This document shows, piece by piece, positions 1-64,000 of a stretch of DNA of 64,000 nucleotides (its first letter is position 1; each line of letters begins with the position of its first letter). The stretch spans positions 3,156,524 through 3,220,523 of the forward strand of contig NZ_CM001484.1 in the NCBI RefSeq assembly GCF_000243395.2. Reading direction: 5' to 3'. Source of the stretch: Saccharomonospora glauca K62. GTDB taxonomy: Bacteria > Actinomycetota > Actinomycetes > Mycobacteriales > Pseudonocardiaceae. The notes under the pieces were generated by a model, which saw nothing but the letters and a program-made list of their open reading frames with translations, had not been told where the DNA came from and ran no database searches. The translations under genes were made by a program, and so were the position numbers.

Positions 1-685
1 CCACGAGTTCCCACCGCTCCGTACCGTGTTCGCGACGCAGTTGCTCCCGGTCGCCGCTTGCGGCGATCGTGCCCCCGGACAGGATCACGAGATCGTCGCA
101 GAGCTGCTCCACGATGGCGAGCTGGTGGCTGGAGAACAATACGGGCACGCCCTGCGCGGCCCGCTCCCGCAACACCCCGAGCACCACGTCCACGGCGATG
201 GGGTCGAGCCCGGAGAACGGCTCGTCGAGGATCAACAGCACGGGATCGTGCACCAGCGCGGCCGCCACCTGCACCCGCTGCTGATTGCCCAGCGACAGAT
301 CCTCCAGCTTGTCGTCGGCCCGCGACGCCAGATCGAGTTGGTCGAGCAGTTCCTCGGTGTTGCGTCGCGCCGTGGCGCGGTCCAGGCCGTGGAGCTGTCC
401 GAGCCACGCGACCTGCTCGGCCACCTTCATCTTCGGGTACAGCCCGCGCTCCTCCGGCATGTAGCCGAAACGTTGCCGTAGTGACCCCGTGACGGGTTCT
501 CCGTTCCACGTCACCGAACCCCCGTGCGGGGCGAGCACACCCAGGATGATGCGCATCGTGGTGGTCTTGCCCGCGCCGTTGGCACCGAGGAAACCCGTCA
601 TCCGACCAGGGCGCACCTCGAACGACACGTCGTGGAGCACCCTGTGATCGCCGAAGTGGCGACTGATGCTGGTCACTGTCAACAT
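1..685 (-). CDS. ABC transporter ATP-binding protein, C-terminus cut by window edge
   Basis: Translating the minus strand from ATG at 685 gives an open frame that runs off the left edge (about 228 residues present). It has a Walker A (GANGAGKTT, about residues 35-43), the signature LSLGNQQR, a Walker B with D-loop (LLILDEPFSGLD) and a switch histidine (SSHQ). It is the nucleotide-binding subunit of an ABC-2 type exporter of the NatA/drug-efflux class and would act at the inner face of the membrane with a permease presumably encoded just left of the window. It lies 86 bp downstream of a two-component pair on the same strand, so the pair probably controls it. Family assignment is firm; the substrate is unknown. 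Confidence 0.93.
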   Translation of the reverse strand, partial: MLTVTSISRHFGDHRVLHDVSFEVRPGRMTGFLGANGAGKTTTMRIILGVLAPHGGSVTWNGEPVTGSLRQRFGYMPEERGLYPKMKVAEQVAWLGQLHGLDRATARRNTEELLDQLDLASRADDKLEDLSLGNQQRVQVAAALVHDPVLLILDEPFSGLDPIAVDVVLGVLRERAAQGVPVLFSSHQLAIVEQLCDDLVILSGGTIAASGDREQLRREHGTERWELV

Positions 686-771
686 GCCGGCAAGTCAAGC
701 AGCAGCCGGCACTCCGTGTCGTCGAGCCACGGAACGATCATGACCTCCACCTCGCGACGGATGCCGGGCGC

Positions 772-1476
772 TCACGCTCCGCCGGGAGTGACGATGCCGT
801 TCTCGTACGCGTAGACGACGGCATGGGTGCGGTCGCGCAAACCCAGCTTGGCGAGGATGCGCGAGACATGCGTCTTGACCGTGGTCTCGCCGAGGAAGAG
901 CTGCTCGGCGATCTCGGCGTTGCTCGCTCCCTTGGCCAGCAGGGTGAGCACCTCGAACTCCCGGTCGGTGAGTTCCGGAGGGCGACGGACGGGCGGAGCC
1001 ACCCTCGGCGAGGAGAACCGCGCGATCACCCTGCGCGTCACCTCGGGGGACAGCAACGCGTCCCCGCGAGCGACCACGTGCACCGACTCGATCAGATCCT
1101 CGGGCGAGGCGTTCTTCAACAAAAACCCGCTCGCCCCCGCTTGCAGGGCCTCGAACAGATAGTCCTCGCGATCGAACGTCGTGAGGATGATGACCTTCGT
1201 GGGATGGTCGCCCCGAGCGGGGCCGAGCAGGCGGCGCGTGGCCTCCAGGCCGTCGAGTTTCGGCATCTGGACATCCATGAGCACCACGTCGGGTCGCAGT
1301 CGCGTCGCGAGCTCGACGGCCTCCTCCCCGTCCCCGGCCTCGCCGACCACCTCGATGCCCTCCCCGGAGGACAGAATCACCCGGAACCCGGCACGCACGA
1401 GTGCCTGGTCGTCCGCCAGGAGGACCCGCAGGGGCCCTTCGGTGCGTTCCTTCGCCGCGGTGGTGCCGTCGGTCAC
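772..1476 (-). CDS. NarL/LuxR-family response regulator
   Basis: 234 residues. The N-terminal receiver domain carries the acidic pair (LLADDQ), the phospho-acceptor Asp in VVLMDVQMPKLDG and the conserved Lys of the C-terminal part (FLLKN). The C-terminal LuxR-type helix-turn-helix (LTDREFEVLTLLAKG to RTHAVVYAYENGIV) should bind DNA after phosphorylation. I chose GTG at 1476: it lies 17 bases after the kinase stop and is preceded by GGAGGA, whereas the longer frame starting at 1620 runs back into the kinase gene. It is the partner of the kinase immediately upstream. The target is probably the ABC transporter next door (inference). Confidence 0.95.
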   Translation of the reverse strand: MTDGTTAAKERTEGPLRVLLADDQALVRAGFRVILSSGEGIEVVGEAGDGEEAVELATRLRPDVVLMDVQMPKLDGLEATRRLLGPARGDHPTKVIILTTFDREDYLFEALQAGASGFLLKNASPEDLIESVHVVARGDALLSPEVTRRVIARFSSPRVAPPVRRPPELTDREFEVLTLLAKGASNAEIAEQLFLGETTVKTHVSRILAKLGLRDRTHAVVYAYENGIVTPGGA

Positions 1477-1492
1477 GAGTTCACAATCCTCC

Positions 1493-2839
1493 TCACGGGG
1501 TCTCGGCCCCGGTCCCCACCGGCGTCGGGTGGGTTCGGGGGAAGCTGGCGCGGACACGGTACCCGCCGGTGCGCCTCGGGCCCGTCTCCAGCTCCCCGCC
1601 GTGCACGGCCACGCGCTCACGCATGCCCACCAGGCCGAGACCGCTTCCCTGCGGGCGCCCCGGCCCCGACGGACCCCGACCGTCGTCGGTGATCTCCACC
1701 TCCACGCTCGTGTCGAGGTAACGCAACCTCACGTCCGCGGAATGGGCCGCGGCATGCTTGACGATGTTCGTCAACGCCTCTTGCACGATGCGGTAGATCG
1801 ACAACGCGACGCCCTCCGACACCGGATACGGTTCGCCGTAGACGGCGAACGACACGTCGAGGGAAGCGGAACGCGTGCGTTCCACCAGGGCGGGAAGGTC
1901 GTCCAAGCCGGGAGATGCCGTGTGGGACGACTCGGTCGTGTTCTCCTCGGTGTCTCCGGGAGGCTCCGCACGCAGCACGCCGAGCAGTCCTCGTAGCTCC
2001 CCGATCGCCGTGCGCGCGGTCTCCTCCACCGTGTCCAGCGCGGTGCGCGCCAGTTCCCGGTCGGAGTCGATCACCCGGCGGGCGGCGCCGGCCTGGATGC
2101 CCATGACCGACACGTGGTGGGCCACGACATCGTGCAGTTCCCGAGCGATCCGGAGCCGCTCGGCCACGATGGCGCCCCTGGTGTTCTCCTCCTGGGACCG
2201 CCGCAGTTGCTCCGCGCGGTACTCCAGCTCCGCCTGCCGCCGCGCCGACAGCCATGCCAGCTCGCCGAAGAAGTAGGCCGCCAGGAAGAACACCACGTTG
2301 AACGCGAGTTTGTACAGCACGGCGGCCAGCACCGGGTTGAGCGGACCACTCGCGCCCGGAAACTCGGGGGCCGGGTGCAGCAGCAGTTCGACGATGCCCA
2401 ACCCGAGCCAGGCGAACATCACCACGATGACACCGATGCGCGCCCAGCGCGCCACGGCCCTGTTGCGTCCCCACGCGCCCGTGCTGTAGATGGCGAGGAA
2501 CAAGGCGACGGACGGCACGAAGTTGTCACCGATCTGGCGCGCCTGGACGACGATGAACAGCAGACCCACCGTGAGGAGCGTCACCAGCGGGTAGCGTCGC
2601 CGCACCGCCAACGGCACGGTGACGGCGACTCCCAGCAGAAGCTGTTCGCCCAGCGACGGGGCCCGCCCGAAAGCCAGCACCCCCATGCTGTTGACCACGA
2701 CGATCGTGAACACCGCCCCGACGATCACGGCCAGGGCCACGAGCACGTCGTTGCGCTGCTGCTTCGGCGTGGGAGGAGGGCGTCGCCACTCCTGCCAGAA
2801 TGGTTCTTCGTCCGGATTCCGTCTCGCCACGCGCGTCAA
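1493..2839 (-). CDS. NarL-type sensor histidine kinase
   Basis: 448 residues. The N-terminal half has several hydrophobic segments (about residues 30-190), a linker coiled coil with QAELEYRAEQL, then a HisKA_3 dimerisation and phosphoacceptor motif (RIARELHDVVAHHVS, about residues 230-245) and a HATPase_c domain with N-box (EALTNIVKHA) and G boxes (DDGRG, GSGLGLVGMRER). It autophosphorylates on His and passes the phosphate to the adjacent regulator. The frame opens with TTG; a GTG three codons later (2830) is an equally possible start. The signal sensed cannot be read from the sequence. Confidence 0.93.
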   Translation of the reverse strand: MTRVARRNPDEEPFWQEWRRPPPTPKQQRNDVLVALAVIVGAVFTIVVVNSMGVLAFGRAPSLGEQLLLGVAVTVPLAVRRRYPLVTLLTVGLLFIVVQARQIGDNFVPSVALFLAIYSTGAWGRNRAVARWARIGVIVVMFAWLGLGIVELLLHPAPEFPGASGPLNPVLAAVLYKLAFNVVFFLAAYFFGELAWLSARRQAELEYRAEQLRRSQEENTRGAIVAERLRIARELHDVVAHHVSVMGIQAGAARRVIDSDRELARTALDTVEETARTAIGELRGLLGVLRAEPPGDTEENTTESSHTASPGLDDLPALVERTRSASLDVSFAVYGEPYPVSEGVALSIYRIVQEALTNIVKHAAAHSADVRLRYLDTSVEVEITDDGRGPSGPGRPQGSGLGLVGMRERVAVHGGELETGPRRTGGYRVRASFPRTHPTPVGTGAETP

Positions 2840-2926
2840 CGTAACAGGACGAACGACGCGGTTCGCCGTCGCCGGAGCACCGGGGCACCCCGTCGGACAC
2901 GGGAGTCGGGGGTCACGAAGCCCCGT

Positions 2927-3430
2927 TCACGCCCGCACGACGCCGGCGACGACGGCCACGAGCAGCCCCACCACGAGACACCAGATCGCCGGGGTCACGC
3001 TCCGGAACTTCCGATGGGCCACCACGCTCACCGCCCAGGTCTGTTCCGCCAACGCCCGCAACAGCCGATCCGGGTCGGACAACAAGTCGCGGGAGGCGGT
3101 CACGTAGTCGTCGGGATTCGGATAGCGGCGGGCGATGGTGTCGAAGTACAGCAACGCACCCGTCGCCTCGCTCGAAGCCGGAGCCGACAGCCGCGGCGAG
3201 AAAACCCGCAACGCCAGCACGATGGCCACACAGATGAACCCCAGCGAGGTCAGCAACAGCGCGACCCGCCAGGGCCAGCGGGCCCACTCCCCGTGCGCGG
3301 GCAATGCCGAGAGCACCACGCCCGCGAGCACCCCGCTCGCCGTGATCACCACCCCGGCCTTCGTGTCGGCGACCTTGGTCCAGTCGTTCGCGATCGTCAG
3401 TGTCTTCCACCCATCCTCGGTGTCGGTCAC
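2927..3430 (-). CDS. PycTM-like (DUF5706-type) small membrane protein, Pycsar effector homologue
   Basis: 167 residues, GTG start with GGGAG nine bases upstream. An amphipathic N-terminal segment with NDWTKVADTKAGVVITASG leads into a first membrane helix (about 27-45). A second helix (about 53-77), a soluble middle and a C-terminal helix (about 143-167) follow. The WxKxADtKAg motif followed by a two-helix plus terminal-helix layout is what I know from the PycTM effector family of Pycsar anti-phage systems, whose members disrupt the membrane after sensing cyclic cCMP/cUMP. No nucleotide cyclase gene is found beside it here, so a defence role is not shown. It is divergent from the membrane-anchored gene at 3809. 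Confidence 0.7.
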   Translation of the reverse strand: MTDTEDGWKTLTIANDWTKVADTKAGVVITASGVLAGVVLSALPAHGEWARWPWRVALLLTSLGFICVAIVLALRVFSPRLSAPASSEATGALLYFDTIARRYPNPDDYVTASRDLLSDPDRLLRALAEQTWAVSVVAHRKFRSVTPAIWCLVVGLLVAVVAGVVRA

Positions 3431-3808
3431 ACCCGAAGTCTCCCGACCCGCACTCCCACGGCCAACCCCGACGCCACAGACGATCGCGAGATTGCTCTGA
3501 ACGAGCGGAATTCACGCAAAGTGGTCGCCTTGAAACCCGCCGTACCGGTACGCCACACAGTGTGTGTCGTCGGACCATGCCTCCACGCGGTTTCGCCGCT
3601 CTCCTCGGCCCCCGGCACTGGGCAGCACTTCTCGCGTCCGGGCGCCTGAGCATTGGCCCCTCACGCCGCCGGTCCGGCGGCGGATAAACCAGCACCGTCC
3701 ACCGGAAGCTTCCGAGCACGGCTCAGCCTTCGGTGAACGCCCCGGCTTCCCGGCGCGAGGACGGCTCCCGCCCGTCCCTCCTCCCCCTCCCGAAAAAGGA
3801 CCTCAGTG
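3431..3808. promoter_or_regulatory. Divergent intergenic region
   Basis: 378 bases between two divergent membrane-protein genes. No convincing coding frame is seen. It must hold promoters for both neighbours. The plus-strand gene has an AAAAAGGA ribosome-binding site at 3793-3800; I saw no clear operator or terminator. Confidence 0.5.
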
Positions 3809-4879
3809 ATGAACATTTCCGCAGTCCACATCGCAACCGGGGTGGGCGCGGTAGTCTCCGCGCTCGTCGTCGTCCTCGGACTGATCTTCGACTGGGAGAC
3901 CTGGGTGTGGCTCCCCCTGGCGGCCGTCCTGGGTCCGACGACGATGATCGTGCTGCGGTCGATGCTGCTGGACCGGGACACCGCACCGACACTTCCCGCA
4001 CAGCATTCCCCCACTCCGGCTCCCCCGGCACCGCCGCAGCCCGTCGCCAAGCGCGCGACCATCTCCCAGCTCCCGCTGCCCACGAGAGAGAAGGACTACC
4101 GTTTCCTGTTCTCCGCCACCGTGTCGTGGCTGCACGATCCCCAGGTCCCCGCGATGGGCGCCGATCTGGGTGCCCTCGCCAAACAGAACGTCATCGCGCG
4201 AGCCATCGAGCGGACCCGGCAGTACGGGCCCGACGAGTACGCCCTCGCGACCGTCGAGCTCAACGCGGTCCTGTCCGAACGGATCACGCTCGCCAACGGC
4301 CACTACGTCTGGGCCTCCGAGGTGACCCTGACGCTGTCCGACGCGGACGCCAAGCGTCTGGAACGCATCAGCGAACTGCGCAAGCAGCAAGCACTCTGGG
4401 AACACGAACGCGCGCACGAGATCGGCGTCCGCGACTATCTCGGCAACGAGGTACTCCGCGATCCCGGCTCGGCGGTCACGTGGTGGTTCGCCCGCAACCT
4501 CGACAAACCCGACGCGATCACCATCACCGTGCGCGAGATCGACAACCTGCGCAGGCTGACTCGCGCCGCGCACGAGACCGGGGAGCCCGCCCCGGCGACA
4601 CCGCTCACCCTGCTCTCGCCCGAGCCACCGACCCCCGTGGAATTCAATGGCGGTGTCGATCCGGCGCGACGCCTCGCGACCGCCGTGGACCAGCTCTGTA
4701 AGAACACCGAACCCGAGGTCCGCACCACGCTCTACCGCCGGTTGGCGGACCTGTTGCGGGTCCACGGGTTCGCCGAGGCCGCCGAGGCGTTGCGTTCTCC
4801 CGGCGATACCACCGAGTCCGAAGAGGCCTCGACGGAACACGGGACCGACGAGCCCGGTTCGGCGCCGGTTCCGTCCTGA
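3809..4879 (+). CDS. Membrane-anchored protein of unknown function
   Basis: 356 residues from ATG 3809, which sits eight bases after AAAAAGGA; a GTG at 3806 is closer than usual. Two adjacent membrane helices (about residues 7-26 and 33-50) are followed by a proline-rich linker and a large soluble domain. The domain begins LPLPTREKDYRFLFSA and contains a charged, helix-rich stretch (KRLERISELRKQQALWEHER, about residues 190-210). The last 90 residues are acidic and low in complexity. The order of N-terminal anchor, beta-rich part and charged helix recalls SPFH/band-7 proteins, but I could not recognise the family. It is divergent to the PycTM-like gene, which may or may not be functional pairing. 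Confidence 0.75.
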   Translation: MNISAVHIATGVGAVVSALVVVLGLIFDWETWVWLPLAAVLGPTTMIVLRSMLLDRDTAPTLPAQHSPTPAPPAPPQPVAKRATISQLPLPTREKDYRFLFSATVSWLHDPQVPAMGADLGALAKQNVIARAIERTRQYGPDEYALATVELNAVLSERITLANGHYVWASEVTLTLSDADAKRLERISELRKQQALWEHERAHEIGVRDYLGNEVLRDPGSAVTWWFARNLDKPDAITITVREIDNLRRLTRAAHETGEPAPATPLTLLSPEPPTPVEFNGGVDPARRLATAVDQLCKNTEPEVRTTLYRRLADLLRVHGFAEAAEALRSPGDTTESEEASTEHGTDEPGSAPVPS

Positions 4880-5098
4880 ACGGACAACGCTTCCCCGGCA
4901 CAGCGGAAAGACCTGGGTAAGGGACGGTCGCCGGGCTTCGGGCTCGCAAGCGCTCACGGCCCGCTCGGCGTCCGGTACCCACCAAACCGGCGACTACTTT
5001 CCGTAGTTACAACGATCGTCGGTGTCGCCGCAGAGTGAACCCATGTCACCGTCCACACGACCCAGTTCGACGCTGCGCACAGAAACGAGGTCGGGGAC

Positions 5099-5869
5099 AT
5101 GCGTAATCGGACCGCACGCCTGCTCGCGGGCTCATTCGTGGCCCTCGTCGTGGGTGTGGGCGCGCCCGCGGTGGCCGAAACTCCGTACGACGACTACTAC
5201 TCCGGAACCGAAGGGCTCACCGGAGAGGCCTTGAAAGACGCGCTGCACGACATCATCAGCGACGCCGAACAACTGACCTACGACGAGATCTGGGACGGGA
5301 TCAAGGCCACCGACGAGGACCCGGCGAACCCGAACAACGTGATCCTGCTCTACAGCGGTGAGTCTCGTTCCAAGAACGACAACGGCGGCAACGTCGGCGA
5401 CTGGAACCGGGAGCACGTGTGGGCCAAGTCCCACGGCGACTTCGGCACCTCGGGCCCCGGCGCCGACCTGCACCACCTGCGCCCCACCGACGTGCAGGTG
5501 AACAGCATCCGGGGCAACAAGGACTTCGACAACGGGGGCAGTCCCGTCGCCGGCGCGCCGGACAACTACACCGACGACGACTCGTTCGAACCACGTGACG
5601 AGGTCAAGGGCGACATCGCCCGGATGCTGTTCTACATGGCCGTCCGCTACGAGGGCACGGACTCCTACCCCGACCTGGAGCTCAACGACCAGGTGAACAA
5701 CGGCTCGGCGCCGTATCACGGCAAGCTGTCCGTGCTGCTGGAATGGCACGAGGCCGACCCCGTGGACGACTTCGAACGCCATCGCAACGAGGTCATCTAC
5801 AGCCAGTTCCAGCACAACCGCAACCCCTTCATCGACCACCCCGAGTGGGTCGCCGAGATCTGGGGCTGA
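5099..5869 (+). CDS. Secreted endonuclease I family nuclease
   Basis: 256 residues. It has a clear Sec signal peptide (basic MRNRTAR, hydrophobic core, cleavage expected after PAVAE). The mature part matches the endonuclease I/NucM (His-Me finger) family: WNREHVWAKSHG holds the catalytic His, followed by DLHHLRPTD, VNSIRGNKDF, and the C-terminal RNEVIYSQFQHNRNPFIDHP with the Asn/Asp typical of the family. The expected activity is metal-dependent, nonspecific cutting of DNA or RNA outside the cell, for nutrition or clearance of extracellular DNA. The gene stands alone and converges on the polysaccharide operon 14 bases away. Confidence 0.93.
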   Translation: MRNRTARLLAGSFVALVVGVGAPAVAETPYDDYYSGTEGLTGEALKDALHDIISDAEQLTYDEIWDGIKATDEDPANPNNVILLYSGESRSKNDNGGNVGDWNREHVWAKSHGDFGTSGPGADLHHLRPTDVQVNSIRGNKDFDNGGSPVAGAPDNYTDDDSFEPRDEVKGDIARMLFYMAVRYEGTDSYPDLELNDQVNNGSAPYHGKLSVLLEWHEADPVDDFERHRNEVIYSQFQHNRNPFIDHPEWVAEIWG

Positions 5870-5882
5870 CCGAGGCGGGGGG

Positions 5883-8800
5883 TCACCGACGAAGGAGCGG
5901 CCGGGCGTGCCGGGGTTTTGGCGGCGCGCCGGGGAGGAGGCGGACTCGGCGGCGTGCCGCCAAGTCCTCGGCCCAGCCGAACGCCAGTACCGCCACGGCC
6001 GTCAACCCCACGGCGAGGGCGAAGTGCTCCACCTGCGAGTACTCGCCCCACCACCCAATGATCGGCGCGGCCAGATAGATCGCCACGTTGTGCCACAGGT
6101 ACACGGTCACCGCCCTGGCGTTGAGCACGGCGACGAGCCGTCTCAACGCGGGGACCCGGTCGAGCCAACGCAGCGACGGCGACATCCGCAGTACGACGAG
6201 GACGAAGCCCGCGCTGACCAATGCCTGTGCCAGCGGGATCTCGTTGAGGTCGTAGGAACCCCACACCGGATGGGTGGCCGCCCACCACAGCCCCAGGGCC
6301 ATCGACACCGCTGCCACGGGGCCGAGCACGGCGACACGAGCACGGGCCAACGCCCCGTCCCGATGGGCGAAGCCGAGCACCCAACAGGCGCCGAACGTGC
6401 AGAAGTCCACCGCTCCCCGGCCGACGTCTCCCATCTCCGACAGCGGCGATCCCAGCAGCGCATCCGCCGCGACGAGCGCCAACGGCGTCAGGATCGTCAG
6501 CAACGGCCGACGGCGATACCACCGCAGCAGCAACGGCGTCAGCAGGACGAACCACAGGTACGCGCGGATGTACCAGAGGACGATGGCGGCGTCCCGGCCG
6601 AGTTCCCAGTCACTGTGCGGGGGATCGAGGATCGGGAAGATCCACAACAGGAGTTCGGGCCAGTGCAACGCGTCACTCGCCCAGCTCTCCTCGGTGAACG
6701 AACTCCAGCCGAACGCCAGCATCAGCGGCACCATCACCACGGCCAGCACCCACAGCGGTGGCAGCAGCCGCACAATCCGCCTTCCGACGACGTCCACGGG
6801 CGGCCGGCGATCCATCGAGCGGGCCATCAGTGACCCGCCGACGGCGAACATGACGCCCATCGCGGGGAACACCATGCTCAGCCAGGGCCAGCCGACGGTG
6901 TGGTAGAGCATCACCCGCCCCAGCGCCGCGGCCCTGAGCACGTCCAACCACCGTTCGCGAACGGGGCTCGCCGCGGCGGGTTTCGCCCGAGCCTCACCCT
7001 CCTCCGGGGTTCTCGGCGCGGGGACGACGGAGGACACCTCACGCGGTGCCGCGACGGCTCGGTCCTCGCGCGATGCCGTGGCAGCCCGGTCCTCGCGAGG
7101 CAGTACGGCGCTTCCCGCCCGGCGCATGTGCTGCCACCGCACCCGCACCCCGGACGCCGCCGCGGCGAGGGACTGCACGAGCACCACGTACATGAGCTGG
7201 CGGTAGATGAGTTGTTGGGCGGGAAGCAGCCACAGCACCGTCCTGCGTTCGCCGTCCAGCCCGAACGCGTAGGCCGCCACGGCCGCCTGTACCCCGAGCA
7301 TGCCCAGCCACAGCAGCACGGTGGTCCACGGATCGAGGAACAACAGCCCGTACACCAGGAAGACGTCGATCACCGGCGCGATGACGGGCAACAGGATCTG
7401 GAACAACACCACGTGCAACAGCCCGAAGCGACCGACCCGCCCGGCCGCTCCCCGCTGCACGACCGCACGACGGTGCTTCCACAGCGCCTGCATGGTGCCG
7501 AAGGTCCAACGGAATCGCTGTTGCCACAGCTGGCGGACGGTGGTCGGCGCCTCCGTCCACGTCACCGCGTTTTCCTGGAACACCGTGCGCCAGCCCGCTC
7601 TCCCGATGCTGATAGTGAGGTCGGTGTCCTCGGCGAGCGTCTGGGAGCTCAGTCCCTTCACCTGGAGCAGCGCCGAACGCCGGAACGCCCCACCCGCGCC
7701 CGGCACGGTCGGCATCGACCGCAACACGTCGTGGACCCGGCGGTCGACGTTGAACCCGATGACGTACTCGATGTGCTGGAGGCGCGCCAGCAACGTCTCC
7801 CGGTTGGCGATCTTGACGTTGGCGGAGACGGCTCCGACCTCCGGGTCGGCGAACGGCTGGACGAGTTCGTGCACGGTGGTCGGTTCGAACACGGTGTCGC
7901 CGTCCACCATGACGACGAAGTCGTACTTCGCGGCGGCGATCCCCGCGTTGAGGGCGGCGGCCTTGCCGCCGTTGGGTCTGCGCAGCACGCGAACCTCCGG
8001 CAGACCGAGGCTCTCCACGATGTCCGCCGTGCCGTCGGTCGACCCGTCGTCCACCACGATCACCTCGACGCGGTGGTTGCTCGCGACCGCCGACCGCACC
8101 GTGGCCTCGATACCGGCGGCCTCGTTGTAAGCGGGCACGATCACCGACACCGGCTCGGTGACCGGAGGCCCCCACGGTGATCGGGGTCGATCGCGTCGCG
8201 CGACGTGCTTGCGCGCCACCAGCACCAGGATCACGAGCCGCAGCACCGTCAGCACGCCCACCGCGACGAGAAGCCACTTCAGGACCGTCATCACGGCCAG
8301 CGCCAGGTTGACGAGACCGGTCAACGCGCTTCCCGACGCCTTGTCCACGGCCGAGGCCGGAGCGGCACGGTTGGTCCCCAACACGTCCGTGATCGTGGTG
8401 AACCGGTATCCCTGCTCCTTGAGCCGAGGGATGAGGACGTCCAGCGCGGCCACGGTCTGGGACCGGTCGCCCCCGGCGTCGTGGAGCAGGACCACGGCAC
8501 CGCGCCCGTCGGGTGGCGTGGCGTTACGCACGATGGCCTCGACTCCGGGCCGCTGCCAGTCGGCACTGTCGACGTCGCTGAACACGCTGACGTAGCCGAG
8601 TTCCCCCGCGGCCCGCACCACGTCGTACGCCGGGTTGTCGATGGCCTCCACAGTGGACGAGTAGGGCGGCCGGAACAAGTGGGTCGTAACACCGGCCGCC
8701 CCCGCGATCACGAGCTGGGTCTGGCTCAGTTCCCGTTCCACACGCCAGGACGAGACCTGGGCGAGTTCGGGGTGCGTGAACGTGTGCACGCCGAGCTCGG

Positions 8801-9176
8801 AGCCGGATTCGTGGATCCGACGCACGAGGTCGGGGTACTGAGCGGCCATCGAGCCGACCACGAAGAACGTGGCGGGCACGTCGTGCCGTTCGAGCACCTC
8901 CAGCACCTTCGGTGTCCACGTCGGATCGGGGCCGTCGTCGAAGGTCAACGCGACGGTGTACGGAGGCAGTTCCGTGGACATCACCGAGTCGCCGTCGGCG
9001 TACACGAGGGGCCCGCCCTCGTTCACCGATCTCGGTACCTCCGACTGGCTCTCGAAGTCCCGCTCGGGGTTCGAGTCGTTTCCGATCTCCGACGTAGTCC
9101 ACCCGGCTACGACCAGCAACAGCACGAACAGCAGGCCGACCACGCCGGCCACGAGCCACGAGCCACGCACACGCAC
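5883..9176 (-). CDS. Three-domain fusion: polysaccharide deacetylase, GT2 synthase, acyltransferase 3
   Basis: 1097 residues. After one N-terminal membrane helix comes a NodB deacetylase domain (about 70-265: TFDDGPDP, HTFTHPEL, RPPYSS). Then follow a membrane segment and a family-2 glycosyltransferase (about 345-690) with VDDGSTDGT, the nucleotide-sugar DGD (VMVDGDTVF), AEDTDLT and the processivity motif QQRFRW, ending in membrane helices. Last is an acyltransferase_3 domain (about 745-1080) with many helices and the early RWLDVLRA...MLYHTVGWPW block. It should build, trim and O-acylate an extracellular polymer, perhaps N-acetylglucosamine-based, in one polypeptide. Deacetylase-GT2 fusions are familiar in actinomycetes (Streptomyces MatB, as I recall); the third domain is the unusual part. 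Last gene of a three-gene operon. Confidence 0.93.
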   Translation of the reverse strand: MRVRGSWLVAGVVGLLFVLLLVVAGWTTSEIGNDSNPERDFESQSEVPRSVNEGGPLVYADGDSVMSTELPPYTVALTFDDGPDPTWTPKVLEVLERHDVPATFFVVGSMAAQYPDLVRRIHESGSELGVHTFTHPELAQVSSWRVERELSQTQLVIAGAAGVTTHLFRPPYSSTVEAIDNPAYDVVRAAGELGYVSVFSDVDSADWQRPGVEAIVRNATPPDGRGAVVLLHDAGGDRSQTVAALDVLIPRLKEQGYRFTTITDVLGTNRAAPASAVDKASGSALTGLVNLALAVMTVLKWLLVAVGVLTVLRLVILVLVARKHVARRDRPRSPWGPPVTEPVSVIVPAYNEAAGIEATVRSAVASNHRVEVIVVDDGSTDGTADIVESLGLPEVRVLRRPNGGKAAALNAGIAAAKYDFVVMVDGDTVFEPTTVHELVQPFADPEVGAVSANVKIANRETLLARLQHIEYVIGFNVDRRVHDVLRSMPTVPGAGGAFRRSALLQVKGLSSQTLAEDTDLTISIGRAGWRTVFQENAVTWTEAPTTVRQLWQQRFRWTFGTMQALWKHRRAVVQRGAAGRVGRFGLLHVVLFQILLPVIAPVIDVFLVYGLLFLDPWTTVLLWLGMLGVQAAVAAYAFGLDGERRTVLWLLPAQQLIYRQLMYVVLVQSLAAAASGVRVRWQHMRRAGSAVLPREDRAATASREDRAVAAPREVSSVVPAPRTPEEGEARAKPAAASPVRERWLDVLRAAALGRVMLYHTVGWPWLSMVFPAMGVMFAVGGSLMARSMDRRPPVDVVGRRIVRLLPPLWVLAVVMVPLMLAFGWSSFTEESWASDALHWPELLLWIFPILDPPHSDWELGRDAAIVLWYIRAYLWFVLLTPLLLRWYRRRPLLTILTPLALVAADALLGSPLSEMGDVGRGAVDFCTFGACWVLGFAHRDGALARARVAVLGPVAAVSMALGLWWAATHPVWGSYDLNEIPLAQALVSAGFVLVVLRMSPSLRWLDRVPALRRLVAVLNARAVTVYLWHNVAIYLAAPIIGWWGEYSQVEHFALAVGLTAVAVLAFGWAEDLAARRRVRLLPGAPPKPRHARPLLRR

Positions 9177-9185
9177 GAGCGCTCC

Positions 9186-10238
9186 TTACGACTCGGGGGC
9201 GTGTGGCAGCGTCGTCCAACGATCCCCGGCCAACGCGAACCACTCGTCGGCGGAGAAGGTGGACACCGGCGGCCACTCGGGCTCGCCCGACGTCTCCTCG
9301 GGCTCGACGGCCTCGACCTCCCCGGTCTGCCCGGACTGGCCGGGCCGCTCGCCGTCGTCGGCGCCGTTCGCACCGGTCGAGGACTCGGCCTCGGTGTCGT
9401 CGGTGTCCTCGACCCCGTCGACGCCCTCGACGCCGCCGGGCTTCTCCGCGCTGCCGGGCTTCTCGGACTCCTCGGTGGCGTCGGTGCCGTGGACCCCGCC
9501 CAAGCCGTACCAGAACTCCCCGGCTTCCTCCTCGCCGTGGTCGGACTCCTCGACCTGGTCGACGTCCTCGGCGTCCTCGGAGTCGTGCGAGGGCTTCTCC
9601 TCGGACACCTCGGACTCGGGGCCCGTGCCCTCCTCGACGTACTCGACATCCTCGGAGTGCTCGACGTCCTCGACGTCGCCGTCGGCGACGGACTCGGGGT
9701 GGAAGCCGTCGTGGTCGTACTTCATGCCGTGGGGAGCGGTGGCACCGCCGTCAGCGTCTTCCTCCTCGTCCGTCGGCTTCGCGGTGGGTTCCTCACCGGG
9801 GTCGGCAGTGTCCTCCGAGACGGTCTCGTACTCCTCGTCGGTCTCGAAGTCCCCGGTCACCGAGGACTGGTCCTGATTCCGTGACGGGGACCCCGGCTCC
9901 TGCTCGTCGGGTGCGGAGCCCGTGGCCTCGGCGCGAGCGGCACCGTCCTCGGGACTCGCCTGGGACGCGGGGAGAGGCGCTTTCCCTCCCCCGGAACGGG
10001 CCGCCATGTCTCCGAAGAAGCTCGGTGTCACCGAGTGCTGGATCGGCAGCGCGAACGACGTGGTCGTGGACGGGCGGTCGGCCAGGAGCACGCCGCAGGC
10101 GGCCAGGGCCATGACACCGCTGCCCGCGGTCACCCCCGCCGTCAGCCGTAACCACATCCGACGGCGGCCGCGGGGGTCGAGGAAGATGGGCTGATCCTGG
10201 GCGGCCGAGTGGTTCTCGGCCCCTCCGGACTGGATCAC
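9186..10238 (-). CDS. Acidic, low-complexity single-pass membrane protein
   Basis: 350 residues, GTG start overlapping the stop of the upstream hydrolase gene (GTGA). A basic cytoplasmic N-terminus (PRGRRRMWLR, about 23-32) precedes one membrane helix (about 32-52). The rest is an extracellular stretch very rich in Glu, Asp, Ser, Gly and Pro. A short ordered C-terminus contains the block WFALAGDRWTTLP. No family recognised. Its place between a GH18-like hydrolase and the polysaccharide synthase, nine bases from the latter, suggests a wall-spanning or polymer-binding accessory. Composition, not recent transfer, explains its odd sequence. Confidence 0.85.
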   Translation of the reverse strand: MIQSGGAENHSAAQDQPIFLDPRGRRRMWLRLTAGVTAGSGVMALAACGVLLADRPSTTTSFALPIQHSVTPSFFGDMAARSGGGKAPLPASQASPEDGAARAEATGSAPDEQEPGSPSRNQDQSSVTGDFETDEEYETVSEDTADPGEEPTAKPTDEEEDADGGATAPHGMKYDHDGFHPESVADGDVEDVEHSEDVEYVEEGTGPESEVSEEKPSHDSEDAEDVDQVEESDHGEEEAGEFWYGLGGVHGTDATEESEKPGSAEKPGGVEGVDGVEDTDDTEAESSTGANGADDGERPGQSGQTGEVEAVEPEETSGEPEWPPVSTFSADEWFALAGDRWTTLPHAPES

Positions 10239-11281
10239 GATGGGTTCCCTCCTGCTTGTTGGTGAGTCGATCGCGGACCCTGTGACAGCGACCGGGTGAA
10301 GGCGTGTGGTTGTTGCCGAAAGCCACTACATCGGCTGGACGCGGTCACGAGTCCCGGACAGTCGCCGTTGTCCCGGTTGAGCGACCGGAAGCCGAGAAAG
10401 CCGAGGGCGTGAGCGACGGCGAAGGACCGCAACGCGTGCGCGTCCGCGAGCGTCGTGACGGAGCCGGTGTCGTTGCGCCCGGCCATGTACGTGATGCCGA
10501 GGCGCGCGTACGCGTCGGCTCGGTCGTCGTACTCCCGGAACCGTTGGATCTGGTCGGTGACCCGCTCGGCGGCGGTGAGCAAGGTGGTGAGCCGGTCACC
10601 CCGTACGGGCAGGTTCATCACCATCGCGTTCACCGTCACGTCCACCCCTCGTTCCTCCAGCGCCCGAAGCAGGTCGAGGCTCGGGGAGGTGAGTCCCGTC
10701 GTCGTGTCCTCGACCGGGACGGTGACGACGAGCGCGACGGCATACCGCCGCGCGACGAGCGCGAGCGCGTCCGCGACCCGACCCACGGGCACGTCCCGTT
10801 CGACATCGACGTCGAGGGTGTCGGCGCCCAGCGCCGTCAACGCGGTGCCGTAGGCCGCGGCGAGTTGGTGGGGCGTGGTACAGGCGGCTTCGAGGTAGTG
10901 ACCGTGGGCTCCTCCCGAGGCGACCGTCACCGCACCACCACGGGCTCGCAGTCGGGTCACCTCCGCGGTGATCGCCGGATCGGCGACCGGACGGCGGCCG
11001 TTCCCCGCGGGCACGCATCGTCCGTTCTCCGCGAGGAGGAACGAGAGCACGAACCGGTCGACCCCCGTGGAGGAAGCGATCCTCGTCAGCGGCGGAGGTT
11101 CGGGGCCGACGTAGACGTAGGGAGCGGTGGGCACCCGACGGGCCGGCGGCTCGGCCGCCCAGGCTCCGAGGAACAGCAGAGCGAGTACGGCAGAGCCCGT
11201 ACGGACCAGGTCACGACCGTCCGCGGTGGGCGCGGTGGCCGAGACAGTGGTGGCGGAGCTTCGGTGAAGCCCGAAGAACAC
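10235..11281 (-). CDS. GH18-like glycoside hydrolase, membrane-anchored or secreted
   Basis: 348 residues from GTG 11281, which has a strong GGGAGGAAGGG just upstream; the frame extends further but without such a site. An N-terminal hydrophobic segment (TGSAVLALLFLGAWAA) would be a signal or anchor. The body reads as a GH18 barrel: VDRFVLSFLLAENGRC for strand 1-2 and LDVDVERD, where ADTLDVDVE satisfies the DxxDxDxE catalytic signature. Near the end is LGITYMAGRND. Such proteins cleave beta-linked GlcNAc polymers, and the fold also occurs beside synthases of poly-GlcNAc. It is the first gene of the operon with the acidic protein and the synthase fusion, so it probably trims the exported polymer. 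Confidence 0.85.
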   Translation of the reverse strand: MFFGLHRSSATTVSATAPTADGRDLVRTGSAVLALLFLGAWAAEPPARRVPTAPYVYVGPEPPPLTRIASSTGVDRFVLSFLLAENGRCVPAGNGRRPVADPAITAEVTRLRARGGAVTVASGGAHGHYLEAACTTPHQLAAAYGTALTALGADTLDVDVERDVPVGRVADALALVARRYAVALVVTVPVEDTTTGLTSPSLDLLRALEERGVDVTVNAMVMNLPVRGDRLTTLLTAAERVTDQIQRFREYDDRADAYARLGITYMAGRNDTGSVTTLADAHALRSFAVAHALGFLGFRSLNRDNGDCPGLVTASSRCSGFRQQPHAFTRSLSQGPRSTHQQAGGNPS

Positions 11282-11562
11282 GTCGCCCTTCCTCCCTGGC
11301 GGTGGTCGACATCGATCGTCACCGTGTCGACACGCTTCGTGACCGCCCGTGGGCACACGTGCCGTCCACACTCGACCTCGAAGAAGCCGAGCACTGACTG
11401 TGAAGGTCCTAGGTGGACGTTCTGAAAACAGCGCGATGCACGAGCATGCGCGACAGTCGTGCCCACGGGCACACCGATATCAACGGTCGAACAAGAGAAA
11501 TAATTAACGACCTTTCCGAGCGAAAAACCCGATTGCAATATCCAAAATAGACAATTATGTCA
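11282..11562. promoter_or_regulatory. Promoter region of the polysaccharide operon
   Basis: About 280 bases without a supported gene. The stretch 11495-11575 is clearly richer in A and T than the surroundings (for example taattaa, caatatccaaaatag) and should hold the promoter for the minus-strand operon. Small open frames here have no ribosome-binding site. Confidence 0.5.
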
Positions 11563-11614
11563 TAAAAAACGGGCACGACGAGGCCACCCTCGCCCACCGG
11601 GCGGGGTGGCCTCG
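11563..11614 (-). terminator. Intrinsic terminator of the DUF4383 gene
   Basis: A hairpin at 11579-11614 has 11-base arms (cgaggccaccc and its complement gggtggcctcg). On the minus strand it is followed, after about nine bases, by a run of six T (aaaaaa on the plus strand around 11564-11569). It stands 25 bases after the stop of the minus-strand gene at 11639. Confidence 0.7.
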
Positions 11615-11638
11615 TCCGTTACCGAACGTCGGGAAGCG

Positions 11639-12118
11639 TCAGCCTGACATCTCGCCCCGGCGACGACCTCCCGCTCCCAACACCAAGCCCAATCCGATCA
11701 TGCCGATCGCCAGACCCAGGTGAAGCCAGTTGTCGGCGTTGTTGAGAGGCACGAAGTTCGCGGTGGACTCGCTACCCACGACCAGGCCGTAGATCCACAA
11801 CACCAGGTAGATCGCCCCGCCGCCGATGAGGAACGCGCGGGCGGCGTTCGCCGTGCGCATCATGGCGAGGCCGGCGATCCCGAACAACAGGTGCACGATG
11901 TTGTGCAGGATCGACACCTGGAACACCCCGAACAACATGGCTCCGGATTCGTGCCCGGCGAACTGCATGTCGCCGTAGTTGGTCGTGACCCCCGGAATGA
12001 ACCCCAGAATCCCGACCAGCAGGAACACGGCACCGACCACGCCCGCGGCCGTCTGCAGCGCCGGACGCGATCCCATACCTGCTACGGCACGCCAGGGCTG
12101 CGCGGACGAGTAACTCAT
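11639..12118 (-). CDS. DUF4383 four-helix membrane protein
   Basis: 159 residues with four hydrophobic helices. The sequence shows the pattern I know from the DUF4383 family: GFIPG near the end of helix 1, then [23 protein letters not shown], and [18 protein letters not shown] at the end. Conserved His residues in HNIVH and NWLHL lie in or near the membrane. Members are common in actinobacteria and of unknown function, often near stress genes. Single gene with its own terminator; the region upstream (12119-12261) is shared with the end of the neighbouring dehydrogenase gene. Confidence 0.9.
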
Positions 12119-12261
12119 CGTTCCCTCCCTCCTCGGGTACTGGGGAATTCCCCCTCACGTGGGTTTCACACCTGATTGGCGGCACGATCCACCTGGGCGG
12201 ACTACGTCCGGTGTCATCAGACGTGGCCCTCGCCCGAGGAAAGTCCCCCACCAGGGGGAGT

Positions 12262-13389
12262 TCACGGCTTGAGGACCACCTTCGTGTAGCCCTCCTCGCG
12301 CCGGTCGAACCGCGCGTAGGCGTCGGGGGCGTCGTCGAGGGGACGACGCTGCGACACCACGAAGCTCGGCTCCGCCCGTCCCGCGATGATGAGGTCGCGA
12401 AGCTGCCGGTTGTACGCCTTGACGTTCGCCTGACCGGTACCCATCCTCAGCCCCTTCTCGAAGAAGCGGCCGATGTTGATGAGCAACTTCCCGTTACGGG
12501 CCTCCTCCGTCGGTCCTCCGGGGTCCTTCGGCAGGTAGAGCCCCACGACTCCCAGCGACCCCGTCGGCCGTACCGTTTCGATGAGGTCGTTCAGCACCAC
12601 GGCCGGCTGTTCCTCGCCCTCGGGCACCGTGGCCTGGTAGCCGACCGCGTCGATACCACGGTCGACCCCGCCGTCGGTCTGACTCACGATCTGCTCGGGC
12701 GCGCTGGCCTCGGCGAAGTTGACGGGGATCGCGCCGATCTCCTCGGCGACCCGCAGACGGTTGGGCACCCGGTCGACCACGAACACCTTGGAGGCTCCCC
12801 GAAGGATCGAGGAGTAGGCGGCCATGAGCCCGACCGGCCCCGCCCCGTACACGGCGACGGTGTCACCGGGGGAGACCCCGGCCATCTCCGTTGCGTGATA
12901 GCCGGTGGGGAAGATGTCGGCCAACATGGCGAAGTCGTCCTCGTGCTCCTCCCCGCGCGGCAGCTGCAGGCAGTTGAAGTCCGCGAACGGCACTCGCAGG
13001 TACTCGGCCTGACCACCCTTGTACGGCCCCATCCCCACGTAGCCGTACGCGCTTCCCGCGAACCCGGGGTTCGCGGTCAGACAGAACCCCGTCTTGCCCG
13101 CGAGGCAGTTACGACAGAAGCCACAGGCGATGTTGAACGGCAGGACGACTCGATCGCCCTTCTTCACGCTCGCCACGCCGGAGCCGACTTCCTCGACCAC
13201 GCCCATGTTCTCATGACCGAACACGATGCCGGGCTCGGCCACCGTGCGTCCCTCGTACATGTGGAGGTCCGAGCCGCAGATCGCCGTCGTGGTGATTCGG
13301 ACGATGACGTCGGTCGGCTGTTCGATCCGGGGGTCCTCCACCTGTTCGACCCGCACTTCGTTGGGGCCTTGGTACACCACGGCTTTCAT
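12262..13389 (-). CDS. Zinc-dependent dehydrogenase, glutathione-independent formaldehyde dehydrogenase type
   Basis: 375 residues, medium-chain alcohol dehydrogenase fold. The catalytic zinc site is seen in [12 protein letters not shown] and GHENMGVV. The structural zinc four-cysteine loop is [15 protein letters not shown] (about residues 95-110), and the NAD-binding Rossmann segment is [14 protein letters not shown] (about 180). The long insertion after the zinc loop ([20 protein letters not shown]) is the feature of the glutathione-independent formaldehyde dehydrogenase branch. It would oxidise formaldehyde or related aldehydes with bound NAD. It is a single gene; a role in detoxifying formaldehyde from methyl-group metabolism is possible but not shown. 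Confidence 0.9.
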
Positions 13390-13605
13390 CTCGCCCTCCC
13401 CGATCGGATACGTCCTCGCTCTCCGGCTACCCCGGTCGCGCTACCTCATGCAGGAGTCGATGCCCCGAAAATCCCGTTCCGGCTCACCCACACGAGCGGA
13501 GTCGAACACTTGATCGATTTCAATTTCGAAGATGAGTTTCTTTATGAAAGTGATGCGAGTTACAGTGACGGTGTCGCCGCCGCGACCACGAAGGGGAAGA
13601 TCACG

Positions 13606-14721
13606 ATGAGCCGGGTCCGGGTGCTCGTGGGAACACGCAAGGGCGCCTTCGTCCTCACCGCCGACGGGCGGCGCGACGAATGGCACGTCGAGGGCCCCCT
13701 CTTCGGAGGCTGGGAGATCTACCACGTCACCGGCTCGCCCGCCGACCCCGACCGGCTGTACGCGTCCCAGTCGGGCGGCTGGTTCGGCCAGCAAATACAA
13801 CGCTCCGACGACGGCGGCGCCACCTGGCGTCCGGTCGGCAACGAGTTCACCTATCTCGGCGAGCCGGGCACCCACCAGTGGTACGACGGCAGCCAACGAC
13901 CGTGGGAGTTCACACGGGTCTGGCACCTCGAACCCTCCCCCGCCGACCCCGATCGCGTCTACGCGGGATCGGAGGACGCCGCTCTCTTCCGCAGCGACGA
14001 CGGCGGTGTCACCTGGCGGGAACTACCGGGGCTTCGCACCCACGAGTCGGGCCCGTCGTGGCAGCCCGGCGCGGGAGGCATGTGCCTGCACACCATCCTG
14101 CTCGACCCTCGCGACGAACAGCGCCTCCGCGTGGCCATCTCGGCCGCCGGGGTGTTCGCCAGCGACGACGGCGGTACGAGCTGGACCCCGAGCAACAAGG
14201 GACTGATCAGCGAGGGCATCCCCGACCCCGACGCCGAGGTGGGCCACTGCGTGCACAACCTGGCCCGCCATCCCGACCGCCCCGACACGCTCTACATGCA
14301 GAAGCACTGGCACGTGATGCGCTCCGACGACGACGGCCGGACGTGGTACAAGATCTCGGGCGACCTCCCCACCGACTTCGGTTTCCCGATCGAGGTCCAC
14401 GCCCACGACCCCGACACGGTGTACGTCGTGCCCATCACCAGCGACTACCTCCACGTCCCACCCGACGGTCGGCTGCGTGTCTACCGCAGCCGCGGCGGCG
14501 GGCACGAGTGGGAACCGCTCACCAACGGGCTTCCGCAGAAGCACTGCTACGTCAACGTGCTGAGGGACGCCATGGCCACCGACTCCCTCGACGACTGCGG
14601 CATCTACTTCGGCACCACCGGCGGACAGGTGTACGCCTCTCCCGACGCCGGGGACACCTGGACGCCGATCGTGCGCGACCTTCCGCCCGTGCTCTCCGTG
14701 GAGGTGCAGACGCTGCCATGA
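13606..14721 (+). CDS. BNR/Asp-box beta-propeller protein
   Basis: 371 residues from ATG 13606, preceded by AAGGGGAAG; the frame is open further upstream but that part is only the antisense of the dehydrogenase gene. At least five Asp-box repeats ([45 protein letters not shown]) mark a sialidase/VPS10-like six- or seven-bladed propeller. No signal peptide is seen, and the catalytic Arg triad of true sialidases is not obvious, so it is probably a binding or scaffold protein inside the cell. Its stop overlaps the ATG of the MoaD-like gene (ATGA), implying coupled translation. The function of such pairs is unknown to me. Confidence 0.88.
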
Positions 14722-15014
14722 TCCGCGTGACCCTGCCTCCACACCTGCGCGCCCTGGCCCGCGTCGACGGGGAAGTGGCCCTCGACGTCGCCGAGCCCGT
14801 GACACTGGGATCCGTGCTCGAGGCCCTCGAAATCGACTATCCGGTACTGCGCGGCGCGATCCGCGATCACCGCACCAAGCGGCGACGCGCCTTCGTCCGG
14901 TTCTTCGCGTGTGAGGAGGACCTGTCGCACCAGCCGCCCGACACCCCGCTGCCCACCGCCGTGGCCAGCGGGGCCGAGCCGTTGCTCATCATCGGCGCGA
15001 TGGCGGGCGGCTGA
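14718..15014 (+). CDS. MoaD/ThiS-family sulfur-carrier-like protein
   Basis: 98 residues with a ubiquitin-like beta-grasp pattern ([14 protein letters not shown], then [18 protein letters not shown]) and the C-terminal Gly-Gly that is adenylated and thiocarboxylated in MoaD and ThiS. A longer middle loop ([18 protein letters not shown]) distinguishes it from housekeeping MoaD. It is translationally coupled to the propeller gene before it. No MoaE, MoeB or thiazole gene lies nearby, so the acceptor of its sulfur, or a protein-conjugation role, is open. Confidence 0.88.
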
Positions 15015-15022
15015 GTACGCGA

Positions 15023-16273
15023 TCAGTCGACGAGGACGGGCAGCTTCTCCACGCCGTAGACGATCGACGTCTTGCGGAACTCCAGCTCCTCCACGGGAAC
15101 GGCCAGCCGCAGCTTCGGGAACCGCCGCACGAGAGCCGGATAGGCCGCACGCAGCTCCATGCGAGCCAGTTCGGCGCCGACACACCGGTGCACACCGTGC
15201 CCGAACGCGAGGTGGGACATCGGAGGCCTGGTGCCGTCGAAGATCTCAAGGCCGGTGCCCAGCCGCTCGTCCCGGTTGGCGCCGCTCAGCGACACCACCA
15301 CCATGTCGCCCTTCTCGATGGTCTTGCCACCGATCTCGATGTCCTCCCGCGCGAAGCGGGGGAACGCCACCTGCACCACCGTGAGGTACCGCAGCAGTTC
15401 CTCGACGAAGCCGTGGACCACCTCGTCGTCGTCGTGGATGCGCTTGAAGGCCTCCTGGTCGCGCAGCAGCACGAGCGCGCCGAGCGAGAGCATGCTCGCC
15501 GTCGTCTCGAAGCCACCCGTCAGCACCCCGTCGGCCAGCCCGGCGAGTTCCCGATCCTCGATCTCGTCGCCGTGCTCCCTGATGATCATGCCGAGGAGCC
15601 CGTCGCCGGGGTTCTCGCGTTCCTTGCGCACCACGCCCAGCAGGTACTGGAGCGACTCGGAGATCGCGCCGAGCGAGGCCCCCGCACCCCCGAAGAGGTC
15701 GAACCTCTGCACCGCGAGGTGTTGGAACTCGTCCCGGTCCTCGTACGGAACACCGAGCAGCTCACAGATCACCAGCGACGGGATCGGCAGCGCGAACTCC
15801 TCCACGAGGTCGACCGGACCCTCGGCGCGGTCCATGGCATCGAGACGCTCCTTGACGATCCGCTCGATGCCGGGCTTCAGGCGAGCCAACCGACGCATCG
15901 TGAACTCGGGCGTCAGCAGCCGCCGCAGCCGGGTGTGCACGGGCGGGTCCGCGAACCCGAGGCCACCGGGATTGTCGTCGGCCTTGGCGCTGGTCTTGCC
16001 GATAAGGTTGGTGAAGTCGTTGCTGAAGGTCTTGGCGTCCCCCAGGACCGCCTTGGCCTCCTCGTAACCCGACACCAACCACACGTTGAGCCCGAACGGC
16101 ACGGGCAACTTGCTGACCGGCTCCTCGCTTCGCTTCCGTCCCAGCTCCGCCACCGGATCCAGACCGTTGCGGCGCAGCGGCATCAACACGTCGTCCGGCA
16201 GCAGGGACATCTTCGAAAGGTCGAGGCCTTTTTTCTGCACGCGCGCGAAGTAACGGCGCGCGAACCACGACAT
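15023..16273 (-). CDS. Cytochrome P450
   Basis: 416 residues from ATG 16273. The I-helix oxygen-binding motif appears as GGFETTAS (Gly-Gly in place of the usual Ala-Gly). The K-helix ExxR is in EELLRYL, and the haem loop is FGHGVHRCVGAELAR with the axial Cys. The soluble bacterial class I type needs a ferredoxin and reductase, neither of which is in the window. It converges on the MoaD-like gene eight bases away. The substrate cannot be read from the sequence. The longer frame beginning at 16492 lacks a ribosome-binding site and would add an atypical leader. Confidence 0.93.
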   Translation of the reverse strand: MSWFARRYFARVQKKGLDLSKMSLLPDDVLMPLRRNGLDPVAELGRKRSEEPVSKLPVPFGLNVWLVSGYEEAKAVLGDAKTFSNDFTNLIGKTSAKADDNPGGLGFADPPVHTRLRRLLTPEFTMRRLARLKPGIERIVKERLDAMDRAEGPVDLVEEFALPIPSLVICELLGVPYEDRDEFQHLAVQRFDLFGGAGASLGAISESLQYLLGVVRKERENPGDGLLGMIIREHGDEIEDRELAGLADGVLTGGFETTASMLSLGALVLLRDQEAFKRIHDDDEVVHGFVEELLRYLTVVQVAFPRFAREDIEIGGKTIEKGDMVVVSLSGANRDERLGTGLEIFDGTRPPMSHLAFGHGVHRCVGAELARMELRAAYPALVRRFPKLRLAVPVEELEFRKTSIVYGVEKLPVLVD

Positions 16274-16521
16274 CACTCGTGACCGGAGATTCCCCACGGC
16301 TGCACACAGTATCAACCGGGTGAACCGCGCAGGGGAAAGACCGGGAAGATCTTCCCCACCGAATCCGCGCCGCGGGCCCGACAACGCCTCGCCGGGAGTG
16401 CCCGCGCTCCCTCGATCACCTTCGTCCGGACGTTCCACGCCCGTGCGGTAACGGGTGTGACACCGGAGACCGTCCGGCGTCACACCCGCCACTCACGCTC
16501 GCAACCGACGTCGAAGCACGC

Positions 16522-17706
16522 TCACGCCGCGGCGCCGGGGACGTGGACCTGCACGTCCGCGAGCAACTTGGGCACCAGCTCGTCCAGCTCCATGCGACGC
16601 TCGACGTTGACCAGTTGCGACGGGGTGGTCCGAGTGGCCACCCGAGGCGGCGCCAACAGACTGCAGCAGTCCTCGTCGGGCAGCTTCGAAATCTCGGCCG
16701 TGCCGATACGACGCGCCTCGGCGATGATCTCCTCCTTGTCCCAAGCCAGGAGGGGACGCAGCAGCGGAAGTTCCGCCGCCTCCTCGACCGTCGCCATGTT
16801 GGCGAGCGTCTGACTCGCCACCTGTCCCAGGCTGTCGCCGGTGATCAGCGCCTGCGCACCGAGTTCGGCGGCCAGGGCACTCGCGGTACGGACCATCAGC
16901 CTGCGCTGCGCCACGATCTGCAGGTTGCCCGCGCCCGCCGTCGCCAGCGCACGCTGCGCGTTGCCGATGGGAATCACGTGCAACCGCGAACCGCCCTGGA
17001 ACCGGTCGAGCTGCCGCACCAACGCGTACGCCTTGTACGTCGACGACGGCCCCGTCAACGGCGCGCCCGTGAAGTGGACGAAGTCGCACCGAAGGCCACG
17101 CCGCATGGCGCGGTAGGCGGCCACCGGCGAGTCGAATCCTCCCGACAGCAGCACCAACGCCCGGCCACTGGCACCGACCGGCAGGCCGCCCTGACCGCGC
17201 TGCTTCTCCAGGGAGACGAACACCTCGCGCTGGTCCACCTCGACGGTGATCTCGACCTCGGGATCGGTGAGGTCGACGGGCCAGCCCCACTCCTCGACGA
17301 CACGGCTGCCCACGTGGGCGGCCACCTGCTCCGAGCCCATCGGGAACCTCTTGTCCCTGCGATGAGCCCGCACCGCGAACCGGCGCCGCCCGGCCTCCTC
17401 GGGGCTGCCGAACCGCTCGGTGAGCGCCTGTGACACCGCCGCCACCACGTCGTCCATGGTGCGGCTCGTGCGCAACGCCGGCTGCACGACGCTGACACCT
17501 ATCACCCTGTGAGCGCATTCGACCAGCTCAGGCACCGGCGCCCCGGAGAGCACCACCACCCCCGGCCGCTGGGAGATCCGGACGGGAGCGGACGCGCTCT
17601 CCACCGCGTGCCGAAGGGACTCACGCAGGTGTTCCTCGAACCTGCCCCGATTGCGGCCCTTGAGCATCAGTTCGCCGTACTTCAACAGCACGCACGGCCG
17701 AGCCAT
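16522..17706 (-). CDS. thiI: tRNA 4-thiouridine synthase ThiI
   Basis: 394 residues from ATG 17706 behind GAGGAGGTGAG. The NFLD/THUMP part (about 1-165) is followed by the PP-loop ATP pyrophosphatase domain with LLSGGFDSPVAAY (about 180). Further on are ALITGDSLGQVASQT and the PDEDCCSLLAPP block. The C-terminal rhodanese domain of the E. coli enzyme is absent, as is usual in actinobacteria and archaea. It activates uridine 8 of tRNA for sulfur transfer and may also supply sulfur to thiazole synthesis. It stands alone between the P450 and a coiled-coil gene. Confidence 0.93.
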   Translation of the reverse strand: MARPCVLLKYGELMLKGRNRGRFEEHLRESLRHAVESASAPVRISQRPGVVVLSGAPVPELVECAHRVIGVSVVQPALRTSRTMDDVVAAVSQALTERFGSPEEAGRRRFAVRAHRRDKRFPMGSEQVAAHVGSRVVEEWGWPVDLTDPEVEITVEVDQREVFVSLEKQRGQGGLPVGASGRALVLLSGGFDSPVAAYRAMRRGLRCDFVHFTGAPLTGPSSTYKAYALVRQLDRFQGGSRLHVIPIGNAQRALATAGAGNLQIVAQRRLMVRTASALAAELGAQALITGDSLGQVASQTLANMATVEEAAELPLLRPLLAWDKEEIIAEARRIGTAEISKLPDEDCCSLLAPPRVATRTTPSQLVNVERRMELDELVPKLLADVQVHVPGAAA

Positions 17707-17760
17707 CCGCTCACCTCCTCGACTTCGTCCTCCGCACAATCACGGTGACGATACCGGCTC

Positions 17761-18783
17761 TCACCTCGCGCTCGACACGGTCGTTCCCACAACGTGCCGA
17801 GCGGGCGGCTCAGCCTTCGCCACGCGCGTGTGCGACGTCACCGACCGCGGTCCGGCACCGGAGCCCGACACGGCCACCGACAGCACGGCCGGCAACGTGG
17901 GCAGCCCGGCCCCGGCGAACGCCGGAGACTTCCTCTCCTTGGCGGGGAACGACTCCGGCGACTCCGCAACGGCCTTCGGGCCGGTGCGATCGGCCGAGAC
18001 CTCGTCGGGGAGCGGCTCCAACAACGGCCACGCGCCGACGAGCGCCTCGCGAGCCGCACGCAGCTCCGAGGCAGCCTTACGACGCGCCTCCTCCAGAGCG
18101 CGCACGCGCTCGGTGGCCTCGGCCACGAGCCGCTCGGCCCGCTCGGTGGCCTCCGCGATGATCCGCTCGGCCTCGGCCTTCGCGGCCGCCTCCCGGCGGG
18201 CGAGCGCCCGGTTCATCTCCTCCCGGCGCGCGGCGAGGTTCTTCGCGAAGTCACGTTCGAGCTCCTGCCTACGACGCATGGCGCGCTCGTCGGCGTCCCG
18301 GCGCTCGCGTTCGGCCCGCTCCGCCTCCGCGGCGGCCTCGGCCTTGATGCGCCGCACGAGTTCCCGGTGCTGCTCTTCCAGCTCCGCCCGACGTTCCTCC
18401 AGCTCGTTCTCGCGCTTGTCGAGTTCGGCCCGCCTGCGGTCGGCCTCGGCCCGCGCCTCGGTGAGGATGTCCTCCGCCTCCCGCTGCGCGAGGTCCACCA
18501 TGTGCCACAACCGCTCGGAAAGGCCGTCGGGCTCCACCGGGGTCCGACACACGCGATCGAGCCGCCGCCGCAATTTGTCGTTCTGGCGGCGCAACGCGGC
18601 CAGTTCTTCCGATTGGGAACGAACGTATTGGGCCGCGGCATCCCGGTCGGCGGTCACCGCGTGAAGGGACTCCAGCAGATCTCGCACGTACTTTCTGACC
18701 TGGGCGCGGTCGTAACCACGCCACGTCACACGGAATTCACCTGGCTGTTGCGGCCAACCGTTGCGGTCCTGTGCACTCGTCAT
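17761..18783 (-). CDS. DivIVA-like coiled-coil protein
   Basis: 340 residues from ATG 18783, which has GAGGTGG upstream (a GTG two codons earlier is possible). The N-terminus FRVTWRGYDRAQVRKYVRDL is the DivIVA membrane-curvature-binding pattern. About 190 residues of charged heptad coiled coil (RAEADRRRAELDKREN through ERVRALEEARRKAAS) follow, then a Pro/Ser/Ala-rich tail. It resembles the second, Scy/FilP-like class of polar-growth proteins in actinomycetes rather than Wag31, which is at 58836. It probably marks or stiffens growing poles. Single gene. Confidence 0.88.
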   Translation of the reverse strand: MTSAQDRNGWPQQPGEFRVTWRGYDRAQVRKYVRDLLESLHAVTADRDAAAQYVRSQSEELAALRRQNDKLRRRLDRVCRTPVEPDGLSERLWHMVDLAQREAEDILTEARAEADRRRAELDKRENELEERRAELEEQHRELVRRIKAEAAAEAERAERERRDADERAMRRRQELERDFAKNLAARREEMNRALARREAAAKAEAERIIAEATERAERLVAEATERVRALEEARRKAASELRAAREALVGAWPLLEPLPDEVSADRTGPKAVAESPESFPAKERKSPAFAGAGLPTLPAVLSVAVSGSGAGPRSVTSHTRVAKAEPPARHVVGTTVSSAR

Positions 18784-19118
18784 ACCCACCTCGCCCGGCG
18801 TCAGTGCGGATCGCCAACCATAGACGCATTGCTACTTCCCAGACTAGTAAGGGTTTGCAAGGCAGCGGGCATGCCCTCCGTTACACCACGGGGAGTCGCG
18901 ATGGACACAATGGACGCCACCGCGGCGACGGCCCCGCGGCCACGTCCCCGCGCCCCGATCACGACGTCACGACGCATCCGCCGAAAACATTGTTCCGCGC
19001 CCTTTTCCGGAGCCGATGGGCGATTTTCGCGATTTCGCTCCCAGAAGCCACACCTCGCCCGCGAACCATTCGCCGTCGCGACGATTCCCACAGCGGCGGG
19101 AAACTGAGACATCGGTTC
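18784..19118. promoter_or_regulatory. Intergenic region upstream of the coiled-coil gene
   Basis: About 335 bases. It must carry the promoter of the minus-strand coiled-coil gene. A plus-strand frame (18901-19107, 68 codons) has GGGGAG before its ATG but an Arg/Pro/Ala-rich product like nothing I know; I do not call it. Confidence 0.4.
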
Positions 19119-19152
19119 GAAAAACCCGGCCTTCCCACCGCGACCGGCCGGG
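19119..19152 (-). terminator. Intrinsic terminator of the betaine/SAM-cycle operon
   Basis: Minus strand: a seven-base GC stem (ggccggg at 19146-19152 on plus pairing with cccggcc at 19125-19131) followed directly by five T. A second, longer hairpin (19157-19187, arms gcggtg/ggcggc) lies between it and the metF stop. Together they mark the operon end. Confidence 0.7.
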
Positions 19153-19216
19153 GCCCGCGGTGAGGCGGCGCTCGGCCGCCGCACCGCGGACGCGAGGTCT
19201 TACGCGGGCCCTTCGG

Positions 19217-20125
19217 TCACGAACCGACGGCCGCGGGCTCGGCGCGCGGCGAACGTAGTCCGAGCCGGTCCACCAGTTCCCTCGTGGCCTTCGACCGGTT
19301 GAAGGTGTAGAAGTGCAGCTCCGGCACTCCCTCGGCGAGGAGCCGTTCGCACAGCTCCGTGATGGTGTCGAGACCTTCGGCCCGGAACGCCTTCGGGTCG
19401 TCGACAAGCGGTTCGAGGCGCTCGGACAGCCATCGAGGAGGAGTCGCACCGGACAATTCAACGGTCTTGCGCCACGTCCGGGGAGTGGTGAGCGGCATGA
19501 TGCCGGGCAGGATCAGCGCGTCACTGCCCGCCGCCGCCACCCGATCCCGCAATCTCAGGAAATCCTCGGCCTCGAAGAACAATTGCGCGATCGCGAAATC
19601 GGCCCCCGCCTTCAGTTTCCGCACGAGGTACTTGGTGTCCGTCTCCAGGTCGACGGAACGCGGATGACCGTAGGGGAACGCCGAAACCCCCACACAGAAG
19701 TCCCCCAGCTCGCGCACGAGTCGGACGAGTTCCTCGGCGTAGGTCAGGCCCTGCGGGTGCGGCACCCACTCCCCCATCGGATCACCCGGCGGGTCGCCGC
19801 GTAAGGCGAGAATGTTGCGGACCCCCACCGCGGCGAAGTGTCCGATGACGTTACGCAGTTCCGCGACCGAATGATTGACGGCCGTCAGATGCGCCATCGG
19901 CACCAGCGTGGTGTCGGTGGCGACACGGGCGATATTGCGAATGGTTCCCTCACGACTGGACCCACCCGCTCCGTAGGTGATGGATATGTACGCGGGGTCA
20001 AGCGGCTCCAGCTCACGGATCGACCGCCACAGCACGGCCTCGTCCGCCTCATCACGCGGCGGGAAGAACTCCACGGAGAACGTGGGACACCGCGCGCTCG
20101 CCAGCCGGTCGACAACCCTCCGCAC
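19217..20125 (-). CDS. metF: Methylenetetrahydrofolate reductase
   Basis: 302 residues from GTG 20125, six bases after GGGAG. The FAD-binding TIM barrel shows FSVEFFPPRDEAD (with the catalytic Glu), YISITYGAGGSSREGT, HLTAVNHS, NILALRGDPP and FFEAEDFL. It reduces methylene-tetrahydrofolate to methyl-tetrahydrofolate, the methyl donor for MetH. It is the last gene of the six-gene operon, 76 bases after ahcY, and closes the methyl supply for the glycine methyltransferase at the operon head. Confidence 0.95.
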   Translation of the reverse strand: MRRVVDRLASARCPTFSVEFFPPRDEADEAVLWRSIRELEPLDPAYISITYGAGGSSREGTIRNIARVATDTTLVPMAHLTAVNHSVAELRNVIGHFAAVGVRNILALRGDPPGDPMGEWVPHPQGLTYAEELVRLVRELGDFCVGVSAFPYGHPRSVDLETDTKYLVRKLKAGADFAIAQLFFEAEDFLRLRDRVAAAGSDALILPGIMPLTTPRTWRKTVELSGATPPRWLSERLEPLVDDPKAFRAEGLDTITELCERLLAEGVPELHFYTFNRSKATRELVDRLGLRSPRAEPAAVGS

Positions 20126-20201
20126 GATCAACTCCCTTCGGGCGACGCGGAACCGCCGCCGAGCCGCCCCGAACGGCGGCGGTTCCGCGAGGCGGGCACC
20201 G

Positions 20202-21659
<1,458 letters not shown>

Positions 21660-21695
21660 GGTGTCCTTTCTTCGTCGTGGGAGTGAGCCCACTGG

Positions 21696-24600
21696 TCAGG
21701 TGTTGAAATACTTGGCCTCGGGGTGGTGGGCCACGATCGCATCCGTTGCCTGCTCCGGATGCAGCTGGAACTCCTCGGACAGCGTCACACCGATGCGTTC
21801 GGCGTCCAACAGCTCCATGATCTTCGTTCGGTCTTCGAGGTTCGGACAAGCACCGTAACCGAGGGAGAACCGCGCGCCGCGATAGCCCAGCTTGAAGAAC
21901 TGCTGCACGTCCTCCGGGTCCTCGGCGGCCACCGGCGTGCCCGACGGGAAGCGCAGCTCCTGCCGGATACGACGGTGCCAGTACTCGGCCAACGCCTCCG
22001 TGAGCTGCACGCCGAGTCCGTGGACCTCCAGGTAGTCCCGGTAGGAGTTGCGAGCGAACAACTCGTTCGCGTAGTCGGCGATGGGCTGCCCCATCGTCAC
22101 GAGCTGCAGAGGCAGCACGTCGACCTGCCCCGTGCTCTCGACCTTCTCCCGTGGCCGGAAGAAGTCCGCCAGACACAACCTGCGGTCACGCCGCTGCCGG
22201 GGGAAGCGGAACCGCAGCCGCTCCAGGGCGTCCGGTTCGTCCTTCTCCACCACGACGAGGTCGTTGCCCTCGGAATAACACGGGAAGTAGCCGTACACGA
22301 CCGCGGCGTGCGCGAGCACCCCGCGAGTGGACAGCTCGTCGATCCAGGCCCGCAACCTCGGCCTGCCCTCGGTCTCCACGAGCTCCTCGTACGAAGGCCC
22401 CTCGCCCTTCCGTGCCCCGCGCAGCCCCCACTGCCCGAGGAACGTCGCCCGCTCGTCGAGCAACGCCAGGTAGTCCGCCACGGCGATGCCTTTGACGATC
22501 TTGGAGCCCCAGAACGGCGGCGTCGGCACGGGAACATCGGGATCGACGTCCGAACGGGTGGTGTCGTTCGGGTCGGCTTCGGGCCCCTGCTCGGCCCGGC
22601 GCTTCTCGGCGATCCGCAGCGACCGCTCACGGCGGGCCTTGCGTTCGGCCTTCTTCGCCCGCTCGGCCTCGTCCTCCTCGGGAGTCTCGCCACGCTTGAT
22701 GGCCATCACACGGTCCATCAACTTCAGGCCCTCGAAGGCGTCCTTGGCGTAGCGGACGTCGCCTTCGTAGATCTCGTCGAGGTCGTTCTCGACGTACGTG
22801 CGGGTCAGCGCGGCTCCGCCGAGCAGCACCGGGTACTTCTTGGCGACCCCGCGGGAGTTCATCTCCTGCAGGTTCTCCTTCATCACCACCGTGGACTTCA
22901 CCAGCAGACCCGACATGCCGATGACGTCGACCCGGTGTTTCTCCGCCGCCTCCAGGATCGCGTTGATGGGCTGCTTGATGCCGATGTTCACGACGTCGTA
23001 GCCGTTGTTCGACACGATGATGTCGACGAGGTTCTTGCCGATGTCGTGGACGTCGCCCTTCACCGTGGCCAGCAGGAGCTTGCCCTTGCCGCCGGCGTCG
23101 GTCTTCTCCATGTGCGGTTCGAGGTAGGCCACCGCGGTCTTCATCACCTCGGCCGAGGCGAGCACGAACGGAAGCTGCATCTGACCGGAACCGAACAGGT
23201 CACCGACCACCTTCATGCCGGCAAGCAGGTTCTCGTTGATGATGTCGATCGGGCTCTTCTCCCGCATGGCCGCGTCGAGATCGGCCTCAAGACCGTTGAC
23301 CTCGCCCTCGACGATGCGCTTCTCCAACCGCTCGAACAACGGCAGCTTCGCGAGCTCCTCGGCACGGGAGGCACGCGCCGAGGAGGCGGTCTTGCCCTCG
23401 AACAGCTCCATGAGCCGCTGCAGCGGGTCGTAGCCGTCCCGCCGGCGGTCGTAGACGAGGTCGAGCGCCACCTGCCGGGCCTCGTCGTCGATCTTGTTCA
23501 TCGGCAGGATCTTCGACGAGTTCAGGATCGCGGAGTCGAGCCCCGCCTGCCGACACTCGTGCAGGAACACCGAGTTCAGCACCTGACGCGCCGCCGGGTT
23601 CAGCCCGAACGAGACGTTGGACAGCCCCAGGGTGGTCAACACGTCCGGGTGACGCTTCTTCAGCTCGCGGATGGCCTCGATCGTCTCCAGGGCGTCCCTG
23701 CGGACCTCCTCCTGACCGGTGGTGATCGGGAAGACCAGGCAGTCGATGATGATCGACGACTTCGCCAGGCCCCAGTTGGTGGTCAGGTCCTCGATGGCGC
23801 GCTCGGCGACCCGGAGCTTCCAGTCGGCGGTGCGGGCCTGCCCCTCCTCGTCGATGCAGGTGACGACCACGGCGGCACCGTGCTCGACGGCGAGTTCCAT
23901 GATCCGCTGGTAGCGGCTCCCCGGCCCGGTGCCGTCCTCGTAGTTCACCGAGTTGATCGCGCACCGCCCGCCGAGGTGTTCGAGACCGGTGCGCACGACC
24001 TCGGGCTCGGTGGAGTCGACCATGATCGGCAACGTCGACGCCGTGGCGAGCCGGGAGGCCAGCTCGGCCATGTCACGCGTGCCGTCCCGACCCACGTAGT
24101 CGACGCACAGGTCGAGCACGTGCGCGCCCTCGCGGGTCTGGGCCTTGGCGATCTCGACACAGTCGTCGTAGCGCTCGTCGAGCATCGCCTCACGGAACTT
24201 CTTCGAGCCGTTCGCGTTGGTGCGCTCCCCCACGTTGAGGATCGACGCGTCCTGCTCGAACGGCACCGGCTGGTAGACCGACGACAACGACGGCTGGTGC
24301 CGCGGCCGCCGCTCCTTCCCCGGCAGCGACGACACCGCCTCCACCACGGCGCGCAGGTGCTCCGGCGTCGTACCGCAGCACCCGCCCACCAAGCGGGCCC
24401 CGAAGTCCGTGACGAACGTGGCCAGCGCCTCGGCCAGCTCGTCGGGGCGCAACGGATACACCGCGCCGTCGGGGCCGAGCTCGGGCAGCCCGGCGTTCGG
24501 CATCACCGAGATCGGCACGCGGGCGTGCTCGGACAGCACCCGCAGGTGCTCACTCATCTCGGTGGGCCCGGTGGCACAGTTCATGCCGATCATGTCGATG

Positions 24601-25250
24601 CCCAGCGGTTCCAGCGCCGTGAGCGCCGCGCCGATCTCCGAGCCGACGAGCATCGTCCCGGTCTGTTCCACCGTCACCTGAGCGATGATCGGCACCCGGC
24701 GGCCGGCTCGCTCCATCGCCCGCTTCGCGCCGACGACCGCCGCCTTGGTCTGCAGCAGGTCCTGCGACGTCTCCACGAGCACGGCGTCCACCCCGCCGTC
24801 GAGCATCCCCAGCGCGTTCTCGACGTAGGCGTCCCGCAACACGGCGTAGGGGGCGTGGCCGAGCGTGGGCAGCTTCGTCCCCGGCCCCATCGACCCCAGG
24901 ACGAACCGCGGCCGTTCGGGCGTCGAGTACTCGTCGGCGCACCGCCGCGCCAGGACCGTGCCCTTCTCGGCCAGTTCCCGGATCCGGTCGAGGATGCCGT
25001 ACTCACCGAAGTTGCCGTAGTTCGTCCCGAACGTGTTGGTCTCGATGGCGTCGCAGCCGACCTCAAGGAAGCTGCGATGCACCGCCGACACCACGTCGGG
25101 GCGGGTGTCGTTGAGGATCTCGTTGCACCCTTCCAACTGGGCGAAGTCGTCGAGCGACAGGTCGAAGCCCTGGAGGGCGGTACCCATACCGCCGTCCGCG
25201 ACGAGAATCCGCTGGCCCAACTCGGCGAGAAACCGACTGTCCATGTTCAC
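21696..25250 (-). CDS. metH: Cobalamin-dependent methionine synthase
   Basis: 1184 residues, full length with all four modules. The homocysteine domain has zinc cysteines (MNCATGP, VGGCCGTTPEH). The pterin-binding barrel contains NVGERTNANGSKKF. The cobalamin domain has DVHDIGKN with the Co-ligating His, about residue 750. The reactivation domain ends with RGARFSLGYGACPNLEDR. A charged insertion (about 870-920, KAERKARRERSLR) separates the last two modules. GTG 25250 overlaps the adoK stop (GTGA); ATG 25244 is the alternative start. It makes methionine from homocysteine and methyl-tetrahydrofolate for the next round of S-adenosylmethionine synthesis. Confidence 0.97.
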   Translation of the reverse strand: MNMDSRFLAELGQRILVADGGMGTALQGFDLSLDDFAQLEGCNEILNDTRPDVVSAVHRSFLEVGCDAIETNTFGTNYGNFGEYGILDRIRELAEKGTVLARRCADEYSTPERPRFVLGSMGPGTKLPTLGHAPYAVLRDAYVENALGMLDGGVDAVLVETSQDLLQTKAAVVGAKRAMERAGRRVPIIAQVTVEQTGTMLVGSEIGAALTALEPLGIDMIGMNCATGPTEMSEHLRVLSEHARVPISVMPNAGLPELGPDGAVYPLRPDELAEALATFVTDFGARLVGGCCGTTPEHLRAVVEAVSSLPGKERRPRHQPSLSSVYQPVPFEQDASILNVGERTNANGSKKFREAMLDERYDDCVEIAKAQTREGAHVLDLCVDYVGRDGTRDMAELASRLATASTLPIMVDSTEPEVVRTGLEHLGGRCAINSVNYEDGTGPGSRYQRIMELAVEHGAAVVVTCIDEEGQARTADWKLRVAERAIEDLTTNWGLAKSSIIIDCLVFPITTGQEEVRRDALETIEAIRELKKRHPDVLTTLGLSNVSFGLNPAARQVLNSVFLHECRQAGLDSAILNSSKILPMNKIDDEARQVALDLVYDRRRDGYDPLQRLMELFEGKTASSARASRAEELAKLPLFERLEKRIVEGEVNGLEADLDAAMREKSPIDIINENLLAGMKVVGDLFGSGQMQLPFVLASAEVMKTAVAYLEPHMEKTDAGGKGKLLLATVKGDVHDIGKNLVDIIVSNNGYDVVNIGIKQPINAILEAAEKHRVDVIGMSGLLVKSTVVMKENLQEMNSRGVAKKYPVLLGGAALTRTYVENDLDEIYEGDVRYAKDAFEGLKLMDRVMAIKRGETPEEDEAERAKKAERKARRERSLRIAEKRRAEQGPEADPNDTTRSDVDPDVPVPTPPFWGSKIVKGIAVADYLALLDERATFLGQWGLRGARKGEGPSYEELVETEGRPRLRAWIDELSTRGVLAHAAVVYGYFPCYSEGNDLVVVEKDEPDALERLRFRFPRQRRDRRLCLADFFRPREKVESTGQVDVLPLQLVTMGQPIADYANELFARNSYRDYLEVHGLGVQLTEALAEYWHRRIRQELRFPSGTPVAAEDPEDVQQFFKLGYRGARFSLGYGACPNLEDRTKIMELLDAERIGVTLSEEFQLHPEQATDAIVAHHPEAKYFNT

Positions 25251-26224
25251 ACCCGCAGCTTGGATTCGATCTCGGCCGCGGCGTCATTGCCGTAGGTCGT
25301 GGCCACCCTCTTGGAAAACTCAGCCCGATCCAGGGTGTATTCCTGCGTGCCGACGGTCTCCAGAACGATGGCAGCCAGAGTACACCCGACCTGCGCGGAC
25401 CGCTCCAGGTTGAGTTTCGCGGCCAGGCCCCACAAAAACCCGGCCCGGAAGGCGTCGCCCACCCCCGTGGGGTCCGCCTCGTCGGTCACCCGCACGGCCG
25501 GCACGCTCAGGGGCTCGGTGTTCCGCGACTCGACCCTCACCCCGTCGGGTCCGTAGGTCTTCACCCAGTAGCCGACCCGGTCGAGGACCTCGGCCTCGGA
25601 CCAGCCCGTCTCCTTCAACAGCAGGGACGTCTCGTACTCATTGGTGAACAGGTAGGAGGCGCCGTCCACCAAGGTGCGGATCTCGTCCCCCGCCATGCGC
25701 GCGAGCTGCTGGGACGGGTCGGCGGCGAAGGGAATGCCCAAGGTGCGACACTCCTCGGTGTGGCGCACCATCGCCACCGGGTCGTTCGGAGCGATGATCA
25801 CCAGGTCGAACGCTCCCACGCGGTCGGCCACGGCCCGGAGCTCGATGTTCCTGGCCTCCTCCATCGCCCCGGCGTAGAACGACGCGATCTGCGCCTGGTC
25901 CTGATCGGTCGTGCAGAGGAACCGCGACGTGTGCTTGGTCTGCGACACGTGCACCGACCTGGTGTCGACACCGTGCCGTTCCAGCCACGAACGGTAGTCG
26001 TCGAAGTCTCGGCCGACCGCGCCCACCAGGATCGGCCTCATCCCGAGGCAGCCCAGACCGAACGCGATATTGGCCGCCACCCCGCCTCTACGGATGTCCA
26101 GCGTGTCGACGAGAAACGACAGGGACACCTTGTCGAGCTGATCGGCCACGAACTGGTCGGCGAATTTTCCGGGAAAGACCATCAGGTGGTCGGTGGCGAT
26201 GGAGCCGGTCACCGCTATGCGCAT
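25247..26224 (-). CDS. adoK: Adenosine kinase, PfkB family (mycobacterial AdoK type)
   Basis: 325 residues. The N-terminus VTGSIATDHLMVFPGKF and blocks VSLSFLVDTLDIRRGGVAANIAFGLG, AQIASFYAGAMEEARNIEL and FAADPSQQLARM closely match what I remember of Mycobacterium tuberculosis AdoK. The PfkB active site is DPTGVGDAFRAGF with the catalytic Asp. It phosphorylates adenosine released by AhcY, pulling the hydrolase reaction forward and salvaging the purine. It sits between metK and metH, overlapping metH by four bases. A ribokinase function is the alternative but fits the context less well. Confidence 0.93.
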   Translation of the reverse strand: MRIAVTGSIATDHLMVFPGKFADQFVADQLDKVSLSFLVDTLDIRRGGVAANIAFGLGCLGMRPILVGAVGRDFDDYRSWLERHGVDTRSVHVSQTKHTSRFLCTTDQDQAQIASFYAGAMEEARNIELRAVADRVGAFDLVIIAPNDPVAMVRHTEECRTLGIPFAADPSQQLARMAGDEIRTLVDGASYLFTNEYETSLLLKETGWSEAEVLDRVGYWVKTYGPDGVRVESRNTEPLSVPAVRVTDEADPTGVGDAFRAGFLWGLAAKLNLERSAQVGCTLAAIVLETVGTQEYTLDRAEFSKRVATTYGNDAAAEIESKLRV

Positions 26225-26281
26225 GCAAACACACTCCTCGTGGGGGTGTCGTGGACCTCGGGAACTGGGGACGACGGGCGG

Positions 26282-26320
26282 GCGTGGCGGGCGACCGATG
26301 CCACCGGCCGTCCGCCACGC
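26282..26320 (-). other. Stem-loop between metK and adoK
   Basis: Nine-base perfect arms (gcgtggcgg at 26282-26290, ccgccacgc at 26312-26320) in the longest spacer of the operon (136 bases). No T run follows on the minus strand, so it is more likely an mRNA-stability or processing element, or a partial attenuator, than a terminator. Confidence 0.45.
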
Positions 26321-26360
26321 GACGGGAACGGTCCGACGAAGGTCGAGCGTCCTTCGACGC

Positions 26361-27560
26361 TCACGCCCTCGCGGCGTCCTTCAACGCGGACGCCCGGTCG
26401 GTCCTCTCCCACGGCAGGTCGAGATCGGTACGACCGAAGTGCCCGTAGGCGGCCGTCGGCGCATAGATCGGCCGCAACAGGTCCAGATCACGAATGATCG
26501 CCGCCGGACGCAGGTCGAACACCTCGGTGATCGCCGACTGGATCTTGGCCGGATCCACCTTCTCCGTACCGAAGGTCTCCACGAACAACCCCACCGGCGC
26601 CGCCTTGCCGATCGCGTACGCCACCTGAATCTCGGCTCGCTCGGCCAACCCGGCGGCGACGATGTTCTTGGCCACCCACCGCATCGCGTACGCCGCCGAC
26701 CGGTCCACCTTCGACGGGTCCTTACCCGAGAACGCACCACCACCGTGCCGCGCCATCCCACCGTAGGTGTCCACGATGATCTTGCGACCCGTCAACCCCG
26801 CATCCCCCATCGGACCACCCACCACGAACCGACCCGTGGGGTTGATCAGTGTCCTGGGCTCGGTGGCGTCCAGGCCCAGCGACTCGATCTCCGGGGTGAT
26901 GACGTGCTGGATCAGGTCACGGGCCAGCATCTCGTCGAGGTCGATGCCGTCGGCGTGCTGGCTGGAGATCACCACGGTGTCCAACCGCACCGGGCGATCC
27001 CCCTCGTACTCGATGGTCACCTGCGTCTTGCCGTCCGGCCGCAGGTACGGCACCGTGCCGTCCTTGCGCACCGCCGTCAACCGCCGCGACAACCGATGCG
27101 CCAACGCGATGGGCAACGGCATCAGCTCCGGCGTGTCCGAGCACGCGTACCCGAACATCAACCCCTGGTCCCCGGCCCCCTGCCGGTCCAACTCGTCGAG
27201 CGCGTTTTCCAACCGGCTCTCGTAGGCGGCGTCCACACCCTGGGCGATGTCGGGGGACTGCGAACCGATGGCCACGTTCACCCCGCACGAGGCCCCGTCG
27301 AACCCCTTGGCCGACGAGTCGTACCCGATCTCCAGGATCGTGTCCCTCACCAGCGTGGGCACGTCCACGTACGCCTCGGTGGTCACCTCACCGACGACGT
27401 GCACCTGGCCGGTGGTGATGAGCGACTCCACCGCGACCCGACTGCTGGGATCGGCGGCCAACAGCGCGTCCAGGATGGTGTCGCTGATGGCGTCACACAT
27501 CTTGTCGGGGTGGCCCTCCGTGACGGACTCACTGGTGAACAGCCTTCGATTAGCAGTCAC
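26361..27560 (-). CDS. metK: S-adenosylmethionine synthetase
   Basis: 399 residues, GTG start with GAGGATG upstream. Signature motifs: [19 protein letters not shown] (ATP binding), [12 protein letters not shown], and the phosphate loop [19 protein letters not shown]. It condenses methionine and ATP to S-adenosylmethionine in the cytoplasm. It lies 60 bases after the betaine methyltransferase, so donor synthesis is co-expressed with its main consumer. I saw no other metK in the window, so this copy could also serve general metabolism. Confidence 0.97.
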
Positions 27561-27620
27561 TATGCATCCTCGTCTCTCGTCGCTGACAATTCGCCGTTCG
27601 CGTCTTCCGGAGTTCCACCT

Positions 27621-29330
27621 CTAGGCGCGCGCGTGGAATATGCCCCAAGCGAGGTTACCGGCCCGTCCACCGTCGACCCAGTGCTTGAGACCGATCTTCA
27701 TGCGCGTGAGGTAGGTCTCGCTGACCTTGGAGGAAATCTCCTCGTGCCGCCGCTGTGCCTCCTCCAAAACTCGCTGGTAGTGAACGGCCAGTTGCTCTGT
27801 GTGATCCTCGAACTCGACTACGGACAAACCGAGTTTGCTCAGTTCTCTGCGATAGAAACCCGGCGAACCGAGACTGTCCAGGTGCAGTCGGTCGAAGATC
27901 GGCTGCAACACCGTCCGGTCGCAGTCGTCCGACGCCATGGGATCGGTGAAGACGAACTCCCCGCCCGGCCGCAGCACCCGCGCGACCTCCTCCAGCACAC
28001 GGACCCGGTCGCCCCCGTGCAGCATCGCGTCCTGGGACCACACGACGTCGAACGCGTCGTCCTCGAACGGCAGGTCCTCGAAGGAGCCGTTCACCACCTC
28101 GACGAGTTCCGACAGCCCCTGCTCCGCGGTGAAGCGACGATTGCGCTCGTTCTCCACCTCGCTGAGGTTGAGGCAGGTGACCCGACAACCGAACGTCTTC
28201 GCGAGATACCGGGCCGCGCCGCCGTAACCGGAACCGATGTCGAGCACACGGGTCGAGGGCGTGAACCCCACCTTGGACGCCATGTGCTCGACGGTGCGCC
28301 TGCTCGCCGTCGCGATGTCCTCGTGCTCGTCGGCGTAGAGACCGATGTGAATGTCCTCGCCGCCCCAGATGGAGTAGTAGAAGTTGTCGGCGTCGTCGGA
28401 GTTGTAGTAGTCGCGCGCGACGGTGACCGCCGCCGAGTCTCGCCTCCGGCCGGTGTTCACGGGGTCGTAGCTCTTCTCCGCCACGTGGATGAGGAAGTCG
28501 GGGTCCTGCGCCCGGAACGTCTCCTGGAAGTCACCGTAGGTCTCCACCCGCTGGAACCCCACTTCGCGCAGCAGCCTGCGCAGGTAGTCCCTGCGCAGCG
28601 GGAACATGTTGAGGTGGTACTGCGAGTTGTCCGGGAAGCGGTAGCGGAACCGGGCGAGTCCCTCGTCGACGTACTCGGGCTCCGCCGAGACCTCCTCACC
28701 GCAGTAGTAGTACGTGTGCCTGCCCGAGAACCCGCCGTCGAGGATGGCGTCGTAGTTGCGTTGGTCGATGACCAGGATGCCGTCGGGCTTCAACACGGCG
28801 TAGAACTCGGCGAGCGCCTTGCGACGGTCACGCTCGGAGAACAGGTGCGTGAACGAGTTGCCGAGGCAGACCACCGCGTCGAACTGTCCCGACACGTCCC
28901 TGCTGAGCCAGCGCCAGTCGGCGTGCACGACACGCAGGATGTGACCCCCGTGGTTGAGGCCGTTCTCGAACGCCTTGGCCAGCATCTCCGCGCTGCCGTC
29001 CACGCTGACGGTGTCGAACCCCTCCTCAAGGAGCCGAACGGAGTGGAACCCCGTACCGGTGGCCACGTCGAGCACCGACTTCACGCCGTAGGACCGAAGC
29101 AGGTCGACGAAGAAACCACCCTCACTCTCGTAGCGCTTCTCCCAGTCGATGAGTTCGTCCCACTTCTCGACGAAGCCCCGGACGTACTCACTGGTGTAGT
29201 GGTCGGTGTCGCGAACGGTGAGCGGGTCACTCCCGAACCCCTGCGCGGGGTGCGCGTCGGTCTCGGGTCGTCCGCCGTTCCCGGTCTCCGCCCGTCCCAC
29301 CCGGACGGGGGCGGACCTCGAACCTTTCAT
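27621..29330 (-). CDS. Fused glycine/sarcosine and sarcosine/dimethylglycine N-methyltransferase
   Basis: 569 residues from ATG 29330, seven bases after AAGGA; a GTG one codon earlier is less well placed. Two class I methyltransferase domains: the first (about 40-290) has SAM motif VLDVATGTGFHS and resembles glycine/sarcosine methyltransferase. The second (about 305-565) has VLDIGSGYGGAARYL, the VWSQDAMLHG block and a sarcosine/dimethylglycine methyltransferase-type end. Together they methylate glycine three times to glycine betaine, using three S-adenosylmethionine. The fused form is known from the halophile Actinopolyspora halophila. First gene of the SAM-cycle operon; expression is probably osmotically regulated (inference). 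Confidence 0.95.
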   Translation of the reverse strand: MKGSRSAPVRVGRAETGNGGRPETDAHPAQGFGSDPLTVRDTDHYTSEYVRGFVEKWDELIDWEKRYESEGGFFVDLLRSYGVKSVLDVATGTGFHSVRLLEEGFDTVSVDGSAEMLAKAFENGLNHGGHILRVVHADWRWLSRDVSGQFDAVVCLGNSFTHLFSERDRRKALAEFYAVLKPDGILVIDQRNYDAILDGGFSGRHTYYYCGEEVSAEPEYVDEGLARFRYRFPDNSQYHLNMFPLRRDYLRRLLREVGFQRVETYGDFQETFRAQDPDFLIHVAEKSYDPVNTGRRRDSAAVTVARDYYNSDDADNFYYSIWGGEDIHIGLYADEHEDIATASRRTVEHMASKVGFTPSTRVLDIGSGYGGAARYLAKTFGCRVTCLNLSEVENERNRRFTAEQGLSELVEVVNGSFEDLPFEDDAFDVVWSQDAMLHGGDRVRVLEEVARVLRPGGEFVFTDPMASDDCDRTVLQPIFDRLHLDSLGSPGFYRRELSKLGLSVVEFEDHTEQLAVHYQRVLEEAQRRHEEISSKVSETYLTRMKIGLKHWVDGGRAGNLAWGIFHARA

Positions 29331-30168
29331 CACACATTCCTTCCACGGTCGAGCACGGATTGTTTTTCGCGACGTTCCGTTGGCATTCCTCCTCAGCGTG
29401 GACGCACGTGGAAAAAATAATCACCGAATACATCGAGGGAACATATTGAAGGCGAACAACGCCATACCCCCGACACTACTTTTTCCAGGCGCACAACTCG
29501 GTCTCCCCGACAGCCGGTTTCCCCGACCCCGAAGCGACCGGGCCTGATTTCAACACATCGTTGATGATCTCCGCAATATGTCGCGGACCCACCTCGGGGC
29601 ACCCTCGCGACCATGACAATGGGTCTTTTGCGTGACCCGGATTCTCACCCGCCGTACAACCCGCCCCGGCGATGTCCGGAGTCAATTCACCCGGCACCGG
29701 CAAATGCGACGGGACGGAAGAGCACCGTCGAATACACTGGACAACCGTGGTCCGAGCCCCGCGCGGAGAACCTGTGTCATCACCACGACACCACCGCGAG
29801 GGCGAAACTGGGACCTCGGGAAACGGGGAACCACCGTTCACCCGAGCAGAGCAACGAGCCGAGGGGCAATCCACCGAAAAGACACTCTTCGTAATCGCTT
29901 GGAACGAAGGTATGACTTTGATCTTCCGTCGAGTTCGTGTCACATTCGGCAACTCGTTGCATCATGAACAACCCAGGTGTCGAGGCACGGCAATCCCCGC
30001 GCCGACGAACCGACACACTCGGACGACATCGACGATCCGTACCGCTACCGAAGCGTCCCGTGATCGACGGGAAATACAGTGTCGAAGACAACACACCGAA
30101 ACGGCGGAGCCCGCTTCTACGGAGAGCATCACGGGCCCCGAAAGAAACCGAAGCCACTCCCGAATTAA
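29331..30168. promoter_or_regulatory. Gene-poor stretch upstream of the betaine operon
   Basis: About 840 bases in which no open frame shows normal codon bias or a recognisable product. The part nearest the operon (29340-29480) is A/T-rich and should contain its promoter. An 18-codon minus-strand frame (29330-29386) ends in TGATG overlapping the methyltransferase ATG, but its AGGAGG is only one base from its ATG. I saw no match to a SAM or SAH riboswitch, judged by eye only. The rest may be degraded sequence. Confidence 0.4.
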
Positions 30169-30205
30169 GTGTCCCGGTGCTGCTGGGGGTTCAGCACCGG
30201 GACAC
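30169..30205 (-). terminator. Strong stem-loop at the end of the unknown/micro-ORF pair
   Basis: Perfect 14-base arms (gtgtcccggtgctg at 30169-30182, its complement at 30192-30205) with a nine-base loop. On the minus strand it is followed by TTAATT, a short T-containing tail. The stop codon of the micro-ORF lies inside the structure. Likely transcription terminator, though the T run is weak. Confidence 0.65.
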
Positions 30206-30316
30206 CCTCGCTGCCGATGCACCCTGGGGAGGGATACAGGCGCTCGGCCGGCCGACAGAAGAACGACAGTTCGTCGGCTTCGCCCCGAAGCATACGCGGG
30301 AGCCCAGTACTTGCAT
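30191..30316 (-). CDS. Cysteine-containing micro-ORF, 41 residues
   Basis: ATG at 30316 with an excellent ribosome-binding site (GGAGGTGG six bases upstream). The product begins MQVLGSRVCFGAKPTNC and contains four Cys (residues 9, 17, 27, 41), the last being the C-terminal residue; no membrane helix. It starts 25 bases after the stop of the unknown gene at 30342 and ends within a strong hairpin, the layout of a real last gene of an operon. No family recognised. Possibilities are a metal- or disulfide-binding peptide or a modified-peptide precursor, but no modification enzyme is nearby. The frame could also be chance. Confidence 0.45.
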   Translation of the reverse strand: MQVLGSRVCFGAKPTNCRSSVGRPSACIPPQGASAARVSRC

Positions 30317-30341
30317 AGTTTTCCACCTCCGCGCATTCCGT

Positions 30342-31190
30342 TCACCGGAACACGGACCGCGCCTCGTCGAGGAACGTCTTCCACACCGCGACGGCGGCCC
30401 TCGCGAGCACATCGGCGACCGCCGACGAAGACCCGATGTCGCCCTCGGCCGCGTCGTAGTCGTCCCAGAGCGCCGTCGCGGCAAGAGGAAGGAGCGTCGC
30501 GGCCGGATGCACGCGATATCCCTCACCGTCGCGGTATCCGTCATCGGCACGCAGACCCACGACCCTGGCCGCGACCCGGCCCGCGTCGTCGACGATCGTC
30601 TCGGCGAGCTCGGCCGCGCGGGCCGGCGCCTCCCCCGGACCGGCGAGACACAGCACTCGATGACGCACCTGCCACAAGCCCAGCTCGGGGTACGGAGAGC
30701 CCGGCTTCGGGTCCCCGTTCCCCGGTTCGGAACATCCGGCCACCCGGTTCGACAGCCGAAGCCGGGCCAGGGCGAGCCCCCGGACGTAGGCGGCGACATG
30801 CACCCGCTCCAGCTCTCCGAACGGCGCCCGGTCGTGACGACACGCCCGAGCACCGCTCGGATAGGACACCGGACCGCCATCCTCGGCGGTGGTGAGTTCG
30901 GGCGTGCCGGTCCACCGAAGTACGGGCACGTCGCCGATGCGATGCAAGGGCCTGCGCACATAGCGGCTCAGGCGAAACGCGGCCTCGACGGCGTCGCACG
31001 CCGCGGCCCGGACCTCCAACTCCACCACCCACAGGCGCACATGGCGCCCTCGTCGGCGTGCTTCCCACCGCTCGACGTCGGCGGCTTCACGCTTCGCCCG
31101 CTCGGCCGCCGGACCGGACCGGGCGACGTGTTCCAACGCCCGCAGTCGCGTGTCCGCAACGGCCACCGTGAGCGGCGTGTGGTCACCCAT
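30342..31190 (-). CDS. Hypothetical protein, possible partner of the XRE regulator
   Basis: 282 residues from ATG 31190. Arg- and Ala-rich, soluble, mainly helical (for example RAKREAADVERWEARRRGR near residue 30 and a C-terminal VADVLARAAVAVWKTFLDEA). No membrane segment, signal peptide or motif that I recognise. It is divergent from a DUF5753-type XRE regulator, with a repeated operator-like element in the shared spacer, and is followed by the cysteine micro-ORF. Such regulators commonly control the adjacent gene, so this may be the regulated product. Function not assigned. Confidence 0.65.
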   Translation of the reverse strand: MGDHTPLTVAVADTRLRALEHVARSGPAAERAKREAADVERWEARRRGRHVRLWVVELEVRAAACDAVEAAFRLSRYVRRPLHRIGDVPVLRWTGTPELTTAEDGGPVSYPSGARACRHDRAPFGELERVHVAAYVRGLALARLRLSNRVAGCSEPGNGDPKPGSPYPELGLWQVRHRVLCLAGPGEAPARAAELAETIVDDAGRVAARVVGLRADDGYRDGEGYRVHPAATLLPLAATALWDDYDAAEGDIGSSSAVADVLARAAVAVWKTFLDEARSVFR

Positions 31191-31400
31191 CCCACGACGT
31201 CCGAACCCTCCGACCTCCTCCCGGAGAGACCCTCCCGAGCCGGCGTCGTCCGACACGCCGCGTTCGCCCACGGACGCCCCCAGTCCTCACCGTTTCCGTC
31301 GCACGGGTCCGGCGACGTGACCAGGCGAGGGGGTTCCCCACGGCCGACGTCGCCGGGGGCTAACGTGACAAGCGTCCAACTGTCCGTAGCCACATCGAAT

Positions 31401-31437
31401 GTAGCGGGCTACCCAACTAGCGCGCTACACCGCGGTG
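31401..31437 (+). promoter_or_regulatory. Nested-palindrome element, copy A
   Basis: 37 bases made of three dyads in a row: GTAGC-GG-GCTAC, TAGCGCGCTA and CACCGCGGTG. 31 of 37 positions are identical to copy B at 32679-32715. It lies 63 bases before the GTG of the XRE regulator, between two divergent genes, and looks like its operator. A leader hairpin (GGGTGAAG/CTTCACCC, 31448-31471) follows. Confidence 0.65.
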
Positions 31438-31500
31438 TGGCCCATTTGGGTGAAGGCTGTCTTCTTCACCCGCAGCCGAAAGGTGAGGCCTTTGGTCGAG

Positions 31501-32379
31501 GTGAGCCACGTCGTCGCGGAGTGGGCGTTCACCCAAGGACTGAAGAAGCTGCGTGAGACGAGCAAGAACTCCAACCAGAGCGAGATCGCCCGCAGGATCG
31601 GCAAGAGCCGCGCGACCATCGGACATTACGAGATGGGTCGCTACCTGCCCAGTCACGACAGCCTCGACATCATGCTCGACGCCTACGGCCACAGCGACCG
31701 CGCCCCGTACTACCGGCAACTGCGCGACCGCGTCGAGATGCACTCGCCCGACTGGTGGGAGGACGAGTTTCCCGACCACTTCCCTCCCCGCTCCCTGAAG
31801 CTACTCGCCGGGTTCGAGTACTCGGCCACCGAGCTGCGCGTCTTCGAGCCGCTGCACGTGCCGGAGCCCCTCCAGACCCCCGCCTACGCGGAAGCCCTCC
31901 TGCGCGCCGGGCTCACCGGCCACCGAGCCGACCAGTTGACACTGCACCTGCGCATGCTCCGCGGCAGGCAGGCGGTCCTCGATCGAACCGACGCACCTCG
32001 CCTGACCTGCGTACTGGGCGAGTCGGCACTGCGAAGCCCCGTCGGGGGCCCGCTCGTGCTCGGCGAGCAGCTCAACGCGCTGGTGTCACAGGCGAACCGG
32101 GACAACGTCGAGATCCGAATACTGCCCGACCACAGCGGAAGGCCGGCGGGAGCGACGAGCGGCTTCACCGAGCTGCTATTGCCTACCGAGATCATCCAGG
32201 ACTTCTCCGAAGTGGTGTACGTCAGCACCCCTGTCGACCGCATCCACTACGAAAGCCCCGAAACTCTGGCCATCTTCCGAGACCTGTGGGAGCAGACGAA
32301 GCAGGCGACGCTCTCCCCCGAGGAGTCGACGGAGGTCCTTGCCGACCTCGCCCGCCAACTCACCAAGGACGCTTCCTGA
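31501..32379 (+). CDS. XRE-family regulator with DUF5753-type C-terminus
   Basis: 292 residues from GTG 31501; earlier GTG and TTG codons in the same frame are possible starts. The N-terminal helix-turn-helix is SEIARRIGKSRATIGHYEMG (about residues 20-40). The remainder follows the DUF5753 pattern: FEPLHVPEPLQTPAYAEALL, then RQAVLDR, CVLGESALR and the end block VYVSTPVDRIHYESPE. Hundreds of such regulators occur in actinomycetes, usually next to a small DUF397 protein; none is seen here. It probably binds the nested palindrome upstream and controls itself and the divergent unknown gene (inference). Confidence 0.9.
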   Translation: MSHVVAEWAFTQGLKKLRETSKNSNQSEIARRIGKSRATIGHYEMGRYLPSHDSLDIMLDAYGHSDRAPYYRQLRDRVEMHSPDWWEDEFPDHFPPRSLKLLAGFEYSATELRVFEPLHVPEPLQTPAYAEALLRAGLTGHRADQLTLHLRMLRGRQAVLDRTDAPRLTCVLGESALRSPVGGPLVLGEQLNALVSQANRDNVEIRILPDHSGRPAGATSGFTELLLPTEIIQDFSEVVYVSTPVDRIHYESPETLAIFRDLWEQTKQATLSPEESTEVLADLARQLTKDAS

Positions 32380-32678
32380 GACCCACCCCGGACGGCGGCG
32401 TCGGACATCTGCCGCCCGTGGCAGGACACCACCCGAACGGCGTACCGCAACGCCGGGACACTCCCGGACGGCGGCCCCCTCGCACGGCGCAGTGGTGACG
32501 CGACCCGCGCCTCTCCCGGCCTTCTTCTGCCATGCCTTCCCCCTGACGCGATGGCGCCACCCGCGACGCCGACGTGCCGATACGGGTGGCGCGGCCGGGT
32601 CGGAAGGGGCAGTCCCGGCCGCGCCACCACGGCCGCCGTCGCACGATGAACGGTCCCGCGGCGACAGCCGCCGAGACT
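32380..32678. other. Spacer between convergent XRE genes
   Basis: About 300 bases with no supported gene. Open minus-strand frames here are antisense continuations of the first XRE gene. I saw no clear intrinsic terminator. Confidence 0.4.
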
Positions 32679-32715
32679 GTAGCACGCTACGTGACTACCG
32701 CGCTACACCGCGGTG
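32679..32715 (+). promoter_or_regulatory. Nested-palindrome element, copy B
   Basis: Second copy of the 37-base element in the same orientation: GTAGC-AC-GCTAC, TACCGCGCTA and the identical CACCGCGGTG. The differences at positions 6 and 7 fall in the two-base centre of the first dyad and so keep it perfect. It lies 24 bases beyond the stop of the second XRE gene (minus strand), not in front of a recognised start codon. Confidence 0.6.
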
Positions 32716-32739
32716 CTTAGCACATCGCGCGAGGGAGAG

Positions 32740-33117
32740 TCAGCGTGACGCCCTCCGGAGCCGCCCGTAACGGACGGCCTCGAGCAGTTGCTCGGCGGGC
32801 ACGTCGAGCGCGACGCTGAGCCACTGTCGCCAGTACGGGCCGGGGACCCGTTTGCCCCGCTCCCACCTGGCCACCTCGTCGCGGCTCACGCTGGAGTTGT
32901 TCGACAGCTCCGCCAACCGATCGGCGAGCTGGTACTGCGTCATCCCACGGAGTTTGCGAACCCGACGCATCAGCTCCCAGATCGGTTCGCCTGCTCCCTC
33001 CGGATCTGATTGGCGTGACACACCAGGACTCGACACTGTCGGCACGTCACCGGTGGCAGGGTGCCGGGTCGCGGATACATCGGCCCGCGACGCGGTCTCA
33101 TGAATTGACATTGGCAT
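32740..33117 (-). CDS. XRE-family helix-turn-helix protein
   Basis: 125 residues from ATG 33117; a start at 33111 or the upstream ATG at 33186 cannot be excluded, because no ribosome-binding site stands out. The conserved part is C-terminal: WELMRRVRKLRGMTQYQLADRLAEL, then SVSRDEVARWERGKRVPG, a typical XRE helix-turn-helix. RQWLSVALDVPAEQLLEAVRYG follows. The first 50 residues are disordered. DNA-binding regulator with unknown target. It converges with the other XRE gene, with copy B of the repeated element just downstream. Confidence 0.8.
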   Translation of the reverse strand: MPMSIHETASRADVSATRHPATGDVPTVSSPGVSRQSDPEGAGEPIWELMRRVRKLRGMTQYQLADRLAELSNNSSVSRDEVARWERGKRVPGPYWRQWLSVALDVPAEQLLEAVRYGRLRRASR

Positions 33118-33541
33118 CGTCTGCGAGGTTCGGGAACGGTTTTCCGCCTCGTCGTGGCAGCGACAGGTCACAGCAGGCGGACACATCCCGCAAACCCCCA
33201 GCTGCGCGACCGCACCACGATCGACGCCGCACTAGCTTCTAGCACTGACACGGAGGCTGCTACCACCAAACGGGCTATTTTCCACAAATGCAATTCACCT
33301 CACATCCCGCCCATCGTGGATGCCGATACCCCCACTGCGAGCGCCGCAATAAAGCAGGCGCCGCCAGAATCAATATCGCCGACGCGGACGAGTCGTTACC
33401 CCGTCCGACGGCACCACGCCCGTCAATACCGGAATACTCGCCGTCGAAATCGCGTCGACTTCATTTCTGGCCCCCTGCTTCCGGAACGACGTAACGGCTA
33501 GAGTTCCGCAACACGTCATCCGTAATTCATGGGGAGCAGGC
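33118..33541. promoter_or_regulatory. Divergent promoter region, XRE and IclR genes
   Basis: About 420 bases, lower in GC than the surroundings between 33260 and 33480. Several open frames cross it, but none has a ribosome-binding site or recognisable product. It should carry promoters for both divergent regulators. The IclR gene has a good GGGGAGCAGGC just before its GTG. Confidence 0.4.
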
Positions 33542-34351
33542 GTGCCAGCACGACGCGGCCAGGGTCACCGCGACTACGCGGACATCGGCAACAGAGGAGA
33601 GGAACGCGACTACACCGTTCGCGCCGTCGAGCGGGTCTGTTCGATCCTCAACCTGCTCCAGGAATCGGTGGAGGGCACCTCCCTGATCGAAGTCGCCCAG
33701 GAAACCGAATTGCCGAAGTCGTCGGCGTTCCGCTACCTGTGGACCTTGGAGGCCCACCGCTACGTCGAACGCGACAGCGCCACCGGCCTCTACCGGCTGG
33801 GGCTCGGGTTCATCGGCATGCAGTCACGCCACCTGGAGGTCCTGAGGGAACGCGCGCGTCCGTGGCTGGAAAAGCTGCGCGACGAATTCGGCGAAACGGT
33901 CAATCTGGCCATCCTGGACGGCGACCACGTCGTCTACCTCGACGTCGTCGAGAGCCGAAAGCGAGTCAGGTTCGCCTCGGCCAGGGGCTCCAGGGAGAGC
34001 CTGTTCGCCACCGCCCTCGGCAGGGCGATCGCCAGCCGGTTCTCCGACGACCAGGCGCGCGAACTCGTCGAGAACGCGCTCGACGAGGAGGCCGTGGACG
34101 AGAAGTTCCTCGCCGAGCTCTCCGAGGCCCGGCGCCAGGGTTACGCGATCAGCGACGACGAGGACAGCCGATGCGTGGCCGCCCCGCTGGCGAGCACTCG
34201 CCTTCCCGTGGCGATCGGCGTCACCGCGCCCGCGGTACGGTTCACGGCGGCCGACGCCGAAAAGGCGGCCGCGAGGTTGCTGGAGGTGACCCGCGAGCTC
34301 GCCACCGGCCCCATCCCCGAGCAACGCACCGGCGCTCCCACGCCCGCGTGA
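33542..34351 (+). CDS. IclR-family transcriptional regulator
   Basis: 269 residues, GTG start behind GGGGAGC. The N-terminal winged helix-turn-helix is YTVRAVERVCSILNLLQE to LPKSSAFRYLWTLEAHRYVER (about 24-80). The effector-binding domain (about 95-255) carries NLAILDGDHVVYLDVVES, the GRAIASRF segment and the C-terminal GYAISDDED...CVAAPL block. IclR proteins bind small acids or sugars and often act on an adjacent catabolic gene; here only other regulators are near, so its target is unknown. Position 34352 begins a short spacer to a mini-GntR gene. Confidence 0.93.
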   Translation: MPARRGQGHRDYADIGNRGEERDYTVRAVERVCSILNLLQESVEGTSLIEVAQETELPKSSAFRYLWTLEAHRYVERDSATGLYRLGLGFIGMQSRHLEVLRERARPWLEKLRDEFGETVNLAILDGDHVVYLDVVESRKRVRFASARGSRESLFATALGRAIASRFSDDQARELVENALDEEAVDEKFLAELSEARRQGYAISDDEDSRCVAAPLASTRLPVAIGVTAPAVRFTAADAEKAAARLLEVTRELATGPIPEQRTGAPTPA

Positions 34352-34433
34352 GCGAGGCGCCACTGCCGCTATGCTCCGCGTCGCGCCGCGGTCCGCACGT
34401 GAGCACAGCGTGGCGCAGTTCTATCGTGCTGCC

Positions 34434-34691
34434 ATGAACGGTCCCGAACGGAAGAAGTACAACCCGGAGAACAAGACCGGGTACGAATACGTGCTGCTCG
34501 CCGATCACCTCGCCGGCCTCATCGAGAAGGGTGAATGGCCCGTCGGCAGCCGCATTCCCGGTGAACGCGCGCTGTCGGAGGAATACGGCGTCGCCCTGGA
34601 CCCCGTCCGCAAGGCCACGCGAATCCTGCGGGAACGCGGGCTGGTGCAGACATTGAAGTCCAAGGGAACGTTCGTCTCCCCACGCGACTGA
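34434..34691 (+). CDS. Stand-alone GntR-type winged-helix protein
   Basis: 85 residues from ATG 34434. It consists only of the GntR DNA-binding domain: YVLLADHLAGLIEKGEWPVGSRIPGERALSEEYGV then LDPVRKATRILRERGLVQTLKSKGTFVSP, lacking the usual FCD or UTRA effector domain. No ribosome-binding site precedes the ATG, so it may be translated from a leaderless transcript or start further upstream. Such mini-GntR proteins are common in Pseudonocardiales; they may act by dimer occupancy only. Confidence 0.85.
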   Translation: MNGPERKKYNPENKTGYEYVLLADHLAGLIEKGEWPVGSRIPGERALSEEYGVALDPVRKATRILRERGLVQTLKSKGTFVSPRD

Positions 34692-34925
34692 GGTCTCGGC
34701 GAACGCACGAGCCCGAGAAAGCGAGCGGTCGCACCACACGCGGCGCCCCGAGCCGGGTCTGCCACGCGTCCGGTGTGTCGACCACAGGCGGCTCGGTCAC
34801 GCCGTGCCGTTCCTCCCGCCGACGCACCGTCGGTTCACGCCGCGGGCCTCGCCGTGCCCGCGCAGCTCCCACGCCGGTCGGCCATCGTGCTCGCCACATT
34901 CCGCCACGCTCGGGACACCAATGAC

Positions 34926-35029
34926 GTACCGTGCGGTAACACCACTGGGCGTCTCGCACGGCTCCGACGCTTTCGACTTCTTGTTCCGCCCCCTTCCCGT
35001 GTTACCGGCTTAAGGCCTGAGGCGGTAAC
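34926..35029. promoter_or_regulatory. Repeated GTTACCG/CGGTAAC sites upstream of the CGNR gene
   Basis: Two inverted repeats of the same half-site: gtaccg-tg-cggtaac at 34926-34940 and gttaccg...cggtaac at 35001-35007 and 35023-35029. The second ends ten bases before the ATG of the CGNR gene. The arrangement suggests an operator for that regulator or another in this cluster. Confidence 0.5.
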
Positions 35030-35038
35030 ATCGCCGAC

Positions 35039-35566
35039 ATGCCGTTCCCAAGGACCGAGGCGCCGGGCGAGTTGCACAAGCTGGAGCAGCTCTGCAACTC
35101 CGCACGGCTGCTCTACACCGAGGACGCGCTGATCACGGCCGCGAGCGCCTCCGCGTGGTTACGAGCGATCGGCGTGGACGCCGGTGAGCTCAACCGCAAG
35201 GAACACGAGCTTTTGGTGAAACTGCGGGAGACTGTTCGGGATCACCTCGACGGTCAGGAACGAACGTCCGAACTCAACAAGCTCGCCAAGCTGCTACTGG
35301 CACCACCTCGGTGGTCGTCACGGGGGGAACCGGTCCTGCCCCCCAGGAAGACCGGTCCGCTCGACGTCTATCTCGGCGAGTGCATCGCCTTGGTCTTCAC
35401 GTCCGGACTGACCGGGGAGTTGGAACGACTCAAGGTCTGCCGCAACCGCGACTGCCGATGGGTGTTCTACGACCGCTCCCCCGCGCAGAACAGCATCTGG
35501 TGCAGCATGGACGTCTGCGGCGCGCGGCAGAAGATGCGGACCTACCGCTCCCGCCACGCTCGGTGA
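35039..35566 (+). CDS. CGNR zinc-finger (ABATE-type) regulator
   Basis: 175 residues. The N-terminal helical ABATE-like part (LCNSARLLYTEDALITAASASAWL) precedes the C-terminal zinc finger: VCRNRDCRWVFYDRSP, then WCSMDVCGARQKMRTYRSR, with four Cys spaced as in the family. The naming CGNR motif reads CGAR here. These are putative stress-responsive DNA-binding proteins. Inverted repeats lie directly upstream, suggesting autoregulation. It ends 15 bases before the convergent STAS gene. Confidence 0.9.
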   Translation: MPFPRTEAPGELHKLEQLCNSARLLYTEDALITAASASAWLRAIGVDAGELNRKEHELLVKLRETVRDHLDGQERTSELNKLAKLLLAPPRWSSRGEPVLPPRKTGPLDVYLGECIALVFTSGLTGELERLKVCRNRDCRWVFYDRSPAQNSIWCSMDVCGARQKMRTYRSRHAR

Positions 35567-35581
35567 ACGACGAAGGGCCTC

Positions 35582-35956
35582 TCACGAGAACGCGGCCGAG
35601 GGCGCCGTGGCCGCCAGCACCGCCTCGCCGAAGTCCCGGCACACCGGCAGTTCCCGATCGAGGTTCGTGATCCGCACCAGCCGCAGGATCACGGAGGGAC
35701 ATACCAATGCCCAGCGCACGCGGAACCGTTCGGCGAGGGCGGACGTGTGCACCAGCACCGACAGCCCGGCGGCACCGAAGAACGTGGTGTCGCTCAGGTC
35801 TACAACGAGCGCCCGCGCACCGGGCAGGGCGGCTTCCACCCGCCGTCGCAGTATCGGCGCGCCGAGCAGATCGACCTCGCCGATGACCCGCACCACCACC
35901 AGCCCGACCACCGGCCGGTCGACTCGCACCTCGACGTCGTCCTTCGTGCACACCAT
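35582..35956 (-). CDS. STAS-domain anti-sigma factor antagonist
   Basis: 124 residues, ATG behind GGAAGG. The STAS fold is evident: VVRVIGEVDLLGAPILRRRVEAA, ARALVVDLSDTTFFGAAGLSVLV. The residue that is phosphorylated in SpoIIAA-like antagonists sits in DTTFFGAAGL, where a Gly-Ala replaces the usual Ser-dipeptide (commonly DSSGLGVL). That may mean it is not controlled by phosphorylation. Divergent to the SigF-type sigma gene, which fits a partner-switching module, but no anti-sigma kinase is encoded in the window. Confidence 0.88.
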   Translation of the reverse strand: MVCTKDDVEVRVDRPVVGLVVVRVIGEVDLLGAPILRRRVEAALPGARALVVDLSDTTFFGAAGLSVLVHTSALAERFRVRWALVCPSVILRLVRITNLDRELPVCRDFGEAVLAATAPSAAFS

Positions 35957-36314
35957 CCGGTCGCCGCCTTCCGTCCGAAAGGATTCCCCCGGCGCGGCTG
36001 GGTCACAACCACCGTCTCAGACCGTACGCCCGGCACTGTTGGTGTCGCAAGCACAACGATCTGCGAACACAGCCGGTAACAAGGCTGGACAAACGTCCAC
36101 AATGGAGGAACAATCACCCACCCGCCCGGTCACTCTCCCTAGCTCGCACGTGCGACGCCCTCGGCGACCCGAAAGATCCCACGCGAGGTCATTCCGTAGA
36201 GTGACGACACCGTGAGCTGACCAGCGTCGATCGTCACCGCCCGCGAGCACCGACCGGGGTCCCGAAACGGTGTCGGGCGTGTCAATCCCCCTCGCCCGAC
36301 CAGCCGTTACGGGG

Positions 36315-36340
36315 GTGTGGCCCCTTCGGCGACTGGGTAG
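36315..36340 (+). promoter_or_regulatory. Possible SigF-like promoter
   Basis: GTGT at 36315-36318 and GGGTAG at 36335-36340 with a 16-base spacer, close to the GTTT-N14/16-GGGTAT consensus of the SigF/SigB class. It would place the transcript start within a few bases of the GTG at 36351, giving a leaderless, self-activated message. Read by eye. Confidence 0.3.
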
Positions 36341-36350
36341 CCCCGCTGCC

Positions 36351-37151
36351 GTGACCCCTGACGAGCAATCCCGCCTGGAGGCGCACGAACAAGCGGGAGG
36401 CTCAAGCGGATACGAGGATCTCGCCCCCCTCTTCAAGACATTGGCCGCACTGGAGCCGGACGACCCGCGAAGGACGGCCATTCGAGAGGAGATCATCACC
36501 CGCTGCCTCCCTCTCGCCGAACACATCGCCCGGCGTTTCGTCGGCCGCGGTGAGCCACGGGACGATCTGGTGCAGGTCGCCAGGCTCGGGCTGCTCAACG
36601 CCATCGATCGCTTCGACGCCTCGCGGGGTACGGAGTTCGTCGCCTTCGCCGTACCCACGATCATGGGCGAGGTCAGGCGTCACTTCCGCGACTCCAGTTG
36701 GGCGGTCCGTGTCCCCAGAAGACTGAAGGAACTGCACCTGTCGTTGAGTCAGGCGAGCGGCAAACTGGCCCAACGGCTCGGTCGGGCCCCGACACCGAGC
36801 GAACTCGCCGCCGAACTCGATCTGTCCCCCGAGGACGTCTGGGACGGACTGCTCGCCGGCAACGCCTACCAGTCGGTCTCGATGGACGCTGCCTACGACG
36901 ACGAGGGCACGCTGCCGTTGGCGGAGACCGTGGGGGAGGACGACGTGCAACTGGAGAACGTCGAGTTCCACGAGTCGCTCCAACCCCTGCTCGCGAGCCT
37001 GCCCGAGCGCGAACGACGGGTCCTCATCCTGCGCTTTTTCGGCAACATGACCCAGACCCAGATCGCCGAGCGCGTGGGCATCTCCCAAATGCACGTGTCC
37101 CGGCTCCTGGCGCGCACGTTGGAGTTCCTCCGCAGCAGACTCACCGAGTGA
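36351..37151 (+). CDS. SigF/SigB-family alternative sigma factor
   Basis: 266 residues from GTG 36351; an in-frame start at 36270 would add 27 residues. Region 2 is seen in CLPLAEHIARRFVGRGEPRDDLVQVARLGLLNAIDRFD and FVAFAVPTIMGEVRRHFRD. Region 3 is VPRRLKELHLSLSQASGKLAQRLGRAPTPSELAAEL, and region 4 is ERERRVLILRFFGNMTQTQIAERVGISQMHVSRLL. The segments match mycobacterial SigF almost word for word as I recall it. It directs RNA polymerase to stress or differentiation promoters. Its divergent neighbour is a STAS antagonist. Confidence 0.95.
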   Translation: MTPDEQSRLEAHEQAGGSSGYEDLAPLFKTLAALEPDDPRRTAIREEIITRCLPLAEHIARRFVGRGEPRDDLVQVARLGLLNAIDRFDASRGTEFVAFAVPTIMGEVRRHFRDSSWAVRVPRRLKELHLSLSQASGKLAQRLGRAPTPSELAAELDLSPEDVWDGLLAGNAYQSVSMDAAYDDEGTLPLAETVGEDDVQLENVEFHESLQPLLASLPERERRVLILRFFGNMTQTQIAERVGISQMHVSRLLARTLEFLRSRLTE

Positions 37152-37247
37152 GCCGACGGGGCTCCGCCGTTTGGTGCCACCACCGGTGGGGTAAGCCGCA
37201 GCCGAGCCGCGCAAGGCACGTGTTCGCGACGATCGGGACGGGGTGGC

Positions 37248-37802
37248 ATGCACAGCGAGATCACGCTCATCGTCGACGGCGAACGCCACCGGCTGTCGGT
37301 CGACACCCGTGTCACACTCCTCGACGCGCTGCGCGACCGGCTCGGAATCACGGCACCGAAGAAGGGCTGTGATCACGGCCAGTGCGGTTCGTGCACCGTC
37401 CTCCGGGACGGGCGAAGGGTCACCACCTGCCTGACGCTCGCCGTCGCGGCGGACGGGTCCACGATCACCACGAGCGACGGCCTGCGCGGCGACGACGGCG
37501 CTCCTCACCCGCTGCACCGGGCCTTCCTCGACCACGACGCCCTCCAGTGCGGGTACTGCACTCCGGGGCAGATCTGTTCGGCTGCGGGGATGCTGGCCGA
37601 GGTGCGGGCCGGGTGGCCGAGTTCGGTGACCCCTCCCACCGCGGTCACTCCCACCCTCGACGCCGACGAGATCCGGGAACGCATGAGTGGGAACCTGTGC
37701 CGCTGCGGTGCGTACCAGGGCATCGTCGCGGCCGTCGAGGCGGTGGCCGAGGCGGAGGGCCTGACGGCCACGGACGACGAATGGCGGGGCGCGACGTCGT
37801 GA
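37248..37802 (+). CDS. Molybdenum aldehyde oxidoreductase, [2Fe-2S] subunit (PaoA-like)
   Basis: 184 residues. The plant-type ferredoxin cluster ligands are [13 protein letters not shown] plus a later Cys (TTCLTLA). The second, helical cluster domain has [13 protein letters not shown] and [11 protein letters not shown]. No Tat signal is present, unlike E. coli PaoA, so the enzyme is probably cytoplasmic. Electrons pass from the molybdenum subunit through these clusters to FAD. Its stop overlaps the next start (GTGA), so the three subunits are translated together. Confidence 0.95.
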
Positions 37803-38791
37803 TCCCCTTCGACTACGAGCGGGCCACCGACGCCGAGACCGCCGTCGCGGCGGTGACGGGCAACCGCAGGGCCGCCTACCTCGCGGGCGGCACGAACCTC
37901 GTCGACCACATGAAGCTCGGCATCGCCGCCCCCGAGGTGCTCGTCGACATCACGGCCCTGCCGCTCGGGGACGTCGAGGAGCTGCCCGACGGCGGGCTAC
38001 GGCTCGGCGCCGGGGCCCTCAACAGCGAGGTCGCCGCCCACCCACTGGTTCGCCGCCGCTACCCGGTGCTCTCGCAGGCCCTGCTCACCGGGGCGTCCGG
38101 ACAACTGCGCAACCTCGCCACCGTGGGGGGCAACCTGTTGCAACGCACCCGCTGCGTGTACTTCCAGGACGTCACGACCCCCTGCAACAAACGGTCGCCG
38201 GGCGAGGGGTGCTCGGCACTCGACGGCTACACGCGCTACCACGCGGTGCTCGGCGCGTCCCCCCACTGCGTGGCCGTGCATCCGTCGGACATGGCCGTGG
38301 CGCTCGCCGCGCTCGACGCCGTCGTACGGGTCCGCACCGCGGACGGCGAGCGCGCGATACCGGTCGCCGAGCTGCACCGCCTGCCCGGCGAACACCCCGA
38401 GCGGGACACGGTGCTCGAACACGGCGAGCTGATCACCGCCGTGGACCTGCCCCCGCTGCGGTCCGCGCGGCGTTCCCGGTACGCCAAGGCACGCGACCGC
38501 GCGTCGTTCGCCTTCGCCCTGGTGTCCGTGGCGGCGGTCCTCGACATCTCCGGTGGGGTGGTGCGGGACGTCCGCGTCGCGTTCGGGGGCCTGGCGCACA
38601 AACCGTGGCGCGCGACGGCGGCCGAACGGGCGTTACGGGGTGCCCGTGCGACGTCCGAGGCCTTCCACGCGGCGGCCGAGGCCGAACTCGCCGACGCGAG
38701 ACCGTTGCGGGACAACGCGTTCAAGATCACTCTGGCGCGTTCGATGTTCGTCTCCGTGTTGCGGGAACTGGCGCGGGAGGAAAGCCCATGA
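37799..38791 (+). CDS. Molybdenum aldehyde oxidoreductase, FAD subunit (PaoB-like)
   Basis: 330 residues from GTG 37799; ATG 37781 in the same frame is possible. FAD-binding motifs: [15 protein letters not shown] and the [13 protein letters not shown] block. Between them and the C-terminal domain is an extra segment, [20 protein letters not shown]...HC, whose four Cys match the positions that hold an additional [4Fe-4S] cluster in E. coli PaoB. It transfers electrons to the final acceptor. The stop overlaps the ATG of the large subunit. Confidence 0.93.
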
Positions 38792-40911
38792 GCGAGTCAC
38801 TGCACCCTCGGGCCATGGGGACCGCTCGCGAGCGCGTCGACGGGTGGGCGAAGGTGACGGGTACGGCTCCGTACGCCTACGAACACCGGGTCCCCGACCC
38901 CGCGTACCTGCACCCCGTGCAGTCGACGGTCGCGAGGGGACGGGTCACCGAGGTGGACGCGAGAGCCGCCACCGCGCTCGACGGGGTGCTCACGGTGCTC
39001 ACGCCATTCAACGCTCCCCGGCTGCGGCGCGACGACGACCCGGAGCTCGCGGTGCTGCAGTCCGACGAGGTGTGGTTCCGAGGGCAGCTCGTCGCGGCGG
39101 TGGTGGCCGAGACACCGGAGATCGCCCGCCAGGCCGCCGACCTCGTCCGAGTCGCCTACGAGGTCCGGCCGCACGACGTCACGCTGTCCGCCGATCGCGC
39201 CGACCTCTACAAACCCGATGTGGTGAACCCGAAACATCCCACCGACACCCTCACCGGCGACCCGGACACGGCCTTCGCGTCCGCCAGCAGGGCGGTGGAC
39301 GCCACTTACACCACGGCGATGTACCACAACAACCCGATGGAGCCCCACACCACCGTGGCGCTCTGGCACGGCGGGAACGCCTCTCCCGCGCTCACCCTGT
39401 ACGACTCCACGCAGGGCGTGCACCCCCTACGGGACGCCGTGGCGGCGCTGTTCGAGCTCTCGCCCGACCGAATCCGGGTCGTGTCGCCGTACGTCGGCGG
39501 AGGGTTCGGGTCGAAGGGCATGCCGCACGCGCACGTGGCCCTCACGGCGCTGGCCGCCACCCGAGTCGAGGGACGAGCGGTGAAGTTCGCGGTGACCCGA
39601 CAGCAGATGTTCTCGTTCGTCGGATACCGCACGCCCACCATCCAGCGAATGCGGTTGGCCGCCGACGCCGACGGCAGGCTCACCGGCATCAGCAACGACG
39701 TCGTCGAGCTGACCTCGCGCTACAAGGAGTTCGCCGAGCAGACCGGGCTACCGACCCGGACGATGTACGCCGCCCCTCACCGGCGCACCACCCACCGGCT
39801 GGCGGCGCTCGACCTCTCGGTGCCGTCGTGGATGCGCGCGCCCGGCGAGTGTCCCGGCATGTTCGCCCCCGAGGTCGCGATGGACGAACTCGCCGAGGCC
39901 TGCGGCCTCGACCCCATCGAGTTACGCATCCGCAACGAACCGGAACGGGACCCCGAGAGCGGGATGCCGTACTCGACGCGCAACTTCGTGGCCTGCCTCA
40001 CCGAGGGGGCGCGGTGGTTCGGTTGGGACTCCCGCCCGCGCCTGCCCCGTTCGACCCTCGACGGCGACTGGTGGGTGGGCACCGGAGTGGCCGGGTCCAC
40101 CTACCCGGTGCTGCGGAGGCCCGGCTCGGCATGGGCGTCGGTGCGCTACCGGGCCGACGCCGATCGGGGCCGCTACGAGGTGTCGATCGGAGCGGCCGAC
40201 CTGGGCACCGGAGCGTGGACGGTGCTGACCCAGATCGCGGCCGACGCGCTCGACGTCTCCCCCGACGACATCGAGGTACGCATCGGTGACAGCGATCTCC
40301 CGCGCGCCCCCGTGGCGGGCGGGTCGTCGGGCACCACGAACTGGGGTTCGACCGTCGTGGCGGCGGCCCGCCGGTTCCGCGACAAGTACGGGTTCACTCC
40401 CACCGACGGTGACGAGTTCGCCGCCACCATGCCCGACGACGGCCATGCCGAGCGGTTCGCCATGGCCGCCTACGGTGCGCAGTTCGCCGAGGTGCGGGTC
40501 AACGTCTACACCGGCGAGATCCGCGTGCCGAGACTGCTCGGGGTCTTCGCCGTCGGCCGGGTGATCAACCCGCGTACGGCCCGGTCCCAGCTCGTCGGTG
40601 GCATGACGATGGGGCTGTCGATGGCCCTGCACGAGACCAGCGTGCTCGACGAACGCCTCGGTTTCGTGGTCAACCACGACCTCGCGGAGTACCACATCGC
40701 GACGTGCGCCGACGTGCCCTCGGTGGAAGCGCGGTGGATCGCCGAGGAGGACCCGTACCCGAATCCCATGGGCAGCAAGGGGATCGGCGAGATCGGCATC
40801 GTGGGCACGGCCGCCGCGATCGCCAACGCCGTGTACCACGCCACCGGGATACGGGTCCGCGACCTGCCCATCACGAACGACAAGGTGTTCGAACCCGCCC
40901 TGGTTGTGTGA
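38788..40911 (+). CDS. Molybdenum aldehyde oxidoreductase, catalytic subunit (PaoC-like)
   Basis: 707 residues. The N-terminal a/b hammerhead domain (AMGTARERVDGWAKVTGTAPYAYE) is followed by two molybdopterin-binding domains with VVSPYVGGGFGSKG, RAPGECPGMFAPEVAMDELAE and GGSSGTTNWGS. The active-site Glu lies near the end in MGSKGIGEIGIVG. It should bind molybdopterin cytosine dinucleotide and oxidise aldehydes or purine-like substrates. No XdhC/PaoD maturation gene or cofactor transferase is encoded next to it. The family is firm, the substrate open. Confidence 0.95.
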   Translation: MSESLHPRAMGTARERVDGWAKVTGTAPYAYEHRVPDPAYLHPVQSTVARGRVTEVDARAATALDGVLTVLTPFNAPRLRRDDDPELAVLQSDEVWFRGQLVAAVVAETPEIARQAADLVRVAYEVRPHDVTLSADRADLYKPDVVNPKHPTDTLTGDPDTAFASASRAVDATYTTAMYHNNPMEPHTTVALWHGGNASPALTLYDSTQGVHPLRDAVAALFELSPDRIRVVSPYVGGGFGSKGMPHAHVALTALAATRVEGRAVKFAVTRQQMFSFVGYRTPTIQRMRLAADADGRLTGISNDVVELTSRYKEFAEQTGLPTRTMYAAPHRRTTHRLAALDLSVPSWMRAPGECPGMFAPEVAMDELAEACGLDPIELRIRNEPERDPESGMPYSTRNFVACLTEGARWFGWDSRPRLPRSTLDGDWWVGTGVAGSTYPVLRRPGSAWASVRYRADADRGRYEVSIGAADLGTGAWTVLTQIAADALDVSPDDIEVRIGDSDLPRAPVAGGSSGTTNWGSTVVAAARRFRDKYGFTPTDGDEFAATMPDDGHAERFAMAAYGAQFAEVRVNVYTGEIRVPRLLGVFAVGRVINPRTARSQLVGGMTMGLSMALHETSVLDERLGFVVNHDLAEYHIATCADVPSVEARWIAEEDPYPNPMGSKGIGEIGIVGTAAAIANAVYHATGIRVRDLPITNDKVFEPALVV

Positions 40912-40921
40912 GGAGTGATCG

Positions 40922-41767
40922 GTGAACCAGCCACGACAGAGCCAACACCCGCCCGGTGACACCGGCAGCATGGCCCCGCGACCGCGCGACGAGATGCGCG
41001 ACTGGGTGGGCCGCGACCTGCTTCGCGACCGCAAGGCCCTCGTCACGGGCGGTGACTCCGGCATCGGTCGCGCCGTCGCCGTGGCGTTCGCGAAGGAAGG
41101 CGCCGACGTCGCCATCGCCTACCTCACCGAGCACGACGACGCCGAACACACCGCGAAACTGGTGCGGGAGCAGGGCCGTCGTTGCCTGCTGCTGCCGGGA
41201 GACCTGGCCGACAGGGCCCACTGCGAACGGGTGGTCGCCGACACCGTACGCGAGTTCGGCGGCCTCGACCTGCTGGTGAACAACGTCGCGACCCAGCAGG
41301 AGCACGAGTCCTTCGACGAGATCGACGACGAGGAGTGGCTGCGTACCTTCGACGTGAACGTCCACTCCTACTTCCGCGTGACCGCGGCGGCACTGCGGCA
41401 CATGCCCGAGGGCAGCGCGATCATCAACAGCGGGTCCGTCAACGGCTTGCGCGGCAACAAGAAGCTCATCGACTACTCGGCCACCAAGGGCGCCGTGCAC
41501 GCGTGGACGTTCGCGATGGCCCAGTCGCTGATACCGAGGGGCATCCGGGTCAACTGCGTCGCTCCGGGGCCCGTGTGGACTCCGCTGATTCCCGCCACGA
41601 TGTCCGCCGAGCACGTCGAACAGTTCGGGCAGCAGGCGCCCATGGGCCGAGCCGCCGACCCGGACGAACTCGCCCCGTCGTACGTCTTCCTCGCCGCGAA
41701 CCAGATGTCGTCGTACTACACCGGTGAGGTCCTGGCCGCGCTCGGTGGCGAGACGACTCCGGGCTGA
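40922..41767 (+). CDS. Short-chain dehydrogenase/reductase
   Basis: 281 residues, GTG start behind GAGGAGTG. A disordered 40-residue head precedes a classical SDR domain: NAD(P) loop ALVTGGDSGIGRAV, LLVNNVA, catalytic Ser in SGSV, YSATK with the Tyr and Lys, and the APGPVWTPL loop. Length and head resemble the general-stress SDRs (YhdG/Gsp39-like) of bacilli and actinomycetes. It lies 10 bases after the aldehyde oxidoreductase operon and may be co-transcribed. The substrate is unknown. Confidence 0.93.
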   Translation: MNQPRQSQHPPGDTGSMAPRPRDEMRDWVGRDLLRDRKALVTGGDSGIGRAVAVAFAKEGADVAIAYLTEHDDAEHTAKLVREQGRRCLLLPGDLADRAHCERVVADTVREFGGLDLLVNNVATQQEHESFDEIDDEEWLRTFDVNVHSYFRVTAAALRHMPEGSAIINSGSVNGLRGNKKLIDYSATKGAVHAWTFAMAQSLIPRGIRVNCVAPGPVWTPLIPATMSAEHVEQFGQQAPMGRAADPDELAPSYVFLAANQMSSYYTGEVLAALGGETTPG

Positions 41768-41802
41768 AAACGATGCCCGAGCGACCACCGAGGAGGTGCC
41801 AC

Positions 41803-42135
41803 ATGGACGCGGGGATCGACCAACTGTGGGAGGAGTTCCACCGGGTCGTCAACATGTCGTCGCGGGAGCTCTCCGAATGGCTGCGGACTCGTTCGGCCAC
41901 GGCGGAGGACGAGGAGCTGCCCGACCGAGCCGGGCCACAGTTGGGCAGGCGAGTGCTGGAGATCCTCGGCAAACGCAAGAGCGATCTCGGCACCGACGAC
42001 GTGGAGGTGATGCGGCGGGTCGTCGATCGCGTGCACGGACAGCGGCGGGGCGATCTCGAACCCACCGCCGGGGACGTCCACTGGCGCCACCGGCTGATGA
42101 CGATTGGTCACGACCCCCTGAAACCCGCCCCGTGA
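41803..42135 (+). CDS. DUF3140 family protein
   Basis: 110 residues from ATG 41803, which has GAGGAGGTG eight bases upstream. Pattern of DUF3140: DQLWEEFHRVVNMSSRELSEWLRT, then GRRVLEILGKRKSDLGTDDVEVMRRVVDRV. Small, charged, helical and soluble. The family is widespread in actinobacteria and fungi-like genomes without assigned function, often near stress genes such as the SDR upstream. Confidence 0.88.
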   Translation: MDAGIDQLWEEFHRVVNMSSRELSEWLRTRSATAEDEELPDRAGPQLGRRVLEILGKRKSDLGTDDVEVMRRVVDRVHGQRRGDLEPTAGDVHWRHRLMTIGHDPLKPAP

Positions 42136-42202
42136 GCCGGGCATCCTCTGCCCGCGGGCCGAAGCGTTGTGCTCGCCCCGGCACGCGCCTACCGTGGCAA
42201 CC

Positions 42203-42718
42203 ATGAGGCCACGCGTGCTGGTCACGGGTATTGGCACCATCCTGCGTGGGGACGAGGGCTTCGCCCCGGAAGTGGTCCAGCGACTGGCGGAGCAGCAACT
42301 ACCCGCGTGGGTACAACTCGCCGACCACGGCATCGGTTCGGGTCGGCTCGACTGCGACCTGCTCGGCGGCTACGACACCACCGTGCTGGTGGACGGTTCG
42401 CCCCGCGGTGGGGCTCCCGGACAGTTACGGGTCACCGACCTGGATCTCACCGGCACCCCCGAGCCCCTCTCCGCCCCGGGCCCCCACGGCCTCACCCCGG
42501 CGACCGCGCTCCCCCTCCTGCGGCTGCTCGGCGGCGACGCCTCCCGGCTGGTCGTCGTCAGTTGCGAACCGCGAACCACCACGGGCGTGGGGCTCAGCCC
42601 CGAGGTGAAAAGCGCGGTACCCCGAGCGGTCGGGCTCATCACCGAACTGGTGTGGGGCGGTCCCGCCGAGCCGCCGTCGACACCGGCGGACCACCGGCTC
42701 CAACCCGTGAGCGAATGA
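42203..42718 (+). CDS. HycI/HoxM-type hydrogenase maturation protease homologue
   Basis: 171 residues. All three metal ligands of the nickel-sensing endoprotease family are in place: Glu in GTILRGDEGFAPEV, Asp in TVLVDGSPRG and His in PGPHGLTPATAL. Such proteases remove the C-terminal tail of the [NiFe] hydrogenase large subunit after nickel insertion. No hydrogenase or hyp gene lies in the window, so either the hydrogenase operon is elsewhere or this paralogue acts on another protein. The ATG at 42203 has no clear ribosome-binding site. Confidence 0.88.
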   Translation: MRPRVLVTGIGTILRGDEGFAPEVVQRLAEQQLPAWVQLADHGIGSGRLDCDLLGGYDTTVLVDGSPRGGAPGQLRVTDLDLTGTPEPLSAPGPHGLTPATALPLLRLLGGDASRLVVVSCEPRTTTGVGLSPEVKSAVPRAVGLITELVWGGPAEPPSTPADHRLQPVSE

Positions 42719-42731
42719 CGCGGTAACCCGA

Positions 42732-42782
42732 TAGCCGTTCGACTACCCGGGTTTCTCGTCATGCCGAGTGGTCGAACGGCTA
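42732..42782. promoter_or_regulatory. Long-spaced inverted repeat before the mutase/phosphorylase operon
   Basis: Perfect 12-base arms (tagccgttcgac at 42732-42743, gtcgaacggcta at 42771-42782) separated by 27 bases. The right arm overlaps a TACTAG hexamer that could be the -10 of the following operon. Either an operator bound by a dimeric regulator or the terminator of the protease gene; no T run, so I favour the operator. Confidence 0.5.
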
Positions 42783-42796
42783 CTAGCGTGAAAGGA

Positions 42797-43543
42797 ATGA
42801 TCGGGTTACCCGACGCGATCACCGCGTGTCTGTTCGACCTCGACGGCGTACTGACCAGTACCGCCGCCGTGCACATGCGCGCCTGGAAGCGGACCTTCGA
42901 CGAGTTCTTGCAGGAGCGCGACCCCGACGCGGCTCCGTTCGACGAGCAGGACTACGTCACCTACGTCGACGGTCGCTCCCGACTCGACGGTGTCCGCGCC
43001 TTCCTGGCGTCCAGGGGCATCAAGCTTCCGGAGGGCCGGGAGGACGACGACGTCGACGCCGAGACCGTGCACGGCATCGGCAACCGCAAGAACCGCCTGC
43101 TGCTGCGGTTGATCTCCGACGGTGTCACCCCGTATCCGGGCTCGGTCCGCTACCTCGACGCCGCCCGCGCGCACGGACTCGCCATCGGCGTGGTCACGTC
43201 GTCGGCCAACGGCGCGACGGTGCTGGACGCCGCCGGACTCACCGACTACGTGCGGGCCCGTGTCGACGGAAACACCATCCGCGAGCGGGGCCTGCGTGGG
43301 AAGCCCGCTCCCGACTCGTTCCTCGCGTGCGCCGCCGAGCTCGGGGTTCGCCCCTCCGCGGCGGCGGTGTTCGAAGACGCGCAGGCCGGGGTACGTGCCG
43401 GTCGGGACGGTGGCTTCGGCTACGTGGTCGGTGTCAATCGCGCCGCCCCCGAAGCGCACGCCGACCAGGAGAAGGCCTTGCGGGAGCAGGGCGCCGACGT
43501 CGTCGTCGACGACCTCGCCGATCTGCTGGAGGAGAACGCGTGA
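42797..43543 (+). CDS. HAD-family sugar phosphomutase (beta-phosphoglucomutase type)
   Basis: 248 residues from ATG 42797; GTG 42788 is possible and would suit a near-leaderless transcript. HAD motif I is FDLDGVLTSTA (nucleophile Asp and acid Asp). The cap contains YVDGRSRLDGV, motif II is VVTSSANG, motif III Lys is in RGKPAPDSF, and motif IV is VFEDAQAGV. It converts beta-glucose 1-phosphate, the product of the adjacent inverting GH65 phosphorylase, into glucose 6-phosphate. Its stop overlaps the phosphorylase start, so both are made together. Confidence 0.93.
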   Translation: MIGLPDAITACLFDLDGVLTSTAAVHMRAWKRTFDEFLQERDPDAAPFDEQDYVTYVDGRSRLDGVRAFLASRGIKLPEGREDDDVDAETVHGIGNRKNRLLLRLISDGVTPYPGSVRYLDAARAHGLAIGVVTSSANGATVLDAAGLTDYVRARVDGNTIRERGLRGKPAPDSFLACAAELGVRPSAAAVFEDAQAGVRAGRDGGFGYVVGVNRAAPEAHADQEKALREQGADVVVDDLADLLEENA

Positions 43544-45960
43544 CGAACAACGGGCCGGTGCCGGAACGCGGATACATCCTCTCGCCGTGGGAGCTGCGGT
43601 GGCAGGGGCTCGACGTGGACGAGCTGCAGCGCACCGAATCGACGTTCGCCCTGTCCAACGGACACATCGGGATGCGGGGCACCTTGGAGGAGGCCGAGCC
43701 CCGCGGCCTGCCGGGCACCTACCTCAACGGCTTCTACGAGGAACACGGACTGCCCTACGCCGAGGCCGGCTACGGCTACCCGGAAGCGGGGCAGACGGTG
43801 GTCAACGTCACCGACGGCAAGGTCATCCGCCTGCTGGTGGAGGACGAGCCGCTCGACATGCGCTACGGCCAGGCCACCAACCACTACCGGGTACTCGACT
43901 TCCGGTCGGGCACCCTGCGGCGGGAGACCGAGTGGACCTCGCCCACGGGCCGTCGCGTCCGGGTCCGCACCGAACGACTCGTGTCGTTCACCCAGCGGGC
44001 GGTCGCCGCCATCCGTTACGAGGTCGAACCGCTCGACGGGCGGATTCAACTGGTCGCCCAGTCCGATCTGCTCACCAACGAACCGATCGAATCGGAGTCG
44101 GGCGACCCTCGGGTGGCCGCCGCGTTGGAGGCTCCCCTGGTGGGCGAGTACGCCAAAGCCGAGGACTTCCGCGCCGTGCTCGTCCACCGGACCAAACGCT
44201 CGGGCCTGCGGATGGCCGCCGCCATGGACCACCAGATCGAGCCCTGTCGCGGACTACGCACCCACCTGGAGTGCGAGGAGGACCTGGCTCGGCTGACCAT
44301 CGCCGTGGACGTGCCGATGGGAAGCACCCTGCGGTTCACCAAGTACCTCGCCTACGGCTGGTCGGCCCAGCGCTCCATCCCGGCGCTGCGGGCCCAGGTG
44401 GACGCGGCTCTCGCCGGCGCGCTCCAAACCGGCTGGGAAGGCCTGCTACGGGAACAACGAGAATTCCTCGACAACTTCTGGGCGAGCGCGGACGTGCAGC
44501 TCGACGGCGATCCCGAACTGCAACAAGCCATCCGGTTCGCCCTGTTCCACGTGCTTCAGGCCGGGGCCCGTGGTGAGAGCCGTGCGATCCCCGGCAAGGG
44601 GCTCACCGGACCGGGCTACGACGGACACGCCTTCTGGGACACCGAGACGTTCGTGCTGCAGTTGTTGACCTACACGCTCCCCGACGCCGCCAGGGACGCG
44701 CTCCGATGGAGACACTCCACCTTGGACAAGGCGAAGGAACGAGCGGCGCAGCTCGGGCTCCGAGGGGCCGCGTTCCCCTGGCGGTCGATCAACGGTGCCG
44801 AGTGCTCGGCGTACTGGCCCGCGGGTACGGCGGCGTTCCACGTCAACGCCGACATCGCCGACGCCGTGCTGCGCTACCTGAACGCCACCCACGACACCGA
44901 GTTCGAACGCGAATGCGGCACCGAACTGCTCACCGAGACCGCGCGACTGTGGATCTCGCTCGGTCACCACGACCCTCACGGCGGCTTCCGCATCGACGGG
45001 GTCACCGGTCCCGACGAGTACTCCGCCGTCGTGGACAACAACGTCTACACCAATCTGATGGCGCAGCGGAATCTGCGCGGCGCGGCCGACTCCTGCGAAC
45101 GGCAACCCGACATCGCCGAGGCCCTCGGCGTCGATCACATCGAGGTCGCGGGATGGCGCGAGGCAGCGCGAAAGATGCGGATTCCCTACGACGAATTGCT
45201 GGGGGTGCACCCGCAGTCGGAGAGGTTCACCGAGCATGCCAAATGGGACTTCGCGAACACCCCGCCCGACCGCTATCCGCTGTTGTTGAACTACCCCTAC
45301 TTCGACCTCTATCGAAAACAGGTCGTCAAACAGGCCGATCTCGTGCTGGCCATGCACCTGCGCGGTGATGCGTTCTCCCTGGAACAGAAACGCCGTAACT
45401 TCGCGTACTACGAGGCGTTGACCGTGCGGGACTCCTCGCTGTCGGCCGCCACCCAGGCGGTGATCGCCGCCGAGTGCGGCCATCTGGAGCTGGCCTACGA
45501 CTACTTCGCCGAAGCCGTCCTCACCGACCTGCACGACCTGCACCACAACGTCCGGAACGGGTTGCACATGGCGGCGCTGGCGGGATCGTGGCTGGCGATC
45601 GTGGCCGGTTTCGGCGGCATGCGCGACTACGACGGCGAGTTGAGCTTCAAACCCCGGCTGCCTCCGATACCTCGCCGTATCTCCTTCCGCATGTGTTTCC
45701 GCGGCAACCAGTTCTCCGTGGAGATCCAACGGGACTTCGCTCGTTACTGGCTCACGGACGGCACTCCGTTCACCATCACCCACTACGACATCCCGGTGAC
45801 GGTGTCCACGGAGCCCGTCACGATGCCGATCCCTCCGGCCGAGCCGCAGGAGCGTCCCTCCCAGCCCGCGTGGCGCGCACCGATGAGGCGGGCCGTCCGG
45901 TCCGAGCCGGTGGCCCCGGTGGAGTCCCCGAGTCCGGCCGCTACCGCTCCTCCCGCGTAG
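43540..45960 (+). CDS. GH65 disaccharide phosphorylase
   Basis: 806 residues, GTG start overlapping the mutase stop. N-terminal beta-sandwich (ESTFALSNGHIGMRGTLEEAEP), linker, then the (alpha/alpha)6 barrel with GHAFWDTETFVLQLL, the catalytic acid in GVTGPDEYSAVVDNNVYTN (Glu of PDEY) and the phosphate-site region KQADLVLAMHL. A 70-residue proline-rich tail follows the C-terminal beta-domain. It should split trehalose, kojibiose, maltose or a related alpha-glucoside with phosphate. With the mutase it forms a complete route into glycolysis. Trehalose or kojibiose is likely, not proven. Confidence 0.93.
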   Translation: MTNNGPVPERGYILSPWELRWQGLDVDELQRTESTFALSNGHIGMRGTLEEAEPRGLPGTYLNGFYEEHGLPYAEAGYGYPEAGQTVVNVTDGKVIRLLVEDEPLDMRYGQATNHYRVLDFRSGTLRRETEWTSPTGRRVRVRTERLVSFTQRAVAAIRYEVEPLDGRIQLVAQSDLLTNEPIESESGDPRVAAALEAPLVGEYAKAEDFRAVLVHRTKRSGLRMAAAMDHQIEPCRGLRTHLECEEDLARLTIAVDVPMGSTLRFTKYLAYGWSAQRSIPALRAQVDAALAGALQTGWEGLLREQREFLDNFWASADVQLDGDPELQQAIRFALFHVLQAGARGESRAIPGKGLTGPGYDGHAFWDTETFVLQLLTYTLPDAARDALRWRHSTLDKAKERAAQLGLRGAAFPWRSINGAECSAYWPAGTAAFHVNADIADAVLRYLNATHDTEFERECGTELLTETARLWISLGHHDPHGGFRIDGVTGPDEYSAVVDNNVYTNLMAQRNLRGAADSCERQPDIAEALGVDHIEVAGWREAARKMRIPYDELLGVHPQSERFTEHAKWDFANTPPDRYPLLLNYPYFDLYRKQVVKQADLVLAMHLRGDAFSLEQKRRNFAYYEALTVRDSSLSAATQAVIAAECGHLELAYDYFAEAVLTDLHDLHHNVRNGLHMAALAGSWLAIVAGFGGMRDYDGELSFKPRLPPIPRRISFRMCFRGNQFSVEIQRDFARYWLTDGTPFTITHYDIPVTVSTEPVTMPIPPAEPQERPSQPAWRAPMRRAVRSEPVAPVESPSPAATAPPA

Positions 45961-45968
45961 GCGGGCGG

Positions 45969-46166
45969 TCAGCCGGGCGGCTCGATCGGACCCGCGTCGG
46001 GTGTCACCTCGTCGTCGGGCCGTACCTCGTCCCGGTTCGGGGGCTCGGGAACGTCGCGGGAGGGCACTCCGCCGAGGTCCCGCTTACCCCGCTTCGGGGT
46101 GGGCTCGGGGCCGGAGTCCGGCGGCTCCGGTTCGGTCCCACCGGGGACGTGCTCATCCGGTCGCAT
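45969..46166 (-). CDS. Small proline- and acid-rich protein
   Basis: 65 residues from ATG 46166, preceded by GAGAGTGAGG; a start at 46184 is possible. The product (MRPDEHVPGGTEPEPPDSG...) is wholly disordered, rich in Pro, Asp, Glu and Arg. It lies just downstream of the Ppx/GppA gene on the same strand, so it could be its operon partner. I recognise no family, and low-complexity frames of this size can be spurious in GC-rich DNA. Confidence 0.5.
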   Translation of the reverse strand: MRPDEHVPGGTEPEPPDSGPEPTPKRGKRDLGGVPSRDVPEPPNRDEVRPDDEVTPDAGPIEPPG

Positions 46167-46194
46167 CGGCCTCACTCTCCCCACCCTTCCTCGC

Positions 46195-47163
46195 TCAGGC
46201 GGCGTTGACCCGCCCTCCGGGTCGTTCCCGGAGGGCGTCCGGGTTCTCCATCAGCGCCAACAACACCCCGTGGGTGGTGGACCAGGGGCAGATCACCGCG
46301 GGACCGCCGAACACGGTGAGCAGGGCCTCGGCGACCACGGCGCCCGCCAGCGACTGCCGGGCCCTGGGCCTGGAGATGCCCGGAAGTTCGGCACGCCGCG
46401 ACGGCGGCAGGGCCGCCAGCCGGGGGATCACCCTCCGAACGTCTTCGAGATGCAGCTCCCTGGTCTTCACAGCGCCCTTGCGACGCCGCCCCGCCAGGAC
46501 GGCCAGCTGGCGCAGCATCTTCGAGCAGCCCACGGTGCCGAACTCGCGCAGCCGCGCCTCGTCCTCGCCGAGCGCCTCGCGGATCTCCTCGATGGCGTGG
46601 TTGCGCAGCGCCTCGATGGTGTCCTCCGAGGGGCGGTCGGTGTCGAGCCGCCAGGCCCGCGTGGTCTCCCGAGCCCCGAGGGGCAGCGACCGGGCGAAGT
46701 CGGCGTGCATCCCGCGACCGGCCGCCAGTTCGAGCGTGCCGCCGCCGATGTCGAGGACCGACAGGGGGCCGACACCGACCCCGAACCAGGCACGCGCGGC
46801 CCGGTAGGACAGGCGAGCCTCGTCGGTGCCGCTGAGGAACCGCAGGCTCCGTCCGGTGTCGGACTCAACCCGTGAGATCACCTCGTTCGCGTTACGGGCG
46901 TCCCGGATCGACGACGTCGCGAGGCAGAACACGTCCTCGATGCCGTGTTGCCGCGCCACCTCACCGGCCACGCGGACGGCGGAGACGACCGCCTCCACCC
47001 CTTCGGCGCGCAACCGCCCCGAGGCGTCGAGCGCCCGGTCGAGGCGGAGCCGGGTCTTGTGGCTCACCACGGGTTCCAACAGGGACCCGCCGCGGTCCAC
47101 CGCCAGCAGCCGCGCACTGAAGCACCCCACGTCGAGCACGGCCACCGTGCCCCTTGTCGTCAC
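46195..47163 (-). CDS. Ppx/GppA family phosphatase
   Basis: 322 residues, ASKHA fold. Phosphate loop 1 is VLDVGCFSARLL (Gly-Cys-Phe-Ser in place of the usual Gly-Ser-Asn). Loop 2 is VLDIGGGTLELA, and the middle holds FCLATSSIRDARN and FLSGTDEARLSY. Members hydrolyse inorganic polyphosphate or pppGpp. This belongs to the short, two-domain actinobacterial type. The loop-1 change may alter activity. Transcribed away from the sortase-like gene, with a 220-base divergent spacer. Confidence 0.9.
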   Translation of the reverse strand: MTTRGTVAVLDVGCFSARLLAVDRGGSLLEPVVSHKTRLRLDRALDASGRLRAEGVEAVVSAVRVAGEVARQHGIEDVFCLATSSIRDARNANEVISRVESDTGRSLRFLSGTDEARLSYRAARAWFGVGVGPLSVLDIGGGTLELAAGRGMHADFARSLPLGARETTRAWRLDTDRPSEDTIEALRNHAIEEIREALGEDEARLREFGTVGCSKMLRQLAVLAGRRRKGAVKTRELHLEDVRRVIPRLAALPPSRRAELPGISRPRARQSLAGAVVAEALLTVFGGPAVICPWSTTHGVLLALMENPDALRERPGGRVNAA

Positions 47164-47383
47164 AGTCGTCCACCCTTTCGTCGGTCACCGGCCGAACCAC
47201 CAGAATTCCCATCTCCGGCGAGGGATTACAGGCGTATAACCCGAATAGGTGACATTCAATCCGCGTCGTCGCTTTTCGGTAACAATGTTTCGACGCGAAC
47301 GATCTCACTTCCGGAGGGATTAATCGCAGAAGGGGGCGATCGGTGATCCGAAATCGCGCGGCGGAACCGGGGAACCACTGTCC

Positions 47384-48052
47384 ATGTTCACGCCCCTGAA
47401 CGCCCGACCGCCCGAACTGCGCCAGGCCGCGGTGGTGACCGCCGCCGTGATGCTCGTCGCCGCGACCGCGGTCATCACGATCCTGACCCGCCCGGAGACC
47501 GACATCGACCCGACGCCGACATTGCCCCTGGGCACGGAGAACTGGGCCTCTCGCACCATCACCGCCGAGAAGGCACCACCCGCCCGAGACGCCCTGCCCG
47601 CGTCCTCCCCGATACGGGTCGAGATTCCCTCGCTCGACGTCGATGTCGAGACGGTCGTCAGCCTCGATCGCACCCCGGCGGGAGTGATCGAAATACCCGG
47701 ACACGCCACCGCCGTGGGCTGGTTGGCCTCCGAACCCACTCCCGGCGAGCCCGGCGCTTCCGTCCTTCTCGGACACGCGTCCTTCGCCTACGAACGCGGC
47801 AGCTTCTACTCCCTGCACCTGCTTCGGCCGGGAGACACCGTACGGATCACCCGCACCGACGGCACGGTCGCCGTGTTCACGGTCTACCGCGTGGAGGAGG
47901 TGCCCGAGAAGTACGCGCTGGACTACGCCCTCCGCGCCACCGACGAACCCGAACTGCGGCTGCTGACCACCTCAAGCGAGCTCGATCCCCCGGCCGACAG
48001 CACGGCGGTGGTCGTGTCGGCTCGACTCACCGCGGCGCTCGACAAGGACTGA
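47384..48052 (+). CDS. Class F sortase homologue lacking the catalytic cysteine
   Basis: 222 residues. N-terminal anchor (about 14-35), disordered linker, then a sortase beta-barrel: IRVEIPSLDVDVETVV, VIEIPGHATAVGWL, SVLLGHASFAYERGSFYSLHLL (the conserved His in GHAS) and the FTVYRVEEVPE strand. At the place of the catalytic motif (TLITC in active enzymes) the DNA codes ELRLLTTSSELD, Thr-Thr-Ser-Ser with no Cys anywhere near. The conserved Arg may be in SARL. It can hardly be an active transpeptidase and may instead bind a partner in the wall. The ribosome-binding site is weak. Confidence 0.85.
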   Translation: MFTPLNARPPELRQAAVVTAAVMLVAATAVITILTRPETDIDPTPTLPLGTENWASRTITAEKAPPARDALPASSPIRVEIPSLDVDVETVVSLDRTPAGVIEIPGHATAVGWLASEPTPGEPGASVLLGHASFAYERGSFYSLHLLRPGDTVRITRTDGTVAVFTVYRVEEVPEKYALDYALRATDEPELRLLTTSSELDPPADSTAVVVSARLTAALDKD

Positions 48053-48062
48053 ACCGGCCCGC

Positions 48063-49730
48063 TCAGCCTTTCCGGCGACGCACCCACGTCCGCACGACGT
48101 CCTCCAGCACGGTCATCGGCAGGGCTCCCCCACCGAGCACGAGATCGTGGAAGTCGCGGATGTCGAACCGCTCCCCCAACGTCTGCTCCGCCTCGGAACG
48201 GAGGCGCTGGATCTCCAATCGGCCCACCATGTACGACAACGCCTGTCCCGGATAGGCGATGTAACGGTCGACCTCGGCGACGATCTCCACCTGAGCCATG
48301 GGCGTGTTGCGTTCGAGGAAGTCGATCGCCTGCTGCCTGGTCCAGCCCTTCGCGTGCAGCCCGGTGTCGACCACCAGCCGACCGGCACGCATCGAATCCG
48401 TGCTGAGCATCCCGAGCCGGGCGATGTCGTCGGAGTAGAGCCCCATCTCGTCCGCCAGCCGCTCGGAGTAGAGCCCCCAGCCCTCGGTGTAGGCGTTGAC
48501 GTCGCTGATCCTCCGCAGCAACGGCAGGTCGGTGAGGTTCATCGCCGTGCTGAGCTGGAAGTGGTGGCCCGGAATCGCCTCGTGGAACGCAGTCACCTCC
48601 GCCGTGTGCCGGAACCGCTCGGTCACCCGGTGCGTGTTCGCGAAGTACGTGCCGGGACGTGTCCCGTCGACGGAGGGCTGGAGGTAGTACGCGGCAGCGG
48701 CTCCCGGAGCCTCCGCCGCCGGAACCGGTTCGACCACCCACGGCTGCGGTGGAATGCGGCCGAACCACTTCGGCGCCTCCCGTTCCGCACGAGTGATGGC
48801 GGCTCGCGCGGTGTCGAGCAGCTCCTCGGCGCTGTTCCACCGCAGCGCCGGGTCGGTCCGCAACCTCGCGAAGATCTCGCCGAGGTCACCGGTGCCGAAG
48901 ACCCGCCGACCGACCTCCGCGTACTCCTCCGCCAGCCGGGCGATGCAGTCGAGGCCGGTGGCGTGCAACTCCTCGGGGTCGCGATCCGTCGTCGTGTGGA
49001 CCCGCGCCAGCGCCGCGTACACGGCATCGCCGTCGGGAAGATGGCACACCCCCGGACGGTCCTGCGGCCTCCCGTGGTCCAGCAGTTCCGACCGCAGCAC
49101 GTCTCGGTAACGGGCGAACGCGGGCCGCACCACGTCGGCCAGCAGCCGCTGGCGGCGGTCGGCGAACTCCGCGTCCGGCGCTTCCTGCCGACGAAGCGGG
49201 TCGTCGTCCGGAGCGGCGAGATACCGATCGAGGTGTTCGGCCGCGGCCCGGACCAGGTGTGCGACGGGCGTGCGTCCCGCGGCGATCCCCTCCCGGTGGC
49301 GTTCGGCCACCTGCTCCAGGTACGTCGGAATGGCCGCGAGTCGTTCGAGGTGGGCCCGACCCTGCGCGGAGTCGGCGATCCCCACCATGGGCAGGACCGT
49401 GAGCAGGTTCGAGGCGGGGCCCACGAAGAAGTCGGTGATCGTGAACTCGACCAGCCGGCTGTCGAGCCGCTCAAGACGCGACCGGGCCTGACTGATGATC
49501 ACCTCACGGGTCACCCGATCCGCGTCGGACAGCCCCTCGACGTCGAGGGCCCGCGCGCGGGCCAGAAGACGCTCCAACGCGGCCTTGTGCCGCGCCTCCG
49601 CGTCGGCCGTCACGTCCCCCAAGCCCGTCCGAGTCGAGTCGATCCCCGTGACCACGGGCCACAGGGGCTCGATGTCGAAGAACAGGTCGACGCACTCATC
49701 GGCGAGGTTGCTCACGGTCGTGGGCGTCAT
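48063..49730 (-). CDS. DUF885 family zinc metalloprotease-like protein
   Basis: 555 residues. Helical N-terminal two thirds, then the metal site FHEAIPGHHFQ (HExxxHH type) about residue 395, followed by YTEGWGLYSERLADEMG, which carries the third ligand Glu. No signal peptide, so cytoplasmic. The DUF885 family is related to M32/M3-like peptidases and includes lipoproteins of unknown substrate. Converges on the sortase-like gene (10 bases) and diverges from the repeat protein, 34 bases from its start. Confidence 0.9.
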   Translation of the reverse strand: MTPTTVSNLADECVDLFFDIEPLWPVVTGIDSTRTGLGDVTADAEARHKAALERLLARARALDVEGLSDADRVTREVIISQARSRLERLDSRLVEFTITDFFVGPASNLLTVLPMVGIADSAQGRAHLERLAAIPTYLEQVAERHREGIAAGRTPVAHLVRAAAEHLDRYLAAPDDDPLRRQEAPDAEFADRRQRLLADVVRPAFARYRDVLRSELLDHGRPQDRPGVCHLPDGDAVYAALARVHTTTDRDPEELHATGLDCIARLAEEYAEVGRRVFGTGDLGEIFARLRTDPALRWNSAEELLDTARAAITRAEREAPKWFGRIPPQPWVVEPVPAAEAPGAAAAYYLQPSVDGTRPGTYFANTHRVTERFRHTAEVTAFHEAIPGHHFQLSTAMNLTDLPLLRRISDVNAYTEGWGLYSERLADEMGLYSDDIARLGMLSTDSMRAGRLVVDTGLHAKGWTRQQAIDFLERNTPMAQVEIVAEVDRYIAYPGQALSYMVGRLEIQRLRSEAEQTLGERFDIRDFHDLVLGGGALPMTVLEDVVRTWVRRRKG

Positions 49731-49764
49731 GGACGCAGCTTACCGGCCGACTAGGCTCGTGATC

Positions 49765-50934
49765 GTGACCTGGACCGACCCTGTCGACGCACGCCTGCTC
49801 ACCGCTTTGGCGGAAGTGGGCAAGATGGCCGTACACGAGCTCGCCGCGAAAGTGGGGATGGACCCACGCGACGTCGCCTATCGCCTCGTCGGCCTGTCAG
49901 CACAGGGCCTTCCGTTGCTCGTCGGGGTGGAAAGCGACCCGGCCGGCCTGCGAGCCGCGCTCGCGGCGGGCTCTCCCCAACCTCACGTGCAGCACCCCGG
50001 CACGAACCAGCTCGCCGGACCTCCGAGCGGTCCCTATCCCGCCCAGAGCACCCCCAGCGGCCCCCACCAGGTGCACGGCACGCCCAGCGGGGTCTACCAC
50101 GTGCAGGGCACGCCCAGTGGACCGCACCACGTGCAGGGCACCCCCAGCGGGGCCTACCAGGTGCCCGGCACGCCGTCGGGCTCGTTCCCCGCGAGCGGAG
50201 GACACACCGCGCAGGGCACTCCCAGTGGGGCCTATCAGGTGCAGGGCACTCCCAGCGGAACGTATGCCGTCCACGGCACGCCCAGCGGGGCTCACCAGGT
50301 GCACGGCACCCCCAGCGGAACGTATCCGGGGGCACCCGCACCCGGACCGGCACCTCACCCGGCACCGCAACAGCAGGCCCCGCAACAGCAACCGACTCCG
50401 CTACCGCCGCCGGACCCGGTCATGAGCACCTGGGGGCCGCCGCAGAGCGCCCTGTGGGCGCGGGGAGACCAACCCCCCACGACGGGCGGCGCGCCGCCCG
50501 TGCCCAACACCCCCAAGCAGGGCCGCCCCGGCGACGTGTTGAACACCGTGGGGCTGGAGGGCGAGCAGCTGGCGGTGCAGTTGCTCGAAGTCCAGGACCC
50601 GGCCGACTACCTGTTCTCGGCGGCCGGTTACTCCCTGGAGGAGGGCGAGCGCGCGATCGTCGTCCACACCGAGATCACCAACAAGGGCACGATCCCATTC
50701 GCCTCCCTGCCGGACAACTACCTCGAACTACTCACCGCCGACGGCACCGCGATCGCCAAGGCACCGGTGTCGCTCACGTCGCGACCACCCCACAAGATCG
50801 GTGTCCGGCCGGGTGAGACGAGTGGCGGCCACACGGTGTACGTCGTGAACGAGTCGGTGCGGATCACCGCCGTGCGGTGGAGCCCCCGACCGGAGCCCGA
50901 CGAACGCAGCCTCACCTGGTCGCTGGAGGACTGA
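49765..50934 (+). CDS. Winged-helix protein with TPSG decapeptide repeats and C-terminal beta domain
   Basis: 389 residues from GTG 49765 (GTG 49759 possible); a TAGGCT seven bases upstream and no ribosome-binding site suggest a leaderless transcript. Residues 1-60 form an AsnC/Lrp-like winged helix (ARLLTALAEVGKMAVHELAAKVGMDPRDVAYRLVGL). Residues 96-189 are nine decapeptides TPSGxYxVxG. A Pro/Gln-rich linker follows, then a DUF4352-like beta domain (about 255-385: LAVQLLEVQDPADYLFSAAGY through VRITAVRWSP). This combination is unfamiliar to me. It may be a regulator whose effector part is a sticky, extended arm. Confidence 0.85.
   Translation: MTWTDPVDARLLTALAEVGKMAVHELAAKVGMDPRDVAYRLVGLSAQGLPLLVGVESDPAGLRAALAAGSPQPHVQHPGTNQLAGPPSGPYPAQSTPSGPHQVHGTPSGVYHVQGTPSGPHHVQGTPSGAYQVPGTPSGSFPASGGHTAQGTPSGAYQVQGTPSGTYAVHGTPSGAHQVHGTPSGTYPGAPAPGPAPHPAPQQQAPQQQPTPLPPPDPVMSTWGPPQSALWARGDQPPTTGGAPPVPNTPKQGRPGDVLNTVGLEGEQLAVQLLEVQDPADYLFSAAGYSLEEGERAIVVHTEITNKGTIPFASLPDNYLELLTADGTAIAKAPVSLTSRPPHKIGVRPGETSGGHTVYVVNESVRITAVRWSPRPEPDERSLTWSLED
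50050..50331 (+). repeat. Nine-unit TPSG coding repeat
   Basis: In-frame tandem repeat of 30-base units within the winged-helix gene, each coding TPSG followed by mostly His/Tyr-x-Val-x-Gly. One unit (from 50170) is 48 bases. The DNA units are similar but not identical, so the repeat is under protein-level constraint. It is not a CRISPR array. Confidence 0.9.
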
Positions 50935-50994
50935 CACGGCCTTCGCCGCCCGCGCACCGACCCCGGGACACCGACCACGCCGCGGTGGCCGGGA

Positions 50995-51921
50995 TCAGGA
51001 CTCGGCGCGCAGGATGTCGAGGGCGCTCGCGAGGTCGGCCGGATACTCACTGGTGAATTCGACCCACCGGCCGTCGGCGGGGTGGGCGAAGCCCAGTGTC
51101 CGCGCGTGCAGCCACTGCCGGCTCAGCCCGAGCTTGCGGGCGAGCACGGGATCGGCGCCGTAGGTGAGGTCACCGACACACGGGTGACGCATCGCGGAGA
51201 AGTGGACGCGGATCTGGTGGGTGCGCCCCGTCTCCAACCGGACGTCCACCAGGGACGCGGCGCGAAAGGCCTCGGTCACCTCGTAGTGCGTCACCGACGG
51301 CCGCCCTCCCGCCACGACCGCGAACTTGTAGTCGTGTCGCGGATGACGGTCGATGGGCGCGTCGATCGTGCCTCGGGTCGGGTCCGGATGCCCCTGCACG
51401 AGCGCGTGGTAGCCCTTCTTCACGGTGCGTTCCTTGAACGCCCGCTTCAGCACCGAGTACGCGTGCTCGCTCTTGGCGACCACCATCACGCCCGTCGTGC
51501 CCGCGTCGAGCCGGTGCACCACCCCCTGGCGTTCGGCGGCCCCGGAGGTGGAGATCCGCAGTCCCGCCGCGGCCAGACCGCCGACCACGGTCGGCCCCGT
51601 CCAGCCGGGGCTGGGGTGAACGGCGACCCCCACGGGCTTGTCCACCACCACGATGTCGTCGTCCTCGTGGAGGATGTGCAGCCCCTCGACGGGTTCGGCG
51701 ACGACCTCCACCGGCGCGGCCGGCTCGGGCAGGGTCACCTCCAGCAACCCGCCCGCGACGAGCCGATCCGACTTGCCCGCCGGCTTGCCGTCGAGCAGGA
51801 CCTCGCCCGAAGCCGCGAGCTCGGCGACGACGGTTCGCGACAGCCCCAACAGCTTGGCGAGCCCCGCGTCGACCCGCATCCCGTCCAGCCCGTCCGGCAC
51901 GGGCAACATGCGACTGCTCAC
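50995..51921 (-). CDS. RluA/RluD-family pseudouridine synthase
   Basis: 308 residues. N-terminal S4 RNA-binding domain ([29 protein letters not shown]), then the RluA catalytic domain with [15 protein letters not shown] (catalytic Asp) and the [20 protein letters not shown] block. It isomerises uridines in 23S rRNA (RluD type) or a related RNA. It overlaps lspA upstream by four bases (ATGA), a pairing conserved in actinobacteria and firmicutes. Confidence 0.94.
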
Positions 51922-52556
51922 GCCTCCGGCCGCTCCTCGTCCTCGGTGTCCGACTCCTCGTTCTCCTTCGCCCGCCGTCCCCGTGGGATCACGGTCCCGT
52001 CGTAGTCCCGCCCCAACAGGGTGAGCAGCACGATGAGGACCGCGCCGATCGTGATGGCCGAATCCGCCGCGTTGAACACGGGAAAGAACTCGCCGTTCGG
52101 CCCGAACACCGAGATGAAGTCCACCACGTGTCCCTGGAACACGGCGGGCGCCCGGAAGATTCGGTCGGTGAGGTTACCGAGCGCCCCGGCGAGCACGAGC
52201 CCGAGCCCGATCGCCCATCCCGTTGAACGGAGACGACGCGCGAACCACACGATACCGACCACGACGGCCACGGCGATGACCGTGAGGAGCCACGTCCCTC
52301 CGATGTCCATGCCGAACGCCGCGTACGGGTTCCGCAGCAGCTGGAGGTACACCGCGCCCCCCAGCAGCCGGACCGGCTCCTCACCCTCCAGGGTCTCCGT
52401 GACGACCACCTTGGTCACCACGTCGACGGCGTAGGCGAGCACCGCGACGAGGATCAGCACCCCCACCGTGCGCCGCCGACTCGGGGCGGTCCGCCGCGGC
52501 TCCTCGGTATCCGAGGGGTCAGGTTGTTGCTCGGTGTTCACCGGTTCATTGTCCAC
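51918..52556 (-). CDS. lspA: Lipoprotein signal peptidase
   Basis: 212 residues. A disordered head of about 30 residues, then four membrane helices. Catalytic aspartates are in [10 protein letters not shown] and [12 protein letters not shown], as in signal peptidase [11 protein letters not shown] corresponds to the conserved NxGAAFG segment. It cleaves prolipoproteins before the lipidated Cys. Translationally coupled to the pseudouridine synthase gene that follows. Confidence 0.95.
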
Positions 52557-52617
52557 GTCGCCCGTCGGCTCCGGTCACGCAGCCGTCCCGGACGACGGTC
52601 GGCCCTCCGCGACGGCC

Positions 52618-54096
52618 TCAATCCCCGGTCTCCCCCCTCCACCGCGCGATGGGTCCCGCCCTGCCGACGGCGCGCAGCCTGCGCTCGGTGGCGTTGCGGG
52701 CGGCCTCGGTGGTGACGACGAGGAGCTGGTCGTCCTCCTGCAGCCGGGTCGTCGACTCCGGGGTGAAGCCCGTGCCGCGACGCACCACCAGGCTCACGCT
52801 CGCCCCTCGTGGCAGCCGCAACTCGGCCAGGTACACGCCGTGCAACCGGGACCCCTTCGGGATCCGCACCTGGAGCAGCACCGCGCCGAGCTCGTCCAGC
52901 GGCGCCGCATCGATGCCGACCTCCCGAGGCTCCGCGAGGGAGGCCACCCCGAGTGCCTTGGCCAACGGCGTCATGAACGCCGTCTGCAGCAGCGTGTACA
53001 CGATGACGATCACGAACACGGCGTCCACCAACAACTGCGCACCCGGAAGGTCCGCGGCGAGCGGAATGGTCGCGAGCACGATCGGCACCGCCCCTCGCAG
53101 CCCCGCCCACGACAAGAACACCTGCTCCCGCCAGGGGACCCGGAACGGCGTCGTGGACAGCACCACGGCGAGCGGCCGCGCGACCAGCACGGCCACGAGC
53201 CCCGCCACCAGACCGGGAACGACGGCGTCGGGCAGCCTGCTCGGTGAGGAGAACAACCCCAGCAGCACGAACACCCCGATCTGCGCTATCCAGCCCAGCC
53301 CCTCCGCGAACGACAGGGTGTTGGACCGGTGGGGCAGCCGGGAGTTTCCCAGGACGAGACCGGCCAGGAAGGTCGCGAGCAGCCCGGAGGCGTTCGCCAA
53401 CTGCGCGCCCGAGTACGCGAGCACGCACATCGCCACGGTCGCCAGCGGATAGAGCCCGGTGGCCGGCAGCGCGATCCGGCGCAACAGCCATCCGCCCGCC
53501 ACCCCGAAGGCCAGCCCGACCACCGCTCCGATCCCGAGCTGGTAGAGCAGTCGCAGCGGCAGGTTCCAGTCCACGGAGACGCCGGCGGTCAGCAACACCA
53601 CCGCGATGTAGCTCGGCGCGTCGTTGAGCCCCGACTCCAACTCCACGACACCGGACAGCCGTCGTCCGATGCCCGAGGAACGCAGCACCGAGAACACGGC
53701 CGCCGCGTCGGTGGACGACAACACGGCGCCCCACAGCAGCGCCGTCCGCCATTCGAGGTCCAACAGCCAGTGCAGGGCCGCCCCGGTGACCACGACCGTC
53801 ACCACGACGGCCACCACCGACAACACGATGCTGGGACCGAGCCCCGGCCGCACGGCCGACCACTGGGTGGTCAGCCCGCCCTCGACCAGAATCATCACCA
53901 GCGCCGCGATGCCGAGGCTCTGCATGACGGTGGCGTTCTCGAACTGAACGCCGAGGCCGGCCTCCCCGAGCAGGACACCGATGCCCAAGTAGATCAACAG
54001 CGACGGGACACCGAGCCGGATGGAGAACCGAACGGCGAACACCGAGGCGAGCAGAACGATCGCACCCGCGCCGAGCACGACGGGCAGATCGTTCAT
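52618..54096 (-). CDS. K+/H+ antiporter, CPA1 type with RCK_C domain
   Basis: 492 residues from ATG 54096 behind GAGGTGCC. About twelve membrane helices with the ion-binding region SSTDAAAVFSVLRSSG and ESGLNDAPSYIAVVLL (Asp-Ala/Asn-Asp core). WAGLRGAVPIVLATIPL is a hallmark of NhaP2/CvrA antiporters. The cytoplasmic C-terminus (about 405-490) is a TrkA_C/RCK_C regulatory domain (LLQVRIPKGSRLHGVYLAEL). It would expel K+ (or Na+) and help ion balance under salt stress, which fits the betaine operon in this genome. Confidence 0.92.
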   Translation of the reverse strand: MNDLPVVLGAGAIVLLASVFAVRFSIRLGVPSLLIYLGIGVLLGEAGLGVQFENATVMQSLGIAALVMILVEGGLTTQWSAVRPGLGPSIVLSVVAVVVTVVVTGAALHWLLDLEWRTALLWGAVLSSTDAAAVFSVLRSSGIGRRLSGVVELESGLNDAPSYIAVVLLTAGVSVDWNLPLRLLYQLGIGAVVGLAFGVAGGWLLRRIALPATGLYPLATVAMCVLAYSGAQLANASGLLATFLAGLVLGNSRLPHRSNTLSFAEGLGWIAQIGVFVLLGLFSSPSRLPDAVVPGLVAGLVAVLVARPLAVVLSTTPFRVPWREQVFLSWAGLRGAVPIVLATIPLAADLPGAQLLVDAVFVIVIVYTLLQTAFMTPLAKALGVASLAEPREVGIDAAPLDELGAVLLQVRIPKGSRLHGVYLAELRLPRGASVSLVVRRGTGFTPESTTRLQEDDQLLVVTTEAARNATERRLRAVGRAGPIARWRGETGD

Positions 54097-54106
54097 GGCA
54101 CCTCGC

Positions 54107-54406
54107 TCAGCCTGGGCCGTGTGCCTCCACACGGGACTCCAACAGCTCGGCGACCCGCTCCGCGACGCCCTCCACGTCCGGGAACTCCACGAGCTTGTCG
54201 CGGGACCGCTGTCCCCTCACGACGGTCACGTCGCGTGCCCGCAGTCCGAACGCGGCGGCCAGCACCCGGCACACCGCGGTGTTCGCCTTGCCGTCGACGG
54301 CGGGCGCCCGGACGGAGACCACGAGGGCCTCCCCGAGCGCCCCGTCCCATCGTCCGCCGACACCGTCACGCTTCGCTCCGGCCTTCACCCGGACGGCGAC
54401 CCGCAT
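54107..54406 (-). CDS. DUF167 (YggU) family protein
   Basis: 99 residues: VAVRVKAGAKRDGVGG then VVSVRAPAVDGKANTAVCRVLAAAFGL and VTVVRGQRSRDKLVEF, the full DUF167 signature. Small, basic, soluble. The function is unknown across bacteria. It lies ten bases from both ileS and the antiporter gene, so it is surely co-transcribed. Confidence 0.93.
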   Translation of the reverse strand: MRVAVRVKAGAKRDGVGGRWDGALGEALVVSVRAPAVDGKANTAVCRVLAAAFGLRARDVTVVRGQRSRDKLVEFPDVEGVAERVAELLESRVEAHGPG

Positions 54407-54416
54407 GGCGGCGCTG

Positions 54417-57400
54417 TCAGGCGTTCGTGGTCACCGAGACGGTGACCCGCGCGCCATCGCCGACCGTGCCCGAGAACCCCTCCGCCACGGGGGCGAACCG
54501 CACGGCCGTGGCCAGGGTCTCGGAGGCGAGGAACGCCTCGTGTTCCTTCGCGGCGGCCGTGACCTCCTCCGGCGCGTCGACGGTGAGGGTGATCCGGTCG
54601 GACACGGCCAGCCCCGCGTCGCGCCGCGCCTGCTGCACCACGCGCACCAGGTCACGGGCCACACCCTCGCGCGCCAGGTCGTCGGTCACCTCGGTGTCGA
54701 GCAGCACCAGGCCGGTGCCACCCGGCAGCTCGGCCGCCGCGCCGGAGTCCTTGGCCACGAGACGCCGCTCGTACTCGCCCTCACGGAGCTCGATCCCGGC
54801 GGCCACCACGGTGCCGTCGGCGGTGGTGGTCCAATCGCCCGCCTTCACGGCCTTGATGACCTTCTGCACGTCCCGGCCCAGCCTCGGCCCCGCGACCCGC
54901 GCGTTGACCGCGACCTCGAACCCGCCGTAGGCGGCCACGTCGGTGGTGAACTCGACCGCCTTGACGTTGACCTCGTCACGGATGATGTCGGCGAACGGCC
55001 GCAACGTGTCGGCGTGCTCCGTCGCCACGAGTAGCTTCGCCAGCGGCAACCGGACTCGCAGCTTGTTCGCCTTGCGCAGCGACAACGCCGACGAGCACAC
55101 CTGCCGCACGTGGTCCATGGCCGTCACCAACGCGGGGTCGGCGGGAAGCTCGTCCACCAGCGGCCAGTCGGTGAGGTGCACCGACCGTCCTCCGGTCAAC
55201 CCGCGCCACACCACCTCGGTGGTCAACGGCAGCAGCGGAGCGAGCGTGCGGCACACCACCTCCAGCACGGTGTGCAGCGTGTCGATGGCGTCGCGGTCGC
55301 CCTCCCAGAACCGGTCCCGCGAACGACGCACGTACCAGTTGGTCAGCACTTCCAGGAAGTCCCGCACCGTGGAGCACGCGCCCGCGATGTCGTAGTCGTC
55401 GAGGGCGTTGCCGACGTCGGTGACCAGCTCGTGGGTCTTCGCGAGCAGGTAGCGGTCGAGCACGTGCCGCGAATCCGTTCGCACCGTGCCCGAGACGCCT
55501 TCCGCGCCGGCGTACAGCGCCAGGAAGTAGTACGAGTTCCACAGCGGCAGCACGGCCTGGCGCACGGAGTCGCGGATGCCCTTGTCGGTGACGATCAGGT
55601 TGCCGCCGCGCAGGATCGGGCTCGACATGAGGTACCAGCGCATGGCGTCGGAGCCGTCACGCTCGAACACCTCGTTGACGTCCGGGTAGTTCCGCAACGA
55701 CTTCGACATCTTCTGGCCGTCGGAGCCGAGGACGATGCCGTGCGACACGCACGTGCGGAACGCCGGACGGTCGAACAACGCCGTCGCCAACACGTGCAGG
55801 GTGTAGAACCAGCCGCGCGTCTGCCCGATGTACTCGACGATGAAGTCGCCGGGGTAGTGGTGCTCGAACCACTCGGCGTTCTCGAACGGGTAGTGCACCT
55901 GCGCGTAGGGCATCGACCCGGAGTCGAACCACACGTCCAGCACGTCCGGCACCCGGCGCATGGTCGACTTGCCGGTCGGGTCGTCGGGGTTCGGTCGGGT
56001 CAGGGCATCGATGTGCGGCCGGTGCAGGTCGGTGGGCCGCACCCCGAAGTCGCGCTCCAACTCGTCGAGCGAGCCGTAGACGTCCACGCGCGGGTAGTTG
56101 GGGTCGTCCGACACCCACACCGGGATCGGCGTCCCCCAGTACCGGTTGCGTGAGATCGACCAGTCGCGGGCGTTCTCCAGCCACTTGCCGAACTGACCGT
56201 CCTTGACGTGTTCGGGGTACCACGTGATCTGCTGGTTCAGCTCGACCATGCGGTCCTTGAACTTCGTCACCGCCACGAACCACGACGAGACGGCGCGGTA
56301 GATGAGCGGGTTCCGGCACCGCCAGCAGTGCGGGTACGAGTGCTCGTAGGTCTCGTGGCGCAGCAGGATCGCACCCTGCTTGCCCGCCGCGCCCGTGCCG
56401 TTCTTCAGGTCCCGGATGATGTTGGCGTTCGCGTCGAAGACGTTCTGGCCCTCGTAGTCCGGCACCTGCGAGTCGAAACGCCCCTTCGAGTCCACCGGCG
56501 TGACCGGCGTGATGCCCGCGGCGTCGGTGACGGCCTTGTCCTCCTCACCGTAGGCGGGCGCGATGTGGACGATGCCGGTGCCGTCGTCGGTGGTCACGTA
56601 GTCCGCGGCCAGCACGCGGTGCGCGTTCTCATGGCCCACGAAGTACGGGAACGGCGGCGCGTACCGGGTGCCGAGCAGGTCGGTGCCCTTGTACCGGGCC
56701 ACCACCTCGGGCTCCTCCCCGAGTTCCCTGGCGTAGGCGGCCACCCGCGCCTCGGCCAGCACGAACCGCTTGCCGTCGTCCGTGCGCACCACCACGTAGT
56801 CGACCTCGGGGTGGACCGCCGTGGCGAGGTTCGACGGAAGCGTCCACGGGGTCGTGGTCCAGATCAGCAGGTAGGCGCCGTTGAGCTCGGCGAGCGCACC
56901 GTCGTTGCCCTCGACCCGGTAGCCGACGGTGACGGCCGGGTCCTGCCTGCGCTTGTAGACATCGTCGTCCATCCGCAGCTCGTGGTTCGACAACGGCGTC
57001 TCGTCGCGCCAGCAGTACGGCAGGACTCGGTACCCCTCGTACACCAGGCCCTTGTCCCACAGCCGCTTGAACGCCCAGATCACCGACTCCATGTAGGTGA
57101 TGTCGAGCGTCTTGTAGTCGTTGTCGAAGTCCACCCAGCGGGCCTGGCGGGTGACGTAGTCCCGCCACTCCTTCGTGTACCGCAGCACCGAGTCCCGGCA
57201 CGCCTGGTTGAACTCGGCGATGCCCATGTCGTCGATCTGCGACTTGTCGGTGATCCCGAGCTGGCGTTCGGCCTCCAGCTCGGCGGGCAGCCCGTGGGTG
57301 TCCCAACCGAATCGGCGCTCGACGCGCTTGCCGCGCATAGTCTGGTAGCGCGGGATGATGTCCTTGACGTAACCCGTGAGCAGGTGACCGTAGTGCGGCA

Positions 57401-57599
57401 GACCGTTGGCGAAGGGCGGGCCGTCGTAGAAGACGTACTCGTTGCTGCCGTTGGTACCGGCCTCACGAGCCTCGACGGTCGCGGCGAAGGTCCGGTCGGC
57501 CTCCCAGTAGGCCAGGACCTCCTTCTCCAACGCGGGAAACGACGGTTGGGCAGGAACCCGGTCGGCGGGCTGGTCGCCGAAGGACGCCTTCGGATACAT
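54417..57599 (-). CDS. ileS: Isoleucyl-tRNA synthetase, type 2 (eukaryote-like)
   Basis: 1060 residues. HIGH motif as HYGHLLTG (about 68-75), the KMSKS motif in [13 protein letters not shown] (about 600), the editing domain between them ([26 protein letters not shown]) and the anticodon-binding domain with long C-terminal part. Length and blocks such as [11 protein letters not shown] fit the type 2 enzyme, the form generally less sensitive to mupirocin. ATG 57599 has GGAGGAG about ten bases upstream, in a leader carrying a T-box. First gene of the run ileS, DUF167, antiporter, lspA, rluD-like. Confidence 0.97.
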
Positions 57600-57885
57600 C
57601 TGCGGTGTGCTCCTCCGCGGTCTTCGCTGTCTCGCTCAGGGCCGTGCTGCCATCGGGTTCGACGGCCTGCTCGGGGACGAGACGGCGTCCGGTGACGCAC
57701 GTACCCGCGGTACCACCCCGCTTGCCCGCGCCGGTCACGAAGCGCGGACCACTCGTTTCGACGGCTGTGACGGGCCGGTCCCGTCCGGTTCTACTGAGAC
57801 CCCGCGGCGTCGCCGCGGACGTCCGTTCTTCCGGAAGCTCCCCGGTGATGGCCGGATCGACGCCTGTGCCGTATAGCGTAGCCGG
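57600..57885 (-). ncRNA. T-box leader of ileS
   Basis: On the minus strand the conserved T-box GGGGTGGTACCGCGG lies at 57705-57719, about 105 bases before the ATG. Upstream is a compact stem I with the candidate specifier ATC (Ile) at 57847-57849, in the context CCATCACCGGGGAGC. The GGAAGAACGG block after it is typical of actinobacterial leaders. No terminator with a T run follows, and the ribosome-binding site is near, so control is probably at translation: uncharged tRNA-Ile pairs with the T-box and frees the Shine-Dalgarno. A TATAC hexamer near 57870 may be the promoter. Confidence 0.88.
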
Positions 57886-57931
57886 GCCCGTCGGGACGTC
57901 GGCCGGGGACCCGTCCTCGTGACGAGAGCCC

Positions 57932-58768
57932 CTAGGCGGTGTTCCGGCGCGGCACGCGACGCCGCCTGTGGGACGCCGCCAGCTTCGCGTCGGGGCCGCA
58001 GAGGCCACACGGCGTGAACCCGAGATCCCGTGCCTCCTTCACCGCCAACGGGATCGTGGCCCGCGTACCGAGCCAGGCGCAGTGACCGAGGTGGTAGCGC
58101 GGATACTCGTCCACCACCAGGACCTCTGCCTCCAGCTGGGACACGAGCAGCGCGTCGTCGCCCGAGGTCTCCTCCTCGGGCGGGTCGACGTCCGCCCCGG
58201 CGAGTTCGCCCGACGACGCCAGCAGCGCCGTGCGGGGCGCGGTGTCCGTGAGAAGGTCGACCCCGTTCGCCGCGACCGGTTCCCTCGCCGGAACCTTCCG
58301 CTCCTGGTCCGGCTCCGGGGCGCTCGCCACGAACGTCGGACGACCCGACTCCCGACTCTCCCCGGCTCCCGCCGTCACGTCGTCGGTGGCCCCGGTACCG
58401 GACCCACCGGAGGCGGCGTCGGCGAGTCCGTCGGCCGCGGAGTCGGACCCGTCGCCCGCGGCCGCGGGCGGCTCGGACTTCTCCGAGGACGACTTCTCCG
58501 AGGACTCGGTGGCGTCGGCGTGCGCGCCCTCGGTCTCACGGTCCCCGGCACCCACGGCGGCCCGGTCCCCGTCGGCGGTGTCCCGAGACTCCACCGACGC
58601 TCCCGCCGAGTTGCGCGGCCGCCGCCGAACGCGGTCGACGAGGAGCAACACCCCGGCGAGAGCGGACGTACCGATCGACACCCAGGCCCACAGCGAGCTG
58701 GCCGTGACGAGTGCCGCCACCACCAGCCCCAGGGCCACCAGCACCAGAAGGAGGACGATGTAGAGCAC
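57932..58768 (-). CDS. Membrane protein with Cys-His C-terminal domain, unknown function
   Basis: 278 residues. Two N-terminal membrane helices (about 1-22 and 25-45), an acidic Ser/Glu/Ala linker (about 55-190), and a conserved-looking C-terminal domain of 70 residues. The domain has YPRYHLGHCAWLGTR, IPLAVKEARDLGFTPC and GLCGPDAKL; His-x-x-His-Cys and the Cys-x-x-Cys could bind zinc as in Ada-type metal-binding domains. It lies between divIVA and ileS in the division region. Not recognised by name. Confidence 0.85.
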   Translation of the reverse strand: MLYIVLLLVLVALGLVVAALVTASSLWAWVSIGTSALAGVLLLVDRVRRRPRNSAGASVESRDTADGDRAAVGAGDRETEGAHADATESSEKSSSEKSEPPAAAGDGSDSAADGLADAASGGSGTGATDDVTAGAGESRESGRPTFVASAPEPDQERKVPAREPVAANGVDLLTDTAPRTALLASSGELAGADVDPPEEETSGDDALLVSQLEAEVLVVDEYPRYHLGHCAWLGTRATIPLAVKEARDLGFTPCGLCGPDAKLAASHRRRRVPRRNTA

Positions 58769-58835
58769 GGTGAATTACAGCACATTTCCCGGTGTCACGG
58801 CCGGGTGACCTGCCATGACGCCCGCGCGAGTGAAC

Positions 58836-59681
58836 TCAGCCGGCTTCCGCGCGCGGACCGAACGAGTAGCTCTGTCCGCTGCTGCTCGACTGGCTCGAAC
58901 TGCTGCCGGACGAGGACGCCGAGGCGGGTGCCGCCGAGCCCCTGTCGTCCAACTCGCGCAGTTGAGATTCCAGGAAGCCACGCAGCCGGGTCCGGTACTC
59001 GCGCTCTATCGTGCGCAGTTCCTCGATCTTCTTGTTGAGCGCGGTCTTCTCGGTGTTGAGGTTGTTCAGTGTCTCGGTGTACTTGCGCTGAGCCTCGCGA
59101 TCCAGGTTGGTCGCCTTCTCACGCGCCTGCCGCTCCAGGGTCTCCGCCCTGGTACGCGCCTCGTTCAGCATGGTCTCGGCGCGGGTCCGCGCGTCGTTGA
59201 CCATCGAGTCGGCCTTCGCCCGCGCGTCCGACAGCAGCTGCTCGGACTTGGCGCGCGCCTCGGCGAGCATGGTGTCCGACTCGGTCTTGGCCTCGGCGGT
59301 GAGCCGGTCGGCCATCTCCTGCGCGAGACCGAGCACCTTCGCGGCCTGGACGTTCGGCTCTCCGCTGTCGGCCATCAGGCCCGTGGCCTGCGTCTGCTCC
59401 ATCGGCGACGCGGGCGGCGGCACGGGAGCCAGCCGGCGCGAGGAGGCGTCGTCGTGGGCTGCGTGAGCCTTGACGGATTCCAGCTCGCTACGAGTTGATT
59501 CCAACTCGGCATCGAGCTGTTCGACCTGCTGCCGCAGCTCGTTATTGTCCTCAATCAACCGGGCAAGTTCGGTCTCGACGAGGTCGAGGAAAGCGTCCAC
59601 CTCGTCCTCGTTGTAGCCCCGCTTGCCGATTGGAGGCTTGCTGAACGCGACGTTATGCACGTCAGCAGGAGTCAACGACAT
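58836..59681 (-). CDS. divIVA: DivIVA/Wag31 polar growth protein
   Basis: 281 residues. The N-terminal DivIVA domain is [37 protein letters not shown] flexible Pro-rich segment follows, then a long coiled coil of AEARxKSEQLL-type heptads and a Ser-rich tail. It localises to poles and septa, recruits the elongation machinery and is essential for tip growth in actinobacteria. Fixed position downstream of sepF and yggT. Confidence 0.96.
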
Positions 59682-59730
59682 CAGATCACCTCACGCACTC
59701 CATGGCCTGCCGTTCCACCCGGGTTCCCCG

Positions 59731-60024
59731 CTACCCGGGCAGCGCCAGCTGCATCAGTATGAACACAACCAACAGCAGCACCATAATCGATAGGTCTAGT
59801 CCCACGCCGCCGATCCGTACGACAGGAATAATCCGCCGCACGAGCCGAACCGGTGGGTCGGTCACTGTGTAGATGGTCTCGAGCGCGACCGCAACCCCTC
59901 CGGCGGGACGCCAGTCACGGGCGAAGGCACGCACGAACTCCACCACGATACGCGCCGTGAGCAGAAGCCAGAACGCGAACAGCAGCCAGTACAGAATCAT
60001 GCGGACAGCGACCACGAGCACCAC
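59731..60024 (-). CDS. YggT family membrane protein
   Basis: 97 residues from GTG 60024; the frame is open to 60039 and an ATG at 60003 is also possible, as no ribosome-binding site is clear. Two helical hairpins: ILYWLLFAFWLLLTARIVVEFVRAFARDW, then TDPPVRLVRRIIPVVRIGGVGLDLSIMVLLLVVFI, the YggT signature. The protein is implicated in division or osmotic response in other bacteria. Between sepF and divIVA as in all actinobacteria. Confidence 0.9.
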   Translation of the reverse strand: MVLVVAVRMILYWLLFAFWLLLTARIVVEFVRAFARDWRPAGGVAVALETIYTVTDPPVRLVRRIIPVVRIGGVGLDLSIMVLLLVVFILMQLALPG

Positions 60025-60047
60025 TCTGCCACACGTCACGTGTGAGA

Positions 60048-60674
60048 TCAGTGGCGGAGGAACAACCCCCCTTCGGCGATTCGCCTGCGGTCTTCCGCCG
60101 TCACGTCCACATCCGGCGGTGAGAGCAGGAACACCTTGTTCGTGACCTTGTCCATAGAACCCCGGAGGGCGAAGGCCAGACCGGCCGCGAAGTCCACCAA
60201 CCGCTTGGCGTCGGCGTTCTCCATCTCCGTCAGGTTCATGATCACGGGAGCACCGTCACGGTACGCCTCACCGATCTCCCGCGCTTCCGCGTAGCTGGTG
60301 GGGTGCAACGTGATGATGCGGCTCAACGGGTCACGTGCCGCGGTGCTCGACGGCTCCGCCGAGGCGGAACTCATCGGACGCACCCGCGCGACGGGCTCCG
60401 GCTGCCGGTCCATGGCCAGCGACCCGTGCACGGCGGGCTCTCCACGCGACGACGTCCGGCGGGTGCGGGCGGAGGACGCCTCGGCGCTCTCGAACTCGTC
60501 CATGACCCGGTAACGTGGCCGCGACCTGCGCGGGGTGTCCTTGTACCCGGACTCGTCGTAGGCCCCGTAGTCGTCCGCTTGATAGTCGCGCCGGTAGTCC
60601 TCGTCGAAGTCGTACTCCTCGTCCTCGGCAGGGACCATCCCGAAGTAGGCCTTCAGCTTCTGCAGCGCGCTCAT
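60048..60674 (-). CDS. sepF: Cell division protein SepF
   Basis: 208 residues. N-terminal membrane-binding amphipathic helix [13 protein letters not shown], an acidic/Tyr and Ser-rich linker, and the C-terminal SepF domain (about 115-205) with [49 protein letters not shown] and [12 protein letters not shown]. It tethers FtsZ filaments to the membrane and replaces FtsA in actinobacteria. Co-oriented with ftsZ, yggS and divIVA. Confidence 0.96.
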
Positions 60675-60757
60675 GGCTCTCCCTCACCCTCCACGGTCTA
60701 CTCGTGCGGTCCAACACACGGGCCGGGCCGTCTTGGATGCCGCTCGGGTGGACCTTG

Positions 60758-61492
60758 TCAGGGCGAGGCTAAACCTCGTCTCCCGAGCAACGCGGTTCCG
60801 ACACGCACGCACGTCGAGCCGTACGCGATCGCCGTCTCCAGATCGCCGCTCATGCCCGCCGAGATCTCCGTCGCATCCGGATGATCTTTTCGCAGCATCT
60901 CGGCGACGGAGGCTAGCCGCTCGAAGGCCCATTCGGGATCCACTCCGAGCGGCGCCACGGCCATAACCCCGCGTAAGTGGAGATAATCACTCTTTTGGAC
61001 TATCGCCTCGGCCAGTTCCCTAAGCTGATCAACAGGGCAGCCGCCGCGCGACGGATCGTCGTCCAGGCTGGCCTGGACGAGCACGTCGAGCGGCCGATCC
61101 CGCTCCCCGGCCTCCAGTGCCGCCCGCACCCCTTTGGTGAGCGCGTCGGCCAGTCGGAGGGAGTCCACAGACTGCACCTCCGCGGCCCAGCGCGCCACCG
61201 AACGCGCCTTGTTGCGCTGCAACCGGCCGACCATGTGCCACCGCACGTCGGCTTCGGGGCGCAGCTTCGCGACCTCGGTGACCTTCGCCGACGCCTCCTG
61301 GTCCCGGTTCTCCCCGAGGTGACGTACCCCGAGGTCCACCAACGTGGCGGCATCGGCCGCGGGGAACGTCTTCGTCACGGCGATCATGCGGACCTCGTCG
61401 GGCGACCGGTCCGCCCGACGACACGCGGCCGCGATGCGCTCGGTCACCTCCCGAAGCGCCGTCGCGAGTTCCTCGTAACGCTGGTTGTTCAC
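60758..61492 (-). CDS. YggS-type PLP homeostasis protein
   Basis: 244 residues from GTG 61492, which overlaps the pgeF stop (GTGA); the frame extends to 61735 only as antisense overlap. PLP lysine in MIAVTKTFPA, then LGENRDQEASAK, WHMVGRLQRNKARSV, and the phosphate-binding end ISAGMSGDLETAIAYGSTCVRVGTALLG. Cofactor-binding protein that buffers pyridoxal phosphate; no enzymatic activity is known. Confidence 0.94.
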   Translation of the reverse strand: MNNQRYEELATALREVTERIAAACRRADRSPDEVRMIAVTKTFPAADAATLVDLGVRHLGENRDQEASAKVTEVAKLRPEADVRWHMVGRLQRNKARSVARWAAEVQSVDSLRLADALTKGVRAALEAGERDRPLDVLVQASLDDDPSRGGCPVDQLRELAEAIVQKSDYLHLRGVMAVAPLGVDPEWAFERLASVAEMLRKDHPDATEISAGMSGDLETAIAYGSTCVRVGTALLGRRGLASP

Positions 61493-62193
61493 TGCTCCAT
61501 CCACGTGACGGCCGCGATCCTTCCCGTTGGGGCGCTCCTGCGATGACTGAACAGGGTCTCGTCCTCCATCGTGCACCGCGGGTCCACCCCGATCTTGCCC
61601 ACTCCGAGGTCCGCCAGCTGCCTCCACAGCCCGGCTCGCAGGTCGAGGGCCGGGGTGCCCTTCCGGCTGCGGCACCTGCTGCCCGGCAGATGGGCCTCCA
61701 CGTCGTCGGCCATCGCCTGCGGCACCTCGTAGCACTCACCGCACACGGCGGGACCGAGCAGCGCCTCGATACGGTCCGGGCGCGCTCCCCTGGCGACCAT
61801 GACCTCGACGGCGGCCGGGACCACGCCGACCCGCGCGCCGATCCTTCCCGCGTGCACGGCCGCCACGACACCCGCCTCGGGATCACCGAGCAACACCGGC
61901 ACGCAGTCGGCGACCAAGACCACGAGCGCCAACCCCGGACGCGTGGTGACGAGCGCGTCGGTGGCCTCCGCGGGCCCCGACTCGGTGCCGTCGACGACCG
62001 TGACGGTGCGCCCGTGTACCTGCTCCATCCAGGCGAGCCGGTCCTCGGCGAGCCCCAGTTCGGCGGCCAGCCGACGTCGGTTGGCCGCCACGGCCTCCGG
62101 GTCGTCGCCCACGTGATCGCCCAGGTTGAAGGAGTCGTACGGCGGCTTCGACCGTCCTCCCGCCCTGGTGGTCACCACTCGCCGAATGCGCAC
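61489..62193 (-). CDS. pgeF: PgeF/YfiH-family protein
   Basis: 234 residues from GTG 62193, nine bases after AAAGGG; the TTG at 62202 would touch that site. Signature residues: MEQVHGRTV, VADCVPVLLGD (metal Cys), AAVHAGRIGARVGV (the usual HAGWRG reads HAGRIG) and GPAVCGECYEV. The family has been described as a peptidoglycan-editing factor and as a purine nucleoside enzyme. The two residue changes in the HAGWRG motif are worth noting. Confidence 0.9.
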   Translation of the reverse strand: MRIRRVVTTRAGGRSKPPYDSFNLGDHVGDDPEAVAANRRRLAAELGLAEDRLAWMEQVHGRTVTVVDGTESGPAEATDALVTTRPGLALVVLVADCVPVLLGDPEAGVVAAVHAGRIGARVGVVPAAVEVMVARGARPDRIEALLGPAVCGECYEVPQAMADDVEAHLPGSRCRSRKGTPALDLRAGLWRQLADLGVGKIGVDPRCTMEDETLFSHRRSAPTGRIAAVTWMEQ

Positions 62194-62263
62194 CGCGTTC
62201 AACCCTTTCGCCCGTTTTCTCGCTTAATCGACGTCCGCGAGCTTAGCGACGCGGCGCGGCGAC

Positions 62264-63586
62264 TCAGCGGCGCATGAAGGGGGGAACGTCGACGTCGTCG
62301 TCCGACGGGTCGTCGTTGACCGGGAACGACCGCCCGGAGAGGTTGCCCTGGGTGCGGTGCACCGACGGCGACGGGGAGGACGAGGGCACCGAGTAGCCAC
62401 GCGTGGTCCCCGTCGTGGGCAGCGAACCGGACTGGCTCCCCTGCCCGGCGGGAGGAGGCGTCCGCCTCGCCACCGGCGGGGTGGGGTTGTTGGCCTCGCC
62501 GTGCGGGGTGCGAGCGGCCCCGTCACGCTGCTCACGGGCGCCGGCTCCGCTCCCGGACGACGCGCTTCCCTTCTCGGAACCGGTGCCCGACCCGCGCGTG
62601 CCGAACGTGTCGGGAGGATCGAGCTTCTTGTGCGTCGGCGCGCCCGCGTCGAACCCGGCGGCGATGACCGTGACCCGCACCTCGTCACCGAGCGAGTCGT
62701 CGATGATCGTCCCGAAGATGATGTTGGCGTCGGGGTGAGCGGACTCCTGGACCAACGAGGCGGCCTCGTTGATCTCGAAGAGACCGAGGTCGGAGCCTCC
62801 GGCGATGGACAGCAGCGCTCCGTGGGCGCCGTCCATCGACGCCTCCAGCAGCGGGGAGTTGATGGCCTTCTCGGCGGCCTGCACCGCGCGCCCCTCGCCC
62901 CTCGCCGAACCGATACCCATGAGGGCGCTGCCCGCGCCCGACATCACGCTCTTGACGTCGGCGAAGTCGAGGTTGATGAGGCCCGGCGTCGTGATGAGGT
63001 CGGTGATGCCCTGGACACCGGACAGCAACACCTCGTCGGCCGAGCGGAAAGCGTCCATGAGGGACACACCGATGTCCCCGAGCTGCAGCAGTCGGTCGTT
63101 CGGAATGACGATCAAGGTGTCGCACTCGTTGCGCAGAGCCTGGATGCCGTCCTCCGCCTGCCGAGCCCTGCGCTTGCCCTCGAAGGAGAACGGCCGAGTG
63201 ACGACGCCGATGGTGAGCGCCCCCAGCTTGCGCGCGATCTGCGCGACCACGGGAGCCCCACCGGTGCCGGTCCCACCGCCTTCACCCGCGGTGACGAACA
63301 CCATGTCGGCGCCCTTGAGAACCTCTTCGATCTCCTCGCGATGGTCCTCCGCGGCCTTCTGTCCGACCTCGGGGGAGGCTCCCGCACCGAGGCCCCGCGT
63401 GAGCTCGCGGCCGATGTCCAGCTTGACGTCCGCATCGGACATCAGCAGAGCCTGCGCGTCGGTGTTCACCGCGATGAACTCCACGCCTTTCAGGCCGACC
63501 TCGATCATGCGGTTCACGGCGTTCACGCCGCCGCCGCCGATTCCGACGACCTTGATCACCGCGAGGTAATTGTGCGGGGGCGTCAT
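62264..63586 (-). CDS. ftsZ: Cell division GTPase FtsZ
   Basis: 440 residues. Tubulin-like GTPase: [14 protein letters not shown], the [11 protein letters not shown] loop, and the catalytic [11 protein letters not shown] (T7 loop). A variable Ser/Gly/Pro-rich linker (about 320-425) follows. The C-terminal peptide [12 protein letters not shown] binds SepF and FtsW. It forms the division ring. Upstream in most relatives is ftsQ, but no ftsQ end is seen within 414 bases here. Confidence 0.98.
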
Positions 63587-63972
63587 CGGGTTGCCTTCCT
63601 GATCGTGGTGGTGCTGTCGTGCGTCGGCGCTGGATCGTCGACGAGTACCGGCTAATCCGCCAAACCCTGAACCTGAACTTGAGGTTTAGAGTTATGTCAA
63701 CTACCAACGTTGCTGACGGACCGTATGCAGACTGCAGCCAGGAATCCAGCAGCCACGCGGCGTGTCGCGAACGTCTTTCGCCACACTGGGTTTCATTCCG
63801 GTCGCTCCTCGGGCGGAACACCGCTCGAGGAGCACGAAATGCCGAGGTAACCGGCGTGCAACACCCGATCCCCTCGATCAGGTGAGCCGGGCCGAAGCGG
63901 ACGCCCACCGTGGCACGCGAACGGGTGCCTCCGCGTCGCGAACGCGGGCCTCGGCGCGTTCGTGTGCGGGGA
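63587..63972 (-). promoter_or_regulatory. ftsZ upstream region
   Basis: About 386 bases without a credible gene. On the minus strand a TTGACA (63695-63700 on plus) starts a probable promoter. A 17-base near-palindrome (aacct...aggtt, 63670-63686) covers the spacer and -10 zone and may be an operator. The -10 itself is weak. No frame resembles the C-terminus of FtsQ. Confidence 0.45.
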
Positions 63973-64000
63973 CTGACCGTGGCGGGCCCGCCACGGTCAG
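63973..64000. terminator. Perfect 28-base palindrome at the right edge
   Basis: ctgaccgtggcggg followed by its exact complement, 14 bases per arm with no loop bases. Probably the hairpin of an intrinsic terminator for a gene outside the window; the following bases are not available, so a T run cannot be checked. Confidence 0.5.

Follow-up and report, generated by a model that had tools for sequence, protein, structure and literature searches.

The window, a 64,000-nucleotide stretch of the Saccharomonospora glauca K62 genome, carries six genes on one strand in the order fusion-metK-adoK-metH-ahcY-metF. The first-pass annotation had described them as a glycine-betaine operon containing the whole SAM cycle, and Pfam, NCBIfam and PDB matches agree with its gene families and their order.

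27621..29333, minus strand: fused glycine/sarcosine N-methyltransferase (GSMT) and sarcosine/dimethylglycine N-methyltransferase (SDMT)-like half; start GTG, or ATG at 29330
26361..27560, minus strand: metK, methionine adenosyltransferase (TIGR01034, 548 bits)
25247..26224, minus strand: adoK, adenosine kinase of the PfkB family (PF00294; PDB matches)
21696..25250, minus strand: metH, cobalamin-dependent methionine synthase (TIGR02082, 1496 bits)
20202..21659, minus strand: ahcY, S-adenosylhomocysteine (SAH) hydrolase (TIGR00936, 635 bits)
19217..20125, minus strand: metF, methylenetetrahydrofolate reductase (PF02219, 300 bits)

The reported spacers of 60, 136, −4, 36 and 76 bases are reproduced exactly with the chosen starts, which are the ATG behind AAAGGA for ahcY (the longest ORF begins at 21692) and the GTG behind GGGAG for metF (the longest ORF begins at 20248). 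Across relatives the spacer between metK and adoK varies from 52 to 363 bases with little kept besides the ribosome-binding site, and no shared internal promoter is visible there. Behind metF lies a further feature of the presumed transcription unit.

19120..19212, minus strand: GC-rich inverted repeats and a run of five T, a possible terminator (from sequence and fold)

The five T directly follow the last GC-rich inverted repeat. Folding gives −63.9 kcal/mol for the stretch (z −1.9), a value equalled by 6 of 200 shuffles. In the best fold, however, the T run is paired within a longer outer stem, and a strict terminator scan behind metF found none, its loops being limited to 8 bases where the loop read there has 14. 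The terminator that had been assigned there is a plausible candidate.

Each enzyme is, as claimed, an ordinary member of a known family by profile. The two methyltransferase halves of the fusion share one 570-residue frame. The N-terminal half (residues about 31 to 289) matches NF051855 with 474.7 bits, above the cut-off of 350, and the C-terminal half (residues about 298 to 569) matches NF041675 with 416.6 bits (E 6.6e-125), below the cut-off of 550, so it is named SDMT-like only. Among PDB entries the fusion matches 5gwx, a glycine sarcosine N-methyltransferase, with E 6.7e-120 and 2o57, a putative SDMT, with E 7.3e-74. MetF falls just short of the TIGR00676 cut-off (289.9 against 293.7 bits) and passes that of the general family PF02219. 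AdoK reaches no NCBIfam cut-off; its top PDB matches are the adenosine kinase entries 4o1g and 2pkf, which we take to be mycobacterial enzymes, with E about 1e-115 over residues 1 to 321. This near full-length match to solved adenosine kinases lends good support to the presence of such a kinase in the operon.

The pathway proposed earlier, three methylations followed by SAH removal and SAM rebuilding, is sound and follows from these families. The fusion would place three SAM methyl groups on glycine to form betaine; AhcY would cleave the resulting SAH, MetF and MetH would re-methylate homocysteine, and MetK would remake SAM. The AhcY reaction is reversible, and removal of adenosine pulls it towards SAH cleavage. 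AdoK would be expected to clear adenosine and so drive this step in the direction of cleavage.

A search of the whole genome shows which of these steps are duplicated. The operon ahcY is the only copy found, two further matches being short and far below cut-off, and the operon metH is the only full-length one. A second metK is 87% identical to the operon copy in protein and 90% in DNA, and a second adoK is 65% identical. Two further relatives of methylenetetrahydrofolate reductase, at 38.8 and 33.7 bits, pass the Pfam cut-off of 24 but stay far under that of TIGR00676, and metE and an mmuM-type methyltransferase gene lie elsewhere. A second full set of met genes, which would have spoken against the operon as the seat of general methyl metabolism, was not found, as no second ahcY or full-length metH turned up. 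Since metE, metK, adoK and the mmuM-type gene provide backups, only SAH removal, among the steps of the cycle, looks captive to the operon.

The site of the missing gene can be located by comparison. In relatives, a housekeeping ahcY sits before tmk (thymidylate kinase), mtrA (response regulator) and mtrB (HAMP histidine kinase). Leaving out three operons broken by a contig end inside ahcY, 26 surveyed genomes have an intact operon ahcY, 14 of them without another copy and 12 with a second one. The mtrAB locus was examined in 13 of the 14 genomes with the operon copy only, and the ahcY site is empty in all 13. The gap from a conserved flanking frame to tmk measures 101 to 331 bases at these empty sites against 1562 to 5650 in 14 loci that keep ahcY. 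A transporter had been considered for the flanking frame and was rejected, as no Pfam family matches on either strand. The 13 empty sites were also searched for ahcY remnants, with a query frame whose first 100 or so codons precede ahcY. Only the first 120 codons of this frame gave matches with E below 1, a single one (L230) extending to codon 120; matches further along have E of at least 1.8.

A tree of tmk-mtrA-mtrB requires five changes in ahcY, at least four of them forced by starred branches, and four to six in bootstrap trees; such a tree counts changes, be they losses or gains. Loss is the favoured direction because the site is occupied in all five fusion-less genomes examined (L209-L213). 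Three of 20 second or only ahcY copies of relatives (L195, L205, L207) lie away from tmk-mtrA-mtrB. In the ahcY tree itself operon-type sequences stand apart from the housekeeping type, and the window copy belongs to the former. A careful tree (51 of 62 rows) joins the operon ahcY of two genera to the housekeeping type, a single operon clade having p-AU 0.042. A quick tree (58 of 62 rows) gave the better score to the topology that unites all the operon copies, and this topology was not rejected (p-AU 0.58). In Tamaricihabitans and Haloechinothrix the operon may have taken in the housekeeping-type gene, as the careful tree supports and the quick tree does not. The history of the operon ahcY is not one simple event.

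These observations argue strongly for a model in which the operon joins glycine-betaine synthesis to a SAM cassette, the housekeeping ahcY has been lost, and all SAH removal rests on the operon copy. The gene beside tmk-mtrA-mtrB would have disappeared in the window lineage and in several others, leaving the operon copy as the sole and presumably essential SAH hydrolase. SAH clearance for every methylation in the cell would then depend on an osmolyte operon.

A survey of gene order around fused GSMT-SDMT genes, as the first-pass annotation had suggested, shows that 43 of 101 unique loci, counting the window, have fusion-metK-adoK-metH-ahcY, and that 19 of the 43 have metF as well. This order is more than chance. 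The cassette is, judging from the loci compared, widespread in the window's family and common to Actinopolysporaceae and Jiangellaceae as well. That each enzyme comes from an ordinary family would suit a neutral cluster with no joint function, but the order is maintained over many genera, and in genome G003 a far-related MetH occupies the same operon place, indicating that the slot was kept while the gene lineage changed; such a chance assembly is most improbable. Upstream of the fusion lies an element that accompanies the cassette.

29630..29650, minus strand: conserved bipartite element GGGTGA-N9-TCACGC, some 300 bases upstream of the fusion start

Of 57 unique loci in which metK follows the fusion, 40 carry its exact form, as against none of 40 in which metK does not follow (shuffles served as a control); outside the former group, the only exact occurrence is in one locus broken by a contig end.

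The assembly could also have run in reverse, with a methyl-cycle operon metK-adoK-metH-ahcY existing first and the fusion inserted ahead of it later. Cassettes without the fusion do exist: metK-adoK-metH-ahcY in one large genome (L262, G027), where a DHQS II gene and an AMP-binding gene follow, and metK-adoK-ahcY in G064 and also in G002, apart from its fusion gene. This order of events is nevertheless unlikely. The main ahcY lies at tmk-mtrA-mtrB in the five fusion-less genomes, the fusion stands alone, with no cassette, in the Streptomyces, Nocardiopsis and Actinomadura loci compared, and the exact upstream element is confined to loci with metK behind the fusion, the contig-end locus excepted.

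A comparison with known betaine clusters places the bundle in context. The cluster of Actinopolyspora halophila is given as fusedMT-MAT-o-MS-SAHase-MTHFR (Imhoff et al. 2020, PMC7824335, Table 4), and the window has the same fused methyltransferase and the same order, fusion-MAT-(gene)-MS-SAHase-MTHFR, on one strand. We read the "o" between MAT and MS, which the table's footnote leaves unexplained, as an unlabelled gene at the place of the window's adoK, and in both Actinopolyspora loci compared here (L163, L166) adoK occupies this place between metK and metH. In its accessible parts, that account names no adenosine kinase and does not treat copy number, ahcY loss or upstream elements. The Rhodobacteraceae Roseivivax roseus and Roseovarius nitratireducens have fusedMT-MTHFR-MS-MAT-SAHase (PMC7824335, Table 2); these clusters share the fused methyltransferase and four of the five cycle genes with the window but differ in order, with no adenosine kinase listed. 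In Halorhodospira (GMT-DMT-MAT-SAHase-MTHFR; PMC7824335) and Methanohalophilus (sams-sahh-gsmt-sdmt; PMC7824335, PMC3176816), as in the window, betaine methyltransferases stand beside SAM synthesis and SAH removal; there, however, GSMT and SDMT are separate genes, and the clusters as given list neither MetH nor an adenosine kinase. SAM cassettes of the same family (L262, L264, L207) read metK-adoK-metH-ahcY or metK-adoK-ahcY with no adjoining betaine methyltransferase.

Complete bundling had been put forward as the notable point. The bundle is real, adenosine kinase included, but prior publication of its order for Actinopolyspora halophila and of related clusters in two Rhodobacteraceae (PMC7824335) weakens that emphasis. 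With the bundle already known from one related halophile, the point of interest is that a gene of general need, which clears SAH after every methylation, seems to have lost its usual place and to survive only in a stress operon, several times over. Open-licence papers, a weak basis for a negative, contained in the portions available no mention of the upstream element, the leader or a lost housekeeping ahcY. Engineered SAM regeneration could also take the complete cassette, adenosine removal included, as a natural template.

Regulation is the remaining part of the model, the earlier prediction being that the methyl cycle is under osmotic control. With one mismatch allowed, the bipartite element has at least 65 to 90 matches per genome in 12 genomes of the genus, against 10 to 32 for a backward control, and no regulon could be named among the matches listed. 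Nearer the fusion lies a second region.

29446..29595, minus strand: leader region, from alignments; degenerate compared with relatives

The leader stretch of the window folds on its own with z −2.3. Leaders of its clade pair at 95.6%, against 7 to 49% in slid controls, but covariation measures there are no higher than in shuffles, 135 of 500 of which reach the percentage paired. A covarying leader RNA precedes the operon in the sister clade of Saccharopolyspora and Actinopolyspora, and a structured leader is claimed for that clade only, since covariation in the window's clade does not exceed shuffles. In neither the window nor eight related loci, seven of them from the sister clade, did any Rfam family reach its gathering score; within 29300-30300 of the window, six matches appear at E up to 10, with E from 2 to 9.3. 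The promoter-like TAGATT of relatives reads GAGGTG in the window, and this motif and the leader are decayed in both the window and its sister, evidence against a single mechanism of regulation kept without change. A SigB-type promoter was considered for the GGGTAT before the fusion and rejected, as only 5 of the 38 stretches compared from before the fusion have GGGTAT or GGGTAC, at differing places. No salt-response element could be demonstrated. A Sigma-70 promoter scan, uninformative for a GC-rich actinomycete, gave no matches.

A wider proposal, offered tentatively, is that this takeover occurred in at least four lineages of the family and that general methylation became linked to salt through GGGTGA-N9-TCACGC and, in the Saccharopolyspora/Actinopolyspora clade, the undescribed leader RNA. 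The apparent survival of a generally needed gene in a stress operon alone makes one question testable in culturable, named actinomycetes: whether such an operon can take on a housekeeping role, and whether salt would then change methylation throughout the cell.

It is quite conceivable, on the other hand, that the operon is expressed constantly as holder of the only ahcY, and that salt acts on the enzymes, by ion activation and product inhibition, rather than on transcription. A sole SAH hydrolase would be needed at every salt level, and the decay of TAGATT in the window and its sister fits constant expression, but the conserved upstream element and the covarying leader RNA of the sister clade suggest some kind of regulation. 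Published results on archaea, as far as the available text goes, point both ways: sodium and potassium ions are described as activating GSMT, with betaine and SAH as inhibitors, yet in Methanohalophilus the addition of betaine reduced gsmt-sdmt transcripts (PMC3176816).

The six genes of the betaine operon lie on the minus strand, with the places and spacers that the first-pass annotation gave them. The fused gene matches NF051855 over its first half (474.7 bits) and NF041675 over its second (416.6 bits, under the cut-off of 550). MetK, MetH and AhcY match TIGR01034, TIGR02082 and TIGR00936, respectively, while MetF matches PF02219 and falls narrowly below the TIGR00676 cut-off. The proposed adenosine kinase is well founded: this PfkB-family gene aligns with solved adenosine kinases over residues 1-321 at an E value of about 1e-115. 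The terminator placed behind metF stands in part, with inverted repeats and five Ts present, but the T run is paired in the best fold and a strict scan found none. On the plus strand, an antisense frame of 1075 residues lies opposite the fusion and metK (window 26193-29420); it is taken as a GC-rich coding artefact.

The complete bundling of betaine synthesis with the SAM cycle, which had been singled out as the notable feature, is confirmed here but is not new. The accessible part of Imhoff et al. 2020 (PMC7824335) gives the Actinopolyspora halophila cluster as fusedMT-MAT-o-MS-SAHase-MTHFR and that of two Rhodobacteraceae as fusedMT-MTHFR-MS-MAT-SAHase; the bundle was therefore already known in kind. 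The 'o' carries no explanation in the table footnote in that part of the paper, and two Actinopolyspora loci (L163 and L166) have adoK at its position. For a methanogen cluster, sams-sahh-gsmt-sdmt, joint regulation was already suggested in the accessible text of Lai and Lai 2011 (PMC3176816). What goes beyond the accessible literature is the apparent loss of the housekeeping ahcY, a conserved upstream element and a candidate leader RNA in the sister clade (Saccharopolyspora and Actinopolyspora).

Among 100 genomes drawn from Pseudonocardiaceae sensu lato, 44 have an unbroken fusion gene, one has it split over two contigs and two others have separate neighbouring halves. Loci were taken from 37 survey neighbourhoods, the 80 best of at least 579 named matches and the window; 117 extended far enough upstream, and 101 remained after duplicates in upstream sequence were removed. 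The gene-order survey proposed earlier finds the cassette metK-adoK-metH-ahcY behind the fusion in 43 of these 101, 19 of them with metF. Two have metK-adoK-ahcY without metH, 10 show metK or metK-adoK-metH before the contig or locus ends, 36 lack all of these genes, and another 10 show none before an early end. Among the carriers with names are Saccharomonospora, Prauserella, Saccharopolyspora, Tamaricihabitans and Haloechinothrix, and also Actinopolyspora (Actinopolysporaceae), Jiangella and Phytoactinopolyspora (both Jiangellaceae). The cassette is absent from every Streptomyces, Nocardiopsis and Actinomadura fusion locus examined, a few of which end early.

Other arrangements were also seen. 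A Saccharopolyspora dendranthemae contig (L144:360-12541) holds fusion and metK twice, in opposite directions, and in a Phycisphaerae MAG contig (L190:5-1991) ahcY immediately precedes a GSMT-SDMT fusion that shares 66% identity with that of the window. In an 11.8-Mb genome (L262:5862-13207), metK-adoK-metH-ahcY stands with no fusion gene and has a DHQS II gene and an AMP-binding gene behind it; this cassette may additionally serve a natural-product cluster. Away from the fusion, 12 genomes (G035, G063, G069, G005, G025, G091, G072, G046, G079, G012, G052 and G033) carry a further, stand-alone GSMT gene (67-71% identity); the three loci inspected (L082-L084) show no adjacent SDMT half. In five genomes (G038, G035, G095, G046 and G091) contigs break within or just before the operon metK, or within the operon ahcY, a pattern that a near-identical second copy elsewhere would be expected to produce.

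The source genome (4.56 Mb, two contigs, 99.97% complete) has full-length metH and ahcY in the operon only. Second copies of metK (87% protein and 90% DNA identity) and adoK (65% identity) lie elsewhere, along with two weak PF02219 genes (38.8 and 33.7 bits, over the Pfam cut-off and far under TIGR00676). A metE-type gene and an mmuM-type methyltransferase are also present, so that methionine could, judging by gene content, be made here without metH. A strong MetE-domain match is absent in four of the 14 surveyed genomes with a single ahcY (G062, G044, G077 and G069; best E values 1e-17 to 1e-35).

The ahcY of relatives stands before tmk (thymidylate kinase), and beyond tmk come a response regulator and a HAMP histidine kinase, which we take to be mtrA-mtrB. 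Of 20 second or only copies of ahcY in relatives, 17 lie before tmk, 14 of these with a conserved frame on the other side as well, and three lie away from it (L195, L205 and L207). The operon ahcY is intact in 26 surveyed genomes, as the sole copy in 14 and beside another copy in 12. The mtrAB locus was recovered in 13 of the 14 single-copy genomes, and in all 13 both flanks are present and ahcY is missing. The gap between flank matches is 101-331 bases at these empty sites, compared with 1562-5650 in 14 loci that keep ahcY. A tmk-mtrA-mtrB tree of 30 genomes, three rows of which hold under half the columns, requires five state changes, of which starred branches impose at least four; this count is blind to loss versus gain. 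Neither G079 nor G003 has its extra ahcY copy at mtrAB. Genome G002 has its sole ahcY in a metK-adoK-ahcY cluster (L207), apart from the fusion and not at mtrAB, which is a further route of losing the ordinary locus.

A careful ahcY tree defines an operon type as one side of a branch with support 100/98 (30 rows, including one duplicate and one cassette copy). The ahcY of the window falls within it, while in Tamaricihabitans and Haloechinothrix the operon copies group with the housekeeping type. Placing all operon copies in a single clade is narrowly rejected in this tree (p-AU 0.042); in a quick tree with more rows that arrangement scored better and is not rejected (p-AU 0.58). Genome G079 carries the operon type twice on very short branches (L073 and L205), the second copy outside both operon and mtrAB, suggesting recent duplication or gene conversion. 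Most operon copies of metH form one group; in the G003 operon (L057) the slot is filled by a far-related MetH, 32% identical to that of the window.

Upstream of the fusion lies a conserved motif:

29650-29630, minus strand: bipartite element GGGTGA-N9-TCACGC

This pattern was derived from the same sequences in which it was counted, not fixed beforehand. Among unique loci where metK follows the fusion, it is exact in 40 of 57 (43 allowing one mismatch); it occurs in none of 40 loci without metK, each examined over at least 1.5 kb downstream, and in one of four ending at a contig edge; these loci are related, and the split also tracks phylogeny. For every stretch with the exact element, none of 40 shuffles matched. 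The element is absent upstream of the Jiangellaceae, Tamaricihabitans, Haloechinothrix and Gandjariella operons, and takes a variant form in genome G003 and locus L128. In one clade it is mostly preceded by TTCACCC, giving the palindrome TCACCC-A-GGGTGA. The window and its sister have lost the promoter-like TAGATT that relatives show.

Covariation was not found in the leader of the window's own clade. In the sister clade, a candidate structured 5' leader precedes the betaine operon (L065:4223-4422 and 19 related leaders, alignment A2). Rfam gave no match in the eight related loci scanned. Single-sequence folds of three members were mixed (z -1.6, -3.1 and -0.6). RNAalifold predicted 50 pairs from the 20 sequences; the 35 counted, in five helices, are paired in 97.6% of cells, with double changes at eight pairs, in a structure drawn from the alignment on which it was tested. 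None of 500 shuffles, which ignore relatedness, scored equally high, and slid controls were 30-48% paired. This pattern points to the sister-clade leader as a candidate regulatory RNA.
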